Source: Acidimicrobiales bacterium
Lineage (GTDB): Bacteria; Actinomycetota; Acidimicrobiia; Acidimicrobiales; Aldehydirespiratoraceae
Assembly: GCA_033344915.1 (NCBI GenBank)
Contig: JAWPML010000001.1
Coordinates: forward strand, 4,234,263 to 4,298,262
Direction: 5' to 3'
Length of the DNA stretch: 64,000 nucleotides
Shown: one piece after another, positions 1-64,000 of the stretch
Layout of the letters: every line of letters begins with the position of its first letter
How positions within the stretch are numbered: the stretch's first letter is position 1
Translations under genes and position numbers: made by a program
Notes under the pieces: generated by a model
The model's input: only the letters and a program-made list of their open reading frames with translations
Databases searched by the model: none
What the model was told of the DNA's origin: nothing

Positions 1-1
1 C

Positions 2-274
2 ACCGTGGTCTTCCCCGGCGCGATCCACACCAACATCACCGCCGGCGCGCGGGGCGGCCAGGCCGCTCGGCTCGCAGAGATGGGCCAGTCCCGTCTGGCG
101 CCCTACGTCTTGCGGCCGCCGTCTGCGGTCGCTCGCAGGATCGTGTCGGCGATCGAACGTGACCGTGCACGTGTGGTGGTCGGGCCCGATGCCCACGTCG
201 TGAGCGCACTCGCCCGGGTGCTGCCCGGCCGATCCGGCCTCGTCGGCCGTCTCACGAACCGTCTCGACCGATGA
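2..274 (+). CDS. Short-chain dehydrogenase/reductase, C-terminal end (partial)
   Basis: Only the last 90 or so residues are in the window; the reading frame is open from the left edge. The segment FPGAIHTNITAG matches the loop after the catalytic helix of SDR enzymes, where 'PG.v.T' follows the fourth strand. It is followed by an amphipathic C-terminal part with 'RPPSAVARRIVSAIERDRARVVVGPDA', typical of SDRs of unknown substrate. The NAD(P)-binding and YxxxK parts lie outside. Its TGA overlaps the ATG of the next gene (ATGATG), suggesting co-transcription. The substrate cannot be inferred. Confidence 0.7.
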   Translation, partial: TVVFPGAIHTNITAGARGGQAARLAEMGQSRLAPYVLRPPSAVARRIVSAIERDRARVVVGPDAHVVSALARVLPGRSGLVGRLTNRLDR

Positions 275-1488
275 TGTCGGACATGGACTTCCCCGCGTTC
301 GCTGTCGCCTGCGGCGAGGAAGGCTCCGACCCGCTCGTCCTGCACGAGGGACAGGTCGTCCGCGTCGACCAGTACCGCGCCAGCGGACATCTCGAGCACC
401 TGGATTCGGACCTCGCCGATGTCGCAGGACTCGGGGTTGAGGTGTGGCGCTACGGCATGCCGTGGCGCGAGACGGAGACCGCGCCTGGGGTCTTCGACTG
501 GACGCTGTGGGACCGTGCGCTCGAGGGGTGTCGGCGCCACGGGCTCGACCCGGTGATCGACCTGTGCCACTTCGGGCTGCCCGACCACTACGGCGGGTTC
601 TGCGACGACCGGTGGGTCGACGGCTTCGCCCGTTACGTCGAGGCGTTTCTGGCCCGCTATGCCGAGCCGCGCTGGTTCACGCCCGTAAACGAGCCGGGCA
701 TCACCGCCATGTTCTCCGCGCTGCTCGGCATGTGGAACGACCGCCGCGTCACCGCCGACGACTACTTCGTCGCGCTGGGCAACGTCGTGCTCGCGAACCT
801 CGAGGCCCTGGCCCGCATCCGAGCCGACCGCGACGGCTGGTGGATCGGGTCCGAAGGGTTCGGCTGCGAGCTGTCCGACCCCGACGACGAGGCCGGCGTT
901 CGCGCCGCTACCGGTGCCCGTGACCTGCAGCAGGCCGTCTGGGATCTGCACCTCGGCGTCGCACCGGGCGGTATCGCGGCGCGCCTGACCGATGTCGTGG
1001 CCGACTCGGTCCAGTCGCGCATCGAGGCCCTCGTCGGCGTCGTGCCGCCCGACCGGATCATCGCCGGCCACGACATCTACCCCGTCAGCGTCACCGCGCA
1101 CGGAACACGTGCCGAGCGGCCGCTGTCGATCGCCGATCGCGTCGGCGCGTACGACGCCGAGGCCTCCGCTTGGTACGAGCGCTACCGGGTGCCGTTCTGG
1201 GTGTCGGAGACCTCCAACCTCGGCCTCCCGGTCGACCAGGCCAGCGAGTGGCTCGCCGCGCTCACCGCATCGCTCGACACCCTCGCAGCGCGCGGCCTGC
1301 CGGTGCGGGGGGTCTGCTGGTACAGCCGAGGCGACCAGTACGACTGGAACACGGCGCTGACCGTACCGATCGGAAGCGTGACCGAGGTCGGACTGTTCGA
1401 CGCCCAACGGAACCCACGCCGAGTGGCGCAGCACTACGCCACGCTGGCCGGCCGACACCCCCGAAACGAACGGGCGAAGCAGCACTGA
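271..1488 (+). CDS. Glycoside hydrolase family 1-like protein
   Basis: A 405-residue protein with a (beta/alpha)8-type glycosidase pattern. TPVNEPG at about residues 138-143 carries the expected acid/base Glu (E141). WVSETSNLG near residue 313 supplies a candidate nucleophile Glu, on the late strand where family 1 and other clan A enzymes keep it. WRYGMPWRETE near residue 60 and DLCHFGLPDHYGG near residue 98 resemble the beta-glucosidase substrate pocket (WRxxxPW, cf. 'H.DlP'). It has no signal peptide, so it is probably cytosolic. It is slightly shorter than canonical family 1 enzymes (about 450 residues). The start ATG overlaps the stop of the SDR gene. The exact sugar substrate is unknown. 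Confidence 0.75.
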   Translation: MMSDMDFPAFAVACGEEGSDPLVLHEGQVVRVDQYRASGHLEHLDSDLADVAGLGVEVWRYGMPWRETETAPGVFDWTLWDRALEGCRRHGLDPVIDLCHFGLPDHYGGFCDDRWVDGFARYVEAFLARYAEPRWFTPVNEPGITAMFSALLGMWNDRRVTADDYFVALGNVVLANLEALARIRADRDGWWIGSEGFGCELSDPDDEAGVRAATGARDLQQAVWDLHLGVAPGGIAARLTDVVADSVQSRIEALVGVVPPDRIIAGHDIYPVSVTAHGTRAERPLSIADRVGAYDAEASAWYERYRVPFWVSETSNLGLPVDQASEWLAALTASLDTLAARGLPVRGVCWYSRGDQYDWNTALTVPIGSVTEVGLFDAQRNPRRVAQHYATLAGRHPRNERAKQH

Positions 1489-1509
1489 GCCCTTGAAAGG
1501 AATGGCGAC

Positions 1510-2535
1510 GTGACCCACGAGAACGAGCTCACCACCGAGATCGACCTGTGCACGCCTGACGGCAGTCGGCTGAACCGTGCCGCGCTGGGTTGGTCTCGCC
1601 GACCGTTGCACCGGGCGAACCTGGACGGCTGCTTCGGCATCAACAAGCGCTGGGACTACTGGGCGATCCTGGCCGGTGAGCTCGTGGTGTCGTCGGTCTA
1701 CGCGGACATCGACCACTTCGGCCTGGGCGACGTCTGGTGGGCCGACCTGGCCGCGGACGAGACGGGAGGAAACGGCATCATCACGACCGATCCCGGTGCG
1801 CTCGTCCTGCCCGACCGCCCCGGAACTGCTCCGCTACGCATCGAGCGGGACGGCTTCGCACTGGAGATCGTCGACGAACCCGGAGCGACACGCTTGCGCG
1901 GGTCGTGGACCGAACACGACGGGACGCCAGGCACGCTCGACGTGTCGATCGAACTACCCGAGCACCACGAGTCGCTCAACGTCGTGATCCCCTGGAACGA
2001 CGAGCGATTCAACTACACCTCCAAGCACCAGGCCCGACCCGCTACAGGCGAGCTCTCGGTCGGTGACCGGCGCTGGGAGATCGGCGGCGATGGCTCGGAC
2101 GCATGGGGTGTCCTCGACGTCGGGCGCGGCCGCTGGCCATCAGAGATCAAGTGGAACTGGGGTGGCGGCGCCGGCCGGTGCGGCGACCACGTCGTCGGGT
2201 TGCAGTTCGGCGCGAAGTGGACGGAGGGGTCGGGCTACACCGAGAACGGCCTGATCGTCGACGGCCGGCTCACCAAGCTCGGCCGCGAGCTCGACTGGAC
2301 CTACGACTGGGACGAACCCCTCAACCCGTGGCGCGTCGTGGACCCCGGCGGGCAACTCGATGTGACGCTCCAGCCCCGCTACGACAAGCACACCAAGCTC
2401 CCCGGACGCGACCAGGGATCGGAGACCCACCAGGTCTTCGGCACCTGGTCGGGCCGCATTCGCACCGACGACGGCCTCGAGATCGAAGTCCACGACATCC
2501 AGGGCTTCGCAGAGGAAGCACGACAGGAGTGGTGA
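1510..2535 (+). CDS. DUF2804 family protein
   Basis: A 341-residue protein matching the DUF2804 pattern: an N-terminal 'N.aalGWSRRPLHRANL' block, then FGINKRWDYWAILAG, repeated Trp-rich beta strands (VWWADL, WNWGGGAGR) and a C-terminal GTWSGRI block. The family resembles a lipocalin/tocopherol-cyclase-like beta barrel, but its function is not established. GTG start with an AAAGGA Shine-Dalgarno about 9 bases upstream. It lies 21 bases after the glycosidase and is probably in the same operon. It is the last ordinary gene before the island boundary. Confidence 0.8.
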   Translation: MTHENELTTEIDLCTPDGSRLNRAALGWSRRPLHRANLDGCFGINKRWDYWAILAGELVVSSVYADIDHFGLGDVWWADLAADETGGNGIITTDPGALVLPDRPGTAPLRIERDGFALEIVDEPGATRLRGSWTEHDGTPGTLDVSIELPEHHESLNVVIPWNDERFNYTSKHQARPATGELSVGDRRWEIGGDGSDAWGVLDVGRGRWPSEIKWNWGGGAGRCGDHVVGLQFGAKWTEGSGYTENGLIVDGRLTKLGRELDWTYDWDEPLNPWRVVDPGGQLDVTLQPRYDKHTKLPGRDQGSETHQVFGTWSGRIRTDDGLEIEVHDIQGFAEEARQEW

Positions 2536-2941
2536 TCGACTCTGGCAGGGGGGCCGTCGGGTTCACCTCCGATCCGCGGCGCACAATCGTGTGCCCGACT
2601 CGAGAGCCGCCCGCCGGAGCGAGTGGCGGCCGGAAGGCGAACCGGCGTGGGTGGCGCAACCAGAAACCCGGTTGACGGGCTCAACCCGAAGATCGACCAG
2701 CACGCGCCACAGTGCGTCCCCAGCTCGACCCAACGACCGACCACTCACCGGCGGCGGCGCCCATGCTCTTCATCCAAGCAGACCTCGAGCGATGGGCCTG
2801 CCCTTCTACTGTTCCTTCTACTGTGCGGCGCGGGACAGGGGTGTACGGGTTGGCACGACAGGGATAGAGTGAGCGGCGAAACGCCAGCTCAAGGGCACGA
2901 TCTGGTACGCATCGGTACGGGATGAGATTTCGATCGGAAAT
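2536..2941. other. Intergenic stretch left of the island boundary
   Basis: About 400 bases with no convincing coding region. Open frames here show no family resemblance and mostly read through the tRNA fragment backwards. A short direct repeat (TTCTACTGT twice, near 2803-2822) and a promoter-poor GC-rich sequence are all that can be seen. The 5' half of a tRNA, which would begin GGCGGGG to pair with the acceptor end at 2976-2982, is not present. Confidence 0.5.
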
Positions 2942-2987
2942 CTCATAACCCGAAGGTCGCAGGTTCAAATCCTGCCCCCGCCACCAA
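2942..2987 (+). repeat. attL: tRNA-Met 3'-half, putative attachment site (left copy)
   Basis: This 46-base sequence starts with the anticodon loop CTCATAA (anticodon CAT). It continues through a variable loop and a perfect T-arm (GCAGG-TTCAAAT-CCTGC) to the acceptor strand CCCCGCC and an encoded ACCA. No matching 5' half precedes it, so it is not a working tRNA gene. It recurs without mismatch and in the same orientation at 63434-63479. Repeats of a tRNA 3' end are the classical footprint of tRNA-targeting integrases. Which copy is attL and which attR is arbitrary here. Confidence 0.8.
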
Positions 2988-3000
2988 CGAAATGCCTGTT

Positions 3001-3034
3001 CAGAAGGGGTCTCGCTCCGGCGGGGCCCCTTCTG
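3001..3034 (+). terminator. Hairpin terminator-like inverted repeat after the tRNA fragment
   Basis: CAGAAGGGG at 3001-3009 pairs perfectly with CCCCTTCTG at 3026-3034 around a 16-base GC-rich loop. No T-run follows. The position, just after an encoded CCA end, suits a tRNA transcript terminator. A related but different hairpin follows the right-hand copy. Confidence 0.55.
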
Positions 3035-3103
3035 CGTTGGCGGCCATCTACCGAGGATCTACCGGGTGGCGATGTGCTGGCCCGGTTCATGCTTTCCAGG
3101 TTG

Positions 3104-4507
3104 GGGTCTGTCAGATTTTCTGTGTAAGCGGCCGTGATGGTGTTCATCGGATGTGGTCGGCGATGCGGTCGCCGTAGTGCACGGTGAGGGTGTTCAAGAT
3201 GGCCTTCCAGCCGCTGATCCTTCCGGTCATGTTCTCACGGTTCTTCTTGCGGGTCGTGGCGACGAGGTAGAGGACCTTCATCGCGGCCTGTTCGTTGGGG
3301 AAATGCCCGCGGTGGCGGACAGCTCGTCGGAACCGGGCGTTGAGCGATTCGATGGCGTTGGTGGTGTAGACGACTTTGCGCAGATCGGCGGGGAACTCGA
3401 GGAGGGGCATGAACTCGGCCCAGCTGTTCTCCCACGCTCGGATCATGGCCGGATACTTCTCGCCCCACGTTTCGGCGAAGTCCGCGAACTCGGCCTCGGC
3501 TGCGGCGACGGTCGGCGCGGTGTAGATCGAGCGCATGGCTTTGGTGATCTTGGACCAGTCGGCCTTGGATGCGTAGCGGAGGCTGTTGCGGACCATGTGC
3601 ACGACGCAGGTCTGCACGGTGGCGTCGGGCCAGGTCGTGCGAATCGACTCCGGCAGGCCTTTCAGCCCGTCGCAGCACACGATCAACGCGTCCGCGACGC
3701 CTCGGTTCTTGAGCTCGGTGAGCATCGTCGCCCACTGCTTCGCGCCCTCGCCGCCGGTGGGGCCGAGCCACAGACCGAGGACGTCGCGTTCGCCGGCGAG
3801 GTTGACGCCGATGGCGACGTAGACGGGGCGGTTGGCGACCTGGGCGTCGCGAACCTTGATCACGATCGCGTCGATCAGCAGCACCGGGTAGATCGGGTCG
3901 AGGGGCCGGTTCTGCCAGGCGGTGAGGTCCTCGACGATCTCATCGGTGATCTTGCTGATGGTCTCCCGGCTGACCGTGGTGTCGTAGATCTCCTCGAGAT
4001 GGGCCTGGATCTCACCGGTCGTGAGCCCCTTCGCATAGAGCGAGATGACGTTGCCCGACAGGCCATCGAGGCGGCGTTGATGCTTGGGGATCGTGACCGG
4101 AGCGAACGTGCCCTCCCGATCACGCGGCACGTCGAGATCGACCTGGCCGATCTCGGTCGTCACCCGCTTCGGCGTCGTCCCGTTGCGACTGTTGCCCGAC
4201 CCTCGGCCCTCCACGGCGTTACGTTCATAGCCAAGATGATCTGTCATCTCGACCTCGAGCCCCTTTTGGAGCACCTGACGGACAAGCCCGGTGAGCAGCC
4301 CGCCGTCGCCAGTGAGCTCCACTCCCTCGGCGCGGGCCCGTTGCACGAGCAGCTCGGCCCAGTCCTTCATCGCCGCCTCATCGGGCAACGCGTTCGCCGG
4401 CACCGCCGGCAGATTCTGATCAGTCATCGACATGATCCTTCCCCGCCCACAGCACTCAGCTGCGGACGCTCAGATCACGCCCGATACACAAAAGTCCTGA
4501 CAGACCC
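3104..4507 (-). mobile_element. IS256-family insertion sequence
   Basis: The ends carry related inverted repeats: GGGTCTGTCAG at 3104-3114 continuing to TTCTGTGTA, and its complement at 4497-4507 (CTGACAGACCC, preceded by TACACAAAAGTC). The two ends match at about 19 of 23 positions. The element is about 1.4 kb with a single transposase gene. No clear 8-9 base target duplication is visible in the flanks, so one end may have rearranged after insertion. It sits between the left attachment site and a truncated small gene. Confidence 0.85.
3144..4433 (-). CDS. IS256-family transposase (Mutator superfamily)
   Basis: A 429-residue protein with the full IS256 architecture. The N-terminal region contains LLTGLVRQVLQKGLEVEMTDHLGYE, followed by the 'RNG...K.v.te.G.v.l.vPRDReGtF.P' block. 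The central catalytic domain has LLIDAIVIKVRD (first Asp), 'LIVCCDGLKGLPESI' (second Asp) and a late Glu in the 'TTNAIESLNARFRR' block, i.e. the DDE triad. Length is typical for the family and no frameshift is seen, so the enzyme may be active. Confidence 0.93.
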   Translation of the reverse strand: MSMTDQNLPAVPANALPDEAAMKDWAELLVQRARAEGVELTGDGGLLTGLVRQVLQKGLEVEMTDHLGYERNAVEGRGSGNSRNGTTPKRVTTEIGQVDLDVPRDREGTFAPVTIPKHQRRLDGLSGNVISLYAKGLTTGEIQAHLEEIYDTTVSRETISKITDEIVEDLTAWQNRPLDPIYPVLLIDAIVIKVRDAQVANRPVYVAIGVNLAGERDVLGLWLGPTGGEGAKQWATMLTELKNRGVADALIVCCDGLKGLPESIRTTWPDATVQTCVVHMVRNSLRYASKADWSKITKAMRSIYTAPTVAAAEAEFADFAETWGEKYPAMIRAWENSWAEFMPLLEFPADLRKVVYTTNAIESLNARFRRAVRHRGHFPNEQAAMKVLYLVATTRKKNRENMTGRISGWKAILNTLTVHYGDRIADHIR

Positions 4508-4929
4508 TGGATGGCGGCCAGGTCGATGGCGTGGGCCTGCTGCAGCGTGGTGGGCCACTTGGCGACGCTGCGCCGGGGTACGAGGCCGACGGTGCGGTAG
4601 AAGCTGACGCAGGGGTCACAACCTGGACCGGGTTCGACATCCCAGTATCCGAAGCCGAAGCGGGTGAGCCGGTCGATGGAGCGGATGAGTGGGCTGTTCT
4701 TGCCGGTGCCCTTGCCGAGTCCCAGTGAGACTGCGAGTTCCGTTGCCGTGGTGACCTGCCAGCTCGAGGTGCCGTCGCTACCAGTGGTGAGGTGGTTGAG
4801 GACGCAGGTGGCGGTTGGCCCGATGACGGGCAGCCACCAGCGCCGCCGGTAGTTGCCGTCGATTGCTACGTCGCCGGGCGAGGACTCGGGTCGGTCGATG
4901 AACCGGGTGGCGATCTGGTCGATGTTCAT
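4456..4929 (-). pseudogene. Small winged-helix-like protein truncated by the IS256 element
   Basis: The start ATG at 4929 has a good Shine-Dalgarno (AAGGAG) 7 bases upstream. The readable product begins MNIDQIATRF and contains 'WWLPVIGPTATCVLNHL' and 'TATELAVSLGLG', resembling a DNA-binding helix-turn-helix, then 'SPLIRSIDRLTRFGFG'. The frame runs into the IS right end at 4507 and stops inside it (4456), so the natural C-terminus is lost. A short minus-strand frame on the other side of the IS (before 3103) may be the displaced remainder, but this is not proven. The function is not recognised. Confidence 0.5.
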
Positions 4930-5506
4930 GGTGGGGCTCCTTGGGGGTGTTGTGCCTCCGATGGGTTGAGGGCGAGCCCCGACTTCCCCGACGAGGCTCG
5001 CCCTCAGATTCGGTCCCCGGTTTCGGTTCCGGGGTTCGGCTGTGGAGCCGTTGAGCCGTGCGGTGTCGGTGGGCGGAGCAAGGTGGAGCCCTCGCAGCGC
5101 AGCGAGAAGGAACGACCTTCGCAGCCCGACGGCCCGTGGGGCAGGGTCCATCAACAGCCGAAGACCCGCACCGATGGACGGGGCGAGGGGAGCGGCTCGT
5201 TGTGGTGGTCGGGCGGGGTCCTCAGCGGTTAGGAGGTGCCTCGGCCGAGGCGACGTCCATGTCAGGCGGTTGTCCAGCGCCGCGCAGGTCCCCGGAGGGC
5301 TCGGACGACATGGAGCAGCAACACAGCCGACGACATCACTCCACGGCCAGCGACCGACACCAAGCAGGAATCGACAAGCCGGCTCACTCGACGCGGACTT
5401 GTGGGTGGGGCGAAGTCGGGAATGCCGAAGTCGGGGTATGCCGCGTCATCGAGACCGTCGGCCGGTACCTCTCGAATGGCCCACCTGCGGGACTGATTCG
5501 ACGCGA
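4930..5506. other. Intergenic region with a strong hairpin
   Basis: About 580 bases without a supportable gene. The only clear structure is an inverted repeat, TGAGGGCGAGCC at 4967-4978 and GGCTCGCCCTCA at 4995-5006: a 12-base-pair stem with a 16-base loop, lying 38 bases upstream of the truncated gene's start. Long overlapping open frames here lack any family signature and reflect GC bias. Confidence 0.5.
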
Positions 5507-6295
5507 TCAGACCGAGGCGTAGATCTCGATCTCGGTCGCTCCGGTGTTGCCGCCGGTGGTTTGGTCGGCGTCGACGCGGACGATCTGTGCGGTGATGGGT
5601 TGATTGAGGACGGCGGGTTCGGTCCCGGCGGCGTACGGGCCGAAGGTCTGGTCGTCGATGGTGACCGTGAACGTGTCGGTGATGGCGGTGCCGTCGGTCA
5701 TCTGGCGGGTGCGGAAGGCGATGGCGGTGATGGGTTGGGGCCGGCCGAGGTCGATCTCGATGTAGGCGTTGTCGCCGTCACCGTCGGTGGACCATTCGGT
5801 GCCGAGGTCGCCATCGACGGCGTTGGTTGCGGTGAATTCGTCGGAGAACTCGGAGCTGACATCGGTGACGGTGCCGGTGGGGGCGATGTTGGTGCCGAAC
5901 GCGTTGTCGGCGGCGGGTGGGGTCCTGAACGTCATTGGGTCGCTGCGGTAGATGGTGCCGGCGGCGTCGGAGCCTTGCAGGACGTACTGGTATTCGGTGT
6001 CGGGTTCGAGCCCGGTGAGCAGGGGGCCGTGGTTGTGGTGGGCGCCGCCTTGCATGTCGTTGTCGACGGCGATGGAGCCGTAGGTGTCGTCGGTGCCGTA
6101 GATGACGGCACAGGCGACGGGGATGTTGGTGTCGACGCTGAGGGTGGCGGTGGTGCCGGAGGGGTCCACGGCGATGTCGATGTCGGAGTCGAGGATGGCT
6201 TCGATGGGTTGGATGCTGGCGGTGTCGTCAGTTCCGTTGCCGCAGCCGGCGAGGAGAAGTACCGCGGTGGCGAGGGCGATTGCTGGTCGGGTCAT
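5507..6295 (-). CDS. Lipoprotein with fibronectin III-like and F5/8-type C (discoidin) domains
   Basis: A 262-residue exported lipoprotein. The signal peptide ends in the lipobox LLAGC (Cys18), so lipidation and outer-face anchoring are expected. Residues about 45-125 form an Ig/FN3-like domain ('LTGLEPDTEYQYVLQGSDAAG...TFRTP') of the kind found in purple acid phosphatases. Residues about 135-262 fit a discoidin/carbohydrate-binding fold ('NAVDGDLGTEWSTDGDGDNAYIEIDLG'). No catalytic domain is present, so it is probably a binding or adhesion protein. Its ATG overlaps the stop of a sigma-like fragment, suggesting translational coupling. Confidence 0.75.
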   Translation of the reverse strand: MTRPAIALATAVLLLAGCGNGTDDTASIQPIEAILDSDIDIAVDPSGTTATLSVDTNIPVACAVIYGTDDTYGSIAVDNDMQGGAHHNHGPLLTGLEPDTEYQYVLQGSDAAGTIYRSDPMTFRTPPAADNAFGTNIAPTGTVTDVSSEFSDEFTATNAVDGDLGTEWSTDGDGDNAYIEIDLGRPQPITAIAFRTRQMTDGTAITDTFTVTIDDQTFGPYAAGTEPAVLNQPITAQIVRVDADQTTGGNTGATEIEIYASV

Positions 6296-6492
6296 GTCAC
6301 AGCCTTGCGGATGGTGGTGCGGGCAGCGTGGAGTGTCTTGGCGAAGCGCCTGGGGTTGGTGCCGTTCTCGGCGGCGGCATGGGCGTAGGTGAGCCCGCAG
6401 ACATCGACGAGCCAGAGCGCGTGGGTTTGGTCAAGGGGGAGGGTCGAGCAGGCAGCCGATGTCGGTGAGATCGAGATGGCAGAGCTCAGCAT
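6292..6492 (-). pseudogene. ECF sigma factor region 4-like fragment
   Basis: The 66-codon frame ends with 'LPLDQTHALWLVDVCGLTYAHAAAENGT..RRFAKTLHAARTTIR', recalling the region 4 helix-turn-helix of ECF sigma factors ('lp...r.v..L....g.sy.EiA...g.p..tv...l..ar..lr'). Region 2 is absent. Upstream, an overlapping frame (MNAELCHLDLTDIGCLLDPPP) ends after a possible frameshift near 6436. It may be a remnant of a sigma gene or a small DNA-binding protein. It overlaps the lipoprotein start by four bases. Confidence 0.4.
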
Positions 6493-6515
6493 TCATGGTC
6501 CGGTCCGGCTGGGGC

Positions 6516-6722
6516 TCATGTGATGGTGTAGCCGGCGTCGGCGATGGCGGCTTCGATGGCGCTGGGGTCGCCGCCGGTGATGGTGACGGTCTTGGTGTCG
6601 ATGTCGATGGTGACGGTGTTGACACCGTCGAGGGGGGTGACGTGGTTTTCGATGGCGCGTTTGCAGTGGTCGCAGCTGATGTCGGGGACGGTGTAGGTGT
6701 AGGTGCGGGTGTCGGCGCTCAT
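6516..6722 (-). CDS. copZ: Copper chaperone CopZ-like HMA protein
   Basis: A 68-residue soluble heavy-metal-associated domain. The metal-binding motif DISCDHC gives Cys17 and Cys20. The beta-alpha-beta-beta-alpha-beta pattern is complete ('VNTVTIDIDTKTVTITGG...IEAAIADAGYTI'). The start at 6722 is chosen because its ATG overlaps the TGA of the upstream MerR gene (ATGA); a longer proline-rich reading upstream is spurious. It is expected to carry Cu(I) to the neighbouring P-type ATPase. It is the third gene of the copB-merR-copZ operon. Confidence 0.88.
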   Translation of the reverse strand: MSADTRTYTYTVPDISCDHCKRAIENHVTPLDGVNTVTIDIDTKTVTITGGDPSAIEAAIADAGYTIT

Positions 6723-7162
6723 TGGCTGGGTTCTCCTGTGGGTGTCGGGGGGTGGGGGTGGCGGTGGGTGTGGATGACTTGGCATCGGTTGGGGTCGGTG
6801 CAGTCTCCGGGGTCGAGTCGGGCCGCTCGTTGGGCGAGGTCCAGGAGTTGTTTGCGGGCGGTGTGGAGTTGGTGGATCTGGTGGTCGATGCGGGCGAGGT
6901 GTTCGTCGAGCAGGGTCTGGGTGTGGTGGCAGGTGCGGGCGCCGGTGTCTTTGAGCTCGAGGATGGACTGGATCTCGGCCAGGGTGAGGCCGGTGGCTTG
7001 GCTGTCGCGGATGAACTGGAGGCGTTCGAGGGCGCTGGGCGTGTAGTCGCGGTAGCCCGACGGGGTGCGCTGCGGTTCGGGCATGAGGCCGATGGATTCG
7101 TAGTAGCGGACGGTCTTGGTGTTGACGCCGGCGGCGTCGGCGAGTTCTCCGATGCGCATCAT
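6719..7162 (-). CDS. MerR-family metal-responsive regulator
   Basis: A 147-residue MerR protein. The N-terminal winged helix reads MRIGELADAAGVNTKTVRYYESIGLMPEPQR, then the dimerisation helix 'LARIDHQIHQLHTARKQLLDLA'. A C-terminal metal-loop region contains Cys residues in 'DPGDCTDPNRCQVIHTHRHPHP', and a CHH motif (TGARTCHH) precedes the helix. This Cys/His-rich tail fits the CueR/PbrR/ZntR group. Start and stop overlap copB and copZ by four bases each, so the regulator is encoded inside the operon it probably controls, via the promoter at 9341-9372. Confidence 0.88.
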   Translation of the reverse strand: MMRIGELADAAGVNTKTVRYYESIGLMPEPQRTPSGYRDYTPSALERLQFIRDSQATGLTLAEIQSILELKDTGARTCHHTQTLLDEHLARIDHQIHQLHTARKQLLDLAQRAARLDPGDCTDPNRCQVIHTHRHPHPPTPTGEPSQ

Positions 7163-9297
7163 CTCGTCCGAGGAGCTTCCAGCTGGGGCGGGTTGGTGGC
7201 GGGTGGGGTGGGGTCGGGGTCGGGGAGCGGTTGGGGGCGGAGGTCGAGACGGCGTAGCAGTTGGGCGTTGGCGGCCACGATGATCGTTGATGCGCTCATC
7301 GCGACGGCTGCGGCGGCTGGGGGGAGGGTGAGGCCGGCGAAGGCGAAGACGCCGGCGGCGATGGGGATGGCCAAAAGGTTGTAGCCGGTGGCCCAGACGA
7401 GGTTCTGGATCATCTTGGTGTAGGTGGCCTTGGAGAGGTCGATGACACCCGTGACGCCGCGGGGATCGCTGGAGGCGAGGACGACTCCGGCGGATTCGAT
7501 GGCGACGTCGGTGCCGGCGCCGATGGCGATGCCCACGTCGGCCCTGGCCAGGGCGGGGGCGTCGTTGACGCCGTCGCCGACCATCGCCACGGTCAGACCC
7601 CGCGCTTGGAGCTCGGCGACTTTGGAGTCCTTGTCCTGGGGAAGGACTTCGGCGAACACCTCGTCGATGCCGAGCTGGGCGGCGACGCCGTCGGCGACCT
7701 GTTGGGCGTCGCCGGTGATCAAAACCACCTGCTTGCCCCGCTCGTGGAGGGCGTCGACCGCGACCTTGGACTCGGGGCGGATCTCATCGGCCAACGTGAG
7801 CGCACCGACCACGGCGCCGTCGCGGAATACGTAGAGAACCGAGCCCCCGGCGCGGCGCCACTGCTCGATGGTGGCCTTGAGCTCGCCGGGTTCGTCGGCC
7901 TCGAGGTACTCGAGCAGGGCGGGGCCCCCGACCGCGATCTGATGGCCGTCGACGGTGCCCTGAACGCCTCGCCCGGTCAGCGCGCTCAGGTCGGTCGCGG
8001 CGGGCACGTCGCCTCGTTCGTGGCCGGCGGTGACGATGGCCCGGGCAATGGGGTGTTCACTGTCGGCCTCGACGGCCGCGGCCAGCGCCAGTACCTCGTC
8101 GCTTTCCCAGCCATCGGCGGCGGCGTGGTCGACGACGGCGTGGTTCCCCTTGGTGAGTGTGCCGGTCTTGTCGAACAACACGGCGTCGACCGTGCGCATG
8201 CGCTCGAGGGCCAGCCGGTTCTTGACCAGGATCCCGGCCCGGGCCGAGGTGGCGGTCGAGATCGAGATCACCAGCGGTATCGCCAGACCGAGGGCGTGGG
8301 GGCAGGCGATCACCAACACGGTCACGGTCCGGATCACACCCTCGGAGCCGTCGCCGGCGAGCAGCCAGGCCACGAGGGTGACGACTGCGGCGGTGGTGGC
8401 CAGGTAGAACAGGGCTGCGGCGGCTCGGTCGGCCAGGGCCTGGGCCCGCGATTGTGAGGATTGGGCGTCGGCGACGAGGCGCTGAATGCCGGCCAAGGCG
8501 GTGTCGTCGCCGACGGCATCGATGCGCACTCGTACCGAGGAGTCCGTCGACACCGTGCCGGCCACGACCCGGTCGCCGTCGCTGCGGGTGACCGGGCGCG
8601 ATTCCCCCGTGATCGTCGATTCATCGAACGCGGCCCGCCCGTCGATGATCACCCCATCGGCGGGGACCCGGCCGCCGGGGCGCACCAACACCACATCGTC
8701 GACCGCCAGGTCGACGATGGCCACCTCCTCGACGGAGTCGCCGGTGACCCGTTCGGCGGTGTCGGGCAACAACTCGGCCAGCGCCGCCAAGGCCCCTTGG
8801 GCCTGACCGATGGCCTTCATCTCCTGCCAATGGCCCAGCAACATGACCACGATGAGCGCCGCGAGCTCCCACCAGAAGTCCAGGTCGCCCCACCCGAGCG
8901 ACGCCGCCAACGATGAGCCGTAGGCGACGGTGATGGCCAGCGCGATCAACAGCATCATCCCGGGCTGACGATTGCGGACCTCCGCGACGCCGCCGGCCAG
9001 GAACGGGTTACCGCCCCACAGGTAGATGACGGTTCCGAGCACCGGGGCGACCCAGGCGGCCCATGCGCCGGCGATCGAGTAGTCGAACCATTCCTGGATC
9101 TGCTCGGAGAACACCAGGACCGGCACCGCCAACATCAGGTTCCACCAGAACAAGCGCCGGAACATCTCCGGGTCATGGCCCGCGTGCTTGTCGTGCCCAC
9201 CACGACCCTCATGGCCCGCCTGCCGGTCGCCGGTGTGGCTGTGACCGACGGCGTTGGATGCCTGTTTCTGGTGGTCGTGGTCGTCGGTACTGGCCAT
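7159..9297 (-). CDS. copB: CopB-type copper P1B-ATPase
   Basis: A 712-residue heavy-metal ATPase. The His-rich N-terminus ('DDHDHQKQ...HSHTGD...HDKHAGHD') replaces an HMA domain, as in CopB (P1B-3) enzymes. The membrane motif is CPH (C332-P-H334), diagnostic of the CopB group, rather than CPC. The phosphorylated Asp is D376 in DKTGTLTKG. TGES (actuator) and MVGDGVNDAPAL (hinge) are intact. It should export copper, possibly Cu(II) or Ag(I), from the cytoplasm. It is first in the operon with merR and copZ. Confidence 0.92.
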   Translation of the reverse strand: MASTDDHDHQKQASNAVGHSHTGDRQAGHEGRGGHDKHAGHDPEMFRRLFWWNLMLAVPVLVFSEQIQEWFDYSIAGAWAAWVAPVLGTVIYLWGGNPFLAGGVAEVRNRQPGMMLLIALAITVAYGSSLAASLGWGDLDFWWELAALIVVMLLGHWQEMKAIGQAQGALAALAELLPDTAERVTGDSVEEVAIVDLAVDDVVLVRPGGRVPADGVIIDGRAAFDESTITGESRPVTRSDGDRVVAGTVSTDSSVRVRIDAVGDDTALAGIQRLVADAQSSQSRAQALADRAAAALFYLATTAAVVTLVAWLLAGDGSEGVIRTVTVLVIACPHALGLAIPLVISISTATSARAGILVKNRLALERMRTVDAVLFDKTGTLTKGNHAVVDHAAADGWESDEVLALAAAVEADSEHPIARAIVTAGHERGDVPAATDLSALTGRGVQGTVDGHQIAVGGPALLEYLEADEPGELKATIEQWRRAGGSVLYVFRDGAVVGALTLADEIRPESKVAVDALHERGKQVVLITGDAQQVADGVAAQLGIDEVFAEVLPQDKDSKVAELQARGLTVAMVGDGVNDAPALARADVGIAIGAGTDVAIESAGVVLASSDPRGVTGVIDLSKATYTKMIQNLVWATGYNLLAIPIAAGVFAFAGLTLPPAAAAVAMSASTIIVAANAQLLRRLDLRPQPLPDPDPTPPATNPPQLEAPRTR

Positions 9298-9340
9298 GAG
9301 AACCTCACCCCGGTAGAGGAACGGCGGGGCTACCTAGGTT

Positions 9341-9372
9341 GTTGTACACCTTCCACCGAACTAGAAGGTCAA
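9341..9372 (-). promoter_or_regulatory. MerR-type promoter/operator upstream of copB
   Basis: On the minus strand a -35 TTGACC (9372-9367) is separated by 19-20 bases from a -10 GTACAA/TACAAC (9347-9341). The over-long spacer contains the dyad ACCTTC...GAAGGT (9369-9364 and 9353-9348). Long spacers holding a dyad are the signature of MerR-activated promoters. It reads toward copB, whose ATG is about 44 bases further on. Confidence 0.7.
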
Positions 9373-9560
9373 GGCCAAGACTGCCTCGATGCCGAGGCGC
9401 TTACGTGGCCCGGTGGCCTCGGCATCGGTGGTGAGGGGTCGATCGGCCGCGTCGACGCCCGGGCGTCCGAGCAGGTCCGGCGATTCGAGCCTTGAATGAC
9501 GGACGCGGTCGGGGGCAATGAGCCGGTAGCTCGTGGCCGGCTGGGTCGTGGTCTCGGTCG
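9373..9560. other. Gap between copB promoter and DUF305 gene
   Basis: A 67-codon minus-strand frame (9361-9564) opens with a TTG overlapping the DUF305 stop but has no recognisable family and crosses the copB promoter. I do not consider it a supported gene. Nothing else is evident here. Confidence 0.4.
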
Positions 9561-10193
9561 TCAACAGCTCCGGTCGCTCGCTCCCGCGAAGTCAGGGATC
9601 GGGCGGGCTTCCGCTTCGGTGGTGGTGGCTGCGGGGCCGTTGGCGTCGATGTCGGCGATGAGCCAATCCATTTCGTCGATCTCGCGTTGTTGGGCCTCGA
9701 TGATGCTCACGGCGAGTTCGCACACCCGCAGATCAGTCAGTTCGGCTCGCTCGCTAGTGAGAATGGCGATGGAGTGGTGAGGGATCATGGCCCGCATCCA
9801 CGACTCGTCCTGCACCGTTGTCTGGCTGCGGACCAGCCCGAGCGACCCGGCGAAGACGGCCACCGCAGCAACGGCGACGCCAATGTTGACTTTGGTGTCG
9901 CGATACATGGACAGCATGAAGCCGAGCATGATCACGGCCATCGCGGCGCCCATCAGCAGGGCCATGTAGGCCCTGGTCTCGCTCCAGCGGACGTGATCCC
10001 AGGCGTAGGTGTTCAGGTACATGAGCCCGAACATGACCACCGTGGAGGTGGCGATCATCGCCGCGAACCGCGCGTAGCTCATTGAAACCCCGCCTTGGTG
10101 ACCCGTGTCGGAGTCGCCTCGGTCCGGGTGTTCTCCCTCTGACGGCTCGTGGGTGACGTTGATGGGGGTCGGTTGTTCGGTGGCGTCGGACAT
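9561..10193 (-). CDS. DUF305 family membrane protein (first copy)
   Basis: A 210-residue protein. After a hydrophilic N-terminus come three membrane helices ('FAAMIATSTVVMFGLMYLNTYAWDHV', 'AYMALLMGAAMAVIMLGFMLSMY', 'IGVAVAAVAVFAGSLGLV'). The DUF305 ferritin-like signature follows: SWMRAMIPHHSIAILTSE and 'EMDWLIADI'. The PHH motif is the family's metal-binding mark. DUF305 proteins commonly accompany copper-resistance genes, but their biochemical role is not established. A close paralogue lies at 54713-55369. Confidence 0.85.
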   Translation of the reverse strand: MSDATEQPTPINVTHEPSEGEHPDRGDSDTGHQGGVSMSYARFAAMIATSTVVMFGLMYLNTYAWDHVRWSETRAYMALLMGAAMAVIMLGFMLSMYRDTKVNIGVAVAAVAVFAGSLGLVRSQTTVQDESWMRAMIPHHSIAILTSERAELTDLRVCELAVSIIEAQQREIDEMDWLIADIDANGPAATTTEAEARPIPDFAGASDRSC

Positions 10194-10355
10194 GGCAGCC
10201 TCCTGGATCGGCCGATTCTTCTAGCGACCCCGGCGGTCTACCCACAGAACCCCTTGGCGAAACGACATGCTGTAGAAGTTCGACGATCGGTCCACATGTG
10301 GTGGGTCAGAAACTGCGGCCGGTTGCTCGTGTGGGGTATCGCGAACGACGTCGGT

Positions 10356-10637
10356 TCAGCTTCGGAGGAGGCGTTCGATGGCGGCGGTTGCTTCGTTGAT
10401 CTTGGCGTCGAAGGCGTCGTCGCTCTCGTTGGCGGCGTCGTGGACGCAGTGGCGGAGGTGTTCGTCGACGAGTCCGATGCCGACGCCTTGGAGGGCCTTG
10501 GTGACCGAGCTGATCTGGGTCAGGACATCGATGCAGTAGGTGTCCTCGTTGATCATGCGTTGGAGTCCTCGGACTTGGCCTTCTATGCGGCTGAGCCGAT
10601 TCAGGTAGTCGTCTTTGGAAAGTGCGTAGCCCGGCAT
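10356..10637 (-). CDS. csoR: CsoR-family copper-sensing repressor
   Basis: A 93-residue all-helical CsoR/RcnR protein. The copper ligands Cys35, His60 and Cys64 are all present ('TYCIDVL', 'LVDEHLRHCV'), matching the C-H-C set of Cu(I)-responsive CsoR. 'LNRLSRIEGQVRGLQRMI' is the conserved DNA-facing helix. Apo-CsoR should repress and Cu(I) should release it. Likely targets are the TACCCCTA-type boxes at 16358, 16439, 20601 and 23872. Its start overlaps the end of a frameshifted merR. Confidence 0.92.
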   Translation of the reverse strand: MPGYALSKDDYLNRLSRIEGQVRGLQRMINEDTYCIDVLTQISSVTKALQGVGIGLVDEHLRHCVHDAANESDDAFDAKINEATAAIERLLRS

Positions 10638-11052
10638 GACAGCGGAGACTTCCTAGGTGTTGGTGCGATAGGTCTGATGCGGCGTGCGTCGGGCGCGCCG
10701 CGGGGTGTGCGGGTGGCAGTGCCGGCGACGAGCGTTGTGAGCTCTCGGCGCTTGCGGCACAGGGTTTCGAGATGGGTGTCGATGCGGGCCATTGTGGCCT
10801 CGATGGGGGCGACGTCGGTGGAACACGGCGGGTTGATGTTTTCGAGGATGTGAATGACGGTGGCGATCTCGTCGAGGGTGAGAACCGCGGACTGGAGTGA
10901 GCGATGAGCCGGACGCGGCCGATGGCGGTGTCGGGATAGTCGCGATACCTGCCGCGGGTGCGTGGTGGTTCTGAGAGAACCCCTGAGGTTTCGTAGAAGC
11001 GGAGGGTCCGGGGGGTTTCGCCCGTGGCCGTGGCGAGGTCGGAGATCAACAT
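10601..11052 (-). pseudogene. MerR-family regulator with a frameshift
   Basis: The N-terminus at 11052 reads MLISDLATATGETPRTLRFYETSGVLSEPPRTRGRYRDY, an intact MerR winged helix. The frame then degenerates, while another minus-strand frame continues the family pattern ('VLTLDEIATVIHILENINP...MARIDTHLETLCRKRRELTTLV') to 10601. The switch lies near 10890. As given, the protein would be non-functional unless the base is a sequencing error. Its 3' end overlaps csoR by 37 bases. Confidence 0.65.
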
Positions 11053-11067
11053 GGCGGTGGCATCGGG

Positions 11068-12426
11068 TCAGGTGAGTTGGATGGTTTCGCCGTGGGTGGG
11101 GACGTGGGTGGCCCACTCGAGGTCGTCGTGGAGGGTGCGGCGGAAGGTGTCGGCGGCGGTGGGTTCGCCGTGCACGATGAAGGCCCGTTTGGGGGATCGG
11201 TGGGTGGAGGCGAGCCAGGTGGTGAGCTCGGTGGCGTCGGCGTGGGCGGAGAGGTTGTCGAGGCGGACGGTGCGGGCTCGGACGGGGATGTAGTCGCCGA
11301 AGATCTTGAGCCGGTCGGTGCCGTTGAGGAGGGCGTCGCCGCGTGTGCCGGCGGCCTGGTAGCCGACGAGGGCGATGGTGGATCGGTGGTTTGGGGCGAC
11401 GGTTCGAAGGTGGTGCAGGATGCGGCCGCCGGTGAGCATGCCGCTGGCCGACAGGGCGATCATGGGCCCGCGTTGTGGGGTGAGTTCTTTGGATTCGTCG
11501 GCAGTGCGGATGTAGGTGACGCCGCCGCACATCTGCATGCATTGGGTGTCGGTGAGGCGGTGTTCGTCGGGGTGGGCGCAGAACAGTTCGGTGGCGTTGA
11601 TGGCCATGGGGCTGTTGAGGTAGGTGGGGACCTCGGGGATCCGTCCCTCGGAGCGGAGCTGGCTGAGCAGGTGGAGGATGGTCTGGGCTCGGCCGACCGC
11701 GAAGACCGGTATCAGTAGGGTGCCGCCCCGGGCCATGGTGTCGGTCACGATCTCGGCGAGGTCGTCGGCGGGGTCAGTGTCGGCGTGGCGGCGGTTGCCG
11801 TAGGTCGACTCGGTGACGACGTAGTCAGCCGACGGAGGCGGGGCGGGCGGTTTCATGATCGGGTCGTCGGGACGGCCGACATCGCCGCTGAACGTGATCG
11901 AGGTGGTGCCGTCGTCGAGGCGAATGCTGGCCGAGCCGAGGATGTGACCGGCCGGGCTGAAGCGGGCTTCCACACCGGACGCGGGATGGAACGGTTCGTC
12001 GTAGGGGTGGGGGCGGAGGCGGCCGATCGCGGCCTGCGCGTCGGCGGTGGTGTAGAGGGGGAGGGCGGGGTCGTGGCGGCTGGTGCGGTGCTTGTTGTGA
12101 TAGCGGGCGTCTTCTTCGTGGAGATGGGCCGAGTCCCGCAACAGAATCTCGGCGAGTCGGGCGGTGGCGGGGGTGCACCAGATCGCCCCGGTGAATCCGT
12201 CGCGCACCAAGGCGGGGAGGTAGCCGGAGTGGTCGATGTGGGCATGGGTCAACACCACGGCATCGATCGAGGCCGGGTCGACCGGAAATGCGTCCCAGTT
12301 GCGCTGTCGAAGCCGTTTGAGGCCCTGGAAGAGGCCACAGTCCACCAGGATCCGCTGGTCAGTGGCGTCGACGACGAAGCGTGACCCGGTGACGGTCTCG
12401 GCGGCGCCCCAGAAGGTGACTCTCAC
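11068..12426 (-). CDS. Beta-CASP metallo-beta-lactamase-fold hydrolase (RNase-like)
   Basis: A 452-residue protein. Motif 2 of the MBL fold is intact (THAHIDHSG), and the N-terminal GAAETVTGSRFVVD block is typical of the CPSF/YSH1-type exonuclease family. The beta-CASP insert is 'GGTLLIPVFAVGRAQTILHLL', followed by the C-terminal RNA-specificity region ('VGYQAAGTRGDALL...RARTVRLDNLSAHADATEL'). Predicted zinc-dependent RNase. The GTG start overlaps the lspA stop (GTGA). Why it sits among copper genes is unclear; it may act in stress RNA turnover. Confidence 0.85.
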   Translation of the reverse strand: MRVTFWGAAETVTGSRFVVDATDQRILVDCGLFQGLKRLRQRNWDAFPVDPASIDAVVLTHAHIDHSGYLPALVRDGFTGAIWCTPATARLAEILLRDSAHLHEEDARYHNKHRTSRHDPALPLYTTADAQAAIGRLRPHPYDEPFHPASGVEARFSPAGHILGSASIRLDDGTTSITFSGDVGRPDDPIMKPPAPPPSADYVVTESTYGNRRHADTDPADDLAEIVTDTMARGGTLLIPVFAVGRAQTILHLLSQLRSEGRIPEVPTYLNSPMAINATELFCAHPDEHRLTDTQCMQMCGGVTYIRTADESKELTPQRGPMIALSASGMLTGGRILHHLRTVAPNHRSTIALVGYQAAGTRGDALLNGTDRLKIFGDYIPVRARTVRLDNLSAHADATELTTWLASTHRSPKRAFIVHGEPTAADTFRRTLHDDLEWATHVPTHGETIQLT

Positions 12427-12968
12427 GTCGCGACCCTTGCGATGCGCGTGGACCGCTTCGAGCTCGCCGCGAGCGTGACCAGTCCGGCCACGATGGCGAC
12501 ATCGGCGAGGTTGAAGGTGGGCAGCACCGATGAAGCGATCCAGTCGACCACCGCATGGTCGGGGAATCGGGGTCGGTGCAGGAATCGGTCGGCGAGGTTG
12601 CCGAGCGCGCCCCCGACCACCAGCCCCCACCCCAACGCAGCCAGGCGGGAGCCCGGCTCGAGTAGCGAACGAACCGCCATCGCCACCACTGCCACCACGG
12701 CACCGATCAGAAGCCAGCCGGGAAGTGGGAATCCCATGAGCGCACCCCGGTTGGCGACCAGGCGGAACCACAACGGCCCCGGACCCTCGGCGGGGCCATC
12801 GAAGAGCGCGCCGACCGCGAGGTTCTTGGAAGCCTGATCGGCGATGACGACCATCAGCACCACGGCTGCGGCCATCACGGGCGGACGACCGACGGCTGTG
12901 CCGCGGGTCCAGGGATGGTTTCGATCCCCAGCTGCGAGCCCGAGTTCGGGGCGATGAGCGTCGTTCAT
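12423..12968 (-). CDS. lspA: Lipoprotein signal peptidase (signal peptidase II)
   Basis: A 181-residue membrane aspartyl protease with four hydrophobic segments. The family blocks are present: ADQASKNLAV, 'LVANRGALMGFPLP', 'GGALGNLADRFLH' (first catalytic Asp) and 'VDWIASSVLPTFNLADVAI' (second catalytic Asp). It removes signal peptides from lipidated proteins in the membrane. Coupled by ATGA/GTGA overlaps to DUF302 upstream and the MBL hydrolase downstream. Probably an accessory copy serving the many lipoproteins of this island. Confidence 0.9.
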   Translation of the reverse strand: MNDAHRPELGLAAGDRNHPWTRGTAVGRPPVMAAAVVLMVVIADQASKNLAVGALFDGPAEGPGPLWFRLVANRGALMGFPLPGWLLIGAVVAVVAMAVRSLLEPGSRLAALGWGLVVGGALGNLADRFLHRPRFPDHAVVDWIASSVLPTFNLADVAIVAGLVTLAASSKRSTRIARVAT

Positions 12969-13354
12969 GTGGCCGAGTCGCCGTTGACGGTCTCCAGCGC
13001 GGCGCGCAGCTTGTCGGCGGCGTTGTCGGCGAGGGCGCTGAGGGCGGGGTTGGTGATGATGTCGTGGGGATCCGCGGCCGAGATCGCGGTGCCGTGCTCG
13101 GTGGCTTCGAGGACGACGTTGCAGGGCAGGACGAGGGCGGCGCCGGGGTCGGCTTCGAGGGCTTGGTGGGCGAGGTGGGGGTTGCAGGCGCCGAGGATCT
13201 TCATCGGGGGTCGGTCGATGTCGAGCTTGGCCTTGAAGGTGGCGGCGATGTCGATCTCGGTCAGGACCCCGAAGCCCTTGGCGGCCAGGGCGGCACGCAC
13301 CGCGGCCTCGGTCTCGGTGATGCCGTGGCGGCTGTGGGCGGTGATGGCGGGCAT
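12965..13354 (-). CDS. DUF302 family protein
   Basis: A 129-residue protein with the DUF302 core: 'TETEAAVRAALAAKGFGVLTEIDIAATFKAKL' and 'KILGACNPHLAHQALEADPGAALVLPCNVVLEA'. The CNP and LPCN motifs are typical and the Cys may bind metal or thiol ligands. Small, soluble and without a signal peptide. The start at MPAITAH (13354) is chosen over a longer Arg-rich reading that overlaps the neighbour. Four-base overlap with lspA. The function is not established, but the family is frequently next to copper ATPases. Confidence 0.85.
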   Translation of the reverse strand: MPAITAHSRHGITETEAAVRAALAAKGFGVLTEIDIAATFKAKLDIDRPPMKILGACNPHLAHQALEADPGAALVLPCNVVLEATEHGTAISAADPHDIITNPALSALADNAADKLRAALETVNGDSAT

Positions 13355-13371
13355 GGTGTCGTCCTCTGGGT

Positions 13372-16329
13372 TCAGTGGTGGGCGTGGTGATCGCCGGACT
13401 GGCCGGCTTGCCCTGCGTAAGCGTCGGGGTCGGCAGTGAAGGTGGCGTGGCAGTGCTGTGAGCAGAAGTGGTAGGTGTGCCCGTCGTGGTCGGCGGTGGC
13501 CGCAGCGGTGTTGGGGTCGATGGTCATGCCGCATACCGGGTCGGTGACCTGTTCGGTCGGTGCCGGCGTGGTGTCGTCGGTGCCGGTCTCGACGATCGGG
13601 TCGCCTGCGGCGGGGACCTTGGTGGTCTCGATGGGGTGGGGGTGCCAGCGACGGAGCCGGCTGGCGTTGCCGACCACGGAAAGGCTGGAGGCGGCCATGG
13701 CGGCGGCGGCGATCATGGGGCTGAGCTGGACGCCGATGACGGGGTAGAGGACGCCGGCCGCGATGGGGATGCCCACGCCGTTGTAGATGAAGGCCAGGAA
13801 CAGGTTCTGGCGGATGTTGCGCATGGTGGCGCGGCTGAGGGTGATGGCGGTGACGACGCCGTCGAGGGCGCCCGAGATGAGGGTGATGTCGGACGATTCG
13901 ATGGCGACGTCGGTGCCGGTGCCGATAGCGAAGCCGACGTCGGCTTGGGCCAGGGCGGGGGCGTCGTTGATGCCGTCGCCGACCATGGCCACGATGCCGC
14001 CTTCGTCTTGGAGGCGGCGAACCTCGAGCGCCTTGTGCTCGGGGAGCACTTCGGCGAGGACCCGTTCGACGCCGACCTGGCGGGCGATGGCGGCGGCGGT
14101 GCGTGCGTTGTCGCCGGTGATCATGGCCACCTTGATCCCGAGCGCCCGGAGGGAGGCGATCGCGGCGGCGGACTCTTCTTTGACGGTGTCGGCGACGGCG
14201 ACCACGCCGCCGGGGGCGCCGTCGACGGCGACGAGCATCGGGGTGCGGCCGGCCTCGGCGAGACGATCCATCTCGGCGGTCAGTTCGGTGGTGTCGATGT
14301 GGGCGTCGTCGAGGAGGCGCTGGTTGCCGATCAGGAGCTCGTGGCCATCGACAATGGCGCGGATGCCTTTGCCGGTGATGGAGTCGAACTCAGCCGCGCC
14401 AACCAGGTCGAGCCCCCGGTCTCGAGCGCCGATGACGATGGCCTGAGCCAGGGGGTGCTCGGAGGACTGTTCGGCCGAGCCCACCAGCCGCAACAACTCG
14501 TCCTCGTCGATGGTGCCGGTGGTGACGATGTCGGTGAGGGCGGGTTCGCCTCGGGTGATGGTGCCGGTCTTGTCCAGCACGATGGTGTTGATCTTGTGCG
14601 CGGTCTCCAGCGCCTCGGCGGAGCGAATCAGGATGCCGTGCTCGGCGCCCTTGCCGGTGGAGACCATGATCGACAGCGGCGTTGCCAACCCGAGAGCACA
14701 GGGGCAGGCGATGATCAACACCGCCACCGCGGCCACGAGCGACAGGGTGAGCGCGGGTTCGGGTCCGACGGTGAACCACACGGTGAAGGTCGCCACCGCG
14801 ATGAACATCACCGCGGGGACGAAGTAGGACGACACCAGATCGGCGAGGCGCTGGATGGGGGCCTTGGATCCCTGGGCCTGCTCCACGAGCTTGATGATCT
14901 GGGACAGCATGGTGTCCGCGCCGACCTTGGTGGCCTCGAACCGGAACGCGCCGGTCTGGTTGATGGTGGCCCCGATCACCACGTCGCCGGCCTCCTTGGT
15001 GACCGGGATGGACTCACCGGTGACCATGGATTCGTCGAGGGTGGAGCGGCCGTCGACGATGACCCCGTCGACGGGGACCTTCTCGCCGGGCCGGACCAGC
15101 ACGATGTCACCGGGTAGGACCTCATCGATCGGGACCTCGACCTCGGCGCCGTCACGGATGAGCGTGGCGGTCTTGGCTTGGAGGCCGATCAGCTTGCGAA
15201 TGGCCTCGCCGGTGCCGGCCTTGGCCCGCACCTCCAACAGCCGGCCGAGCAGGATCAGGGTGATGATGACCCCGACCGCTTCGTAGTAGACCTCGCGGAC
15301 GTCCTCGGGCACGGCGGATGGGACCAGAGTCACGAGGAGGCTGTAACCGAACGCGGCGATCGTGCCGATCGTGATCAGGCTGTTCATGTCGGCGGTTCGG
15401 TGCCGTAGCGTCAGCCAGCCGGTCCGGTGGATCGGCCAGCCCGTGTAGAACATGACCGGGGTGATCGCCGCCAGCTGGAACCACCGGTTCAAGAGAAACT
15501 CGGGAACCCAGGTGGCGCCGAACAGATCGACGGTCATGACCGCGAACACCACCGGCGCCGACAGCACCGCGCCGAGAGCGACCCGCCACGAGAGGTCGCG
15601 GATCTCGGCCTGACGTTCAGCTGCTTCGGTGTCTTCGGTGTCGGCCGACCCCGGCGCGGGGCGGGGCACCAGCCGATAGCCGGCATCAGCGACGACAGCC
15701 TGCAGTTCGGCGGCGGTGACCTGGGTGGGGTCGTACTCGACGGTGGCTCGCTCGGTCCCGAAGCTGACGTCGACCCGGTCCACACCGGTCAACTCACCGA
15801 GCACCGACTCGATGTTGACCACGCACGACGCGCACGACATGCCTGACACCCGGAACTCGACCTGCTCGGTGGCCACCGTCGCCTCCGTCGACGGCCCGAC
15901 GCCGACCGCGGCTGCGACCTCGTGGCTGCCGTTGGCAGGCGCGCCAGCCCCGTCGGACGGTTCGACGACCAGGGTGCCGTGAATCATGTTCATCCCACAG
16001 GCAAAGTCGAACTCTCCGACCTTGTCGGGGGTGAACTCGAGCGTCGCAGTCCCGAACGCAGGCAACGTCTTGGAAGCCCCGAAGTCAGCGAACACCACCC
16101 GCGAGGTGCAATCACCCGACTCCTGACGATCGAAGTTGAGTCGCAACGGGACGCCTTCGGTGACCCGGATCACATCAGGCGAGTAGCCGCCCTTCACCGA
16201 TACATCGACCTCCTGCACCCCGCCGACCAGCTCGGCCCGACGGGCTGTCTTGGGCCCGAAGAAGAACCACCACAAGAACCCCGCGACCGCCACGGCACCG
16301 ATGATCACACCGACTTCGGCGAGTCCCAT
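13372..16329 (-). CDS. copA: CopA copper P1B-ATPase fused to cupredoxin-like, HMA and YHS domains
   Basis: A 985-residue protein with an unusual order. Residues 1-22 are a membrane anchor. Residues about 38-130 form a cupredoxin-like domain ('[20 protein letters not shown]...[16 protein letters not shown]'). An HMA domain has Cys166 and Cys169 (MSCASC). The ATPase carries TGES, the transmembrane CPC motif (C542-P-C544) of Cu(I) pumps, D586 in DKTGT, and [12 protein letters not shown]. The C-terminus carries a YHS domain ('[12 protein letters not shown]', Cys933, then HFCSQHC) and a His tail. Cu(I) export. The gene starts after a clear AGGAGG. The CsoR-like box at 16358-16374 lies upstream. 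Confidence 0.93.
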
Positions 16330-16357
16330 GCCAATACCTCCTAATCGAACCAGCTAG

Positions 16358-16374
16358 TATACCCTATAGGGGTA
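16358..16374 (-). promoter_or_regulatory. CsoR-like operator upstream of copA
   Basis: The sequence TATACCCTATAGGGGTA forms a dyad (TACCCC-TAT-AGGGTA on the minus strand) 29 bases before the copA ATG. Such C-tract/G-tract palindromes with TA flanks are the known form of CsoR operators. It shares TACCCCTA with three other sites in the island. Confidence 0.65.
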
Positions 16375-16438
16375 GTGGGTATAATCTCCAGCGCGTTGGG
16401 TGATGGTCGCACCGTATTGGCGGCCGACCAGCCGAGGT

Positions 16439-16468
16439 AGAGCCTTTGGTCCCTACCCCTATGGGGTA
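16439..16468 (+). promoter_or_regulatory. CsoR-like operator upstream of the ABC exporter operon
   Basis: TACCCCTATGGGGTA at 16454-16468 has perfect TACCCC/GGGGTA arms. It is preceded by AGAGCCTTTGGT at 16439-16450; the 23 bases 16439-16461 occur again, base for base but on the other strand, at 20601-20623. The motif points toward the ABC ATPase start 43 bases downstream. Confidence 0.65.
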
Positions 16469-16510
16469 TTTGGGGAAAGACTGGGGGACGATGTGAGAGG
16501 CCGTGACCCG

Positions 16511-17236
16511 ATGAACATGGATTCGACAGTCACCAGAACCGGTGCAGCCTCGTCGGTGCGGACCGCCGCTGACGCCGGCGTGGACCCATCGGTGGACCGA
16601 GAGGCGGGAGTGCTCGACGCGTCGGGGGTGTGGAAGGCGTATCGGCGGGGGTGGTGGCCTCGGCGGCGAACGTTGCAGGTGTTGAAGGGCGCTGACGTGC
16701 GACTCGAGGCGGGTGAGGTCGTGGGGTTGGTTGGGGAGAACGGGTCGGGCAAGTCCACGCTGATGAAGGTGCTGGTGGGTGACCTGGTGGCCGATGTCGG
16801 GGTGGTGGAGCGCGCAGCGAGCTTCGGCTACTGCCCACAGGTTCCGGTGCTCTACGAGCGGCTGACTTGTGACGAGCATCTCGACCTGTTCGGCGCCGCG
16901 TACGGGTTGGCGACGGGTGATCTGGCCCGGGCCCGCGAGCAAATGTACGACGATCTGGACTTCGCCCGATTCGCCGAAACCCGGGTAGAGGAGCTCTCCG
17001 GGGGGACGCGGTCGAAGCTGAACCTGGCGTTGGCGATCTTGCACGACCCCCAGCTGCTATTCCTGGATGAGCCCTACGCGGGGTTCGACTGGGACACCTA
17101 TCAGCGCTTCTGGGACCTCACCGCGCAACGCCGTGACGCGGGCGCCAGCCTGTTGATCATCAGCCACTTCATCGCGGATGAGGAGCGCTTCGATCGGATC
17201 TATGACCTGATCGACGGGCGCACGGTGCCGCGATGA
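16511..17236 (+). CDS. ABC transporter ATP-binding protein
   Basis: A 241-residue nucleotide-binding subunit. Walker A is GENGSGKST, a Q-loop region lies near 'GYCPQVPVLYERLT', the signature is ELSGGTRSKL (a variant of LSGGQ) and Walker B is LLFLDEPYAGFD. A switch His follows in 'LLIISHF'. It is expected to power export together with the adjoining permease. Start at 16511 follows a GAGAGG-like ribosome site; an upstream in-frame extension crosses the operator and is rejected. The substrate is unknown, but the CsoR-like box suggests a copper-linked role. Confidence 0.88.
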   Translation: MNMDSTVTRTGAASSVRTAADAGVDPSVDREAGVLDASGVWKAYRRGWWPRRRTLQVLKGADVRLEAGEVVGLVGENGSGKSTLMKVLVGDLVADVGVVERAASFGYCPQVPVLYERLTCDEHLDLFGAAYGLATGDLARAREQMYDDLDFARFAETRVEELSGGTRSKLNLALAILHDPQLLFLDEPYAGFDWDTYQRFWDLTAQRRDAGASLLIISHFIADEERFDRIYDLIDGRTVPR

Positions 17237-18717
17237 CCACCACCGTCGGCTTCAGTAGCCGGTGGTTGGCCGAGTACTGGCGCCGACCCCTCAATGTCGT
17301 GTTGTTGGTCGCGGTGCCGGTCGTGTTCGTGACCCTGTCGGCCGGCGCGCTGGCGGACTTCGCCGACATCTTGGGCGGCGCTGCTGACGTGGGCGAGGTC
17401 GAGGCAGCCACCGCCGGCTGGGCGGCAGCCGTGTTAGCCGGCGTGGCCGGGTTCTTCCATGTCTCGCAGTCCCGGGACGCGGACCGGCGGCTGGCGGCGG
17501 CCGGCGCCGGGGCGGGCCGCGTGGTTGCATCTCGACTGGTATCGACGCTGACCCTGGCCGCGCTGGCCTCGGTCGGCGCGCTCATCGCGCTGGCCGCACG
17601 TACCGATGTGGCCGGCACCGGGCGAGTGATCGGCGCTACCGCACTGTTCGCGTTGACCTACACCGGGTTCGGGGTGCTGGTGGGGGCGCTGGTGCGCTCG
17701 GAGCTCAACGGCTCGTTGATCGTGGTCTTCGCTTGGATCTTCGACGTCTTCTTCGGCCCCGCCATGGGCGGCACGGCCACCGTGCTGAGGCTCTTCCCTC
17801 TCCACTTCCCGACGTTGGTTGTCACCGATGTCGCGTCGGGCCACAGCGGGGCACTGGGTGACCTGGGCCTGTCGCTGCTGTGGGCCGTGGCGGCCATGAC
17901 CGCGGCCACGGTTGCGCTGGTGGCGACCACCCGTCCCCACGAGCAGGCCACCCGGCAGCGGAGCCCGGCCCGGCGGCGAGCGATGGCTGGGTTGGGTGCT
18001 GCGGGCCGTCAGCTGCAGCGCATGCCAGTGATGTGGATCCTCATCATCGGTCTGCCGGTCGCGTTCATCTCCGTCTCGATCGCCGTCACCCCCGAAGACC
18101 CGACCCCGGTCGAGCTCGTCGAGGGTGGCCGACGGGGGCTGTCGATCATCTCCATGGCCGATGTCCACGGGGCGATCATGGTCCCGATCACAATCGGATT
18201 CCTGGCCTCGCTGGCCGGGCTGTTCGTGATCCTGGACTCCGCGGAGGCCGACCGGCGCCTGTCCCTCACTCGGTTCCGGCCCGGTGAGATCCTGGGTGTC
18301 CGCATGACCGTCATCGGCGCCGCGGCGCTGGTGGCGACCGCGGTGTCGATCGCGGTCACCGCCGTCAGCTTCGATGCGGTGAGCTGGCCCATCTTCATCG
18401 GCGCCAACGTCCTGGTCGCGCTCACCTACGCCACCATCGGCGTCATCGTCGGGCCGGTCTTCGGTCGCCTCGGTGGCCTCTACCTGCTCTTGGTGTTGCC
18501 GTTCATCGACATCGGCCTCGCGCAGAACGCCATGTTCGACGCGGCCCCGCCCGCCTGGGGCGCCTACATGCCGGCTCACGGAGCCGTCCGGGTGATGATG
18601 GACGGTGCTTTCACCCCCACCTTCGACGAAACCGGGGCCCTGGTCGTCGCGCTGGCATGGCTCGGCGGGCTGGCCGCCATGGCTGCGTTGGTGTTCCGCC
18701 GGGTGACCGTGAGATGA
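17233..18717 (+). CDS. ABC-2-type transporter permease
   Basis: A 494-residue multi-spanning protein with about 12 hydrophobic segments in two similar halves, each containing a 'rL...r....ii..r......l.' region ('RDADRRLAAAGAGAGRVVASRLV' and 'EADRRLSLTRFRPGEILGVRMT'). It looks like two ABC-2 permease domains fused, so one chain could pair with two ATPase subunits. ATGA overlap with the ATPase. Resembles NosY/CcmB-like export permeases only in general layout; the substrate is not known. Confidence 0.8.
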   Translation: MTTTVGFSSRWLAEYWRRPLNVVLLVAVPVVFVTLSAGALADFADILGGAADVGEVEAATAGWAAAVLAGVAGFFHVSQSRDADRRLAAAGAGAGRVVASRLVSTLTLAALASVGALIALAARTDVAGTGRVIGATALFALTYTGFGVLVGALVRSELNGSLIVVFAWIFDVFFGPAMGGTATVLRLFPLHFPTLVVTDVASGHSGALGDLGLSLLWAVAAMTAATVALVATTRPHEQATRQRSPARRRAMAGLGAAGRQLQRMPVMWILIIGLPVAFISVSIAVTPEDPTPVELVEGGRRGLSIISMADVHGAIMVPITIGFLASLAGLFVILDSAEADRRLSLTRFRPGEILGVRMTVIGAAALVATAVSIAVTAVSFDAVSWPIFIGANVLVALTYATIGVIVGPVFGRLGGLYLLLVLPFIDIGLAQNAMFDAAPPAWGAYMPAHGAVRVMMDGAFTPTFDETGALVVALAWLGGLAAMAALVFRRVTVR

Positions 18718-19019
18718 CGATGGAGACGCTGGTGGAGGCCATGGCCAGGCTCGAGACGGCCGGGTACCGCGGTGCGTTCTCGGCTACGCCCGACGGGCTG
18801 CGCTGCCCGAGCTGTGGGGATGCACATGACCCGGGCGACGTGGGGATCGATGAACTGGTGCGGTTCGAGGGTGAGAGCGACCCGGGCGATGAAGTGGCCC
18901 TGTTCGCGCTGCGCTGCGGGGGCTGTGGCGCCACCGGGACCTATGTCGTCGCGTACGGCCCGATGATCGAGCCCGACGAGGCCGAGGTCGTCAGTCGACT
19001 GGTCGATCGCCGCTGGTGA
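18714..19019 (+). CDS. Small zinc-ribbon-like protein
   Basis: A 101-residue protein with two CxxC knuckles, LRCPSCGD and LRCGGCGA, spaced by about 38 residues, consistent with a zinc ribbon. N-terminal helix 'METLVEAMARLETAGYRGAFSATPDG'. No membrane segment. The start overlaps the permease stop (ATGA), placing it in the ABC operon, while its 3' end overlaps the convergent hydrolase gene by 29 bases. The function is not recognised. Confidence 0.7.
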   Translation: MTMETLVEAMARLETAGYRGAFSATPDGLRCPSCGDAHDPGDVGIDELVRFEGESDPGDEVALFALRCGGCGATGTYVVAYGPMIEPDEAEVVSRLVDRRW

Positions 19020-19938
19020 GCTGATCGATACAGGAGCCCGGGTCGGTAGTGGGGAGCTGGTGATCGGCTCCTGCGACGACGGTCATCTCGACGTCGGGGT
19101 GTGCGTGAAGGAGCCGGGCTACGTGGTGGCGATCGCCGACTGGATCGCGCTCGCCCCACACGAGCCGCAGTTGGGTGGGTCCGTGATCGAGGCGCGCGAG
19201 CAGTCGGGTCCAGTCGGTGTCGATGACGAGGTGGCGCATGGCGTCCCGGTAGGCGGGCCAGGTGTGGAGGGGAACCGCGCGGGCGACGGGGATCGGGAGG
19301 CGGGGTTCGGCGGCGACGGTGAGCCACCCGGCCGCGCGGCGGTGCCGGCAGCTGAGGGCGCACGCCCGTTTCGCCAGGTCCGTATCGAGCACGAACAGCC
19401 GAGCCATCGTGCTCCCCGAGATCCGAGTGCGAGCGGCACTCTGGGAGGGGTAGACCGGGGCACCCCAACACACCACCCGCACCACTCGGTCGGGGTGACG
19501 GGCCGCCCACCGCAACGCCAGTGACGACCCCATCGAGTGGGCCCCGACCATGACGCGGTCCGCCGAGAGCGCGCCCGTTGACTCGGCCAGCTCGTCGAGC
19601 GCATCGAGATGCGCCTCGACGCTGAATGCAGTCCGTGCCTCGTCGAGAGACCGGCCGAACCCCAACAGATCAGGCACCACCACCCGATGACGCTCGGCCA
19701 GGCGGTCGAACCCGGCGCCGAAGATGTCGCCGGTCGATACCAGGCCATGCAACAACATGATGGCGGTGGCACCGTCGCCGCCGCTGCGGGCCCAGAGGCG
19801 ACCCCAACGCCGACCGGCAAGGGTCGGGGGTTCCCAGGTGCGCACAGCCGGCGAGGAGAGGTGCCGTGCCGTCCACGCGGTCATGCCGAGGACACCAGCG
19901 GTGCCGGCGGCGCTCAGGAGTATTCGGGGATGCAGCAT
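18991..19938 (-). CDS. Alpha/beta hydrolase
   Basis: A 315-residue protein with an N-terminal membrane segment ('ILLSAAGTAGVLGMTAWTA'). The hydrolase core has the oxyanion region MLLHGLVSTGDIFG, the nucleophile elbow GAHSMGSS (Ser), 'GERDPVGD' for the acid and 'GADHQLP' for the His. A complete catalytic triad is therefore likely. Membrane-tethered esterase or lipase-like function; the substrate is unknown. It overlaps the AAA ATPase gene by 25 bases at its start and probably shares its promoter. Confidence 0.82.
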   Translation of the reverse strand: MLHPRILLSAAGTAGVLGMTAWTARHLSSPAVRTWEPPTLAGRRWGRLWARSGGDGATAIMLLHGLVSTGDIFGAGFDRLAERHRVVVPDLLGFGRSLDEARTAFSVEAHLDALDELAESTGALSADRVMVGAHSMGSSLALRWAARHPDRVVRVVCWGAPVYPSQSAARTRISGSTMARLFVLDTDLAKRACALSCRHRRAAGWLTVAAEPRLPIPVARAVPLHTWPAYRDAMRHLVIDTDWTRLLARLDHGPTQLRLVWGERDPVGDRHHVARLLHAHPDVEMTVVAGADHQLPTTDPGSCIDQLTSGDRPVD

Positions 19939-20573
19939 GCAGGGAGCTCGGCGGCGATGGCGCCTAGGGCTCGTTGGGCCTTGGTCGGGAAGTCCACGGT
20001 GGCGTCGACGATGGTGCGGTTCGGGTGGTGGTGCCAGGCGTCGGCGATGCGGGCATCGATCTCGGCTGCGGTGTCGGGGTCCTCGGTCCGCAGTGGGTTC
20101 GAGTGGTCATAGCCCTTGTCCTGACCCGGCGTCCGCAGGTGGATCACGGCCGCATAACGCGCCCGCTCTGCGTCGACCGTGACGGCCATGTCGGTCTCGA
20201 AGTCGTTGCGTCCGCCGGGCCAATAGGCGATCCCGTCGAGCGTGCCCCGATCACACAGCACCACCGCTGCGGTCCGATGCTCGAGGTGGAGCCGTTCGAG
20301 CTGGCGCTGCACGCAGAAGATGGCGCGTTGCGCGGCGCGACGGGCCGGCAACGACGTCAGTCTCGGGAACCCGCCCCCGAAGACGATGCCTGCGGCCTCG
20401 GGCAGGATCACCACATGGCCGCACAAGCTGCGCCGCGCCATCTCCAACACCGCGGTCTTGCCCGCGCCGGGCCCACCGGTCACCACCACCAGGCGAGGGT
20501 CATGGCGCCGCGTTGCACACGGACACGAACCCGCACAAACGTCGACCGCATCGGACCCGGACCGCATGTTCAT
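19914..20573 (-). CDS. AAA-type P-loop ATPase/kinase-like protein
   Basis: A 219-residue soluble protein. Walker A is VTGGPGAGKT near residue 35, and 'VLCDRGTLDGIAYWP' fits the 'D-R-G-x-x-D' block of the AAA_28/NadR-like kinase group. The N-terminus has CAGSCPC, a possible metal or thiol site. The start at 20573 has an AGG 8 bases upstream of the internal ATG, so 20567 is an alternative start. The CsoR-like box is 28 bases upstream on the same strand. The substrate is not known. Confidence 0.75.
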   Translation of the reverse strand: MNMRSGSDAVDVCAGSCPCATRRHDPRLVVVTGGPGAGKTAVLEMARRSLCGHVVILPEAAGIVFGGGFPRLTSLPARRAAQRAIFCVQRQLERLHLEHRTAAVVLCDRGTLDGIAYWPGGRNDFETDMAVTVDAERARYAAVIHLRTPGQDKGYDHSNPLRTEDPDTAAEIDARIADAWHHHPNRTIVDATVDFPTKAQRALGAIAAELPACCIPEYS

Positions 20574-20593
20574 CCTGCCACCATTCCACCAGA

Positions 20594-20623
20594 TAGGGGG
20601 TAGGGGTAGGGACCAAAGGCTCT
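20594..20623 (-). promoter_or_regulatory. CsoR-like box upstream of the AAA ATPase gene
   Basis: On the minus strand the sequence from 20623 reads AGAGCCTTTGGTCCC followed by TACCCCTACCCCCTAT. Its first 23 bases are identical to 16439-16461. The motif is oriented toward the AAA ATPase start at 20573. The right half has C-tracts rather than a palindromic G-tract, so it is a half-site-like version. Confidence 0.6.
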
Positions 20624-20697
20624 GTCGGTTCGCGGGTTTCCCAATGAGAGTGATGGTGGAACTGCACTTCGCCTTCACGAAAGGAAAACGATTTCGA

Positions 20698-20979
20698 ATG
20701 GTCACCCTGCTTGGAATTCTCGCCGATGCCGGCGATGGCTGGGATCACATGGGAGGTTGGGGAGGGGGGTGGATGTGGCTGTGGGGTGTGGCGATGATGG
20801 CCCTTTTCGCAATGCTGCTCGTGTGGCTCGTCCGGGTCTCGGGCGCCGGTCCGGCGTCGCAGGAAGGACCTCTACCGAGGGATCCTTCGGACCGTGCCCG
20901 CGAGATTCTGGCCGAGCGCTACGCCCGCGGTGAACTCTCGACCGAGGAATATCGCGAACGCGTCGGCGAGCTCCAATGA
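20698..20979 (+). CDS. SHOCT-domain small membrane protein
   Basis: A 93-residue protein: a glycine/tryptophan-rich N-terminus (GWDHMGGWGGGWMWLW), one membrane helix ('GVAMMALFAMLLVWLV') and a C-terminal SHOCT motif ('AREILAERYARGELSTEEYRERVGEL'). SHOCT segments are short oligomerisation helices. Such proteins are common beside copper genes in actinomycetes, with no defined function. Start at ATG 20698 with an AAAGGA ribosome site. Confidence 0.82.
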   Translation: MVTLLGILADAGDGWDHMGGWGGGWMWLWGVAMMALFAMLLVWLVRVSGAGPASQEGPLPRDPSDRAREILAERYARGELSTEEYRERVGELQ

Positions 20980-21626
20980 ACGCCGGTGACTCACCCGCTC
21001 AGGACGCGGTGACTGCGCGCTATGACCGGATCGCCCGGTTCTACGACCTGTTCGACAAGCCGATGGACCTCCTCGGGGTCGGTCGCCGACGCAAACGCCT
21101 CCTCAGTCACGCCGAGGGCAACACACTGGAGGTGGGTGTTGGTACGGGCCGCAACCTGGGCCTGTACCCCGACGGAGTCGAGCTGACCGGGATCGACGTG
21201 TCGGCCAACATGATGGCTCGGGCACGAGGGGTCGCCGAGCGGCTGGACCGCCCCGTCGGCCTCGATGTGGCTGACGTTCAGGACCTGCCGTATGAGGATG
21301 CCTCCTTCGACACCGTGACAGCGACCTGTGTGTTCTGCTCGGTTGCCGACCCTGTCGCCGGGTTGCGCGAGGTGGCCAGGGTGGTGCGCCCTGAGGGGCA
21401 GGTACTACTGCTCGAACACGTCCGACCTCGCAACGCAGTGCTCGGCTGGTTGGCTGACCGGATCGCCCCGGTCGTCGCCCGGCTCATGGGTCCCGAGATC
21501 AACCGGCGAACCGAGGACAACGTCGCCGCGGCCGGGCTCGACATCGTCGAGGTTGGCCGCTGGGGCGTCTGGCGTGAGATCCATGCCAGGTCCACCGGGC
21601 GCCCCGAGGAGGTCGATCCGTCGTGA
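20976..21626 (+). CDS. Class I SAM-dependent methyltransferase
   Basis: A 216-residue Rossmann methyltransferase of the UbiE/PmtA type. Motif I is LEVGVGTGRNLGLYP, motif II 'LTGIDVSANMMARA' and motif IV 'LPYEDASFDTVTATCVFCSV'. 'LLLEHVRP' follows. Soluble, with no signal. It overlaps the SHOCT gene by four bases and lemA by four bases. It may modify phospholipid or a quinone-like substrate; the substrate is not determined. Confidence 0.85.
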   Translation: MNAGDSPAQDAVTARYDRIARFYDLFDKPMDLLGVGRRRKRLLSHAEGNTLEVGVGTGRNLGLYPDGVELTGIDVSANMMARARGVAERLDRPVGLDVADVQDLPYEDASFDTVTATCVFCSVADPVAGLREVARVVRPEGQVLLLEHVRPRNAVLGWLADRIAPVVARLMGPEINRRTEDNVAAAGLDIVEVGRWGVWREIHARSTGRPEEVDPS

Positions 21627-22174
21627 TCGTCGCTGGTGTGGTCGTGGCTGTCGTCGTGGTGGCCGTCGTATGGGCGTGGGTCATGTACAACCGCATGATC
21701 CGGGGCCGTACTGGGGTTGATGGCACCTGGGCGCAGATCGAGGTGGAGCTGGCTCGGCGTCATGACCTGATTCCGAACCTGCTCGAGTCGGTCCGTGGCT
21801 ACGCCGCCCATGAACGCTCCACATTCGACTCCGTCACTCGGGCGCGTGCGAATGCTCTTGGCGCGACAGGGCCGGTCGATCGAGCCGAGGCGGAGCAATC
21901 GGTGTCCGAGGCGCTGGGTCGCCTGCTCGCGGTGGCTGAGTCCTACCCCGACCTGCAAGCCGATCGGAGCTTCGCCGCGCTCCAAACCGAGTTGGCCGCC
22001 ACGGAAGACCGCATCGCTGCGGCGAGGGCGGCGTACAACGACGCGGTGCTGGGATTCAACACCATGATCCAGCGGGTGCCGATGAATCTCATGTCTGGCG
22101 CGATGGGGATGGTGACCGTCGCATACTTCGATCTAGGCGCCGAGCCGCGCGACCCGATGGGCGTCCGGTTCTAG
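21623..22174 (+). CDS. LemA family protein
   Basis: A 183-residue protein with an N-terminal membrane helix followed by 'YNRMIRGRTGVDGTWAQIEVELARRHDLIPNLLESVRGYAAHE', the LemA signature, and a helical bundle ('LLAVAESYPDLQADRSFAALQTELAATEDRIAAARAAYNDAVLGFN'). Membrane-anchored; family function unclear. GTG start in a GTGA overlap with the methyltransferase. Last gene of this four-base-overlap chain. Confidence 0.9.
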   Translation: MIVAGVVVAVVVVAVVWAWVMYNRMIRGRTGVDGTWAQIEVELARRHDLIPNLLESVRGYAAHERSTFDSVTRARANALGATGPVDRAEAEQSVSEALGRLLAVAESYPDLQADRSFAALQTELAATEDRIAAARAAYNDAVLGFNTMIQRVPMNLMSGAMGMVTVAYFDLGAEPRDPMGVRF

Positions 22175-22205
22175 TTGTTGCCGACGTGATCTCTGCCGGG
22201 GCCGA

Positions 22206-23573
22206 TCACATGTCCATGTGGCCGGATGCGTCGGTGTGTGAGCGCATGAAGAGCCGCTCGGCGGCGACGATCACGGCGATGGCGGCGAGTGAGACATAGA
22301 TGATCAACATGTCGGCGCTGGCTTTCACCCACACGAACGCGGCCAGCACGACAACGTCGAGGACGATGGCGGTGGCGACGATGGCGGGGTTGACGTCGAT
22401 GCGGCTTCGGAGGTGTCGCAAGATGCCCCAGTGGATGGCGATGTCCATGATCAGGTAGAAGATCGCGCCGAGCGCAGCGATTCGGCGTAGGTCGAACGCG
22501 ACGGTGAGGGCCATCGCGAAGGCGATGGTGTACACCATCGTGTGGACCCGGATGGGGCCGGGCATGCCGAAGTGGCGATGGGGAACCTCCTTCATGCGCG
22601 AGAGCATGGCCAGCATGCGCGACGCGGCGAAAACGCTGGCGATGACGCCCGACGCGGTGGCCACTACGGCAATGCTGACGGTGAACCAGAGCCCGGCGTC
22701 GCCGAGTGCCGGTTCGGCGGCGCGGGCCAGGGCGAAGTCCTCGGCGTCGATGATCTCGGTGATGGTGAGGTTGCCGGCGACGGCGATGGACAGGACCAGG
22801 TAGAGGGCCGAGCAGATGGCGATCGAGATGACGATGGCGCGGCCGGTGTTGCGATGGGGGTCGACGATCTCGCCGCCGCTGTTGGTGATGGTGGTGAATC
22901 CCTTGTAGGCCAGGATGGTCAATGCGACTGCGGCGAGGAATCCGTCGAATGTCGCTGATCTCCCGCCCGTGGCGCTGCCGTTTGTGAAGTTCCCGCTGCT
23001 CGCGTACCAGAGGCCCACGATGGCGAAGACGGTGAGACCGATGACCTTGACGGCCGCCATGGCGCCTGCCGTGGTCTGGATGAGTCGGTTGCCGGCGATG
23101 TTGACGAGGAACGCGACGGCGAGCAGTCCAACGCCGAGCGCAGGTATCCAGAAATCCGTCGAACCGAGGTCGACGATCTGGAGGACGTACGCCGCGAACG
23201 TCCGGGCCACCAGACTCTCGTTGATGACCATGGATACGTACATGAAGAGTGCGAAGACGCCGGTTGCGGTCCCCAGCCCGTACTGCTCCTTGAGGAACAT
23301 CGCGACGCCGCCGGAGGAGGGGAAGGCGTTGGAGAGCTTCACGTACGAATAGGCGCTGGACGCGGCGACGACTGCGGCCACCAGGAAGGCCAATGGGAAC
23401 AGGTCACCGGCCAGACCGGCGGCCTGGCCGGTGAGTGCGAAGATGCCCGCGCCGATCATCACGCCGGTTCCCAGCGAGACCGCTCCGGTAAGGGTCAACG
23501 AGTCCGGCGCTGCGTCGTCGTGCCTGCCATGGTCTGTGGGACCCGGTTGTTCGGAAGGGTGGTCGTGGCTCAT
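22206..23573 (-). CDS. APC-superfamily amino acid permease
   Basis: A 455-residue transporter with about 12 membrane helices. The first helix region reads LGTGVMIGAGIFALTGQAAG, the unwound Gly-rich TM1 motif of the APC family; 'FPSSGGVAMFLKEQYG' and 'AYKGFTTITNSGGEIVDPHRN' are further family marks. The N- and C-termini are His-rich (MSHDHP..DHGRHDD and SHTDASGHMDM), suggesting a metal link. The start at MSHDHP is preferred to a longer frame. The substrate is unknown. Confidence 0.85.
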   Translation of the reverse strand: MSHDHPSEQPGPTDHGRHDDAAPDSLTLTGAVSLGTGVMIGAGIFALTGQAAGLAGDLFPLAFLVAAVVAASSAYSYVKLSNAFPSSGGVAMFLKEQYGLGTATGVFALFMYVSMVINESLVARTFAAYVLQIVDLGSTDFWIPALGVGLLAVAFLVNIAGNRLIQTTAGAMAAVKVIGLTVFAIVGLWYASSGNFTNGSATGGRSATFDGFLAAVALTILAYKGFTTITNSGGEIVDPHRNTGRAIVISIAICSALYLVLSIAVAGNLTITEIIDAEDFALARAAEPALGDAGLWFTVSIAVVATASGVIASVFAASRMLAMLSRMKEVPHRHFGMPGPIRVHTMVYTIAFAMALTVAFDLRRIAALGAIFYLIMDIAIHWGILRHLRSRIDVNPAIVATAIVLDVVVLAAFVWVKASADMLIIYVSLAAIAVIVAAERLFMRSHTDASGHMDM

Positions 23574-23598
23574 GGATCCCCGGTGATGCTCGGTGGGT

Positions 23599-23811
23599 CT
23601 ATTGACGCTCCACGGCCTCGCCGGCATCCACTGGGCGGTCGGTGACCTGCTCCGCCGAGCTGCGCCCGAGCCAGAACACGGCCGCGACCATGGCCCCGCA
23701 CCCGATCAACGCCAGAGCAAGGGCCCAACCGAGGCCCCAGCCCAAGATCAGCGCTGCTGTGGCGGCGGCTACCAGCAACCACATGTGGGTCGCACCTGTC
23801 ATGTGTTTCAC
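23599..23811 (-). CDS. Small membrane protein (DUF2933-like)
   Basis: A 70-residue protein with one long hydrophobic stretch ('MWLLVAAATAALILGWGLGWALALALIGCGAMVAAVFWL') that may form two helices, and a short charged tail. GTG start at 23811 with a strong AGGAGG eight bases upstream; the ATG at 23802 is an alternative. It lies behind a TACCCCTA box. Small hydrophobic proteins like this are frequent in copper loci; the role is unknown. Confidence 0.65.
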   Translation of the reverse strand: MKHMTGATHMWLLVAAATAALILGWGLGWALALALIGCGAMVAAVFWLGRSSAEQVTDRPVDAGEAVERQ

Positions 23812-23871
23812 GATCTGTACCTCCTCGATTCGGGCGGACGGTTTCGCCCACAACACGACTGTAGATACCAT

Positions 23872-23900
23872 TAGGGGGTAGGGGTAGAGACGAAGGTCCT
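23872..23900 (-). promoter_or_regulatory. CsoR-like box upstream of a small membrane protein gene
   Basis: The minus strand reads CCTTCGTCTC then TACCCCTACCCCCTAAT, a variant of the boxes at 16439 and 20601 with the same orientation relative to the downstream gene. TACCCCTA-CCCCCTA is shared exactly with the 20594-20610 part. Confidence 0.55.
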
Positions 23901-23946
23901 TGTGGCGGATCCAAGGGCACTGGTTCGACGAGTTGCCATGCGCGTC

Positions 23947-24777
23947 TCAACCGGATCGAGAATCGGTCGCGGCCCGATTCGAGGCCGTGACCGGGTCTGC
24001 GGGCCGACCGTTTCGCAGCAGCCAGCCTCCGGCGACGATGATTCCCGCGACGCTCATCCAGATGTTGATTCGGATGCCGGCGAGCTCGGTTGCGGGATCG
24101 ACGCGGATGGTCTCGAGCCAGAGTCGCGCCGTTAGATATCCGACGATGTAGACGGCGAGCAGCGCCCCCTTCCGCAGTCGGCCCGTCGCCCCGATCCAGA
24201 TGAGAAGGGCGACGAGTCCGAGGTTCCAGAGAGACTCGTAGAGGAAGGTCGGATGGAACGCCTCTGAATTCGCGAACTCTGCCGGCCGGTGTTCTGGATC
24301 GATCTCCACGGCCCAGGGAAGGTCGGTTGGCCCGCCGAAGAGCTCTTGGTTGAACCAGTTCCCGATCCGACCGATCGCCTGCGCCAGTGGCAGAGCGGGC
24401 ACGACCGCATCGAGCAGTGTTGGACGATCCCATCCCTCGCGACGGATGAAGTACAGCCCGACGAGAATGCCGGCGGCCATTCCCCCGGGGATTCCGAGGC
24501 CGCCCTCCCAGATCTTGAACGGCTCGGCGACACCCTCGTCGAATCGCCAGTCGGTGACCACGTGATACAGGCGGGCTCCGACGAGTCCTGCAGGAACCGC
24601 CCACATCGCGATGCGGGAGATGTCGTCGGGGTCCCCGCCGGCAGCGCTCCAGCGCCGTTGTGCGAGCCAGACCGCGGCGAGAACCCCGAGCGCGATCGCG
24701 AGTCCGTAGACACGCAGGGTGAGGGGTCCGAGCTCGAACGCCTCGCTGGGCGGACTCGGGAGCGAGGCGAAGATCAT
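23947..24777 (-). CDS. lgt: Prolipoprotein diacylglyceryl transferase
   Basis: A 276-residue polytopic enzyme. The Lgt signature GRIGNWFNQELFGGPTDLPW is intact (Arg and Asn of the active region), and 'LRVYGLAIALGVLAAVWLAQRRW', 'GARLYHVVTDW' and 'HPTFLYESLWNLGL' are further family blocks. It transfers diacylglycerol from phospholipid to the lipobox Cys of prelipoproteins. It is controlled by the BlaI-type operator 74 bases upstream. With lspA it makes a lipoprotein maturation pair inside the island. Confidence 0.93.
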   Translation of the reverse strand: MIFASLPSPPSEAFELGPLTLRVYGLAIALGVLAAVWLAQRRWSAAGGDPDDISRIAMWAVPAGLVGARLYHVVTDWRFDEGVAEPFKIWEGGLGIPGGMAAGILVGLYFIRREGWDRPTLLDAVVPALPLAQAIGRIGNWFNQELFGGPTDLPWAVEIDPEHRPAEFANSEAFHPTFLYESLWNLGLVALLIWIGATGRLRKGALLAVYIVGYLTARLWLETIRVDPATELAGIRINIWMSVAGIIVAGGWLLRNGRPADPVTASNRAATDSRSG

Positions 24778-24850
24778 GAGGTCTGACTTTCAGGACTAGC
24801 CGCCGAGGAGGTCGGGGCGGACGACGCGCAACAATCGGACATGCTGGGAC

Positions 24851-24871
24851 ACTACGACACTGTGTCGTAGT
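24851..24871. promoter_or_regulatory. BlaI/CopY-type operator (lgt)
   Basis: A perfect palindrome with nine-base arms ACTACGACA and TGTCGTAGT around CTG. It lies 74 bases upstream of lgt and in no gene. It fits the TACGACA-nnn-TGTCGTA consensus shared by eight sites in the window; BlaI/CopY repressors bind dyads of this kind (core TACA/TGTA or TACGACA). Confidence 0.8.
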
Positions 24872-24945
24872 TCAGTCGTCGGCCTCGGACGCGGTGGAGT
24901 ACCTCCGATCCGCGTCTGAAGTCTGGGAGCCTCGGGTTGGAGCCT

Positions 24946-25842
24946 TCACGGTCGGTCCGGAGGGTCGTAGGCCTGCTCCCAGCTCCTGCCGCCATCGGAG
25001 CTGTGGAAGATCGCACCGCCGTGGACGGTTGCCCACCAGTCACCGTCGGGATCGACGTAGAACGTCTCCACCTCGTCGCCGGATTCGAGCTCTGCTGTCT
25101 CGGTCCAGGGGCCCTCGGGTCGTTCGGCGCTCCAGATTCGGCCGTCTTCGGCGGCGCCGATGATGTCTCCTGTGGAGGTCCATTCGATCTCGACGAGTGA
25201 CGGCGCGGTGTCCAGGCGGGTCCAGGTCATTGCCCGGTCAGCGCTGGCCCAGACGACGCCGTCGTAGTCGGGGGCCAGCTGCTGGTCAGGGTCGTCAGGG
25301 TTGACCGCAAGGTCGCGGGCTTCGACTGCACCGAGCTCTGACCAGTCTCCGCTGGCCTGGTCGAGAAACCAGATCCGGCCGCCGGTCTCGGCCGCAAACA
25401 GACCGATGTCGGTCGGGACGAGCGCGTGGAAATCGGCTGCGCCGAGCAGGCCGACGATCTGCCAGCTCTGCCCGCTGTCGATGCTGCGGGCGAGACCGAG
25501 GAACGGCGGACGGCCCTCGACTCGGTAACGCTCGATCAAGAGGTTCGGATGACCCGAAGCGATCAGGGTGTCGGCCTCGGCCGCCATCGCCATGAGGTCG
25601 TGCTGTTCATCGCCGACCAAGACGGCGCGATTCTCACCCTCGATACGGTAGAGCCCCGTGTGGCTGGCGACCAACAGCTCGCCGTCCGGCTCGAGGACGA
25701 GGTCGTGGATGTGACCGAGGTCTCCAGCCTGGGCAACCCTGACCGGGTCGTCGGATCCGCAGCCGGCGGCGACGATCACCATGACCAGCACGAGAGGAAC
25801 GAAACGGGCCGGCACGGGAACCGCCGGTCGACGAGAGGTCAT
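24946..25842 (-). CDS. BNR/sialidase-like beta-propeller lipoprotein
   Basis: A 298-residue exported lipoprotein: signal peptide with lipobox VAAGC (Cys28), then repeats with Asp-box-like motifs ('SIDSGQSWQIV', 'HSSDGGRSWEQAY', 'SADRAMTWTRL') and 'HIHDLVLEPDGELLVASHTGLYR', matching the F510_1955-type glycosylhydrolase-like family. The propeller fold is clear; catalysis is not demonstrated. It follows the thioredoxin-like selenoprotein candidate by 21 bases in the same direction, so the two are probably co-transcribed. Confidence 0.8.
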   Translation of the reverse strand: MTSRRPAVPVPARFVPLVLVMVIVAAGCGSDDPVRVAQAGDLGHIHDLVLEPDGELLVASHTGLYRIEGENRAVLVGDEQHDLMAMAAEADTLIASGHPNLLIERYRVEGRPPFLGLARSIDSGQSWQIVGLLGAADFHALVPTDIGLFAAETGGRIWFLDQASGDWSELGAVEARDLAVNPDDPDQQLAPDYDGVVWASADRAMTWTRLDTAPSLVEIEWTSTGDIIGAAEDGRIWSAERPEGPWTETAELESGDEVETFYVDPDGDWWATVHGGAIFHSSDGGRSWEQAYDPPDRP

Positions 25843-25863
25843 GGGGCTGTGTCGTCCGTTGGA

Positions 25864-26346
25864 TCAGGAGGTGAGATCATCGAGTCGCTCGGTCAGGCCG
25901 TCGACGCCGAGGGCGCCGACGTGCGTCGTCGTTGCGCCGTCGGCATCCATGAACACGAACGACGGCTGGGTCGAGATCTCGAAGTCTCGCCAGACCGATC
26001 CATCCGAGTCGACCGCGTGCTCGAATGCACCAACATCGAACGTGTCGATGAACTCGTCTATTGCGGACAGGTCATCTCGCCCTGCGACGCCGACGAAGTC
26101 GACCCGGTCTCCGTAGATTCTGTGCACCTCTGCGACCGCAGGGGCTTCCGCTCGACACGTCGGTCACCACGGAGCCCAGAACCACAAGAGGGTGTCGGTG
26201 CCTTCCAGGGAGTTGAAGTCGACCTGGCCGCCGGTCGCGGTGGAGACGAGACGCTCGGTCGCCGCCGCATCGCTCGGTTCGTCGGCGCCACATGCAGTCG
26301 CCGCGAGCAGTGCGAGGGCGGTGAGCAGGAACCAGGGTGATCGCAC
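25864..26346 (-). CDS. Thioredoxin-like lipoprotein, candidate selenoprotein (UGA at codon 61)
   Basis: Reading through one in-frame TGA (26166-26164) gives a 160-residue protein. A lipoprotein signal peptide ends ATAC (Cys19). The thioredoxin active site reads FWAPW-U-PTCRAEAPAV, where U replaces the first Cys of the WCxxC motif. After the TGA the family pattern continues without a break ('RIYGDRVDFVGVAGRD', 'STQPSFVFMDADG' with the cis-Pro) to the C-terminus. A hairpin with a GGUC loop follows the TGA. It should act as an extracytoplasmic thiol reductase. The alternative is a nonsense mutation, but the exact position at the catalytic Cys argues for Sec. Confidence 0.8.
26130..26141 (-). promoter_or_regulatory. 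SECIS-like hairpin after the thioredoxin UGA
   Basis: In the mRNA, CUGC-GGUC-GCAG forms a perfect four-base-pair stem, with further pairing outside across one bulged A. The loop GGUC begins 30 bases from the U of the UGA. SelB-recognised bacterial SECIS hairpins carry GGUC in the apical loop, usually about 22 bases from the UGA, so the distance is somewhat longer here. This is inference from sequence only. Confidence 0.55.
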
Positions 26347-26365
26347 GGCGGTGATCCTAACGGCC

Positions 26366-26382
26366 TACTACAGCCAGTCGTA
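26366..26382. promoter_or_regulatory. BlaI/CopY-type operator between the thioredoxin and multicopper oxidase genes
   Basis: TACTACA-GCC-AGTCGTA matches the island consensus TACGACA-nnn-TGTCGTA at six of seven positions in each arm. It lies 20 bases upstream of the minus-strand thioredoxin start and 31 bases before the plus-strand oxidase start, so it could control both. Confidence 0.65.
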
Positions 26383-26412
26383 GGCGGCGCCGGAAGACAT
26401 TAGGTTGGTGCC

Positions 26413-27813
26413 GTGAATCGATCGGGCGTTGCCGCTGTTGTCGCTGTCGCGCTCGGAGTGGCCGGAGCCGTCTACTACGCCCTCGGGGACCCGTCCGAGC
26501 CGGGAACTGGCGATCGCGCGGCTGTGCTGGCGGACTTCGCCGGAGCCTATCCGCTGTCGCTTTCGGCATCGGGGGAGATCAGGGAGTTCGACCTCGTCGC
26601 CGAGCCGACCACGCTCGCGCTGGCGGACGGCATGGATGTCGAGGCGTGGGCCTACAACGGCAGCGTTCCGGGCCCGGAGATTCGTGTCGAGTTGGGCGAC
26701 ACAGTGGTTGTCAACCTCGACAATCAACTCCCACAGGCCACGTCGATCCACTGGCACGGTGTTCGCGTCCCGAACGCGATGGACGGCGTCCCTGGAGTCA
26801 ACCAGGCGGCGATCGAGCCGGGCGGTGCGTTCCGCTACGAGTTCGTGCCCAAAGACGCCGGCACGTTCTGGTTTCATTCGCACAACAGAGGGTCTGAGCA
26901 GATCGAGCGGGGGCTGTACGGAAGCCTCGTGGTGGTCGACCCGGACGAGCCTCACTACGACCAGGACCTCGTGTGGATGATCGACGATTGGTTGCTCAAC
27001 CGCGATGGCTCTCTCTTCGAGGGATTCAACGAGATGCCCGACATCACCCACAACGGTCGGTGGGGCAACGTCGTCACGACGAACGGGGTCGTCTTCCCGA
27101 CCCTGACAGCGCGGCCGGGCGAACGCATCCGGGTTCGGATGGTCAACGCCAGCAATGCGAGGGTGATGGCGCCCGTGTTCGACGGCGTGGCTCCCCGGGC
27201 CATAGCGGTCGACGGAATGCTGGCTCGCGAGCCCTTCGACGGAAACGGTGTTGTTCTTGCTCCTGGCAACCGGGTCGACATCGAGTTCGAGATGCCCGAC
27301 GGGCCGGTCCGGGTGTCCGAGAGCTTCAACGGCGAAGGATTCGACATCGCAACGATCGATCCTCACGGTGCTCCGGTCGCAGCTGTCGGGCAGGTCGTGT
27401 CGCCGGTGAACCGGGAAGTCCCCGAGACCGCCGCGCTCGCTGACCTCGAAATCGACCACGAGTACTCGCTCGACTTCCTGGCCGGCATGATGTCGCCGCA
27501 GTGGGGATTCAACGGTCGCAGCTACGCCGACGCCGAGACGCTCACCATCGAGTCCGACCGCATCCACACCTTTCGGCTGAAGAACGACTCGCAGGCCCTC
27601 CACCCGATTCACTTCCATGGCCAGTTCTTCATGGTCACGGCGATCGACGGCGAACCCATCGACGAGGGGCACTTCCGTGACACCGTTCTCGTGTATTCGA
27701 ACCAAACCGTCGACATCGCAATGCGGGCCACCGATGAAGGGCTGTGGGCAGTGCACTGCCACATCCAGGAGCACGCGGAAGCCGGGATGATGACTCTGCT
27801 CGAGGTCCAGTGA
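26413..27813 (+). CDS. Multicopper oxidase
   Basis: A 466-residue protein with an N-terminal membrane segment and two to three cupredoxin domains. All copper motifs are present: H113-W-H115 (HWHGVRVPNAMDG), H155-S-H157 (WFHSHN), H397/H400/H402 (HPIHFHG) and H448-C-H450 ... H454 ... M459 (HCHIQEHAEAGM). It therefore has a complete type 1 site and trinuclear centre. It probably oxidises Cu(I) or a phenolic/metal substrate outside the cell. GTG start right after a BlaI-type operator. Confidence 0.93.
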   Translation: MNRSGVAAVVAVALGVAGAVYYALGDPSEPGTGDRAAVLADFAGAYPLSLSASGEIREFDLVAEPTTLALADGMDVEAWAYNGSVPGPEIRVELGDTVVVNLDNQLPQATSIHWHGVRVPNAMDGVPGVNQAAIEPGGAFRYEFVPKDAGTFWFHSHNRGSEQIERGLYGSLVVVDPDEPHYDQDLVWMIDDWLLNRDGSLFEGFNEMPDITHNGRWGNVVTTNGVVFPTLTARPGERIRVRMVNASNARVMAPVFDGVAPRAIAVDGMLAREPFDGNGVVLAPGNRVDIEFEMPDGPVRVSESFNGEGFDIATIDPHGAPVAAVGQVVSPVNREVPETAALADLEIDHEYSLDFLAGMMSPQWGFNGRSYADAETLTIESDRIHTFRLKNDSQALHPIHFHGQFFMVTAIDGEPIDEGHFRDTVLVYSNQTVDIAMRATDEGLWAVHCHIQEHAEAGMMTLLEVQ

Positions 27814-27835
27814 GGTCGTGCCCGACTCGATGTTC

Positions 27836-27963
27836 TGGGTTGGCGGTAGAGCGTGCTGATTTCCGGTCCGATCCATCAGGAATGGGTAGTCCAGCCGATG
27901 ACGATGAACGCATCCACCTCTTCGTTGGTTCTCTTGGATGCTGACCGATAGCACTTCGAGGCG
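27836..27963 (-). pseudogene. Redoxin paralogue remnant, C-terminal part (disrupted by IS3)
   Basis: The minus strand reads 'EVLSVSIQEN' and 'LDYPFLMDRTG', matching 'EVLSVSIQEP' and 'LDYQFLMDRTG' of the redoxin at 37322-37885, but with frameshifts and no proper end. The N-terminal part of the same gene, with the 'QRIRWA' region, lies on the other side of the IS (29233-29297). The middle, including the active site, is missing. It is the relic of a second copy of that selenoprotein candidate. Confidence 0.7.
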
Positions 27964-28032
27964 CTGGGGTCTGCCGCGGTTGGAGGTGACAACTGATCTG
28001 GCTTGCTTCGGCGGGCCTGGAAGGATGTCACT

Positions 28033-28326
28033 ATGCCCAAGCCCTATCCGAAGGAGTTCCGCGACGACGTCGTGCGGGTCGCTCGCCAACGCGGTCCGGG
28101 AGTAACGCTCGAGTCGGTCGCCGAGGATTTCGGGATCCACGCGATGACGTTGTCGAAGTGGATCCGCCAAGCGGCGATCGATGCCGGCGAGAAGACCGGC
28201 GTCACCTCCGCGGAAGCGAAAGAGAATCGGGAGCTGCGCCGCCGGGTGAAGCTCCTCGAGCAAGAGAACGAGGTGCTGCGCCGTGCGGCTGCGTATCTCG
28301 GGCAGGCGAACCTGCCCCCAAAATGA
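28033..28326 (+). CDS. IS3-family transposase OrfA (helix-turn-helix)
   Basis: A 97-residue protein starting MPKPYPKEFRDDVVRVARQ. The HTH ('TLESVAEDFGIHAMTLSKWIRQA') is followed by a leucine-zipper-like helix ('ENRELRRRVKLLEQENEVLRRAAAYL'). Binds the IS ends. The stop overlaps the orfB ATG (ATGA), with orfB in the -1 frame, so both re-initiation and the -1 frameshifting typical of IS3 are possible. Confidence 0.92.
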   Translation: MPKPYPKEFRDDVVRVARQRGPGVTLESVAEDFGIHAMTLSKWIRQAAIDAGEKTGVTSAEAKENRELRRRVKLLEQENEVLRRAAAYLGQANLPPK

Positions 28327-29201
28327 TGTTCCCGGTCGTTCGCGACCTTGCCGCTGACGGGATCCCCGTCACGGTGACGTGCCGGGTGTTGAAGCTGTGT
28401 CGCCAGCAGTACTACCGCTGGCTCGATCAGCCGTTCACCGATGCCGAGCTCGATGAGGCCTATGTGGCGAACGCGGTGTTCGACGCGCATCGCGACGACC
28501 CGGAGTTCGGGTATCGGTTCCTCGCCGATGAAGTCCGCGCCGCCGGCCACATCGACGTCGGTGACCGAACGGTGTGGCGCATCGCCAGCGAGAACGGCTG
28601 GTGGTGCAGCTTCGGCAAGAAGAAGACCCGCAAGAAGTCATCGCCAGCGACGGCTGCGCACGACGATCTGGTCCGCCGCGAGTTCTCAGCCGATGGCCCG
28701 AATCAGGTGTGGGTTGCGGACTTGACGGAGCATCGCAGCGCCGAAGGCAAGATCTACTGCTGCGCGATCAAGGACCTGTGGTCGAACCGGATCGTGGGCT
28801 GGGCCATCGACGAACGAATGAAGGCCCGCCTCGTGGTCGCTGCGATCGAGATGGCCGCCGCCCGGCGAGGCGATGTCGCCGGCTGCATTCTGCATTCGGA
28901 CAGGGGTAGCCAATTTCATTCACGGAAGGTCCACCGGGCACTCACGAGGCATCGCATGGTCGGCTCGATGGGCCAAGTCGGCACTGCGGCCGACAACGCC
29001 GCTATGGAGTCCTTCTTCTCGCTACTGCAGAAGAACGTGCTCAACACCCGCCGCTGGGAAACTCGCGACGAGCTTCGCATCGCGATCGTCACCTGGATCG
29101 AACGCACCTACCACCGCCGCCGACGCCAACCCGCCCTCGGCCGATTGACCCCCGAAGAATACGAAACCATCATGACCCCACCCGCGGCCCTCGCCGCATA
29201 A
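28323..29201 (+). CDS. IS3-family transposase OrfB (DDE integrase)
   Basis: A 292-residue DDE enzyme: HTH_21 region at the N-terminus ('YRFLADEVRAAGHIDVGDRTVWRIA'), then the rve catalytic core with 'NQVWVADLTEH' (first Asp), 'ILHSDRGSQF' (second Asp) and 'NAAMESFFSLLQKN' (Glu). The ending 'TWIERTYHRRRRQPALGRLTPEEYE' is typical. All catalytic residues are present and the length is normal, so the element is likely functional. Confidence 0.93.
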   Translation: MMFPVVRDLAADGIPVTVTCRVLKLCRQQYYRWLDQPFTDAELDEAYVANAVFDAHRDDPEFGYRFLADEVRAAGHIDVGDRTVWRIASENGWWCSFGKKKTRKKSSPATAAHDDLVRREFSADGPNQVWVADLTEHRSAEGKIYCCAIKDLWSNRIVGWAIDERMKARLVVAAIEMAAARRGDVAGCILHSDRGSQFHSRKVHRALTRHRMVGSMGQVGTAADNAAMESFFSLLQKNVLNTRRWETRDELRIAIVTWIERTYHRRRRQPALGRLTPEEYETIMTPPAALAA

Positions 29202-29232
29202 CCAACCTGTCACCTCCAACCGCGGCAGACCC

Positions 29233-29297
29233 CTGGGACGATCACCGCCGTGGCGGTCGCCCAGCGGATGCGCTGTGGGCGTTGCCGTGCGCGCCGG
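29233..29297 (-). pseudogene. Redoxin paralogue remnant, N-terminal part
   Basis: This stretch matches the membrane-anchor coding region of the redoxin gene near 37778-37845 ('AGCGGATGCGCTGT' is shared), with a 3-base insertion. It is the 5' side of the gene whose 3' side lies left of the IS. At 29298-29301 it is joined directly to a fragment copied from another gene. Confidence 0.65.
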
Positions 29298-29300
29298 AGT

Positions 29301-29584
29301 CGGCCCGTGGTCTGCTGCGTTGGCGCCGCCAGCTCGCCATCTGGTTCGCCCTGACCGCGACACTACACGCAGTGTTGATTCTCGACGGCTGGGCTCGCTG
29401 GAGCCTCCGTCGCTTCCTTGGCTATGAGTTCATTCCCCAACTCGGCCGCGAGGCCCGCCTCGAACCCGGCTTCGGACTGGCCGACCTCGTCGGCTCGGTA
29501 GCCCTGCTCCTCGCTCTCGTCCTCGGAGCCACCTCCTCGGATTGGGCACTGCGACGAATGGGCCGACCCGCCTGGACCTGGTAG
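29301..29584 (+). pseudogene. Fragment duplicated from the heme-binding membrane protein gene at 42111-42938
   Basis: Positions 29301-29581 match 42409-42689 without a gap and with few substitutions. The readable frame ('LLRWRRQLAIWFALTATLHAVLILDGWARW...') stops at once after the match ends, lacking the start and the C-terminal half of the parent. It is a non-functional segmental duplication. Confidence 0.85.
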
Positions 29585-29629
29585 ACGTCTCGTGCTTGGG
29601 CGTCTCGCTCGCGGGTTGCCTTCAACCCC

Positions 29630-29654
29630 ACATGTGCTTCATTGAAGCACATGT
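29630..29654. promoter_or_regulatory. Palindromic operator overlapping the antitoxin start
   Basis: A perfect 25-base palindrome with 12-base arms ACATGTGCTTCA and TGAAGCACATGT around a single T. The antitoxin ATG (29651) is inside the right arm. Phd/YefM antitoxins autoregulate by binding such dyads, so this is the probable operator. Confidence 0.7.
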
Positions 29655-29914
29655 CTGAAGTTGGGATCCGTGCGCTCAAGCAGAACGCGTCGGCGGTGGT
29701 CGCTCAGGCTGTAGCTGGGGAGACGGTGACGATCACGGATCGTGGCCGTCCTGTTGCTCGGATGTCGGCGATTCCGAAGTCGCGTATACGAGGGTTGATC
29801 GACGAAGGAAGTGCTCGACCGGCGCGCGACAGGTTGATCGATCTGGCGGCCCCCGAGCCCGGGCCCGCCATGTCGCGCGCGCTGTTGGAGATGAGAGACG
29901 ACGAGCGGTACTGA
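29651..29914 (+). CDS. Phd/YefM-family antitoxin
   Basis: An 87-residue protein: 'SEVGIRALKQNASAVVAQAVAGETVTITDRGRPVARMSAI' is the Phd/YefM DNA-binding fold. The C-terminal tail ('EMRDDERY') would wrap the toxin. It should neutralise the VapC-type protein encoded 2 bases downstream and repress the pair through the palindrome over its own start. Confidence 0.88.
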   Translation: MSEVGIRALKQNASAVVAQAVAGETVTITDRGRPVARMSAIPKSRIRGLIDEGSARPARDRLIDLAAPEPGPAMSRALLEMRDDERY

Positions 29915-29915
29915 G

Positions 29916-30164
29916 GTGGCGTTCTATGTTGATACGTCGGCGTTGGTCAAGTTGGTGGTAGCCGAGCCAGAGACAGTCCACGTCACGCCAGCGGTGTTCG
30001 AGAGTGCTGGCAGGCTTGATCCGTCCGGGCTGCGGTCGCTCGACGCGATTCATCTCGCTTCAGCGCTCGACCTTGGCGACGACCTCGACGGACTGATCAC
30101 CTACGACGACAGCCTGGCAGATGCAGCGGTCTCGAACGGTGTCCCCGTCGTGGCGTCTCGATGA
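29916..30164 (+). CDS. VapC-type PIN toxin with an internal deletion
   Basis: The N-terminus MAFYVDTSALVKLVVAEPE has the first PIN Asp and the C-terminus has 'LRSLDAIHLASALDLGDDLDGLITYDDSLADAA' with the later Asp residues. Only 82 residues remain against about 130 for the family. The middle part, which should hold the conserved Glu of the active site, is missing between residues 19 and 22. It is probably an inactive toxin kept with its antitoxin. Confidence 0.75.
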   Translation: MAFYVDTSALVKLVVAEPETVHVTPAVFESAGRLDPSGLRSLDAIHLASALDLGDDLDGLITYDDSLADAAVSNGVPVVASR

Positions 30165-30272
30165 CTAGTGCCAGGGATGTCGCGTTGTTCAATGGCATCC
30201 AGCACCCTGGAGCGGCTTTCCACAAGCACCCGAGGGCCGGTGGCGAGCCGTGCGCAACGGCCGCGCAATCGT
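30165..30272. other. Short gap after the toxin gene
   Basis: No gene, hairpin or promoter can be supported here; the convergent toxin and TlpA genes both end at its edges. Confidence 0.4.
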
Positions 30273-30842
30273 TCAGCTCACCGCCGCGAGCAGCTCCTCA
30301 AGGCGGTCTTCGGTCAGGACGCCGTCGTGGCGGGCGACGAGTCGGCCGTCGCGCCCAACGATCAGAGTCGCAGGAAGGCCGACCAGGTCAACGAGCGCTC
30401 CGATGCTTCCGTCGGCATCGAGAAGATTCGGGTAGGGGACGGCGAACTCGCGGATGAACTCGTCAGCGTCTTCACGACGGTCTTCGCTTGCCACACCGAG
30501 AAACGCCACCGAGCCCTCAAGTTCGACGGCCGCAGCGACCAGGATCGGCATCTCGGACCGGCAAGGTGCACACCACGAGGCCCAGTAGTTCACCACGACC
30601 GGCATGCCGTCTAACGACGCAAGGATGCGACGGAACTCGTCGGCATCCGCGTCCGCCGGCGCGCCGGCTGGTGGCACGCTGCCGGCAACCGGCGCCGCGA
30701 GCATCCGCTGCGTGCCCGCCGCTTCGCCACAACCCGCCGCGACAAGACCCAAGCAGAGCGCAAGGCCGCACGCAGCCAGCCGGGAGCCCGCATCCCTCGG
30801 CCACGCCGCAGCATCGGTGGGCGAGGTGCGGGGATGGTTCAA
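30273..30842 (-). CDS. TlpA-like thioredoxin lipoprotein
   Basis: A 189-residue protein with a lipoprotein signal (VAAGC, Cys38) and a TlpA/thioredoxin fold. The active site is WASWCAPC with Cys91 and Cys94, an ordinary dithiol site unlike the Sec candidate nearby. The cis-Pro loop reads 'VGLPATLIVGRDG'. Last gene of the cytochrome oxidase operon. It may reduce apocytochrome or CuA cysteines. Four-base overlap with ctaB. Confidence 0.9.
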   Translation of the reverse strand: MNHPRTSPTDAAAWPRDAGSRLAACGLALCLGLVAAGCGEAAGTQRMLAAPVAGSVPPAGAPADADADEFRRILASLDGMPVVVNYWASWCAPCRSEMPILVAAAVELEGSVAFLGVASEDRREDADEFIREFAVPYPNLLDADGSIGALVDLVGLPATLIVGRDGRLVARHDGVLTEDRLEELLAAVS

Positions 30843-31717
30843 ATGCCCGACCAGACGCCCTGTGCCCCGACGGCCGCGAATACGACCGCGAGGTAGGTGA
30901 TGCTGACCCGGAAGAAGCGCATGGCCCGCTCCTCATCGAGCTGATACGCGGCGGTGATGAACCACACGCCAGCGGCGATCGCACCGATGCCATATACGGC
31001 GCCAACGTCGTCTCCAGACATCGGGGTCAGTGACACGAGAACGGTCGCCCACGTGTAGAGGCGAATCTGGCTCAAGGTGCGGTCGATCCCCGCCACGACC
31101 GGGAGCATCGGTACACCGACCCCGCGATAGTCCTCGCGGTAGTGGATGGCCAACGCCCAGAAGTGTGGCGGCGTCCACAGACAGACGACGAGGAAGAGCG
31201 CGAATGCCGCCGAGGACAGTTCGCCAGTCACGGCGACCCAGCCGACCAACACCGGAACTGCGCCAGCAATGCCACCTATCACGATGTTCTGCGCGGTGCG
31301 ACGCTTGAGGATCATGGTGTAGACCACGACATAGAAGCCGAGCGCACCCGTCGTCAGCCACGCGGCAGCGGCGCCGACCTGCCACCACAGTACGCCGTGA
31401 CCAAGCGCCCCGAGCGCGAGTCCGAAGACAAGCGCGTTCGTGACCGGGATCGCGCCGGTCACGAGTGGTCGGCTCGCCGTGCGCTCCATCGCAGCGTCGA
31501 TGTCGCGGTCCCAGACCATGTTCAACACGTTGGCGCCGCCCGCCGAGAGCGTCCCACCAAGTACCGTCGCGGCCACCAGAGCCGTCCCTGGCCAACCGGG
31601 GGCGGCCAAGACCATGACCGGGACCGTCGTCACAAGCAGCAGTTCGATGATTCTCGGTTTGGTCAGCGCGACATAGTCGCGGACGCTGGACGTGTGCGTG
31701 GCGGTCACGGCGTCCAC
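30839..31717 (-). CDS. ctaB: Heme O synthase (protoheme IX farnesyltransferase)
   Basis: A 292-residue UbiA-family membrane enzyme. The first Asp-rich motif is NVLNMVWDRDIDAAMERTASRPL, and the second region 'HYREDYRGVGVPMLPVV' carries the YKxD-like substrate site. 'LTKPRIIELLLVTTVP' is the characteristic start. Adds the farnesyl group to heme B to make heme O for the aa3 oxidase encoded upstream. Confidence 0.94.
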   Translation of the reverse strand: MDAVTATHTSSVRDYVALTKPRIIELLLVTTVPVMVLAAPGWPGTALVAATVLGGTLSAGGANVLNMVWDRDIDAAMERTASRPLVTGAIPVTNALVFGLALGALGHGVLWWQVGAAAAWLTTGALGFYVVVYTMILKRRTAQNIVIGGIAGAVPVLVGWVAVTGELSSAAFALFLVVCLWTPPHFWALAIHYREDYRGVGVPMLPVVAGIDRTLSQIRLYTWATVLVSLTPMSGDDVGAVYGIGAIAAGVWFITAAYQLDEERAMRFFRVSITYLAVVFAAVGAQGVWSGI

Positions 31718-31718
31718 C

Positions 31719-32543
31719 TCAGGCCGCCAGCACGACCAACTTCGCTCGCATGCCCGCGTCCCAGTGCGCGCCGCGTCCTTGGAAACATCCGATCTCCCAT
31801 GTGCCGAGTGCGTCGTCAGGGATCGTGATGGTGACTCGTGCGATCTCCCCGGCGCGGCGCACCACCATGAAACCGGCGTGCGCTTCGCCGTCGTCGTCCG
31901 CGTGCTCCTCGCCGTCCATGTCCGTGTCGCTCATGTCCGTGTCGCTCATGTCCGTGTCGCTCATGTCCGTGTCGCTCATGTCCGTGTCGCTCATGTCCAT
32001 GTCGTCCGCGTGCTCCTCGCCGTCCATGTCCGTGTCGCTCATGTCCATGTCGCTCATGTCCATGTCGTCCGCGTGCTCCTCGCCGTCCATGTCCGTGTCG
32101 CTCATGTCCGTGTCGCTCATGTCCATGTCGCTCATGTCCATGTCGCTCATGTCCATGTCGCTCATGTCCATGTCGCTCATGTCCATGTCGCTCATGTCCA
32201 TTCCCGCGCCCATGAACATTCCCGCACCCGGTGGCTCCACCACTGGTGTCAATCCTTCGAAGAGATCGTGTTCGAATCCGTTGGGGTAACCGAGAGTGGT
32301 GGTCTGCAGATTGCGCCCGACCATGAACTCGTGCTCATTCGCACCCTCGTTCACCAACACGAACGTGATCGTCTCGCCGGCCACGACTTCGATGACGTCG
32401 AGACCGAAGTTGAACTCGGTGAGGTCGATCACGACCTCACCAGTCGCATCCGGACGGACGACGACCTCATCGCCGCCCATGCCACAGCCTGCTCCGAAGA
32501 GGGCAGACACTGTCGTCACTGCCGTTATCGCTCTCATACGCAT
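31719..32543 (-). CDS. Cupredoxin-like lipoprotein with Met/Asp/His repeats
   Basis: A 274-residue lipoprotein (lipobox FGAGC, Cys20). It has a cupredoxin fold split by a repeat insert. The type 1 copper ligands are His71 (NEHEFMVG), Cys253, His260 and Met265 (GCFQGRGAHWDAGM). Between them, residues about 110-225 hold 14 MDMSD/TDMSD pentapeptides and three TDMDGEEHAD blocks, rich in Met, Asp and His, likely to bind several copper ions. It lies between coxIII and ctaB, suggesting a copper store or donor for the oxidase. Confidence 0.82.
   Translation of the reverse strand: MRMRAITAVTTVSALFGAGCGMGGDEVVVRPDATGEVVIDLTEFNFGLDVIEVVAGETITFVLVNEGANEHEFMVGRNLQTTTLGYPNGFEHDLFEGLTPVVEPPGAGMFMGAGMDMSDMDMSDMDMSDMDMSDMDMSDMDMSDTDMSDTDMDGEEHADDMDMSDMDMSDTDMDGEEHADDMDMSDTDMSDTDMSDTDMSDTDMSDTDMDGEEHADDDGEAHAGFMVVRRAGEIARVTITIPDDALGTWEIGCFQGRGAHWDAGMRAKLVVLAA
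31890..32206. repeat. 15-bp tandem repeat inside the cupredoxin gene
   Basis: Units of 15 bases (plus strand CATGTCCGTGTCGCT or CATGTCCATGTCGCT) repeat about 14 times. They are interrupted three times by a block encoding TDMDGEEHAD. The array stays in frame, so copy number can change without breaking the protein. Confidence 0.9.
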
Positions 32544-32593
32544 CGAACCACTCCTCGGAATTATGCGCGGGAGTCAGATGCCCCCGTTCGTTG

Positions 32594-33154
32594 TCAGATC
32601 AGGTAGAGCGCGGGGTAGAAGAACACCCACACGACGTCGACGAAATGCCAGTACTTCACACCGGCCTCGACCGGCCACGGATCCTCGTCGTAGCGGCCAC
32701 GGCGAGCTCCGCCGGCGACGATCCCCAAGAAGATCAGGCCCGTGACGACGTGAAACGCGTGAACTCCGGTCATCAGGAAGAAGATGGAGCCGTACTCGGT
32801 TCCCGGTGGGAACGCGTCGAAGGCCTCAGTCCACTCGATCGCGACACCGCCTAGGAACACGGCTCCGAGCAAGAGGGTCAGGCCGAGGTACCGGGTCGTA
32901 CCGGCGCGGTCGCCGTGCGATGCCGCGTGCTCCGCCCGGAACGCGGTGTAACTGGAGGCAAGGAGGATCGACGTGATGACCAGCCCGATGGTCTGCGACA
33001 CGTGTTCGTCGACTTCGGTGCCAAGCAGAGCGAATCGTGTGGCGAGAATTCCGGCGAAGAGCATCAGCTCGGATGCCATGAATAGCCAGAGTCCGACTCG
33101 GTTGAGCCGCAAGCGGCCATAGGTCGGCGCTGCGGGAACGACGGTGGAAGTCAT
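32594..33154 (-). CDS. ctaE: Cytochrome c oxidase subunit III
   Basis: A 186-residue protein with five membrane helices: 'VGLWLFMASELMLFAGILATRFAL' near the start, 'GVAIEWTEAFDAFPPGTEYGSIFFLMTGVHAFHVVTGLIFLG' and 'KYWHFVDVVWVFFYPALYLI' at the end, all family landmarks. The first two helices of mitochondrial-type COX3 are absent, as in most actinomycete and A2-type enzymes. Adjoins the subunit IV-like gene. Confidence 0.93.
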   Translation of the reverse strand: MTSTVVPAAPTYGRLRLNRVGLWLFMASELMLFAGILATRFALLGTEVDEHVSQTIGLVITSILLASSYTAFRAEHAASHGDRAGTTRYLGLTLLLGAVFLGGVAIEWTEAFDAFPPGTEYGSIFFLMTGVHAFHVVTGLIFLGIVAGGARRGRYDEDPWPVEAGVKYWHFVDVVWVFFYPALYLI

Positions 33155-33346
33155 TCAGCTCACCGCCCTGATGTTCATCAACTGCATGAACGAGCGAACG
33201 ATCAGGCCGGCCTTTGCCAGACCGAGGACGGTGAGCCATACAAAGAGCCCGGACCACTCGCCCACGCTGGCGACGTACTCGATCAGCGTCAGCGCGGCGA
33301 GAAGCAGGACGGTCTGTGCGCCCGGTGACTCTCGAAGCCGGGTCAT
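33155..33346 (-). CDS. Cytochrome c oxidase subunit IV-like small membrane protein
   Basis: A 63-residue protein with two hydrophobic segments ('TVLLLAALTLIEYVASVG' and 'LFVWLTVLGLAKAGLIVRSFMQL'). 'LAKAGLIVRSFM' fits the COX4/CtaF-type 'lakA.lv..fFMhL' motif of bacterial oxidases. It overlaps the subunit I stop by four bases and abuts subunit III, so its place in the complex is clear from context. Confidence 0.8.
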   Translation of the reverse strand: MTRLRESPGAQTVLLLAALTLIEYVASVGEWSGLFVWLTVLGLAKAGLIVRSFMQLMNIRAVS

Positions 33347-35172
33347 GAGAACTCACCTCCAGCGGCGCTTCCGGCCGCGTTCAGGTCGGCATGGACCGAG
33401 TCGGGCTCGCCGTAGCCGTAGGGATCGGCCAGTACGACGGGCTGCGTCTCGAAGTTCTCGTGCGGGGGCGGCGATGGGATCTGCCACTCGAGTGTTCGGG
33501 CACCCCACGGGTTCACAGGAGCGGACTCGCCGCGGCGCCAACTCATGATGAAATTCCACAGGAAGATGACAAAACTCGTTCCGAGGAAGAATCCGCCCAG
33601 AGAGACGGCACGGTTCGCATCCTCCAACTCGGGCGAGTAGTCGGCGACACGCCGGTTCATGCCTTGGATTCCCAACGTGAACATCGGGAGAAAGGTGGCG
33701 TTGAACCCAATGATCATCCACCAGAAGTGGACCTTGCCCAGCCGGGCGTTCATCATGCGCCCGGTCATCTTGGGGAACCAGTAGTAGATCGCACCGAACA
33801 GACCGAAGATGCCGCCGCCGAGAATCACGTAGTGGAAGTGGGCGACGACGAAGTACGTGTCCTGCAGTTGGATGTCGACAGGAACGTCGGCCAAGAAGAC
33901 GCCGGTGACACCTCCGATCAGGAAGTTGAATAGAACGCCAAGCGAAAAGAGCATCGGCACGGTGAACCGGATACGACCCAACCACAGCGTGCCGAGGGCG
34001 CTTAGGAAAATCAGGCCGGTGGGTATCGAGATCAGCTCGGTCGTTGCGAGGAAGGGCTTTCGAAGCGCCTCAGGCATACCACTCGTGAACATGTGGTGGG
34101 CCCACACGATCGAACTCATTCCCATGATGCCCAGCAAGCCGCCCACTGCCCAGCGATAGCCGAACAGCGGCTTGCGGCTGAAATGCGAGATGGTTTCGAG
34201 TGTGATCCCGAACGCCGGGATGATCATTATGTAGACGGCCGGATGTGAATAGAACCAGAACACGTGTTGATACAACAACGGCTCGCCGCCCGATGCAGGG
34301 TCGAAAAATATCGTGCCTGCAGTACGGTCGAGAATCACCAGCAGCATAGCAAGGCCGATGAACTGGGTGAACACCAGAGCGAGAATCGCGGTGACGAAGA
34401 TCGACCAGACAAAGATCGGCAGCCGGGTCCAGGTCATGCCCGGCGCGCGCATACCGACGACGGTGACGATGATGTTGAGGGCGCCGATGATCGAGGACAG
34501 CCCGAGCGTGAAGAACGCGAGGTTGAAGAAGAGCCCACCGGTGTCCGACTCAACCGACAGAGGGGCGTATCCAGTCCAGCCCGTGTCGTACCCGCCGGCA
34601 AGGAAGGAGGCGGTCAGGGCGACGAGTACGGGTGGCACGAGCCAGTACGACAGAGCGTTGAGTTTGGGGAACGCCATGTCGTCGGCGCCGATCATGATAG
34701 GGACGACGTAGTTGCCGAAGGCGCCCACCGTCGCGGCGACGGCCACGAACACCATCATTGTGCCGTGCAGGCTCATGATCGAGTTGTACTGGTCCGACCC
34801 AACCAGGTCTTCACCGGTGCTCATGAGTTCGTATCGCATGAGCATGGCGAAGAGACCCGCCAGAAAGAACATGAAGAGGAAGGTGATGAGGTACTGGATG
34901 CCGATCACCTTGTGGTCTGTGTCGAAGTCGAAATACCGATGTTTGCCAGCCGCCGTGTAGCTGGCCGGTTCTCGACCGAACCAGGTCCGGACCCAGTACC
35001 GCCATACTCCGACTCCGAGCAGCCAGCCGGCGACGCCGAAGAGCCAGGCCCCGGCGGTGACGGACTCGACCTCCCACGCGGCTGAACCAGACGCGGCCCG
35101 TACTGACATGATGAGGACCGCCCCAATGAGGAATCCAACGGCGCCGCCTACGACGCCCCATATCACTCTCAT
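33343..35172 (-). CDS. ctaD: Cytochrome c oxidase subunit I (A2-type aa3)
   Basis: A 609-residue heme-copper oxidase with an extra N-terminal membrane segment of about 75 residues. Heme and CuB ligands are seen in 'SLHGTMMVF' (low-spin His), 'HVFWFYSHPAVYIM' (CuB His and crosslinked Tyr), 'WAHHMFTSG' (CuB His pair) and 'VAHFHYVILGG' (heme His pair). YSHPAVY replaces the GHPEVY Glu, marking the A2 D-channel (YS motif). Central catalytic subunit: O2 reduction with proton pumping. The promoter upstream of subunit II carries a BlaI-type operator. Confidence 0.95.
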   Translation of the reverse strand: MRVIWGVVGGAVGFLIGAVLIMSVRAASGSAAWEVESVTAGAWLFGVAGWLLGVGVWRYWVRTWFGREPASYTAAGKHRYFDFDTDHKVIGIQYLITFLFMFFLAGLFAMLMRYELMSTGEDLVGSDQYNSIMSLHGTMMVFVAVAATVGAFGNYVVPIMIGADDMAFPKLNALSYWLVPPVLVALTASFLAGGYDTGWTGYAPLSVESDTGGLFFNLAFFTLGLSSIIGALNIIVTVVGMRAPGMTWTRLPIFVWSIFVTAILALVFTQFIGLAMLLVILDRTAGTIFFDPASGGEPLLYQHVFWFYSHPAVYIMIIPAFGITLETISHFSRKPLFGYRWAVGGLLGIMGMSSIVWAHHMFTSGMPEALRKPFLATTELISIPTGLIFLSALGTLWLGRIRFTVPMLFSLGVLFNFLIGGVTGVFLADVPVDIQLQDTYFVVAHFHYVILGGGIFGLFGAIYYWFPKMTGRMMNARLGKVHFWWMIIGFNATFLPMFTLGIQGMNRRVADYSPELEDANRAVSLGGFFLGTSFVIFLWNFIMSWRRGESAPVNPWGARTLEWQIPSPPPHENFETQPVVLADPYGYGEPDSVHADLNAAGSAAGGEFS

Positions 35173-35217
35173 GTGCCGATTCCTCCCCCGGTCGGGTCCG
35201 GTGGCGGGGCCGGGTGA

Positions 35218-35934
35218 CTAGCCATTGACGAACGCCTCGAACTCTTCTTGGGTGACGACTTCAACCTGGGTCCACATGCGAGCGTGGCCAACGCCACACA
35301 ACTCGGCGCATTGGACCCGCAACAGGGACTCGTCAGAGAACGAGCCGAGCTTCTCGGCTGTGACCATCGTGGTGGTGATGGTGCCCGGGATGGCATCGAT
35401 CTTGATACGCATGGCGGGAATCCAGAACGAATGGATGACGTCGGTCGAGGTGACCCGGAACATGACCCGCGTGTCGATCGGGAGGACCAGGGTGCCTCGG
35501 GTTCGGCGATCGGAGTCGACGTAGATGAACTCCCAGCTCCAGCGCTCGCCCTGGACGTCGATGATGACCTCCGGTTCGGGCTCGGCCCTCAGTTCGTCGA
35601 GTCCGGTGAAGCCCGGCGTGATGATGACGAGTACCGCCAGGGCGCTCGTGATGAGCACCCACGCCGAAACGAAGGGACGATTGTCGCGGATCGGCGCTCC
35701 ATCCTCGTCGGCTCCTCGATCCCGGTCTCGGAAGACCGCATAGCCGCCCATGACGAGAACGAACGCCATGACGGGGATCGAGAGGTAGAGCAAGAAGTCG
35801 AAGGCGTCATCGGAGATCCGTGCTTCTCGCGAGGCACCAAAGGGATGGATCTCGGTGTTGCCGGCGACGACAAGCCCGATCACCGACAGGATGACCCACG
35901 ACACGCCAACGATCAGGTTTCTGCGGGTCGCCAT
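35218..35934 (-). CDS. ctaC: Cytochrome c oxidase subunit II
   Basis: A 238-residue protein with two N-terminal helices ('LIVGVSWVILSVIGLVVAG' and 'YLSIPVMAFVLVMGGYAVF'), an additional hydrophobic segment, and a cupredoxin domain. The binuclear CuA site is complete: 'HSFWIPAM' (His), then CAELCGVGHARM (two Cys, His, Met). No fused cytochrome c domain. First gene of the oxidase operon, 39 bases from the 33-base operator palindrome. Confidence 0.94.
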   Translation of the reverse strand: MATRRNLIVGVSWVILSVIGLVVAGNTEIHPFGASREARISDDAFDFLLYLSIPVMAFVLVMGGYAVFRDRDRGADEDGAPIRDNRPFVSAWVLITSALAVLVIITPGFTGLDELRAEPEPEVIIDVQGERWSWEFIYVDSDRRTRGTLVLPIDTRVMFRVTSTDVIHSFWIPAMRIKIDAIPGTITTTMVTAEKLGSFSDESLLRVQCAELCGVGHARMWTQVEVVTQEEFEAFVNG

Positions 35935-35972
35935 CGTTACCCCCCCTACGTGGAGCTAACCGCGGGGATGGC

Positions 35973-36005
35973 GCCACGTCAACTACAACCTGTAGTTGAC
36001 GTGGC
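35973..36005. promoter_or_regulatory. Long BlaI/CopY-type operator between ctaC and the peptidase/BlaI pair
   Basis: A 33-base palindrome with perfect 15-base arms (GCCACGTCAACTACA and TGTAGTTGACGTGGC) around ACC. Its core AACTACA-ACC-TGTAGTT is a variant of the island's TACGACA operators. It lies between the divergent oxidase operon and the M56/BlaI pair, so it may control both. Confidence 0.75.
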
Positions 36006-36084
36006 TCGAACCCCGGCCGGTCTTCCTCCTTGCCGCGAGTGAGGAGTCGGCTATCTTGACTTGTACCGCCGACGGGAGTGGACC

Positions 36085-36906
36085 GTGACCGTCCAGTTGA
36101 TCACAGCGACCATGACGCTCCTACTGCTACCACGTCTCGCGCGGCGTGCAGGTGCGGCGGGAACCACGGTGCGACTGATGTCGGTCTGGGCGCTGATGCT
36201 TGGCGGCTTCCTCGCCGTCGTGACCCTGATGGCGTGTGCCAATGCGCTTCGGGGCGACTCCGGAGCCGGGGCAGCGCAGCGCCACCTCATTGGCGGCGTA
36301 CCGGCGGTCGGCTGGGTGAGCCTCGCTATGGCCACGTCCGCGCTCGTATCGGCGCCCCGCACAATTGCGTTCGCGGCGAGGAGGCGCCGATGGATCCGAC
36401 GCGAGCTTCACCACCTTCCGCGGCGGCGCATCGACGACATCTCGATCGCGCCCATCGACCGCAGCGATGTGTACGCGATGGCGGTGCCCGGCGACGACGA
36501 GTGCGTTCTCGTCTCGCAGGGGGCACTGGTCCAGCTGTGCGACGACGAGCTGCGGGCCCTCATTCACCATGAGCAGGCGCACCTGCGGATGGGCCACCAC
36601 CGAGACCTTCTCCTCGCACGCGTCGCGGAGCGTTCGTGCTGGTTCGTGCCCGGAATCCACCGGGCTGCTGCGACGTTGCGCCTCTCGCTCGAGGTCTCGG
36701 CGGACGCAGCGAGTCGGCAACAGCTTGGCGTCGCCCCGATCTCCGGCGCGCTACGTCTCGCAGGGGAACCGTCGGGCTCTCCCCGACGGTTGGCCGTCGA
36801 CGCGTCACGGAGTCGCTATTGGGGCGTACTTGCAATCGCTGTCATGATGGGAGTCTCGCTGTTTGCCATCAGTGCGGAATTCACTTGGTTGATGGGGGGC
36901 CCATGA
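36085..36906 (+). CDS. M56-family (BlaR1-like) membrane metallopeptidase
   Basis: A 273-residue protein with membrane helices at the N-terminus ('LITATMTLLLLPRLARR', 'LMSVWALMLGGFLAVVTLMACA', 'VGWVSLAMATSALVSA') and one at the end. The zinc site is H162-E-Q-A-H166 in 'LIHHEQAHLRMGHH'. Unlike BlaR1/MecR1 it has no extracellular penicillin-binding sensor domain. It is translationally coupled to a BlaI repressor, which it may cleave. GTG start at 36085 with GGGAG upstream. Confidence 0.85.
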   Translation: MTVQLITATMTLLLLPRLARRAGAAGTTVRLMSVWALMLGGFLAVVTLMACANALRGDSGAGAAQRHLIGGVPAVGWVSLAMATSALVSAPRTIAFAARRRRWIRRELHHLPRRRIDDISIAPIDRSDVYAMAVPGDDECVLVSQGALVQLCDDELRALIHHEQAHLRMGHHRDLLLARVAERSCWFVPGIHRAAATLRLSLEVSADAASRQQLGVAPISGALRLAGEPSGSPRRLAVDASRSRYWGVLAIAVMMGVSLFAISAEFTWLMGGP

Positions 36907-37283
36907 CTCGCGGCGCGAGCTCCAGGCGGCGGGGGAGTGGGGAGTTGGAGGCGTTGGTCTTGCGGTCGCTCTGGCGACTCGATTCGTGGGCGACTCCGGC
37001 ACTGGTGCTCGATGCCATCCCCGACCCGTTGGCGCACACCACTGTGGTCACGGTCCTCCGCCGCCTTCACCAGAAGGGGGAGCTCGATCGTCGCGCTGTG
37101 GGGCGGACCCACGAGTACCGGCCACGACTGACGTCGGAAGAACGCACGGCCGGGGCGATGGCCGAGATTCTGCGGGCGGCCGACGATCCGGCACTAGCGC
37201 TCAACCATTTCGTCGCCGGCCTCGATGTCGGCAATCGATCGATCCTGCGCCGCCACCTCAGGTCGCGGCCTCCGGCCAGCTGA
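36903..37283 (+). CDS. BlaI/CopY-family repressor (first copy)
   Basis: A 126-residue winged-helix protein: 'GELEALVLRSLWRLDSWATPALVLDAI' then 'HTTVVTVLRRLHQKGELDRRAVGRTHEYRP', the BlaI recognition helix and wing. The C-terminal half is a short dimerisation region. No CopY-type CxC metal hook is visible. It is expected to bind the TACGACA-type palindromes; the nearest is 35973-36005. ATGA overlap with the peptidase gene. Confidence 0.88.
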   Translation: MTRGASSRRRGSGELEALVLRSLWRLDSWATPALVLDAIPDPLAHTTVVTVLRRLHQKGELDRRAVGRTHEYRPRLTSEERTAGAMAEILRAADDPALALNHFVAGLDVGNRSILRRHLRSRPPAS

Positions 37284-37321
37284 CCTTGGCGGCGGCGTCG
37301 GTTCTTGCGCAGCAGTAGTGG

Positions 37322-37885
37322 TCAGGAACTGATGTAGTCGTCGATGTTTCCTTCGAGCCAGCTGCGGCTCACCACGCCTGTGGTGCTGTCGGCGATCGTG
37401 CCGTCGGGGGCGATGAAGAACGTGCTCGGGGTGCTCGTGACCTCGTAAGCGCTACTGATCTCGCCGGTGCGATCCATGAGGAACTGGTAGTCGAGGCCGT
37501 ACCTGGCCACGAAGTCGTCGACTGCGGCGTCGGGTTCTTGGATACTGACCGAGAGAACTTCGAAACCGTGAGCGTTGTGGATGTCGTAGGCCGCCCGCAA
37601 CTCGGGGGCACTGGCGTTGCACGCCACTCAATAGGTGTGCATGAAGGTGACGGCGACCGGTTGTCCTCGGTAGTCGCTGAGGCGGACCGTCTCGCCTTCG
37701 GGCGTTTCGAGCTCGAAGTCGGGCGCGAGCGCAGCGACCTGGTCGTCGGATCCTCCCGCGAAGAGGACGATCCCGGTCACCGCGAGGACGATCACGGCCG
37801 CGGCGGCCCAGCGGATGCGCTGTCGGCGTTGTCGTGCGCGTCGGGCGGCCTCCCGTCGTGCCCGTTTCGTTTGTTTGTTGGTCAT
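37322..37885 (-). CDS. AhpC/TlpA-like redoxin, candidate selenoprotein (UGA at codon 86)
   Basis: Reading through one TGA (37630-37628) yields a 187-residue protein. A basic N-terminus and one membrane helix ('AAAAVIVLAVTGIVLFAGG') lead to the redoxin domain: 'APDFELETPEGETVRLSDYRGQPVAVTFMHTY-U-VACNASAPEL'. U sits where the first Cys of CxxC occurs in homologous redoxins and the second Cys is kept. The later part ('VLSVSIQEPDAAV', 'STPSTFFIAPDGTI') is fully family-like. ATG at 37885 has a GGGAG ribosome site. It is downstream of a CcdA gene, its likely electron donor. A pseudogene copy lies around the IS3 element. Confidence 0.78.
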
Positions 37886-37908
37886 GATGCTCCCATCGGG
37901 TCGCGTGG

Positions 37909-38811
37909 TCATGTGCGGCTTCGGGTCGCGCCGACGTCGGGATCGGTCGAGGCGGCGGGCGGCGCGGCCGCGGTGGTCTGGCTGCGGAGCCGGGTGAGCG
38001 CAACCACCGTGGCGATAGCGAGCGCGGCCAACAGGGCCAGCCGTTGGGAGCCGACGGACTGAATGGTCTCGACGAACCAGAGGCGGATGTCCTCTGCGGT
38101 CTCGATCACCGGGTCGGTGTCGAGGTTGCCGTCATAGACGGCGAGTTCCCATCGTCCGTACCAGATGGCGTATGCGCCGGCTGCCACCATGAGGATGCCG
38201 CCGACGCGTGGGGCGATGCGTGAGAGTCGTCGCATGTGGTTGGCCACGGTGCTGTGGGCGAGCGCGGAGGCGACGCTGAGCACCAGGATGATGATGCCCA
38301 TGCCGAGGGCGTAGGCGATGTAGGTGGCCAGTCCCTCGGCGGTGGACTGAGAAAGCGCGGTGCCGGTGACGGCGAGGAATGGTCCGATCGTGCACGACAG
38401 TGACGCGACGGCGTAGGTGATCCCGTAGCCGACCATCACCTTCGGGCTGTTCGCGCCGGTCGAGAACCGTGGCCCGCGGATCGCAAGCGTCGGTTTCCAG
38501 CCCACCGCCATGGCCAACCCGGCAACGACGAGCAGCCCGCCGATGACGATCGTGACCCAGGGGAGCTGGCGCCGGGCCTCTCCCGCGATGCTGTCGATGA
38601 TGAGCCCGACCGAGGCGAACACGACGATGAACCCGACCGAGACCGCGGCGGCGACACCGACCGCACGCAGGATTCGCTGGTCGAGGCGGTCGTGCACCTG
38701 GTCACCGGCAACGAACGCGCCGATGTAGGCGGGGAGCAGCGAGAACCCACACGGGTTGAACGTCGCGACCATGCCTGCCGTGAACGCCAGCGCGATCGGG
38801 CCGCTGATCAT
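37909..38811 (-). CDS. ccdA: CcdA/DsbD-like cytochrome c biogenesis membrane protein
   Basis: A 300-residue protein with about six to seven membrane helices. The paired cysteines of the CcdA family are present: ATFNPCGFSLLPAY (Cys21) and 'SLSCTIGPFLAV'. It carries electrons from cytoplasmic thioredoxin across the membrane. The start at 38811 has AGAGG 8 bases upstream. It is followed by the redoxin Sec candidate, and lies behind the BlaI-type operator at 38839. Confidence 0.9.
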   Translation of the reverse strand: MISGPIALAFTAGMVATFNPCGFSLLPAYIGAFVAGDQVHDRLDQRILRAVGVAAAVSVGFIVVFASVGLIIDSIAGEARRQLPWVTIVIGGLLVVAGLAMAVGWKPTLAIRGPRFSTGANSPKVMVGYGITYAVASLSCTIGPFLAVTGTALSQSTAEGLATYIAYALGMGIIILVLSVASALAHSTVANHMRRLSRIAPRVGGILMVAAGAYAIWYGRWELAVYDGNLDTDPVIETAEDIRLWFVETIQSVGSQRLALLAALAIATVVALTRLRSQTTAAAPPAASTDPDVGATRSRT

Positions 38812-38838
38812 CGAGGTGACCTCTGCACCCGGCAAGAC

Positions 38839-38855
38839 TACGACAAACTGTCGTA
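38839..38855. promoter_or_regulatory. BlaI/CopY-type operator between ccdA and a TlpA gene
   Basis: TACGACA-AAC-TGTCGTA is a perfect dyad. It ends directly before the ATG of the plus-strand TlpA gene at 38856, leaving no room for a ribosome site, and lies 28 bases before the ccdA start on the other strand. It could control both directions. Confidence 0.82.
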
Positions 38856-39422
38856 ATGACGAGCGCGACCCCCGACGGCGAGGCCGAGAACCGATTGACG
38901 ACGCGACGGCTTGCGGTGGTCGCGATCGTCGTCGCGATCGCGGCGTGGGCGGGCTGGACCGCGCTGCGTGAACCCGATCTGCCCGACTTCGTCGCGTCGG
39001 GCGACCCCATGGAGCTGCCAGCCGACGGTTCCTTCCCGTCGGTGGGCCTCGATGAATTCGAGGCGATCCTTGTCGGCCAGCGAGGCCGACCGGTGGTGGT
39101 CAACATCTGGGCGTCATGGTGCGCGCCATGCCGAACTGAAATGCCATTGCTGCAGTCGGCCGCCGACACCTACGCGGGTGAAGCCGTGATCCTGGGGATC
39201 GCGTCCAACGACGACCCCGACGCGGCACAGGACTTCCTCCGAGAGCTCGGGCTCAGCTACCCGAACGTCTACGACACGACCGGCGAGATCCGAGTCGCCC
39301 TGGGTCTGACCGCCTACCCCACCACCTATGTCTTCGACGCCGACGGAACCATTCGCGCCCGGGTCGACGGCGGTATCTCCGAACAGCGGCTCGCCGGCTT
39401 GATCGAGGATGCGCTCGGGTGA
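38856..39422 (+). CDS. TlpA-family thioredoxin-like protein
   Basis: A 188-residue protein with an N-terminal membrane anchor ('LAVVAIVVAIAAWAGWTAL') and a TlpA fold. The active site IWASWCAPC has ordinary Cys89 and Cys92; the cis-Pro loop reads 'LTAYPTTYVFDADG'. The ATG follows the operator palindrome immediately, so the mRNA may be leaderless. Overlaps the next gene by four bases. Role: thiol reduction outside the cytoplasm, paired with CcdA. Confidence 0.9.
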   Translation: MTSATPDGEAENRLTTRRLAVVAIVVAIAAWAGWTALREPDLPDFVASGDPMELPADGSFPSVGLDEFEAILVGQRGRPVVVNIWASWCAPCRTEMPLLQSAADTYAGEAVILGIASNDDPDAAQDFLRELGLSYPNVYDTTGEIRVALGLTAYPTTYVFDADGTIRARVDGGISEQRLAGLIEDALG

Positions 39423-40153
39423 TCGACTACGGCCTCCTCGTCAGTGTGATCATCGCCTTCGGCGTCCCGTCGCTGCTCATGTGGTGGTGGCCGTTGGACA
39501 CTGCGCCGCTCGCCGCATCAGGCGCCGAGCCACCCGGGTTCCTCGACGTCGCCGTCGGCCCCGCGTTCGCCGGACTGGCAGTCGGGCGGCTGGTCACCCT
39601 TGCCCTGGACGACCCCAACTCGCTCGGCAGCCTCTCGGACATGCTGATCATCCGCAGTGGCGTGGAGTTCTGGCCCGGCGTCATTGGCGCGGCCGCGGTG
39701 ATCGCTTGGACCGAGCACCGATCAGCTGTCCCGCGCCTGAGTCGCGTGGCCGCGATCGTGCCGCTGGCGATGGTCGGCTACGCCGCCTACGAGGCAGCCT
39801 GCATCTTCCGCGATGGCTGCTTCGGTCCCGCGAGCGATGTCGGGCTGAGCCCACCCGGAGTGTCGTCCACGATGTTTCCGATTGGATGGGTCATGGCCGC
39901 CGTGCTGATTGTCGCCGCGGTCGCCGTTCGAGAGCTCGCGGCTCGAGTTCGACCGCCGGCCGTCGTGGTCGCCGCAGCAACGGTCGCGGTTGCAGGTGTT
40001 CGTGCCGTTGGTTCGATCTGGCTCCCGCACGTCGGTGATGGCCTGACCCGCCAACACGTCACCTCGATCGTGGTCACCGTGACCGCTCTTGCCGCGCTTT
40101 GGGTCCTCACCGCGTCCGCTCGTCGCCACCAGCCGAGCACGCCGTCGAGTTGA
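39419..40153 (+). CDS. Polytopic membrane protein, distantly Lgt-like
   Basis: A 244-residue protein with about seven hydrophobic segments. 'LDVAVGPAFAGLAVGRLVTLALDD' and 'AACIFRDGCFGP' vaguely recall Lgt-type membrane proteins ('GARl...', 'rigC..G') but the Lgt signature Arg-Gly-Asn block is missing. It is coupled by a GTGA overlap to the TlpA gene, so it probably belongs to the same thiol-redox unit. The function is not recognised. Confidence 0.6.
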   Translation: MIDYGLLVSVIIAFGVPSLLMWWWPLDTAPLAASGAEPPGFLDVAVGPAFAGLAVGRLVTLALDDPNSLGSLSDMLIIRSGVEFWPGVIGAAAVIAWTEHRSAVPRLSRVAAIVPLAMVGYAAYEAACIFRDGCFGPASDVGLSPPGVSSTMFPIGWVMAAVLIVAAVAVRELAARVRPPAVVVAAATVAVAGVRAVGSIWLPHVGDGLTRQHVTSIVVTVTALAALWVLTASARRHQPSTPSS

Positions 40154-40239
40154 CGGTCTCGTGACTCGGCGATGACTCAAGGATGTGGGGCCGGCAGTCG
40201 ATGGGACGGGCAGAAGGCTCGACACGGGAGGTTGATGCC

Positions 40240-40485
40240 ATGTTGGACACGGTGAAAGGGAAGTTCGCCGCTGCGCTTGCGATGGTCGCCTGCTGTGGGC
40301 TGTCGATGGCCATCGCGCTCGGCCTCGTTGCCTTCAGCTCCACGCTTCTCATCAGCGGAGTGGCCGTTGCAGTGGCGGTCGGGTGCGTGCTCTTCATGAT
40401 GGCGTTCGGCCACCGCCATCATCGACCCGCTCCCGACGTCGAGGCGCCGGTCAGCAACACCGAACTCGACGCGGCGAGCCGCTGA
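40240..40485 (+). CDS. Small membrane protein with CC motif
   Basis: An 81-residue protein starting MLDTVKGKF, with two hydrophobic helices ('AAALAMVACCGLSMAIALGLVAF' and 'LLISGVAVAVAVGCVLFMMAF') and a His-rich tail (GHRHHRP). The vicinal Cys pair in the first helix recalls MerT-like transporters. GGGAGG ribosome site 8 bases before the ATG. The function is unknown; metal handling is suggested by residues and context only. Confidence 0.65.
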   Translation: MLDTVKGKFAAALAMVACCGLSMAIALGLVAFSSTLLISGVAVAVAVGCVLFMMAFGHRHHRPAPDVEAPVSNTELDAASR

Positions 40486-40550
40486 TCCCGGCAGACCAAG
40501 CCGAAGACGCCCTTGACATTCCACCTGAGAGGTAGCTCTACGCTCCAGGC

Positions 40551-42026
40551 GTGAGGTCCGATGCAGAACAGCGCAGGTCCACACTGATTGTCGTGGGCGC
40601 TCTCGTGGGCTTTGCGACGGCGTTGTTCGGCGTCTACTGGGACGATGCCTGGCACACCGATCGCGGTCGCGACGATCTGTTCAGCCCGCCTCACCTCAGC
40701 CTCTATGCAGGCGTCGCCGTGGTCGTCGCGGTCGTCATCTGGTGGGCATGGCAGCGCCGCGGTGACCGCGCCGTGGCTTCGGGGCCGGTCGGGCTGGCTG
40801 TAGCAGGCGCGATGTTCACGCTGGCGTCTGCGCCGGTGGATGAGTGGTGGCACCAGGCCTTCGGGCGCGATGCGGTGCTGTGGAGTCCACCGCATCTCGC
40901 GGCTGTGGCAGGGACGATCGCCCTCGGTACGGGAGTGGCGTTCATTGCCACGGCGCGAACCGGTGTCGGCAACACTCTCGTCGGGGGAGCGGCGGGGGCC
41001 GCGGTGATCGGCGCCTGGCAGGTCCTGGTGTTGGAGTACGACACCGACGTCGCCCAGTTCTCGCCGCTGTGGTACCTGCCGGTGATGGCCACCGGCCTTG
41101 CCGCGGCGGCCATCACCGTGCAGGCCGCGGGATCGCACCGGGTTCGCTGGCCGGCGACGTGGGCCGGCGTGGTCTTCACGCTGGCCATGGCAGGGGTGTA
41201 CGTCGGATTGGACTCGGCCGGGTTCTCCACGCCCGTCGTTCCGTTGGTCCTCCCTGCGCTCGCGGTCGCGGATCTCGGCCGACGCATGCAATGGGTGATG
41301 CCGCTCCGGACGGCGGTCTTCGTCGCCGCGCTGTTTGCCACCTATTGGCCCTACCTCGGTGCCGTGCCCGGCGGCGTGCAACCCACGCTCGGCGACGCGG
41401 CCGCGGGAGCCGTGCTCGCCGTCATCGGGGTGGCTGCCGTTCTCGTCGTGATGGATCCCGCGGCCCGTTTCGCCCTCCGCCGCGCCCCGGTCACCGTCCT
41501 GATGGCTCTCGCGGTTGTCGTCACCACGTCGACGGTCGGCCCTCCTCGCGCTGAAGCGCACGATCCCGGTCAAGGCGACGAGGTCACCGAGGTGACCCTG
41601 ATCGCCGAGGTCACGGATCGAGTCGTCAGCGTCGAGGTTGTCCTTGCCGGAGACGGAGACGCCGGTGAACCGGTTCGCGTCGTTGCCCGTCGCGCCGGCC
41701 GCACGCTGACCGGACCGCTTGCGGCGACGCCGAACGGTTGGACGGGTCGGGTCGACGTCGATCAGGACGGCCGATGGTTCGTCTACGTCGAAGCACGACG
41801 GGGTCAACAAGATGTCGAGGCCTGGATACCCGTGGTCGCCGGATCGACGAGTACGGCATCCAAGGAAGCCGCGATGTACGTAGTGGACACTGACGACGCG
41901 GTCACCTCGGCGCAGACGATTGCCGGCCTGATACTGGTCGCGCTCACCGCCGCGTTGCTCGGCCGCATCGCTGCGGTGGTACGCGCGGCACTCTTCGCAC
42001 GAGTGACGGTCGCAGGCTCGAGCTGA
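40551..42026 (+). CDS. Large multi-spanning membrane protein with C-terminal extracytoplasmic domain
   Basis: A 491-residue protein with 9-10 membrane helices up to about residue 330, then a soluble beta-rich domain ('EVTLIAEVTDRVVSVEVVLAGDG...GWTGRVDVDQDGRWFVYVEARR') and a final helix. Conserved-looking motifs are 'WDDAWHTDRGRDDLFSPPHLSLYAG' and 'DEWWHQAFGRDAVLWSPPHLAAVAG', two copies of the same 'W..PPHL' element. GTG start. TTGACA at 40514-40519 begins a likely promoter. Not recognised as any characterised family. Confidence 0.65.
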   Translation: MRSDAEQRRSTLIVVGALVGFATALFGVYWDDAWHTDRGRDDLFSPPHLSLYAGVAVVVAVVIWWAWQRRGDRAVASGPVGLAVAGAMFTLASAPVDEWWHQAFGRDAVLWSPPHLAAVAGTIALGTGVAFIATARTGVGNTLVGGAAGAAVIGAWQVLVLEYDTDVAQFSPLWYLPVMATGLAAAAITVQAAGSHRVRWPATWAGVVFTLAMAGVYVGLDSAGFSTPVVPLVLPALAVADLGRRMQWVMPLRTAVFVAALFATYWPYLGAVPGGVQPTLGDAAAGAVLAVIGVAAVLVVMDPAARFALRRAPVTVLMALAVVVTTSTVGPPRAEAHDPGQGDEVTEVTLIAEVTDRVVSVEVVLAGDGDAGEPVRVVARRAGRTLTGPLAATPNGWTGRVDVDQDGRWFVYVEARRGQQDVEAWIPVVAGSTSTASKEAAMYVVDTDDAVTSAQTIAGLILVALTAALLGRIAAVVRAALFARVTVAGSS

Positions 42027-42089
42027 GCTGCCGGATGAATCGGCGGATCGGCGCAGATCGCCGAGAGGGGGCCATCGGTCCCCGGGAGC

Positions 42090-42106
42090 TACTACAGTCA
42101 GTCGTA
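42090..42106. promoter_or_regulatory. BlaI/CopY-type operator upstream of the heme-binding membrane protein gene
   Basis: TACTACA-GTC-AGTCGTA has the same arms as the operator at 26366. It ends four bases before the possible GTG start at 42111. Confidence 0.65.
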
Positions 42107-42110
42107 GTGG

Positions 42111-42938
42111 GTGACGTTTCGTCGGGAGAAAGGACTCCGCAGGTTGTGCAAGACCAAGGGGAGACCCCGAGGCCGCGCCCGGGCGAGGTCGGGCGCACTC
42201 GACGCCCGGTCCAGCGGCTCGAGCCGACGGCGGCGCCTTGGCCGCCACGTCGTTGTCGCCGGTAGCTCAGCCGGCCTCGTCTGGATCTTCTGGACAACCC
42301 GACCGGACTGGGTTTCCGAGATGCGGCTGTGGAAGGCCGTGGGTGACGCCGCCTTCGTTCTGCTCGTCGCGGCACTAGCCGTCGGCCCCATCGCCACGCT
42401 CGCGCCCTCGGCCCGTGGTCTGCTGCGGTGGCGCCGCCAGCTCGGCATCTGGTTCGCCCTGACCGCAACACTGCACGCCGTGCTGATCCTCGACGGCTGG
42501 GCTCGCTGGAGCCTCCGTCGCTTCCTCGGCTACGAATTCATTCCCCAACTCGGCCGCGAGGCCCGCCTCGAACCCGGCTTCGGACTGGCCAACCTCGTCG
42601 GCTCGGTCGCCCTGCTCCTCGCTCTCGTCCTCGCAGCCACCTCCTCGGATTGGGCACTGCGACGAATGGGCCGACCCGCCTGGACCTGGCTCCACCGACT
42701 CGCCCACACCGTGCTGATTCTCTCACTCCTGCACGGCAGCTACTTCTTGTTCATCCACTTCACCGAGTCGTTCCACAAGGCGCCACCGCCCGACCTCGAC
42801 TGGTTCCGCATCCCCTTCCTGTTGACCGGCGTCGCCGTCACCGGCCTCCACATTCTCTCGTTCGGTCGGAACGCGCAGCCGGAGCAAGACGCAGCACCCG
42901 TCATCGGCCGCAACGGACCCCAGCGACGCCGTTCATGA
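42111..42938 (+). CDS. Ferric reductase-like (MsrQ-type) heme membrane protein
   Basis: A 275-codon frame. After an Arg-rich N-terminus it has six helices with a ferric-reductase-like core: 'LLRWRRQLGIWFALTATLHAVLILDGW' (His), 'LHRLAHTVLILSLLHGSYFLF' (two His) and 'GLHILSFGR'. Such His pairs bind heme b. It resembles MsrQ or related quinol-dependent heme proteins. The start is uncertain: GTG 42111 or TTG 42144, the latter with AAAGGA upstream. An internal 281-bp piece was copied to 29301-29581. Confidence 0.75.
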   Translation: MTFRREKGLRRLCKTKGRPRGRARARSGALDARSSGSSRRRRLGRHVVVAGSSAGLVWIFWTTRPDWVSEMRLWKAVGDAAFVLLVAALAVGPIATLAPSARGLLRWRRQLGIWFALTATLHAVLILDGWARWSLRRFLGYEFIPQLGREARLEPGFGLANLVGSVALLLALVLAATSSDWALRRMGRPAWTWLHRLAHTVLILSLLHGSYFLFIHFTESFHKAPPPDLDWFRIPFLLTGVAVTGLHILSFGRNAQPEQDAAPVIGRNGPQRRRS

Positions 42939-43195
42939 GCCCGACAACTGTGGGTCGGTCGACTGGGTGCGGCGCAGTCGTCTGGATCTCCGTCGTCGAG
43001 GTTACGTCGGTGCTCGCAGTGTCCGTCGACACCGCCGCCGCACAGGCGGGCGCAGAAGAGGCACGGGACCGTCCGGGTTCGTTGGCTCTGCTCATCGTGT
43101 CGTTGATGTTGCTGATCTGGGTGGTCGCTCTTGGGATTTCCATCCGTCGTGCCCGCAATCGGGGGTCCGGAGTGCCGCGCCGCACGCGTGACTAG
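42935..43195 (+). CDS. Small membrane protein
   Basis: An 86-residue product with a hydrophobic start ('VVWISVVEVTSVLAVSVDTAAAQA', possibly a signal peptide cut after AAAQA) and one later helix ('LALLIVSLMLLIWVVALGISI') with an Arg-rich tail. ATGA overlap with the heme protein gene suggests a partner subunit. No family recognised. Confidence 0.55.
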   Translation: MSPTTVGRSTGCGAVVWISVVEVTSVLAVSVDTAAAQAGAEEARDRPGSLALLIVSLMLLIWVVALGISIRRARNRGSGVPRRTRD

Positions 43196-43232
43196 CTTCG
43201 ATCGGGACCGGCCAGACGGGGGATGGTGGGGG

Positions 43233-43910
43233 ATGGAGGACAACAGCGAGCAGATCGAAGCCGCGGTGGCGTTCGTCGACCTCGTGAGCTTCACCGCGTT
43301 GACCGATGTGCACGGTGATCACGTCGGCGCCGATGCAGCGGTGGCCATCGAACAGTCCGCCGTTCGGCGGTCCGGTCCGCTCGTGAGGCTGGTCAAGGCT
43401 ACAGGCGACGGCGTCCTGGTCGAGGCAACGAATCCGGCCGATGGGCTGCGAGTGGCCGGCGAGATCGTCGAGGACGTCCACGAGCTCGGTCTCGACGCCC
43501 GCGCCGGCGTTCACTAGGGACCAGTCGTGGCCCGCAACGGCGACATCTACGGCTCCACCGTCAACCTCGCATCTCGTCTGGCATCCCTCGCACAACCCGG
43601 CATGGTTATGGTGACGCGGGTGGTTGCACGAGCGGTCGGCGAAACGCCCTTCGCAGCTGTTCCGCGAGGCCCAACTCAGGTGAAGGGTCTCCATGACCCC
43701 GTCGAGACATTCCTGGTGGACCCGTGCAACCACGAGGGGAAGTGGGTCATCGATCCCGTGTGTGGCATGCGTCTCGACGCCGCGACTGCGCAAACGGGAC
43801 CAGGGCCGACTCTGGACGGCTACGGATTCTGTTCGCCCGCGTGTGTCGCGCTCTTTGCGGAAGACCCGAGCCGCTACCCCTCGGTCGAAGCGACGAACCG
43901 AGCTGATTGA
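43233..43910 (+). pseudogene. Adenylate cyclase/YHS fusion interrupted by an amber codon
   Basis: Two adjacent frames form one gene: residues 1-95 ('EAAVAFVDLVSFTALTD..GD', 'KATGDGVLVEA') and, after a TAG at 43515-43517, 'GPVVARNGDIYGSTVNLASRLASLAQPG', the rest of a class III nucleotidyl cyclase domain. The stop falls where homologues have Thr in 'GVHTGPV'. The C-terminus is a YHS metal domain ('VIDPVCGMRLDAA', then 'GFCSPACVALFAEDP'). Unless TAG is read through, the cyclase is inactive. A GTG restart at 43527 could still express the tail. Confidence 0.75.
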
Positions 43911-43997
43911 GTCCCATCGGCATCGTGGATTGAGCCAGCGCCGACTTCAGGACCAAAGGCCCGTGATCTTCCGCGTTCCACATGGTCTGCTCAGGGT

Positions 43998-44573
43998 ATG
44001 AATCATGCACACGTCCGGATACTTCGAGTCGGCGCGGCGCTCGCGACGTTGGCTGTCCTGGCGGCAGCCTGCGGCGAGGACGATCCGCTCGCTGTCTCCG
44101 ATGAGAACAGTTGTGAACTTCAAGCCGTGGATGATGCCACGGCCTCCACGGTCGATGACCATGAGGACGACGCTGTCGTCGATGACCACGACGCGGATGT
44201 GGTGGTGAGCGTCGACTATGTGGTGGAGATCGACATGCTGGAGTTCGGCTACAGCTGTGATCTCCCGAGACTCGATCTCGGGACTGTTCTCGAAGTGCGA
44301 ATGACGAACATCGGTGCGGTGGAGCACGAGGCGGTGTTCGGCGATCTCGCTGCGCAGAACGCAGCCGAGGCCGAGATGGCCGATGCCTCGACTGCGGCGT
44401 CGGACCATGACGGGCACGGAGGCGATCACGGCTCACCCACGCTCGTGCTGGCACCCGGCGAATCCGGATCGATCGTCGTGACGATGGAGGAGCCCGGCGA
44501 CATGATCATCGGTTGCCATGTGCCCGGGCATTGGGACGCAGGCATGCGAAGCGACTATGTCGTGTCCGCATGA
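43998..44573 (+). CDS. Cupredoxin-like lipoprotein
   Basis: A 191-residue lipoprotein (lipobox LAAAC, Cys25). Ligands of a type 1 copper site are His110 (GAVEHEAVF), Cys173, His178 and Met183 in GCHVPGHWDAGM. An acidic His-containing segment (DDHEDDAVVDDHDAD) and a second (SDHDGHGGDHG) provide more metal sites. Similar in ligand layout to the repeat-bearing cupredoxin at 31719-32543, but without the pentapeptides. Confidence 0.85.
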   Translation: MNHAHVRILRVGAALATLAVLAAACGEDDPLAVSDENSCELQAVDDATASTVDDHEDDAVVDDHDADVVVSVDYVVEIDMLEFGYSCDLPRLDLGTVLEVRMTNIGAVEHEAVFGDLAAQNAAEAEMADASTAASDHDGHGGDHGSPTLVLAPGESGSIVVTMEEPGDMIIGCHVPGHWDAGMRSDYVVSA

Positions 44574-44601
44574 CATCTCATCGATGCCGGCCGGCTGCCG
44601 A

Positions 44602-45777
44602 TCAGACGCCGATGAGTTCGGCGCTGAGTCCTCGTTCCTCGAGTTCCTGTTGGATCTCGTCGAGATAGATCGGGTTCATGGCAACGACGAGGTCGGGCTG
44701 GTAGGTCGCGAGGAAGTCAGGCGCCACGATCTCCTGTCCGGTTCCAGCCATGAAGAACCCGTGTTTCGCCGGGTTGATGTCCACGGCGAATTGGATGTCG
44801 TTTTCGCGCAGCCCTGTCAGGAACGACACACCCTTGGAGCCGGCCCCCCAGATCACCACTCGTTGGCCCTCGTCCACGGCAGCGCTCACTCGGTCGCGCC
44901 ACTGTCTGCGGACGGTCGTCACTCGCCGGCCGTATTCCTCCGCGCTCGCGATCAGCTCGAGAAGTTCGGCCCCGCCCGACGGGGAGTGAGACGGGGGCCC
45001 ATCGGGGGATGGCCGTGCTTCGATGACGACGTACTGGTCGTCGTACTCGTGGGTGATCTTGATCGGGTCGAATCCCGATGCGCGAAAGAGGCGGGCGAGT
45101 GAGCCCGCCGTGAAGTACGAGCAGTGCTCGTAGTACACGTCCCAGAATGCCACCTCGTCGAAGACACGCTGCACGTCCGGGAGTTCGAAGAGGACGATGA
45201 CGTCGGTCCGAGCGCCGATGGTCTGTCGCAGTGAGCGCATGAAGTCACCGACGGAGGCGATGTGTTCCAGCGTGTGGCGACAGACGATTGCCGACACGTC
45301 GTCCGTGATGTCCGGCACCGGATAGAAGTCGGGTATCCATTCGAAGCGGTCCGGTTCGGCAACGTCGATGCGTCGGGGCTCGAGCGCCGGGTCCACGCCG
45401 ACCGCCCGTCCGACTCCCGCCTCGACCATGAGTTGCAAGAACTCGCCCATCGAACCGCATCCGATCTCGAGCACGGTTCGATCAACGAGGTCGTAGTCCT
45501 CAACCCAGCGGGAGGCGAGTGCGCGGGCGAATTCGACGAACCGAGGTGAACACCCCTGCGTTTCCTCGTAGCGAGCTGAGTACTCCGACAACGTCGGATC
45601 AAATGTGGCGTTGAAGACGAACCCACAACCTTGACAGACGGTCAAGGTCATGTCGCCGGTGGGAAACGCCGCGGCGGCGGTTGCAGAGTCGAGGAGAAGG
45701 CAACTGTTGCCCGGGATACCGGACTGGGAGTCGATGAACCGGAGTTCAGTCGCCGCGCACGCAGGGCATGTCGTCAT
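44602..45777 (-). CDS. SAM-dependent C-methyltransferase-like protein with zinc-binding N-terminus
   Basis: A 391-residue protein: N-terminal Cys pairs (CPAC and 'CQGCGFVFNATFDP') for zinc; a Rossmann methyltransferase core with VLEIGCGSMGEFLQL and 'IVCRHTLEHI'; and a C-terminal 'RVVIWGAGSKGVSFLTGL' domain as in sugar C-methyltransferases (Methyltransf_13/14 type). Start at 45777, two bases from the neighbour's stop. It probably methylates a nucleotide-bound deoxysugar or related compound in the cell-surface glycan pathway of this cassette. Confidence 0.82.
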   Translation of the reverse strand: MTTCPACAATELRFIDSQSGIPGNSCLLLDSATAAAAFPTGDMTLTVCQGCGFVFNATFDPTLSEYSARYEETQGCSPRFVEFARALASRWVEDYDLVDRTVLEIGCGSMGEFLQLMVEAGVGRAVGVDPALEPRRIDVAEPDRFEWIPDFYPVPDITDDVSAIVCRHTLEHIASVGDFMRSLRQTIGARTDVIVLFELPDVQRVFDEVAFWDVYYEHCSYFTAGSLARLFRASGFDPIKITHEYDDQYVVIEARPSPDGPPSHSPSGGAELLELIASAEEYGRRVTTVRRQWRDRVSAAVDEGQRVVIWGAGSKGVSFLTGLRENDIQFAVDINPAKHGFFMAGTGQEIVAPDFLATYQPDLVVAMNPIYLDEIQQELEERGLSAELIGV

Positions 45778-45778
45778 C

Positions 45779-47014
45779 TCAGTCGCCTCCGATGATCTGT
45801 GGTTGGGGAACGGGAAGGATGAACTGGCCTCCACCGGTCGTGTAGTCCCGTTGTTGCGCGATGATCTCGTCTCGGAAGTTCCAAGCAAGAAGTAGGACGA
45901 AGTCCGGTTTGTCCGCGACGAGGGTGCTGACGTCGCGAATCGGTTGGTGAGTGCCGGGCATGAAGAGGCCTTGCTTGTAGGTGTTCCGATCGACGACGTA
46001 CTCGATGAGGTCGGTGCCGAGATCGGCGGTGTTCAGCAGCGTTGCGCCCTTTGCCGCGGCTCCGTACCCGGCGATTCGAGCACCGTTGGCGCGAAGTTCG
46101 ATCAGCAGTTCTCGCAAGTCGCGAATCAGCGACGACACTCGCCTACCGAACTGCGCGTAATACTCAAATGAGCCTAGGCCCGCAGCTTCTTCACTCGCGA
46201 CGCGGTCGAGAAGACGTGCAGTCGGCTCTTGATGGTGACCGATGTGCCAACGAAGTGTGCCGCCGTGCAGGTCGGGGAAGTACTCGACGTCGTTGAGCCA
46301 GAGACCATGACGACGCATCTGCCGGTCGATCGACATGCAGGAGTGGTAGTAGAAGTGCTCGTGGTACACGGTGTCGAATGCGCAGCGTTCGATGAGGTCC
46401 TGCACGTTCGGGTTCTCGATGTGGATCACGCCATCCTCGGCAAGGAGCAGCTTCATCCCCGCCGTGAAGTCATTGATGTCGGGAATGTGCGCGAACACGT
46501 TGTTCGCGATGATGACGTCCGCTCGCGGTCCACGCTCGACGAGCCGCGCGGCCAGCTCCCTCCCGAAGAACTCGGCCATGTTGGGTACGCCGGCCGCGGT
46601 GGCGGCTGCGGCCTGGTCCGGCGCGGGATCAATCCCGAGCGCAGAAACACCGGCATCGCAGAAGTTTCGGAGCAGATACCCGTCGTTGCTCCCGATTTCG
46701 ACGACGAAGCTGCTCGAGTCGAGGTGGCGTTCTTCGATGAGCGCCTCGGCGTGGGAACGACTGTGTTCGAGGAGTTCGTCGCTGAAGGACGAGAAGTACA
46801 GGTAGTTGTCAACGAACATCGTTTGGGCCGGTACGTCTTCGGTGATCTGAACCAGGGCCGACTCGGGACAGAAGGCCAAGCGAAGTGGAAATCGAGGTTC
46901 CGGCTTCGCGAGGTCCTCCTGACGCAACAGTGCATCGGCCAATGGCGTGACGCCGAGGTCGAGAAACTCACGGAGGTCAGTGCTCCCGCTGCTGCGGCAG
47001 GCTTCGATCGGCAC
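45779..47014 (-). CDS. Sugar C-methyltransferase-like protein
   Basis: A 411-residue paralogue of the neighbouring methyltransferase, with 'CRSSGSTDLREFLDLGVTPLADALL' at the N-terminus, the SAM motif VVEIGSNDGYLLRNF, 'NNVFAHIPDINDFTAGMKLLL' and the C-terminal 'RIAGYGAAAKGATLLNTA' domain. This is the pattern of TylCIII/EryBIII-type dTDP-hexose 3-C-methyltransferases. GTG start at 47014 with AGGAG. In the same direction and tightly packed with the epimerase. Confidence 0.85.
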   Translation of the reverse strand: MPIEACRSSGSTDLREFLDLGVTPLADALLRQEDLAKPEPRFPLRLAFCPESALVQITEDVPAQTMFVDNYLYFSSFSDELLEHSRSHAEALIEERHLDSSSFVVEIGSNDGYLLRNFCDAGVSALGIDPAPDQAAAATAAGVPNMAEFFGRELAARLVERGPRADVIIANNVFAHIPDINDFTAGMKLLLAEDGVIHIENPNVQDLIERCAFDTVYHEHFYYHSCMSIDRQMRRHGLWLNDVEYFPDLHGGTLRWHIGHHQEPTARLLDRVASEEAAGLGSFEYYAQFGRRVSSLIRDLRELLIELRANGARIAGYGAAAKGATLLNTADLGTDLIEYVVDRNTYKQGLFMPGTHQPIRDVSTLVADKPDFVLLLAWNFRDEIIAQQRDYTTGGGQFILPVPQPQIIGGD

Positions 47015-47025
47015 GGCGGTACTCC

Positions 47026-48057
47026 TCAACTCGTCTGTCTGCGGCGAAGATCGGGGCCCAGAGTCTGTGCCTCGAGCATCCCGGCGATGCGCTTCACCCT
47101 CATGAAGCGGTCGCCCTCGAGGTCGTCGAGGGACAGCCCGTACCGCCGGTATGCCCCAGCCAGTTCCTCGACACCGCGCCGAACCGTCCACTGTGGCTTG
47201 AACGATGGCACGAGGGCAGCGAGCTTCTCGCCGCTGACGCGATAGTTGCGTGGGTCGTCGAACGCATCGTTCGACAACTGCACTTCACTCCCGTTCACGA
47301 CCTCGGCCACGATCTCCGCGACATCTCGTATCCGGTAGTTCTCGCTGCTCGCACAGACGTTGAAGGCCTCGTTGTGGACGACGTCGCGGGGAGCCGTCGC
47401 CAGCGCGAGAAAGGCCCGCACGATGTCTTCGATGTGCACGAGCGGCCGCCACGAGGTTCCGTCGCTCTTGAGGTAGACGTATCCGGTGGTGACCGCGAAT
47501 CCGGTGAGGTTGTTGACGACGAGGTCACCGCGAAGCCGTGGTGATGCGCCGTACGCGGTCGCGTTTCTCAGGTAGACCGGACTGAACGTGTCGTCGGCGA
47601 GCTCCGCGAGGTCTCTCTCCGCCAGGACTTTCGATTCTCCGTAGGGCGTGACGGGGTTGAACGGTGCGGACTCGTCGATGAGCGTGTCACCCTGGGCGCC
47701 GTAGAGGCTGCACGAGGACGACTGCAAGAAGCGTGCGACGCCAGCCTCCTTCGCCATCTCTGCAACGGCGATCGTCGCGCGGTGGTTGATGGCGAACGTG
47801 GACTCCGGGTTCAGATCACCGAGCGGATCGTTGGAGATGGCCGCAAGGTGCACCACCACGTCGACGTCGGCGAACAACTCCAGATCAACATCGCGTGCAT
47901 CGATGGAGAATTCACGAGGGGGGACCGGTTCGTCTCCGAGCGTGCAGCCGCGAAAGAGCATCGAGTCGACGCCGACGACGTCGTGACCGGCTGCCTCGAA
48001 CATCGGCACGAGCACAGTGCCGATGTAGCCGTCGTGGCCGGTTACAAGCACCCTCAT
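47026..48057 (-). CDS. NAD-dependent nucleotide-sugar epimerase/dehydratase
   Basis: A 343-residue extended SDR. The NAD motif is [16 protein letters not shown] (GxxGxxG); the catalytic region '[12 protein letters not shown]' and '[14 protein letters not shown]' supplies Ser/Tyr-x-x-x-Lys. '[23 protein letters not shown]' is typical of the family. Acts on a CDP- or dTDP-sugar, consistent with the cytidylyltransferase next door. Confidence 0.88.
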
Positions 48058-48067
48058 CGGGGGCCTC

Positions 48068-48844
48068 CTAGCGATCCCAGAGCTTCCACGGCGCGTCTCC
48101 CTGCCAGAGTTCCTCGAGCAACTTCTTGTCACGAAGGGTGTCCATGCACTGCCAGAAGCCTTCGTGGCGGTATGCCATCAGCTCACCGTCCGCAGCCAAT
48201 CCCGACAGCGGCTCTCGTTCGAACATCGTTTCGTCGCCCGAGATGTAGTCGAACACTCCGGGTTCGAGTACGAAGAACGCTCCGTTGATCCAGCCTTCAC
48301 CCGTCTGCGGCTTTTCGCTGAACTCGACGACCTTGTCGCCATCGATCTCCAGATGTCCGAACCGGGCCGAAGGCCGGGTCGCCGTCACCGTGCAGAGCCG
48401 TCCGTGCGACCGGTGAAAGGCCAGAAGGGCGTCGAGATCGATGTCGCTGACGCCGTCACCCCACGTGACCATGCAGGTCGACTGGCCGAGATGGGGTTCG
48501 AGCCGCTTGATTCTGCCGCCGGTCGCGGTGTGCAGACCGGTATCGACGAGATCGACGGTCCAGTCCAGACCAGGCGCGCTGTCGCCGTGCGAGACAACGG
48601 TCCCCGCACCGAGGTCGACGGTCACGTCACCCATGGTGGCGGCGGCATCACGGAACCACCGTTTGATGTAGTCGCCCTTGTAGCCGCACGCAACGACGAA
48701 CTCGCGGTGTCCGTAGTGGGCGTAGTGCCGCATGATGTGCCAGAGGATCGGAACCCCTCCGATCTCGACCATGGGCTTCGGTCGCCATTGCGTCTCCTCC
48801 GAGAATCGGGTGCCGAGGCCACCGGCCAGGATGCCGACCTTCAT
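48068..48844 (-). CDS. rfbF: Glucose-1-phosphate cytidylyltransferase
   Basis: A 258-residue nucleotidyltransferase. The signature [22 protein letters not shown] is the RfbF form of the pyrophosphorylase motif, and '[19 protein letters not shown]' and '[22 protein letters not shown]' follow as in CDP-glucose synthases. Makes CDP-glucose for 3,6-dideoxy or branched sugars. Four-base overlap with the glycosyltransferase gene. Confidence 0.92.
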
Positions 48845-49737
48845 CGGGACCCCCCGATCGATTGAGCGACCCACGACTTGACTTCCCCGCCCATGATGCG
48901 TGGGCGCCGATCTGACATCAGCCAGGCGATCAGTCGCCGCGCGACCGTGAGGCGATCGCGTGCCGGAATCGGCGCTCGGACGGTAGCCGCAAGCAGCGCG
49001 GCGGCGAGCCGCGCCACTGGCATCGGCGCCCCTCGTGCGCGGCGGTCGAACCAGTTGCGACGGGAGACGGCATCAGGGTTCGCCGGAACGGAGGATCTCG
49101 GGTGTCGACGACGAAGGAAGGCCTCGGGGACCTGTGTCAGTCTGCCTCGTAGAGCCAACTCGAAGATCAGTGCCTTGTCGGACCCACCGAAGCCGCGGAT
49201 GAGTCCCGTGTCGAGAAGCAGACTCCGGCGGCAGAGACCGAAGACTGGGTGGCACACGTGGAAGTGACTTCTCACAGGATCTGCGAGTAGATCCGCTATG
49301 CGGTCGACCGGATTGGTGGCATCGCTCCATATGGCGGTTTCGGGAGCTCCCGCCCGGGCGCCCTCTTCGTCGATGTAGTACGAGGTGCCGTAGGCGACTG
49401 CGATGTCCTCGGTCTGATGGGCTCGTACGTATCCTGCGAGAAGATCTTCCGCCCAGACGTCATCGGCCGCCAGCCATGCGAACAGGTCACCGTCGCTCTC
49501 CGTAGCGAGGATGTTGAAGTTCGCAGCCGCTCCGAGGTTCTCCGGTTGGCGGATGACGCGGATGGACGGCTCTGCTGCCGCGATGCCACGCACAATGTCG
49601 AGCGACTTGTCCGTGGAGGCGTTGTCCGAGACCACGATCTCGTCGGGCCTGCGGCTTTGCCCAAGAAGGGACGCCAAGGCTTCCTCGACGTAGTCTTCGG
49701 CGTTCCATAGCGGTACCCCGATCGACACGGTGGGCAT
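48841..49737 (-). CDS. Family 2 glycosyltransferase
   Basis: A 298-residue GT-A enzyme starting MPTVSIGVPLWNAEDYVEEALASLLGQS. 'DEIVVSDNASTDKSLDIV' and 'GDLFAWLAADDVWAEDLL' are the family blocks; the latter supplies the metal-binding DxD-like Asp pair. AGGAG ribosome site. First gene of the glycan cassette, behind the operator at 49779. The acceptor is unknown. Confidence 0.88.
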   Translation of the reverse strand: MPTVSIGVPLWNAEDYVEEALASLLGQSRRPDEIVVSDNASTDKSLDIVRGIAAAEPSIRVIRQPENLGAAANFNILATESDGDLFAWLAADDVWAEDLLAGYVRAHQTEDIAVAYGTSYYIDEEGARAGAPETAIWSDATNPVDRIADLLADPVRSHFHVCHPVFGLCRRSLLLDTGLIRGFGGSDKALIFELALRGRLTQVPEAFLRRRHPRSSVPANPDAVSRRNWFDRRARGAPMPVARLAAALLAATVRAPIPARDRLTVARRLIAWLMSDRRPRIMGGEVKSWVAQSIGGSR

Positions 49738-49778
49738 GACTCTCCTGGTTGGACTCGTGGGCAACGCCACGATCGATA

Positions 49779-49797
49779 CTACGACAATGTGTCGTAG
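49779..49797. promoter_or_regulatory. BlaI/CopY-type operator between the glycan cassette and the second blaI
   Basis: A perfect dyad CTACGACA-ATG-TGTCGTAG. It is 42 bases upstream of the glycosyltransferase start and 133 bases upstream of the BlaI start, in the divergent gap. Confidence 0.82.
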
Positions 49798-49929
49798 CGT
49801 CCTCGTCGGCACCGGGCGGATATTGTTGAGGTGCTCGAGTCGGGTTCGATGATCGTCGGTTGTCGCGTTGCTCGAGGCTGCGCCGATGATCGGAGGACCT
49901 GTAGCCTCGGCGTCGGATAGGAGGCTTGG

Positions 49930-50289
49930 ATGACTCTCAGACGTCGCGCGATGGGCGCGCTCGAAGAGCACGTGATGGACTACCTGTGGGCAGTCGACGC
50001 TCCCGCGTCAGCGGCGGATGTGCAGCACGCCGTTGCTCCTGAACTCGCCTACACCACGATGACGACCGTGCTCACACGACTGGTGGACAAGGGCCGGTTG
50101 GAGCGCGCTCGTGTCGGACGCTCGTTCGTCTACTCGCCGGTGAGGTCGGAGGCAGAACACCGGGCCGCGACGATGACCGACACACTCGGAGCGGCCGTCG
50201 ATCGCACCGCGGTGCTGAGCAGGTTCATCGACTCCCTCGCGACGGACGACGTTGATGTCTTGCGCCGAATCCTGGACGAGGACCACTAA
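49930..50289 (+). CDS. BlaI/CopY-family repressor (second copy)
   Basis: A 119-residue winged-helix protein: 'LEEHVMDYLWAVDAPASAADVQHAV' and 'AYTTMTTVLTRLVDKGRLERARVGRSFVYSPV' are the BlaI helix and wing. It is closer to canonical BlaI than the first copy. The stop TAA is immediately followed by the GTG of an M56 peptidase gene. Expected to bind the TACGACA-type dyads. Confidence 0.9.
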   Translation: MTLRRRAMGALEEHVMDYLWAVDAPASAADVQHAVAPELAYTTMTTVLTRLVDKGRLERARVGRSFVYSPVRSEAEHRAATMTDTLGAAVDRTAVLSRFIDSLATDDVDVLRRILDEDH

Positions 50290-51171
50290 GTGTCGGGGGC
50301 GCTCGTCCTGCCGACACTGGTCGCCGGAACCGGTGGGATCGTCGCCGGCCTGATCCGATGGCCCGTACGGCCGATGCTGGCGGTCAGACTGCTGACCATG
50401 GTGGCCGTTGTCGTATCGGTGACCGTCATGGGCGTGCTGGTCCTCGTTGCCGCGGGGTTTGCGGCTCGCGTGTCGCTGCTGGCTCCGGTTCTCTCATCGT
50501 GCCCGGTCATCCCGGACCACCACGAGATGGGTTACTTCGAGGGAATGTCGGCATTGATTCTGCTCCCTGCTGGACTTCTCCGGGCTCTCATGGTGCGGCG
50601 GCGCTGGCGTCGCGCCGTCAGTTCTGCCGACGGTCGCCGGTTCCGCATCGTCGACGATGCCGAGTTCATTGCGTTCGCGGTCCCAGGCGATCCGGGCTGT
50701 GTGGTCGTTTCGCGCGGACTGCTCGATCGGCTCGAGCCCCGAGAGCGAAAGGTCGTCTTCGCCCACGAGCGAGCTCACCTTCGGCTCGGCCACCACCGGT
50801 ACCTGTACGCCAGCGAGCTCGCGGCGGCGCTGGTCCCGTTCCTCATTCCGCTCGCGGCACAGATACGTTTGGCGACTGAGCGAAGTGCCGACGAAGCCGC
50901 CGTCGATGCCCTCGAGGGCGATCGGCGGCTTGTCGCCCGTGCCCTCGCCCGGGTCGCACTCAGCCGTCCGAGTCATGACCGGCTCGTCGCTGCGTTCGGC
51001 GGAAGTTCGGTACCGCTGAGGGTGCAGGCGCTCATCGGGCCACCGCGGCACCCATCACTGGGGATCGTTGCGGCAGTGGCAGTGGCGACAGTAGCCATCG
51101 CCGCGGCGGTTGCAGGCGTCGTCCAGCTCCACCACTTCGCGGAGTTCGTCGGCCACCTCTGCGGGTTCTGA
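50290..51171 (+). CDS. M56-family (BlaR1-like) membrane metallopeptidase (second copy)
   Basis: A 293-residue protein with N-terminal helices, the zinc site H159-E-R-A-H163 ('VVFAHERAHLRLGHH') with a downstream 'ATERSADEAAVDAL' Glu block, and a C-terminal helix. No sensor domain, as in the first copy. Order (blaI first, peptidase second) is opposite to the first pair. Proposed to relieve BlaI repression; the inducing signal is unknown, perhaps copper or envelope stress. Confidence 0.87.
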   Translation: MSGALVLPTLVAGTGGIVAGLIRWPVRPMLAVRLLTMVAVVVSVTVMGVLVLVAAGFAARVSLLAPVLSSCPVIPDHHEMGYFEGMSALILLPAGLLRALMVRRRWRRAVSSADGRRFRIVDDAEFIAFAVPGDPGCVVVSRGLLDRLEPRERKVVFAHERAHLRLGHHRYLYASELAAALVPFLIPLAAQIRLATERSADEAAVDALEGDRRLVARALARVALSRPSHDRLVAAFGGSSVPLRVQALIGPPRHPSLGIVAAVAVATVAIAAAVAGVVQLHHFAEFVGHLCGF

Positions 51172-51218
51172 AGGCCTTGTCAGCCTCGGAGTGTTCGGTC
51201 GGCGGGTGACGCCGCGTT

Positions 51219-51235
51219 CACGACAGCCTGTCGTA
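51219..51235. promoter_or_regulatory. BlaI/CopY-type operator upstream of copCD
   Basis: CACGACA-GCC-TGTCGTA differs from the consensus at only the first base. It lies 76 bases before the CopCD GTG start. Confidence 0.78.
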
Positions 51236-51311
51236 TCATTCCCGGGCACAGGCCAGGGGCGGAGTGCCTCCGAGACAGCCGGCCAACCTTCAATCTCTTG
51301 ACGAGGTACTC

Positions 51312-52877
51312 GTGAAACTCTCCCTCCGCCTGCTCGGCGCATTGCTGCTCCCTGTGGCGGCCGTCATCGTTCTCGCAACTCCGGCGGCGGCTCACACCGG
51401 GTTCGAGTCGTCGGAGCCGAGCGACGGTTCGACGGTCGATCAGCCTGTCGAGATCATCACGCTCGTCTTCAGCGGCGAGGCCGAGCCGACCGGGGAGGGA
51501 TTCCAGATCCTGGACTCGTCCGGCGTGGTGCGCGAGCCCACGCAGGCAACCACCGCCGACGGGCTCACATGGACACTTCGCTTCGATCCGGCGCTCGTGG
51601 ATGGCACGGTAGGCGTTCGCTGGATGGTCAAGGCGCCGGACGCGCACCCGATCGAAGGGAGCTTCAGCTTCACGACCACAGCCCGCTCTGCCGCGAGCGA
51701 ACTGGATGGAGGCGCCAACGACGAAACGGCGCAGGCCTCGACAGGCGCCTCGCTCGGTGAGGCGCCCGCTGAACCAGCCGAAGTGGACCTCGACAGCTTC
51801 TTGGCAACCGACGCCTCATCGTCCGCCGTTGCGCAGCAGGTGGGCGCCGCCGCTCGTGTGGTCACGCTGATCGGAACACTGATCGGCGTTGGCGCGCTGG
51901 TCTTCGCAGCGGTCGTCCTGCGCGGTCACCACCGCGATGTCGCCTACGTCCTCTACTGGGTGCGACGGGCGGGCGTCCTCGTCGTCCTCGGAGCAGCCGC
52001 TGAGCTCGTAGCCCAAGTAGCAGTTGAAGGCGGAGGCGAGTGGACCGCGCTGTCGTCGCCGTCCACCGTCGCCGCGGTGGTCACGGCGCCCTTCGGCATA
52101 GCCGTCGCGCTGCGCATCGCTGGCGGTCTCGCGCTGACATCGGGAGCCGACCTCTACATCGCCCCGGTCGAGTTCGCCCCGGATCCGGTCGTCGCGATAA
52201 AGGAACTCGTTGGCGTCGGGGCCGGATCCCGCAGCGCCGGGGGGACGATCGGTGACGATGCGACGCGACCCGCCCTGGCGTCCGGGATGTCCGAGCCGTA
52301 CGTCCACCAGGGTGATCACGCGTGGCGGCCGACGATCGACTCCGGTTGGGCCGTTGTCGGAGCGCTCGCGCTGGTGGGTTCGCATCTGTTCGACGGCCAC
52401 ACCGTGACCACGGGGAGCCGGGTCTGGACCGGGTTTGCGGATGTGGTTCATGTCGCCGGTGGCGCGGTGTGGGCCGGCGGGGTGCTGATGCTGGTGGCCG
52501 TGCTCTGGCGGCGTCACCGCCGCGGCCATGCACCTCGTTCGCTGCAACTCGCGATGCGATTCTCGGTCGTCGCGACGTTGGCGCTCGTTGTGGTGGGGGT
52601 CGCCGGCTTGGCCCTGACCGTGATCGTGCTCGACTCACCGTCGGAGCTGTGGGCCACCGAATGGGGGCGGACCCTGCTGATCAAGACGCTTCTCGTGGCT
52701 GCTGCCGCATGTGCCGGCGGCTACAACCACAAGGTTCTGATCCCTGCGATGGAACGCGCCGGAGACCACCCCGATCTCGCGCACCGCTTCCGGCTCGTGG
52801 TCAGCGCCGAAGCCTTGGCGCTCGTGGGCGTGGTGATCGCCACCGCCCTGTTGATGGGCGCGGCCTCCACGCCATGA
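51312..52877 (+). CDS. copCD: CopC-CopD fusion copper resistance protein
   Basis: A 521-residue fusion. A signal peptide ends before AAAHTGFESSEPSDGSTV, where the mature N-terminal His28 is the classic CopC Cu(II) ligand; 'DAHPIEGSFSFT' is the second CopC site. From about residue 175 a CopD domain follows with about eight helices ('WTGFADVVHVAGGAVWAGGVLMLVAVLW', 'FSVVATLALVVVGVAGL'). Involved in periplasmic copper binding and copper uptake or supply. The next gene overlaps by four bases. Confidence 0.9.
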   Translation: MKLSLRLLGALLLPVAAVIVLATPAAAHTGFESSEPSDGSTVDQPVEIITLVFSGEAEPTGEGFQILDSSGVVREPTQATTADGLTWTLRFDPALVDGTVGVRWMVKAPDAHPIEGSFSFTTTARSAASELDGGANDETAQASTGASLGEAPAEPAEVDLDSFLATDASSSAVAQQVGAAARVVTLIGTLIGVGALVFAAVVLRGHHRDVAYVLYWVRRAGVLVVLGAAAELVAQVAVEGGGEWTALSSPSTVAAVVTAPFGIAVALRIAGGLALTSGADLYIAPVEFAPDPVVAIKELVGVGAGSRSAGGTIGDDATRPALASGMSEPYVHQGDHAWRPTIDSGWAVVGALALVGSHLFDGHTVTTGSRVWTGFADVVHVAGGAVWAGGVLMLVAVLWRRHRRGHAPRSLQLAMRFSVVATLALVVVGVAGLALTVIVLDSPSELWATEWGRTLLIKTLLVAAAACAGGYNHKVLIPAMERAGDHPDLAHRFRLVVSAEALALVGVVIATALLMGAASTP

Positions 52878-53260
52878 AGGCGCTTCTCCCCACCACGGTG
52901 ATCGTGGCAGCGGCACTCGTTGTCGGTCTCGGCGGCTGTGGCTCGGGTGACGGCGATACGGCGGCGGTGGCGGGTCCGGGGTCCATCCAGTTGGGCGCGG
53001 AGGTCTACGCCCAGACGTGTGCATCGTGCCACGGAGCCGACCTCCAAGGCACCGACAAGGGCCCGTCACATCTGTCGATCGTGTACGAGCCCAATCATCA
53101 CACTGACGCGTCCTTCCGCAACGCCATCGCCAACGGTGCCGCGCAACATCACTGGAACTTCGGCGACATGCCGTCGATCGACGGGCTGACGGGCGAGGAG
53201 GTCGACGCGGTCATCGCGTTCGTACGCGCCGAACAGGAACGGCAAGGTTTCGAGCAGTAG
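52874..53260 (+). CDS. Cytochrome c-type lipoprotein
   Basis: A 128-residue lipoprotein (lipobox GLGGC, Cys22) with one class I heme c site: C49-A-S-C52-H53 (CASCHG), and M99 in FGDMPS as the likely sixth ligand. ATGA overlap with copCD. It may deliver electrons to the aa3 oxidase or act in copper oxidation. Confidence 0.9.
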   Translation: MKALLPTTVIVAAALVVGLGGCGSGDGDTAAVAGPGSIQLGAEVYAQTCASCHGADLQGTDKGPSHLSIVYEPNHHTDASFRNAIANGAAQHHWNFGDMPSIDGLTGEEVDAVIAFVRAEQERQGFEQ

Positions 53261-53275
53261 CCGTAGTGTGGCGAC

Positions 53276-53923
53276 GTGCGCCGCCAAGATCCGGATCGCC
53301 TTGCGGGACTCGACCGATCGTCGCTCGTCGTGTTCGCAATGGCGATCGCAGTCTTCGCTGTGGTCCTCGTTGGTAGTTCGTGGGCTGACGGAGAGCACAG
53401 CGCCCTTCGGGATCCATTGAGCTACTTCGGCTCGGACGGCGCCCCTGCGCCAACGTTCTTCGCCGTGTCGCTGGGGGTGCTCGGTGCTGCGATCAGTTGG
53501 ATGGGGTACCGATGGCTGCCGAGGGGCCTGGGCGTCGGGTTGGTTGTCGTCGGTGTGTGTGCAGCGCTGCTGGCGATCCTGCCCCTCGACTGTTCACCGG
53601 TTGACGACGTCTGCGAGGTGGTCATCAGAGCTGGCGCCGACTCCGCCTCTCACGACCTGCACGGGTACGTGGGCTTCGCTCTCCACCTCGCGGTTGTGGC
53701 GACCTCCGGCGCAGCCGCACGTTTGCGGCCGTTCGGAACCAGTCGCGTCGCCGCAGCTGGAGTGGTCGCTCTCCTCCTGGCGAGCTTGCTGCCGCTCGTT
53801 CTGATTGCGGTACGTCCCTTCGGAGCGGGTCTCGGTACCGCTCAGATCGTCGGATTCTCAGCAGCTGGCCTTCTCGCGTTGGTAGCCGGCACGAGATTTG
53901 AAGGTGATCCCGCTGGAGCGTAG
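53276..53923 (+). CDS. DUF998 family membrane protein
   Basis: A 215-residue protein with about six helices; 'LSYFGSDGAPAPTFFAVSLGVLGAAIS' and 'SASHDLHGYVGFALHLAVV' fit the DUF998 pattern ('H...g...f'). GTG start at 53276, 15 bases after the cytochrome stop. The function is not known. Confidence 0.75.
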   Translation: MRRQDPDRLAGLDRSSLVVFAMAIAVFAVVLVGSSWADGEHSALRDPLSYFGSDGAPAPTFFAVSLGVLGAAISWMGYRWLPRGLGVGLVVVGVCAALLAILPLDCSPVDDVCEVVIRAGADSASHDLHGYVGFALHLAVVATSGAAARLRPFGTSRVAAAGVVALLLASLLPLVLIAVRPFGAGLGTAQIVGFSAAGLLALVAGTRFEGDPAGA

Positions 53924-53951
53924 GGTCGAAGGCGTGTCTAGAGGAGGCCCC

Positions 53952-54650
53952 GTGTTCCAACGCCGCAGTATCGTTGTTGTGCTCTCGCTCATGTTGTTCG
54001 CCTCAGGGTGCGAGTTGGCCGACTGGGACGTCGGGGGCGCTGAGCGGGAGTTCTACTGCGACCCGACCGACACGGAGATCAACGACGGCCACGGTGAGGG
54101 ACACCAGGGCGGAGCTCACTTCCCCTACGACGAACCCAAGGGGCCGTTGACGTCGACCGAGTGTCTCGCACTCGACATCCATCTCACGAACGCCGTCGAG
54201 TTCGCAGAGCAGTTCCCGACGGCTGGCGACGCCGAAGATGCAGGTTGGTTCCGACTTGCTCCCTGGATCCCGGGCCAAGGAACCCATCATCTCGACCCGA
54301 GCTATGGCATCCCGACTTCCTTCGACTGGAGCCGCCCGACGATGTTGATGTATGACAGCAATCGCCGGAGCGGGCAGCTGACGGGGATGGTCTGGGCGGT
54401 CAACACAGGGAGCGGAAACCCGCCCCCCGAAGGCTTCGCCGGCAGCAACGATCACTGGCACGCGCACCAGACGCTGTGCTATCGCAACGGCACCATCGTC
54501 GGCGACAACACCACCGACGCCGAGTGCGCCGCTCTGGGTGGGACCAATGTGGACTCCTCGGGCATCTGGCTCCTCCACGTCTGGCTTCCGGAATACGACG
54601 GCTGGCAGGCCACGGACATTTTCAACAAGGAACACCCGGGCATCAACTGA
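53952..54650 (+). CDS. Exported lipoprotein with His-rich segments
   Basis: A 232-residue protein with a signal peptide ending in FASGC (lipobox). 'NDGHGEGHQGGAHFPYDE', 'APWIPGQGTHHLDPSYG' and 'NDHWHAHQTLCYRNGT' are His clusters that may bind metal. 'WLLHVWLPEYDGWQATDIFNKEHP' near the C-terminus is well conserved-looking. GTG start with GAGGAGG 4 bases upstream. No family with known function is recognised. Confidence 0.7.
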   Translation: MFQRRSIVVVLSLMLFASGCELADWDVGGAEREFYCDPTDTEINDGHGEGHQGGAHFPYDEPKGPLTSTECLALDIHLTNAVEFAEQFPTAGDAEDAGWFRLAPWIPGQGTHHLDPSYGIPTSFDWSRPTMLMYDSNRRSGQLTGMVWAVNTGSGNPPPEGFAGSNDHWHAHQTLCYRNGTIVGDNTTDAECAALGGTNVDSSGIWLLHVWLPEYDGWQATDIFNKEHPGIN

Positions 54651-54712
54651 GCCGAGCGGTCGGCGCCCGCGGAGGCCTGCAGTCGTTCGAGGACGCGGCC
54701 GTCTTTCCGACC

Positions 54713-55369
54713 TCAGTTCCCGAACTGGCCAGCGCAGGTCCGGCTACTCGATCCGGTGAAGTCGGGCACCGGTCGCGCTTCGGCTACCTCGACCGAGTCG
54801 GCCGGTCCGTTGCTCGCGATGTCGTCGATGAGCCAGTCCATTTCGGCGATCTCACGACGCTGGGCTTCGATGATCTCGACCGCCAACTCGCAGACCCGCA
54901 GATCCTCGAGCTCTGAACGTTCGCTCGTGAGAATCGCGATCGAGTGGTGGGGAATCATCGCTCGCATGTACGACTGGTCCTGCACGGTCTCCTGACTCCG
55001 GACCAGCCACAGAGCCCCGGCGAAGACCGCGATCGACGCCAAGACGATACCGATGTTGATTCTCGCGTCCTTGAACATCGACAACATGAATCCGAGCATG
55101 ATCACCGCCATTGCGGCGCCCATCACGAAGGCCATGAAGAAGCGGGTCTCGCTCCAGCGGACGTGGTCCCATGCGTAAGTGTTCAGATACATCAGAGCGA
55201 ACATCACTGCAGTCGACGTGGCGATCATCGCTCCGAAGCGCCAATAGCTCACGTGCACCCCAGATCCGGACTGCGCCGATTCGTTTTCCTCGGTATCGGC
55301 GCGTCGCTCGGCCGCGGCAGGTTGATTGTCGTCTCCGAAACGGGGCTGACCGTCGCTGGCTACGTCCAT
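54713..55369 (-). CDS. DUF305 family membrane protein (second copy)
   Basis: A 218-residue protein, paralogous to 9561-10193 throughout: three helices ('FGAMIATSTAVMFALMYLNTYAWDHVRWSET' is almost the same) and the ferritin-like block 'YMRAMIPHHSIAILTSE'. The C-terminus differs and ends with a Cys. It lies 55 bases behind a BlaI-type operator, whereas the other copy sits in the CsoR/MerR copper block, so the two are probably controlled separately. Confidence 0.85.
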   Translation of the reverse strand: MDVASDGQPRFGDDNQPAAAERRADTEENESAQSGSGVHVSYWRFGAMIATSTAVMFALMYLNTYAWDHVRWSETRFFMAFVMGAAMAVIMLGFMLSMFKDARINIGIVLASIAVFAGALWLVRSQETVQDQSYMRAMIPHHSIAILTSERSELEDLRVCELAVEIIEAQRREIAEMDWLIDDIASNGPADSVEVAEARPVPDFTGSSSRTCAGQFGN

Positions 55370-55423
55370 GATGACTCCTTCGTGTCGATTGAAGGAGGCA
55401 ATACCCGGGCGGCCGTCGGCCTA

Positions 55424-55440
55424 AACGACACAATGTCGTA
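55424..55440. promoter_or_regulatory. BlaI/CopY-type operator upstream of the second DUF305 gene
   Basis: AACGACA-CAA-TGTCGTA is one base from the consensus. It lies 55 bases upstream of the minus-strand DUF305 start. Confidence 0.75.
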
Positions 55441-55490
55441 GTGGCAAACGGTCCTTCTTGCTTGTAGCGCGAGCCGTGAAGGTTCTCGCC

Positions 55491-56339
55491 TCAGACGGGG
55501 AAGAGGTCTTCGAATGTGTTGGAAAAGATCGAGAGGAGGACGAACCAGGTTCCAACGATGAGGAGGACCCAGCCTCCCCAGCGTTTGATGGTGGGTGTGG
55601 CGGCGCCGAGTCGCTCGACGGTGGCTACTTGGCTGATGGACACGGCGACCGCGGCGCCGAGGATGAGGATCACGAGGGTGGCGGCCGCGACGACGTAGGC
55701 GAGCAGGGCGGCGTCGAACCCACCGGCCGAGAGCGCTTGGACGGCCAGACCGGCCGTGATGGGACCCGTTCAACCGAACCCGGCAGCAAGATACGCGAAC
55801 CCGAACACGAAGAATCCGGCGACCGGGCGTCGGCGCCGCAACGCCGCTTGTCGGCCGAGCAGGCGGTGAACAGCAGGTTCGAACCGGCGGAGGTTCGCTC
55901 TGATGATGCCGATCTGGATGAGGCCGAAGATGATCAGGCCCCCACCGACAACACCACGCAACGTTCGCCCAGCCAACGAGTCGAACGTGACCGAACTAGC
56001 CAGTCCGGCGCCACCGGCGGCGATGACCAGACCCAGCATGATCACGAAGGTCGCAGCGCCGCCGGCGATCCAGATGGCCCGTCCGACGGCGCGGCGGACC
56101 CGGACCGACCCGGGGTCGCCTGGTCGGCTCTCTCTGATCAGCAGGGTGGCGAGGAGCGGGAACGAGCAGGGCGAGAAGAATGATGCGACACCGGCGGCCG
56201 CCGCGAGGCCGACCAGGCCGATGCCGCTTCCTCTCGGGAGGTCGAAGCGGGGGTAGGCGACATAGCCGACGAACCCGGCCAACCCGACGGCGACGATGGC
56301 GAGCACGAGCAGTGAGTAGCGGATCGGAGATCTGTCCAT
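55491..56339 (-). CDS. CcdA/DsbD-like membrane protein, candidate selenoprotein (UGA at codon 190)
   Basis: Reading through one TGA (55772-55770) gives a 282-residue protein with about seven helices. The first redox Cys is Cys58 (FFSPCSFPLL). The second falls in 'FGFAYLAAGFG-U-TGPITAGLAVQAL', where CcdA homologues have Cys in GCTGP. The protein continues normally for two more helices. A hairpin with GGUCU in its loop follows. ATG at 56339 lies 8 bases from a MerR-type -10, so the mRNA is probably leaderless. It should move reducing power across the membrane. Confidence 0.83.
55741..55757 (-). promoter_or_regulatory. SECIS-like hairpin after the CcdA-like UGA
   Basis: In the mRNA, ACGGCC-GGUCU-GGCCGU forms a perfect six-base-pair stem. 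The loop bases lie 22-26 nucleotides from the U of the UGA. By recollection the E. coli fdhF SECIS has GGUCU at the same distance. This is the strongest single sign of selenocysteine decoding in the window. Confidence 0.75.
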
Positions 56340-56346
56340 GGGGCCA

Positions 56347-56377
56347 GCTTGCACCCCGCACCCAGGTGCCGGGTCAA
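56347..56377 (-). promoter_or_regulatory. MerR-type promoter/operator upstream of the CcdA-like gene
   Basis: The minus strand has -35 TTGACC (56377-56372), a 19-base spacer and a -10-like GCAAGC (56352-56347). The spacer holds the dyad ACCCGGCACC-TG-GGTGCGGGGT (one mismatch), of the kind bound by PbrR/ZntR/CadR regulators. The divergent MerR gene at 56404 is the obvious regulator. Confidence 0.7.
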
Positions 56378-56403
56378 GTGCTGTGCCCCCTAATGTCGAC
56401 TGC

Positions 56404-56784
56404 ATGTGGATCAGCGAACTGGCAGAACATGCAGGTGTCGCGGCTCGGACTGTTCGGTTCTATGAAGAGCAGGGCCTGCTGACGAAACCCGAACGAACGC
56501 ACGCGGGCTACCGAGACTACGACGACGCAACGGTCGAGCGACTGCTGTTCATCAAGTCGGCCAAGTCGCTCGGGCTCACGCTCTTCGATATCGGTCGGGT
56601 GTTGGAGTTGGCCGACACCGACGAACGGCCATGCGGGCGCGTCGAAGCCATGGTCGACGCCAAGGTTGCCGAGATCGACCAGCGGATCGTGGAACTGCAA
56701 GTACTGCGGGCGCGGCTGTGCTCGCTGGATGCATCGCAGGGCGGCGAGGCGTCCGTCTGTCCGATCATCGAGCACGCGAGATGA
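56404..56784 (+). CDS. MerR-family metal-responsive regulator
   Basis: A 126-residue protein: '[39 protein letters not shown]' winged helix, a coiled-coil dimerisation helix ('[23 protein letters not shown]') and Cys in '[10 protein letters not shown]' and 'EASVCPIIE', spaced like metal ligands of the MerR/PbrR group. It is divergent from the CcdA-like gene, whose promoter has a fitting dyad. Confidence 0.88.
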
Positions 56785-56827
56785 GTTTCACGGCCAGCTT
56801 CGACGCGACGGTCCGAGGGTCACGCTC

Positions 56828-57157
56828 GTGACGGTTGGACGGTCCTTGGCGCTCTTCGCGATTGCTGCCCTGGCCGAGATCGGCGGTGCGTGGCTGGTGT
56901 GGCAAGGCGTTCGCGAGAATCGCGGGTTCATCTGGATTGGCGCAGGAATCGCTGCGTTGGGTGCCTACGGCTTCGTGGCCACCTTCCAGCCCGAGAACAA
57001 CTTCGGACGAATCCTCGCGGCCTACGGTGGAGTATTCGTCGCCGGATCCCTGGCCTGGGGTATGGCTGTCGAGGGCTTCCGACCCGACCGCTTCGACGTG
57101 GCCGGCGCGACGGCGTGCCTGCTGGGAGTGGCGGTCATCATGTACGCGCCACGATGA
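56828..57157 (+). CDS. YnfA/UPF0060 family membrane protein
   Basis: A 109-residue protein with four helices, the usual UPF0060 size. '[23 protein letters not shown]' and '[31 protein letters not shown]' are the family blocks. Distant to small-multidrug-resistance-like exporters. GTG start; follows the merR gene on the same strand. Confidence 0.88.
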
Positions 57158-57294
57158 ACGCCGACGGGCCGGGGCTACCCAGCGGACCTCGATTGGACGA
57201 GGACGGGCGCCGGATCGTCGCGTCGACGTTCCTATTCGAACAGACCGCGCTCGCTTGCACGCTTGTCAGAGCATCGAGCCGAGGTCGGCGGTGA
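57154..57294 (+). CDS. Short frame coupled to ynfA (doubtful)
   Basis: A 46-codon frame with an ATGA overlap to ynfA ([38 protein letters not shown]...). It runs convergently into the end of the reductase gene. It may be the stump of a longer lost gene. No family is recognised. Confidence 0.3.
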
Positions 57295-58618
57295 CAGTGG
57301 GGTAGGCGGCGGTCATGGATTTGAGTTGGCGGGTGGTGAGGCCGAGTTTCATGGCGAGGGCGCAGAAGTTGATGAGTTCGCCGTACTCGGGTCCGAACAT
57401 GTGAGCGCCGACGATGGTGTCGGTGGTCTTGTCGACGAGGATCTTGACCGCAGCGGCGGTTTCGCCGATCCGGTAGTTCGAGTACCAGCCGCTGGTATCG
57501 GAATAGCGGACGTCGAGGTCGATTCCCTCGGCGCTGGCGTCTGCCTCGAGGAGGCCAACGCGGGCGAGTTCGGGGATCGTGAACACGGCGGTGGGGACGC
57601 CGTTGTAGTCGGGCACCACGGCGGAGTCCGTGAGCATGTTCGACGCGGCGACCTTGCCTTCGAACACAGCGACCGGCGTGAGCGCCATGCCGGGAGAGTC
57701 GGCGGCATCGCCGCCGGCGTACACAGCTGGGTTGGTGGTGCTCTGGAGGTGGCCGGCAACGTCCACACCCTTTTCGCCGCAGGCCACGCCGGCCGCGTCG
57801 AGGCCCAGTCGGGACAGCTGCGGGATCCGGCCGGCGCCGTGGACAACGAGGTCGGTCTCGATGGTGGTCTCGGTTCCGGCTCGTTCGACGGTGACTCTCA
57901 AACCTGACGGTTGAGGCTCGATCGCGGTGACGACGCTCTCGCGTTGGACATTGATGCCGACCTCGGCGCCCCGGGTGATGAGGAGCTCGACGAGGTCGGG
58001 GTCGAACCCTTTGAGCGGTCTGTCGCCGCGGTCGACGATGACGGGGCGGCTGCCGGCACGGGCGGCGATGTGAGCGAACTCGAACGAGATGAAGCCGCCG
58101 CCGACGAAGAGGATGCGGGCGGGGAGTTCCTCGAGGTTCAAAAAGTCGGTGCTGTCGATGAGTTGATCGGCGCCGGGGAATCCCAGTGGTTTGGGTCGGG
58201 CGCCGGTGGCGATCATGAAATGTGACGACTCGTGCGCTGCGCCGTCGATGTCGACGAAGTTGGTGCCGGTGAAGGTGGCGGTGCCGTGGATGGTCTCCAC
58301 GCCGTTGCCGGTAAGGCTCCGCTCCATGTTCTGGGGGACGGGGTCGGTGAAGCCGCGTTTGTGTTTCATGAGGTCGGCCCAGTTGATCGACAGGCCGTCG
58401 TCGTCGATGCCTCTGCCCTGCATCAGTCGGGCGCTGTCGATGAGCTCGGCGCCGCGTCGCAGGATCTTCTTGGGGTCACAGCCCCGGAGGGCGCAGGTGC
58501 CGCCGTAGGGGAGTTCGTCGACGATGGCGACTCGCCAGCCTTTCGAGGCGCATTTCTTGGCGGCCTCGACGCCGGCCATGCCCGCGCCGATCACGATCAG
58601 GTCATAGGGAGTGGTCAT
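57266..58618 (-). CDS. MerA-like FAD/NAD(P)-dependent disulfide oxidoreductase
   Basis: A 450-residue protein of the class I pyridine nucleotide-disulfide family. FAD motif VIGAGMAGVEAAKKCA; redox Cys42 and Cys47 in GGTCALRGCDPKK (a five-residue interval as in MerA/Lpd, CxxxxC); NAD(P) motif 'LFVGGGFISFEFAHI'; 'GGDAADSPGMALTPVA' for FAD. It lacks the N-terminal HMA domain and the C-terminal Cys pair of mercuric reductase, so mercury reduction is not certain; a related disulfide or metal reductase is equally possible. Third gene of the mer-like operon. Confidence 0.82.
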   Translation of the reverse strand: MTTPYDLIVIGAGMAGVEAAKKCASKGWRVAIVDELPYGGTCALRGCDPKKILRRGAELIDSARLMQGRGIDDDGLSINWADLMKHKRGFTDPVPQNMERSLTGNGVETIHGTATFTGTNFVDIDGAAHESSHFMIATGARPKPLGFPGADQLIDSTDFLNLEELPARILFVGGGFISFEFAHIAARAGSRPVIVDRGDRPLKGFDPDLVELLITRGAEVGINVQRESVVTAIEPQPSGLRVTVERAGTETTIETDLVVHGAGRIPQLSRLGLDAAGVACGEKGVDVAGHLQSTTNPAVYAGGDAADSPGMALTPVAVFEGKVAASNMLTDSAVVPDYNGVPTAVFTIPELARVGLLEADASAEGIDLDVRYSDTSGWYSNYRIGETAAAVKILVDKTTDTIVGAHMFGPEYGELINFCALAMKLGLTTRQLKSMTAAYPTVTADLGSML

Positions 58619-58878
58619 GGCAGGGTCTTTCGGTCAGAAGCAATGGATTCTTGGCTGTCAGCGCTCGCACGAGGCACGGCGCGGCTGCGCTGCTGCGAGC
58701 GGCCGAGCCCGACCGCGGCGACGGCGAGGCCGGCGATGATCAGAAGCCAACTGCCAAGGCCGGCGCCGGAGAGAGCTCCGAGAATGCCGGCCGACAACAA
58801 CAGCGGTATTCCGCAGCAGACACCGAGCCCGACGGCGCCAAGGGCAACAAGGCTCGCAGAGCTTTCTCTCTCAGCCAC
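58615..58878 (-). CDS. MerT-like small membrane protein
   Basis: An 87-residue protein with two helices; vicinal Cys21-Cys22 in 'GLGVCCGIPLLLSAGILG' resembles the first helix of MerT and related mercury transporters. The tail is basic. GTG start; it overlaps the upstream gene by eight bases and the reductase by four. Probably a metal transporter or thiol relay; substrate inferred from context only. Confidence 0.72.
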   Translation of the reverse strand: MAERESSASLVALGAVGLGVCCGIPLLLSAGILGALSGAGLGSWLLIIAGLAVAAVGLGRSQQRSRAVPRASADSQESIASDRKTLP

Positions 58879-59170
58879 GACACAACACTTCGCGCAGTTG
58901 TTCGATCGTCGGCGCGCCGGCCGTGCCGTCGGGCGTTTGGTACACCCGGCACGACAACCCGACCGGTGCGTCGGCGTCGGCGAAGATGTCGAGGCCGTCG
59001 ACGAGGATGCTGGGTGATCCGCGGAACTGGGTCTCCTCGGCTGCCTCGGGGGTGTCGACGATCCGTCGCGTGATGTGAAGATCGCGCCGTTCGGCCGCCA
59101 GGGTGCGTAGGTGGGCATCGGCTTCGAGCCAGTTCGGGCAGTCGTCGAAGTAGAGCAGTGTCACGTCCAT
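58871..59170 (-). CDS. Small thioredoxin-like protein of a mer-type operon
   Basis: A 99-residue protein MDVTLLYFDDCPNWLEAD with a single-Cys active-site (FDDCPNW, Cys11), 'ETQFRGSPSILVDGLDIFADAD' containing the cis-Pro, and 'LSCRVYQTPDG'. This is the thioredoxin-like family found near mercury and alkylmercury genes. The ATG lies 8 bases from the -10, so translation is leaderless. A frameshifted paralogue is at 62826-63178. Confidence 0.8.
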   Translation of the reverse strand: MDVTLLYFDDCPNWLEADAHLRTLAAERRDLHITRRIVDTPEAAEETQFRGSPSILVDGLDIFADADAPVGLSCRVYQTPDGTAGAPTIEQLREVLCRG

Positions 59171-59177
59171 TTCTCGA

Positions 59178-59208
59178 CGATAAACCTTGAACCACGGATC
59201 AAGGTCAA
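59178..59208 (-). promoter_or_regulatory. MerR-type promoter/operator of the mer-like operon
   Basis: On the minus strand, -35 TTGACC (59208-59203), a 19-base spacer, and -10 TTATCG (59183-59178). The spacer carries the dyad ACCTTGA-TCCGTGGT-TCAAGGT (perfect seven-base arms). This is the exact geometry of MerR-activated promoters. The downstream ATG is only eight bases away. The divergent merR at 59225 supplies the regulator. Confidence 0.85.
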
Positions 59209-59224
59209 GGCGTATCGTGTGAGG

Positions 59225-59665
59225 ATGTTGATCGGTGAGTTCTCGGACGCACTCGGGGTCCCTACCCAGACAGTCAGGTTCTACGAACGGCGTGGCTTGC
59301 TACCGCGCCCGGAGCGGGCGCCCAACGGTTACCGGCTCTACGACGAAGTCGCGCTCCAGCGCGGCCGTTTCATCAGATCGGCCCAGGCGGCAGGGCTGAC
59401 ACTGGCTGAGATCGGAAGCATCATCGACATCCGCAGCGATGGGGCTGCGCCGTGCACCCATGTCGGTGCGCTGCTCGAAGCGAAACTGGCCGAGGTGCGG
59501 GAACGCCAACGGCAACTCGGGGCACTCGAAGGCGAGCTTGAGCACTTGTTGGAGCGCAGCGAGGTCCTCGACCCCGCCGACTGTGACAACGACGATGTCT
59601 GCCACATCCTCCATGCGGGAATCGGTCTCCCGTCACCGGGTGTTGCCGGGAAGTCACAGCCATGA
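59225..59665 (+). CDS. MerR-family regulator of the mer-like operon
   Basis: A 146-residue protein: winged helix 'IGEFSDALGVPTQTVRFYERRGLLPRPERAPNGYRLY', dimerisation helix ('LLEAKLAEVRERQRQLGALEGELEHLLERSE') and metal-loop Cys residues in 'GAAPCTHVGALL', 'DPADCDNDDVC' and 'HILHAG'. Spacing fits Hg(II)/Pb/Cd-type sensors. GTGAGG-ATG start, divergent from its probable target operon. Confidence 0.9.
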   Translation: MLIGEFSDALGVPTQTVRFYERRGLLPRPERAPNGYRLYDEVALQRGRFIRSAQAAGLTLAEIGSIIDIRSDGAAPCTHVGALLEAKLAEVRERQRQLGALEGELEHLLERSEVLDPADCDNDDVCHILHAGIGLPSPGVAGKSQP

Positions 59666-59945
59666 CCGACGATGGTTCCGTCGTCGGCGAACGGCGACCC
59701 GGACGTGCTGGGCGACGCCGAATTTGTTTCAGCCGAGCAACGCCCTGATCGCAACACGGTCGCCCGAGTCGTCTCGGCACACTTCGGCCCATCGTGCCGG
59801 AGTTGCGTTCGTCAGCGCAGCCGAGCAGGCGGGGATGCCGGTTGCTTCGTTGACGCGGCTCAGCGCGATGTAGTCCATGGCGCTCGCGGGTTCGAGGTCC
59901 GGTGCGCCGTTGACGAACTAGGCGGAGCACTATACCTTCACACAT
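59666..59945. other. Gap between merR and the ArsR gene
   Basis: No supported gene. A minus-strand frame contains 'ATPARWAEVCRDDSGDRVAIRALLG' before a TGA, but no family could be named and it has no clear start. TTGACG (near 59913) and TATACC (near 59934) with a 15-16 base spacer could form the arsR promoter, leaving a very short leader. Confidence 0.4.
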
Positions 59946-60332
59946 ATGCAGGTATCAGAGGTATCCGGGTTGGATGGGTGTGCAGTTGCGGTGACCGATG
60001 CGGCTCGGGTTGCGGTCGTGGCGGAATCGCTGATCGATGTCGACGTGGCGTCTGATCTGGCGGAGTTGTTCCGATTGCTCGGTGACCCCACACGGGTGCG
60101 GATCTTGTATGCGTTGTTGGAGGCGGGCGAGTTGTGTGTGTGCGACCTGGCCGAGGTGGTGGGCACGTCGGATACGAAGGTGTCGCAGGCGCTGCGCTTG
60201 CTGCGTAGCGCGGGGGCGGTTCGGAATCGTCGTGATGGCCGCAATGTCTTCTACCGGCTCGATGACGCCCATGTCCGCATGCTTCTCGACGTCTCGCGTG
60301 AGCACGTCTCCCACAAGCACGGGGGCGAATAG
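59946..60332 (+). CDS. ArsR/SmtB-family metal-responsive repressor
   Basis: A 128-residue protein with the ArsR winged helix. The alpha-3 metal motif ELCVCDLAE gives Cys64 and Cys66, as in ArsR/CadC-type Cd/Pb/As sensors; the recognition helix is 'SDTKVSQALRLLRSAGAVRNRRDGRNVFYRL'. The C-terminal 'REHVSHKHGGE' is His-rich, a possible alpha-5 metal site. Its stop overlaps the CDF exporter start by one base. Repressor of the downstream efflux genes. Confidence 0.92.
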   Translation: MQVSEVSGLDGCAVAVTDAARVAVVAESLIDVDVASDLAELFRLLGDPTRVRILYALLEAGELCVCDLAEVVGTSDTKVSQALRLLRSAGAVRNRRDGRNVFYRLDDAHVRMLLDVSREHVSHKHGGE

Positions 60333-61258
60333 TGGGTGGCGATCACGACCACGGAACCGGGCTGGCTCGCGCGGGCGAACGTCATCGCGGCCGGCTGCTG
60401 GCGGCGTTCGTCATCATCGGCGGGTTCTTCGTCGTCGAGGCGGTTGCCGGGTTTCTGACGAACTCACTCGCGTTGTTGTCCGATGCCGGACACATGCTGA
60501 CTGATGTGATCGGGATCGGTATGGCGCTGGCCGCGATCCAGTTGGCGTCGCGTTTCGAGGCCCGCTCGGCCACAGTCCGGTCGAGCCACACGTTCGGTTT
60601 GTACCGGTTGGAGATCTTGGCGGCGTTTGTCAATGCGCTGCTGCTGTTCGGTGTCGCGATCTGGGTGCTCATCGAGGCCGGCCGCCGGCTCTTCGACGAG
60701 CACGAGGTGCTCGGGGTGCAGATGCTCGTCGTCGCCATCCTCGGCCTCATCGCAAACCTGGTCGCGTTTGCGTTGCTGCGAGAGGGTTCGAAGGAGTCAT
60801 TGAACGTCGAGGGCGCGTACCTCGAGGTGCTCGCCGACACCGTCGGATCGGTCGGCGTCATCATCGCCGCAGTGCTGCTGGAGGTATTCGGTTGGGGCTG
60901 GATCGACCCCGTCATCGGCGCGCTTATCGGACTCTGGATCCTCCCGCGCACCTGGCGCCTCGGACGCCGAGCCGTGCGAGTGCTGCTCCAGGCCGCGCCC
61001 GATCATGTCGACCTCGATGAGCTGGCCGACAGCCTCGAATCGATCGACGGAGTCGTCGATGTCCATGACCTTCACGTGTGGACCTTGACCTCGGAGATGG
61101 ACGCCGGATCCGCCCATCTCGTCACCGTTAGCGGTGTTGAAAGTCATGGGGTGCTCGATCAGGCCCGTCATCTGCTCGAACACGACTTCGGGATCGTCCA
61201 CGGAACGTTCCAGGTCGAGCCTGACAGTCATGTCGGCTGCGAGGAGGTGGCCTGGTGA
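60332..61258 (+). CDS. czcD: Cation-diffusion facilitator (CzcD/ZitB-type efflux protein)
   Basis: A 308-residue CDF exporter with six helices. The zinc-site motif in TM2 is ALLSDAGHMLTD (HxxxD with preceding Asp) and in TM5 'LEVLADTVGSVGVI' supplies the second pair. The C-terminal cytoplasmic domain has 'VHDLHVWTLTSEMDAGSAHL'. His-rich start (GGDHDHGTG). Exports Zn, Cd or Co by proton antiport. Downstream of arsR. Confidence 0.93.
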   Translation: MGGDHDHGTGLARAGERHRGRLLAAFVIIGGFFVVEAVAGFLTNSLALLSDAGHMLTDVIGIGMALAAIQLASRFEARSATVRSSHTFGLYRLEILAAFVNALLLFGVAIWVLIEAGRRLFDEHEVLGVQMLVVAILGLIANLVAFALLREGSKESLNVEGAYLEVLADTVGSVGVIIAAVLLEVFGWGWIDPVIGALIGLWILPRTWRLGRRAVRVLLQAAPDHVDLDELADSLESIDGVVDVHDLHVWTLTSEMDAGSAHLVTVSGVESHGVLDQARHLLEHDFGIVHGTFQVEPDSHVGCEEVAW

Positions 61259-61869
61259 ACACTGCTGCCCTCGTTCTGTTCGGTGTCTGGTTCGTGGTGA
61301 TCTTCGTGGTGCGGTCCTTGGTGCAGAAGCGTGACACCGGTGACTCCGGCATCCGACCGGGAGCGTTCGCTGCGGATGCATCGATAGTGGAACGGGTTGC
61401 GTACGTGTTGTTGCTCGTTGCGTTCGCTGGTGCGGTCGGCGCGCCGATCGCAGCGATGGCCGGTGTGGAGCCCCTGTGGGACAACGATGCGCTGCGGTGG
61501 GTTGGCGTGGTCGTCGCGGTCGCGGGTATCGGTTTGACCTATGCAGCTCAGGTCGGGATGGGGAGCGAGTGGCGGATCGGGATCGACCGCACCGAGGTCA
61601 CCGGCCTGGTGACCTCTGGCGTCTTCGGTCTCGTCCGCAACCCGATCTTCACCGCGATGATCTTCACCGCGGTCGGTTTTGCGGTCATGGTGCCGAACGT
61701 GATCGCTGTCATTGCCGTGGTGTGTTTGGTGGTGGCGATCGAGATGCAGGTGCGCTTCGTCGAAGAGCCGCACCTCCGCCGGCTGCACGGGACTGGATAT
61801 GGGCAGTACGCGGCGGAGGTGGGCCGGTTCGTCCCACTGATCGGCCGCGCCGCGGGGGCTCGTCGATGA
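61255..61869 (+). CDS. Isoprenylcysteine carboxyl methyltransferase-family membrane protein
   Basis: A 204-residue protein with about five helices and a C-terminal 'GLVRNPIFTAMIFTAVGFAVM' plus 'FVEEPHLRRLHGTGYGQYAAEVGRFVP', the ICMT/PEMT-type methyltransferase motif (RNP and EE...Y). Such proteins are frequent beside CDF and cadmium genes in actinomycetes; the methyl acceptor is unknown. GTG start, four-base overlap with both neighbours. Confidence 0.82.
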   Translation: MNTAALVLFGVWFVVIFVVRSLVQKRDTGDSGIRPGAFAADASIVERVAYVLLLVAFAGAVGAPIAAMAGVEPLWDNDALRWVGVVVAVAGIGLTYAAQVGMGSEWRIGIDRTEVTGLVTSGVFGLVRNPIFTAMIFTAVGFAVMVPNVIAVIAVVCLVVAIEMQVRFVEEPHLRRLHGTGYGQYAAEVGRFVPLIGRAAGARR

Positions 61870-62654
61870 CGGTCAGCCGATTCCGCGTCGACGCCATGGA
61901 TTGCACCGCTGAGGAGCAGCTCGTCCGTATGCGCCTGGGCGAACTGACCGGCATCGAGCAGGTCGCCGTCGATCTCGACGCCCGGCAGGTGGCAGTGCAG
62001 CATCGCATCGAAACCGACGCGGTCGATGCTGCGCTCCAGTCACTCGACCTGGGCACGACGCACCTCGGCGACGGCGGCGAGCTTGATGCTGTCGCCGACA
62101 GTGGCCGTGAGCGGCCGGCGCTCGTGTTTGCGTTGGTTGTGAACGCGCTGTTCTTCGTCGGCGAGCTCACCGCAGGGCTGGTGAGCCGGTCGATGGGTCT
62201 CGTGGCCGATGCCCTCGACATGGGTGCTGACGCTGCGGTCTATGCGTTGAGTCTTCTCGCTGTTGGCACGAGCACGGTTCGGAAGAACCGGCTCGCTCGA
62301 ACAAGCGGCTACCTCCAGTTCGGCCTGGCCGTCGTCGGGCTCGGAGAAGTTGTCCGCAGGTTCGTGAGCGACGACGCGCTGCCCGAGGTCGGGCCGATGA
62401 TCGTGGTGTCGCTTCTGGCGCTGGCAGGCAACGTCGCCACACTGGTGGTGTTGCGAAGAGTCCGCTCTAGCGAAGCTCACTTCCAAGCGAGCTGGATCTT
62501 CACGGCCAACGACATCAAGGTCAACGCCCTCGTCATCTTCGCCGCGATCGTCGTGGCGTTCACCGACAGCTCGGCACCCGACCTGATCGCAGGAGCAATC
62601 ATCTTCACCATCGTCGCCAACGGCGCCCGTCGGATCCTGAAACTGGCGAACTGA
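61866..62654 (+). CDS. CDF-type cation transporter with HMA-like N-terminus
   Basis: A 262-residue protein. The first 70 residues are HMA-like ('FRVDAMDCTAEEQLVRMRLGELTGIEQVAVDLDARQVAVQH') but with one Cys instead of CxxC. Then come six helices with 'MGLVADALDMGADAAVYALSLL' (Asp-x-x-x-Asp site) and 'NDIKVNALVIFAAIVVAF'. It lacks the CDF C-terminal domain. Probably a metal exporter with a built-in metal-handling domain. Third gene of the arsR-CDF operon. Confidence 0.82.
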   Translation: MTVSRFRVDAMDCTAEEQLVRMRLGELTGIEQVAVDLDARQVAVQHRIETDAVDAALQSLDLGTTHLGDGGELDAVADSGRERPALVFALVVNALFFVGELTAGLVSRSMGLVADALDMGADAAVYALSLLAVGTSTVRKNRLARTSGYLQFGLAVVGLGEVVRRFVSDDALPEVGPMIVVSLLALAGNVATLVVLRRVRSSEAHFQASWIFTANDIKVNALVIFAAIVVAFTDSSAPDLIAGAIIFTIVANGARRILKLAN

Positions 62655-62825
62655 CCCTCACGAGCCAGGGGGACCCCCGCTGCGCCAGTCGGCCGAGTTC
62701 TCTTGGTCGCGAGCGTGATCAATCAGCTGCAGTTGGGCTTGCCCTTTCCGCGGACCGGAAGCGCACCGCCCGCGCTCACCTTCAAGCGTAGGACGCCGAG
62801 CGCCGCGGCGCCGTACGATGGCAGC

Positions 62826-63178
62826 GTGAAGGTGTCGCTGCTCACTTCGATGATTGTCCGACCTGGCGGACTGCGGCGGACCGCCTGGGCCAACTCGCTG
62901 ACGAGATCCCCGGCTTCGACGTCGAGCGAGTTCTCGTGGATACACCCGAGGCGGCCGAGCGGACCCGTTTCCGGGGTTCGCCCAGCATCCACGTCAACGG
63001 AACTGACCTGTTCGCCGATCCCGAGGCGCCGGTCGGTCTGTCCTGCCGCATCTACCAGACGCCCGATGGAGCAGCCGGGTCACCCACGATCGATCAACTC
63101 CGACGGGCGCTCGAATCAGCCCGTCTTTCGATGACGCCGCCCGGCAGCGGTTGCGTCGACAGGGCTGCCGACGGGTGA
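62826..63178 (+). pseudogene. Mer-type thioredoxin-like gene with a one-base deletion
   Basis: The product begins MKVSLL, then one base is missing at about 62844, after which the frame reads FDDCPTWRTAADRLGQL and continues 'VDTPEAAERTRFRGSPSIHVNGTDLFADPEAPVGLSCRIYQTPDG'. This matches the intact protein at 58871-59170 for its whole length. It is either a decayed duplicate or a sequencing error. Confidence 0.75.
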
Positions 63179-63433
63179 CCGATGCCGACTGACCTGGGCG
63201 ACGCCCTCGCCGCGATCGAGCGCTGTTGGCACTCTGAGTGGCCGACACCTGGAAGTGGCGGCTTGCCGCCGAGAACGGCATCCATGCAACACAGATGCAA
63301 CGGCATATCGGCAAACAGCGGAGAACAACGGTCACGGCCGCGCAGCAGCCCGAGCGTCACAAGCCCCGACCTGTCAGGCGAAACCCCGAAAATCGTTGAT
63401 CTGGCAAGGGTTGTGGAGAACAGTCTCAGAGGG
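63179..63433. other. Gap at the right end of the island
   Basis: No convincing gene. A short frame from 63182 (MPTDLGDALAAIERCWHSEW) fades into a reading of the tRNA fragment. No integrase or excisionase remnant could be recognised here. Confidence 0.4.
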
Positions 63434-63479
63434 CTCATAACCCGAAGGTCGCAGGTTCAAATCCTGCCCCCGCCACCAA
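63434..63479 (+). repeat. attR: tRNA-Met 3'-half, putative attachment site (right copy)
   Basis: Identical over 46 bases to 2942-2987, same strand. Here GGG precedes CTCATAA and could pair with the CCC after the loop, so three more bases of a tRNA are preserved than at the left copy. The remaining anticodon stem and the whole 5' half are absent, so it is not a functional tRNA. Confidence 0.8.
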
Positions 63480-63491
63480 AGCTCCTGGTCA

Positions 63492-63519
63492 GAAGGGCCG
63501 CATCTCGGTGCGGCCCTTC
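63492..63519 (+). terminator. Hairpin terminator-like repeat after the right tRNA fragment
   Basis: GAAGGGCCGCA (63492-63502) pairs perfectly with TGCGGCCCTTC (63509-63519) around TCTCGG. No T-run. It holds the same position after the CCA end as the hairpin at 3001. Confidence 0.6.
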
Positions 63520-63685
63520 GCCGCGTCCCGCGATCTCACACCCAGCCTGTTGAGATCCGTCGTCCGCACGGCTTCTGAACAGCAGATTCGTCCGCGACCT
63601 TCGGACTGGTTGCCCGACGAAACCGCGGCCCTCGGCTCTCCCAGCCACGTCGTCTGTCGTGGGCTGGGTCGCAGCGGGAGGGCGT

Positions 63686-63754
63686 CTACAGGAGCCCGGT
63701 GACGGGCGCCACCGTCGACGCCCAGGGGGATCCCGGTTCGATGAAGGCGGTCAT
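63686..63754 (-). pseudogene. Truncated short frame behind the VOC gene
   Basis: A 22-codon frame (MTAFIEPGSPWASTVAPVTG...) starts with an ATGA overlap at the VOC stop and ends quickly. It may be the stump of the next gene of the operon, cut by the island. Very weak evidence. Confidence 0.25.
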
Positions 63755-64000
63755 GACGGTGCCTCCTCGATGTCGGCCACGACAGTGCTGGCGGTGGGCA
63801 CGCCCGACCAGCGGGCGAGCTCGCCGGCGAGGTCGAGGTGCTCGACCGGGGCCGTGTGCTCGAACTCGCCCCAGGCGTCGCGGGGCAGCATCCACATCAG
63901 CTCGAACTCGTTGCCGTCAGGGTCGGCGCCGTAGATGCTCTTGGTGGCGCCGTGGCTGGACTCGCCGGTGTAGGCGCCGGCATCGAGCAGCGTTTGGCGG
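63751..64000 (-). CDS. VOC/glyoxalase-family protein (partial, start outside the window)
   Basis: The C-terminal 82 residues are visible: 'GAYTGESSHGATKSIYGADPDGNEFELMWMLP' has the 'YgaDPDGNefEl' metal-binding end of a vicinal-oxygen-chelate domain (Glu ligand), then an acidic tail to a TGA at 63753-63751. Dioxygenase or glyoxalase-like; the substrate is unknown. Taken as chromosome outside the island. Confidence 0.8.
   Translation of the reverse strand, partial: RQTLLDAGAYTGESSHGATKSIYGADPDGNEFELMWMLPRDAWGEFEHTAPVEHLDLAGELARWSGVPTASTVVADIEEAPS

Follow-up and report, generated by a model that had tools for sequence, protein, structure and literature searches.

Can a UGA codon that interrupts an otherwise open frame, at the position of an active-site cysteine of CcdA, be read as selenocysteine (Sec), and what would such a membrane protein do for its host? 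This question is raised by a gene on the minus strand of a 64,000-nucleotide stretch of an Acidimicrobiales genome. This stretch is hereafter called the window, and its positions are used throughout unless a contig is named. A first-pass annotation, made from the letters of the sequence, had described a CcdA homologue with UGA at the catalytic cysteine, followed by a hairpin like that of Escherichia coli fdhF. The features of the gene itself are as follows:

55491 to 56339, minus strand: Sec-CcdA gene, a single frame of 282 residues including the predicted Sec190, with one internal UGA and TGA as final stop
55770 to 55772, minus strand: in-frame UGA, codon 190, predicted selenocysteine, aligned with the active-site Cys in TM4 of CcdA; the codon is UGA at 36 distinct loci of the family, TGC in one further member (L142), and TGC or TGT in 69 of 69 other homologues
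56166 to 56168, minus strand: codon 58, the Cys of FFSPCSFP in TM1, predicted partner of Sec190; invariant in a 35-row alignment and aligned with the SPC Cys of the Thermus CcdA structure 5vkv
55741 to 55757, minus strand: predicted SECIS apical hairpin, a 6-bp stem ACGGCC-GGUCU-GGCCGU with the loop GGUCU at 55747-55751, 18 nt from the UGA as in fdhF
55746 to 55754, minus strand: codons 196-198 (GCC GGT CTG), with suppressed synonymous variation

The in-frame UGA codon and its downstream hairpin

When the coordinates were re-read, the frame proved to be open except for the one TGA at codon 190, just as annotated. The motif around the site is GFG-U-TGP, and the alignment of homologues puts codon 190 on the TM4 active-site Cys of CcdA proteins, in agreement with the position first assigned to it. 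Because TGA is found at the same codon in 35 relatives, it is a genuine codon and not a sequencing slip. In 20 of the 27 relatives aligned with the window gene (Sec-only alignment), the tblastn match starts at residue 1-7. The frame beyond the UGA is under purifying selection: for the pair L054 and L055, pN/pS is 0.226 before the UGA and 0.093 after it, and seven other pairs gave values of 0.00 to 0.30 after the UGA. In addition, the C-terminus is conserved in the family alignments.

The host genome is a single contig of 4.48 Mb, in which selA (384.8 bits, cut-off 267.9), selB (275.7, cut-off 242.25) and selD (359.8, cut-off 125) were all found together with a tRNA-Sec(UCA), which scored 64 bits (gathering threshold 47) and was reported by ARAGORN as tRNA-SeC with anticodon tca. 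The objection anticipated at the outset, namely that the host has no Sec machinery, therefore fails. Since selA is common in the host's order (over cut-off in 132 of 198 relatives of the host), its co-occurrence with the gene within this order is weak evidence. The host selD (G000:C1:1225971-1226897, L020) has an in-frame TGA of its own at codon 11 of the matched stretch, with a GGCGCA-GGTCG-TGCGCC hairpin about 32 nt further on (hairpin and distance read by eye). Judging from these letters, the host SelD itself looks like a selenoprotein.

The hairpin downstream of UGA190 has the sequence originally claimed for it. The distance of 22-26 bases is correct as well when the loop positions are counted from the U of the UGA, which corresponds to 18 nt between the UGA and the loop. 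The comparison with fdhF is also correct: in the fdhF sequence of E. coli K-12, the UGA is codon 140 and GGTCT follows 18 nt later in the same frame. The two hairpins nevertheless stand in different genes and in different flanking sequence, and the bulged U of the fdhF SECIS has no obvious counterpart in the window hairpin.

The window contains 1678 TGA trinucleotides, counting both strands, and this is the sole one to be followed by GGTCT at exactly 18 nt with a stem of at least five pairs, compared with a mean of 0.05 in 40 first-order Markov sequences. If GGTCT with such a stem is allowed at any distance of 16-37 nt, two TGA remain versus a Markov mean of 0.5. The published bSECIS model, as given in the legend of Fig 2 of PMC13188914, comprises a loop of 3-9 nt, an upper stem of 4-16 bp, G in the first two loop positions, a distance of 16-37 nt from the UGA and an MFE of -7.5 or lower. 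The window hairpin fits this model with a loop of 5, a stem of 6, G in first position, 18 nt and -10.5 kcal/mol. This folding energy is no better than that of shuffled sequences (z 0.11); therefore, it was not counted as evidence, and the support for the hairpin rests on its conservation.

The loop starts exactly 18 nt after the UGA in all 36 loci, reading GGTCT in 34 and AGTCT in 2. From the inside outwards, five stem pairs are standard in 36, 36, 36, 35 and 36 of the 36 loci, and the outermost sixth pair in 21. The third-base pair of codons 195 and 199 is GC in 23 loci, UA in 5, CG in 3, GU in 3 and UG in 1, with one failure. In a 31-sequence alignment (30 distinct rows), the covariation score was 0.268 versus 0.131 for shuffled alignments, a value reached by none of 500, and did not exceed 0.054 when the hairpin was slid. 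Two pairs have changes on both sides, a number that was reached by 53 of 500 shuffles; the shuffles of both tests ignore relatedness. RNAalifold recovered the same inner five pairs. For codons 196-198, an alignment of 28 genes shows GCC in 28 of 28 rows, GGT in 27 of 27 Gly codons (the remaining row has AGT) and CTG in 28 of 28; GGT makes up 20% of the Gly codons pooled over these genes. These three codons show the three lowest synonymous diversities among 57 conserved columns. Combined, these comparisons support well a predicted SECIS hairpin of the fdhF type in the Sec-CcdA family.

Members of the family and their kinship with CcdA

A whole-genome search of 198 relatives of the host yielded four genomes, the host included, with a match holding one TGA, and the other matches listed had no internal stop. 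From a scan of GTDB contigs, the best 80 of 85 confirmed loci were used. In these homologues, all family loci that cover codon 190 have TGA, whereas the aligned codon is TGC or TGT in every one of the other 69, which comprise two Thaumarchaeota, L084-L131 and 19 CcdAs from bacteria; a further eight CcdAs from bacteria also have TGC. By E-value, some UGA rows fall below the two Thaumarchaeota, which the tree alone separates from the family. When 396 genomes from the phylum and 395 from the class were searched, with at most the best 6 candidates per genome among the matches listed and with duplicates removed by sequence, at least five UGA loci (L136-L139, L164) and the TGC member L142 were added. 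This gives 36 distinct UGA loci (the window gene and 35 relatives) and one Cys locus. Two more UGA copies (G480:C285 and G475:C27) are not counted among the 36, and three loci that do not cover the site were left out, namely L026 and L143 (C-terminal match only) and L082 (N-terminal match only). The 35-row alignment consists of 28 Sec rows and seven archaeal Cys rows, and the Sec-only alignment of the 28 Sec rows. Outside both stand the partial L025, L071 and L076 with their frames lost elsewhere, and L136-L139, L142 and L164 as later finds; L025, L071 and L078 are outside the tree.

According to their record titles, the UGA members belong to Actinomycetota, Chloroflexota/Thermomicrobiota, Armatimonadota and 'Acidobacteria'. 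The title 'Acidobacteria' is questionable, because L054, which bears it, is nearest to an Acidimicrobiales record. A plasmid collection searched at E 1e-5 and at E 1 contained no relatives, and 18 pattern matches in viral contigs were rejected, none of them being a relative.

In a tree of 66 rows, the Sec family forms one branch of 34 rows (33 Sec rows and L142) with a support of 100/100, and L142 is placed inside a 100/100 subgroup of nine. With the root at the midpoint, two label changes account for the Sec and Cys states, and the simplest reading of the sequences would be a family founded with Sec in which one Sec-to-Cys change took place. L142 (G273:C2:156566-157336), with its TGC, is the only Cys-coding member found in the Sec family. 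It keeps GCCGGTCTGGCC, but the covarying stem pair is broken (C-C), as expected if its hairpin were a relict, decaying SECIS. Both selA and selB score over cut-off in its genome.

Among the distinct UGA-bearing genomes, selA is over cut-off in 32 of 35 (the host, 27 of 30, and 4 of 4 new ones), the genome of L164 being outside this count. Three draft MAGs with UGA, those of L064 (G399, 83% complete), L076 and L078, have neither selA nor selB at cut-off. In the genome of L079, the selA frame (G223:C24:10358-11668) holds one TGA, which could be a sequencing slip, the mark of a decaying gene or an unexpected recoded codon.

The description of the gene as a CcdA homologue held with one correction: by profile, the protein is a remote CcdA/DsbD-like relative, but taken alone, it has no match to any Pfam model at E 1 or to any NCBIfam model. 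FFSPCSFP and position 190 (Cys or Sec) are invariant in the 35-row alignment, and the profile of this alignment finds Thermus CcdA 5vkv in the PDB (E 4.7e-6) with both active-site positions aligned. The Sec-only profile, searched against the PDB, returned no CcdA and missed 5vkv, with flagellins alone at E 0.18 and 0.29. When the Sec-only alignment was compared with 12 Cys-type homologues from archaea, hhalign gave a probability of 100 (E 2e-41); three of these 12 (L088, L086 and L098) pass PF02683, and the nearest ones, L072 and L073, have no match. Within the family, 3 of 28 Sec rows match DsbD_TM (PF02683) with an E of at most 0.1 (best 3.9e-6), and 25 have no match. Since few Sec rows match PF02683, the window protein does not, and the Sec-only profile misses 5vkv, the family is regarded as a remote branch of CcdA.

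The AlphaFold model has a pLDDT of 86.5. Its best PDB match in Foldseek is again 5vkv, with a probability of 1.00 but an E of 0.023 and TM values of 0.39/0.46, and VIA-align (Z 6.1, rank 11) placed CcdA below unrelated helical bundles and did not set it apart. Weak, isolated matches of single Sec rows to unrelated models (ceramidase; MerE, E 0.046) were taken as chance. The family has in common with the CcdA/DsbD TM superfamily the TM1 SPC and TM4 C-x-GP sites, which align in 5vkv with Cys58 and Sec190. It differs in having Sec at TM4, a length of about 280 residues and, in the model, an extra N-terminal helix. At the level of aligned sequences, it is well supported that the site corresponds to the TM4 active-site position, the second of the two in the CcdA fold, and that its predicted partner is Cys58 in TM1.

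Two further models touch the family. That of the aromatic arsenical efflux permease ArsG (NF040495) is weakly matched by 2 of the 28 Sec rows (best E 1.8e-7) and by two archaeal Cys rows (best 1.6e-7), yet its curated cut-off is 200 bits compared with 22 and 31 for the two Cys rows, and its name does not mention selenium. TsoB (NF045694; rhodanese/DsbD fusion-like) is likewise a selenoprotein with a DsbD-like part. Positions 186-390 of its model are weakly matched by 4 of the 35 alignment rows, all four of them archaeal Cys rows, and none of the 28 Sec rows matches it at E 0.1. Unlike Sec-CcdA, TsoB is entered in Table 1 of PMC13188914 as a 572-position fusion with two Sec in UxxxxU.

Could UGA190 be an ordinary stop that leaves a pseudogene or a short protein of 189 residues? 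UGA normally serves as a stop codon and also ends this gene, and the three draft genomes lacking selA and selB at cut-off would also agree with this. However, such a stop is already contradicted by the protein-level constraint and the conserved C-terminus after the UGA, and the same UGA in 36 distinct family loci, the covarying hairpin and the Sec machinery of the host argue against it too, which makes it highly improbable. An open frame alone is silent on the residue that is inserted, so that UGA might be a sense codon read as Trp or Cys by suppression. We give this possibility hardly any credence in view of the tRNA-Sec, selA, selB and selD of the host, the TGC or TGT at the aligned codon of L142 and all 69 other homologues, and a loop of the fdhF type at the exact fdhF distance. 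The signs by which a bacterial selenoprotein gene is recognised are present here, namely a UGA aligned with a conserved Cys, Sec machinery in the host, and UGA and hairpin kept in other Sec-using organisms. In all likelihood, UGA190 is decoded as selenocysteine in a full-length, CcdA-like membrane electron carrier, and the predicted Sec-containing CcdA-like family is very probably real.

Gene neighbourhood and a possible link to metals

The genes and sites around the Sec-CcdA gene in the window are the following:

54713 to 55369, minus strand: DUF305/CopM-like gene, downstream of ccdA on the same strand; CopM 33.6 bits (cut-off 90), PF03713 33 bits (over its cut-off of 27)
56358 to 56377, minus strand: candidate MerR-type operator/promoter, TTGACC followed by the dyad GCACC-TG-GGTGC, between ccdA and the divergent merR; putative function
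56404 to 56784, plus strand: divergent MerR-family regulator adjoining ccdA; Pfam MerR models over cut-off, below all NCBIfam metal-specific cut-offs among the matches listed
57266 to 58618, minus strand: flavoprotein resembling mercuric reductase and glutathione reductase; NF004776 (glutathione reductase) 314.2 bits and TIGR02053 (MerA) 278.7 bits, both below cut-off
58615 to 58875, minus strand: small membrane protein that contains a CCG motif, encoded between the flavoprotein and DF genes; weak CopD match below cut-off
58871 to 59170, minus strand: homologue of the DF-family (seleno)protein in Cys form (FDDCPNW); NF049942 69.2 bits, cut-off 70
59225 to 59665, plus strand: second MerR-family regulator

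The small membrane protein presumably resembles the small Mer transporters. Of 10 loci examined, 9 have TTGAC upstream of ccdA or of the first gene, and in 6 of the 10, a dyad with arms of at least 5 is found beside it. An initial clustering of neighbourhoods was discarded, as it was dominated by shadow ORFs of GC-rich DNA, and targeted tblastn was used instead. By this approach, MerR genes were detected in the flanks of 20 of 36 relatives (the 35 UGA loci and L142, with the window excluded) versus none of the 69 Cys-type loci, a difference that is suggestive only, because the flanks differ in length and because most of the control set comes from archaea (49 of the 69 loci according to their record titles), in which MerR may be less frequent. 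MerA-like or DF genes occur in 9 of the 36 family flanks versus 2 of the 69 Cys-type flanks. These MerR flanks suggest a metal-responsive role for the Sec-CcdA family.

Twenty MerR sequences were compared, namely the two regulators of the window and those of all MerR-flanked loci except L061 and L137 (18 of 20). The first metal-binding Cys column holds Cys in 19 of the 20 sequences, and a C-terminal Cys motif before I/L-rich residues is present in 19 of 20 as well; L052 has no letters there. We take the first of these cysteines to mark sensors of divalent metals rather than CueR. The regulators and the reductase of the window remain below the curated mercury cut-offs, though MerR adjoins the gene and a MerA-like gene is nearby.

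The DF (seleno)protein NF049942 (deep-Sep 2025) is small and by inspection thioredoxin-like, unlike CcdA, and its Cys homologue is a neighbour at 58871-59170. DF genes are present in the flanks of 5 of the 36 relatives, and it is possible that the DF protein is a functional partner of Sec-CcdA. A second DF-like gene lies at 62826-63178 on the plus strand, with its start VKVSLL and its body HFDDCPTW... in different frames (by eye), which could be due either to a frameshift or to an assembly slip.

Further genes of interest lie on both sides. At 59946-61866 on the plus strand, the window has an ArsR regulator, a cation-efflux (CDF) gene and a PEMT/ICMT-type methyltransferase, which gives the entire stretch the look of a metal-resistance cluster. 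The host also has an ordinary CcdA of the Cys type at 37909-38835 (minus strand), beside a divergent TlpA-like thioredoxin at 38856-39422 (plus strand); both names were given by inspection. This CcdA scores 26 bits with PF02683, just under the cut-off of 27.1, and another PF02683 match is found at C1:3223860-3224399. Two gene pairs at 36061-37283 and 49930-51171 resemble, by inspection of their translations, a BlaI-type regulator with an M56-type membrane peptidase. In the Thermomicrobiota loci L061, L063 and L067, MerR precedes the gene and larB/larC-like genes follow it, with a P-type ATPase in L063 and L067 as well.

Proposed mechanism and meaning of the family

SelB and tRNA-Sec would decode UGA190 as Sec, directed by the GGUCU hairpin 18 nt downstream. 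In the finished protein, Cys58 and Sec190 may form a reversible selenenyl-sulfide, which thioredoxin could reduce from the cytosol. CcdA proteins move reducing equivalents via a cysteine pair, and TM1 and TM4 possibly move as an elevator (PMC7329351). A CcdA-like alternating-access motion would carry the Cys58/Sec190 pair across the membrane and deliver electrons or soft metal to or from an extracytoplasmic partner, which might be the DF protein, in loci carrying DF, or a bound soft metal.

Given Sec decoding, the role of the protein is open to several readings. It could be a general thiol-disulfide relay for envelope redox or cytochrome c maturation that handles no metal, in line with the reducing equivalents that CcdA proteins carry (PMC7329351). 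The excess of MerR genes and of MerA-like or DF genes over the Cys-type flanks speaks against such a relay, as does the ordinary Cys-type CcdA which the host already possesses beside its TlpA-like thioredoxin (37909-39422). However, 16 of the 36 relatives have no MerR in the fetched flank, and three Thermomicrobiota loci stand beside the presumed larC-like genes; we regard the general relay as a serious alternative, somewhat short of an even chance. The protein might also itself move a soft metal or an organometal via Cys58/Sec190 to the flavoprotein reductase in the manner of a Mer transporter, the likeliest cargo being Hg(II) or organomercury. MerA-like, DF and MerR neighbours in the window and the ArsG matches of two Sec rows are consistent with this, and Sec has already been predicted in a MerT-type protein, SaoL, HgcA and HgcB, as listed in Table 1 of PMC13188914. 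CcdA-domain proteins of actinomycetes are annotated as 'mercury transporter' in Table 4 of PMC12195606; by description only, they share with our family the CcdA domain, the occurrence in actinobacteria and the mercury annotation, but the description in that table does not mention Sec. Since the glutathione reductase model gives the window flavoprotein a higher score than the MerA model does and neither score reaches its cut-off, MerA-like genes occur in few family flanks, and DUF305/CopM points rather to copper, direct metal transport appears unlikely.

Judged from its gene neighbours, the chances are about even that a MerR-type metal regulator controls the Sec-CcdA gene and that the gene functions in the handling of soft metals, with mercury as the leading candidate. 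More doubtful, and put forward tentatively, is the wider proposal of a Sec-founded membrane-carrier family for the detoxification of soft metals, probably mercury or organometals, in which Cys58/Sec190 would bind the metal or the electrons and be shifted from one side of the membrane to the other, Sec would be ancestral, and the Cys of L142 a late reversion.

The May 2026 catalogue of 119 selenoprotein families lists no CcdA in its Table 1 (PMC13188914), the nearest entry being TsoB. In NCBIfam 20, no model is common to the 28 Sec rows; five models match one or two rows each, and none of these is a selenoprotein family. The terms 'CcdA' and 'DsbD' are absent from the main text of the deep-Sep 2025, ISME 2016, GOS 2008 and Biomolecules 2022 papers (PMC12013277, PMC5029168, PMC2398784 and PMC9312934; term search). 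A full-text literature search for selenoproteins combined with CcdA, DsbD, cytochrome c biogenesis or TsoB gave no title on such a family among those listed; an earlier description in subscription papers, in preprints or in the TsoB paper may exist.

Compared with the table of the May 2026 catalogue and with NCBIfam 20, Sec-CcdA would be a new selenoprotein family. It would belong to the transmembrane electron carriers, which are sparsely represented in that table. Gene callers that treat UGA as a stop are expected to truncate its genes. Since nearly all members are of the Sec type and the single natural Cys variant retains a decaying SECIS, the family would make it possible to test cleanly what a transmembrane relay gains from selenium. 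Furthermore, the family may provide another link between selenium and bacterial metal resistance.
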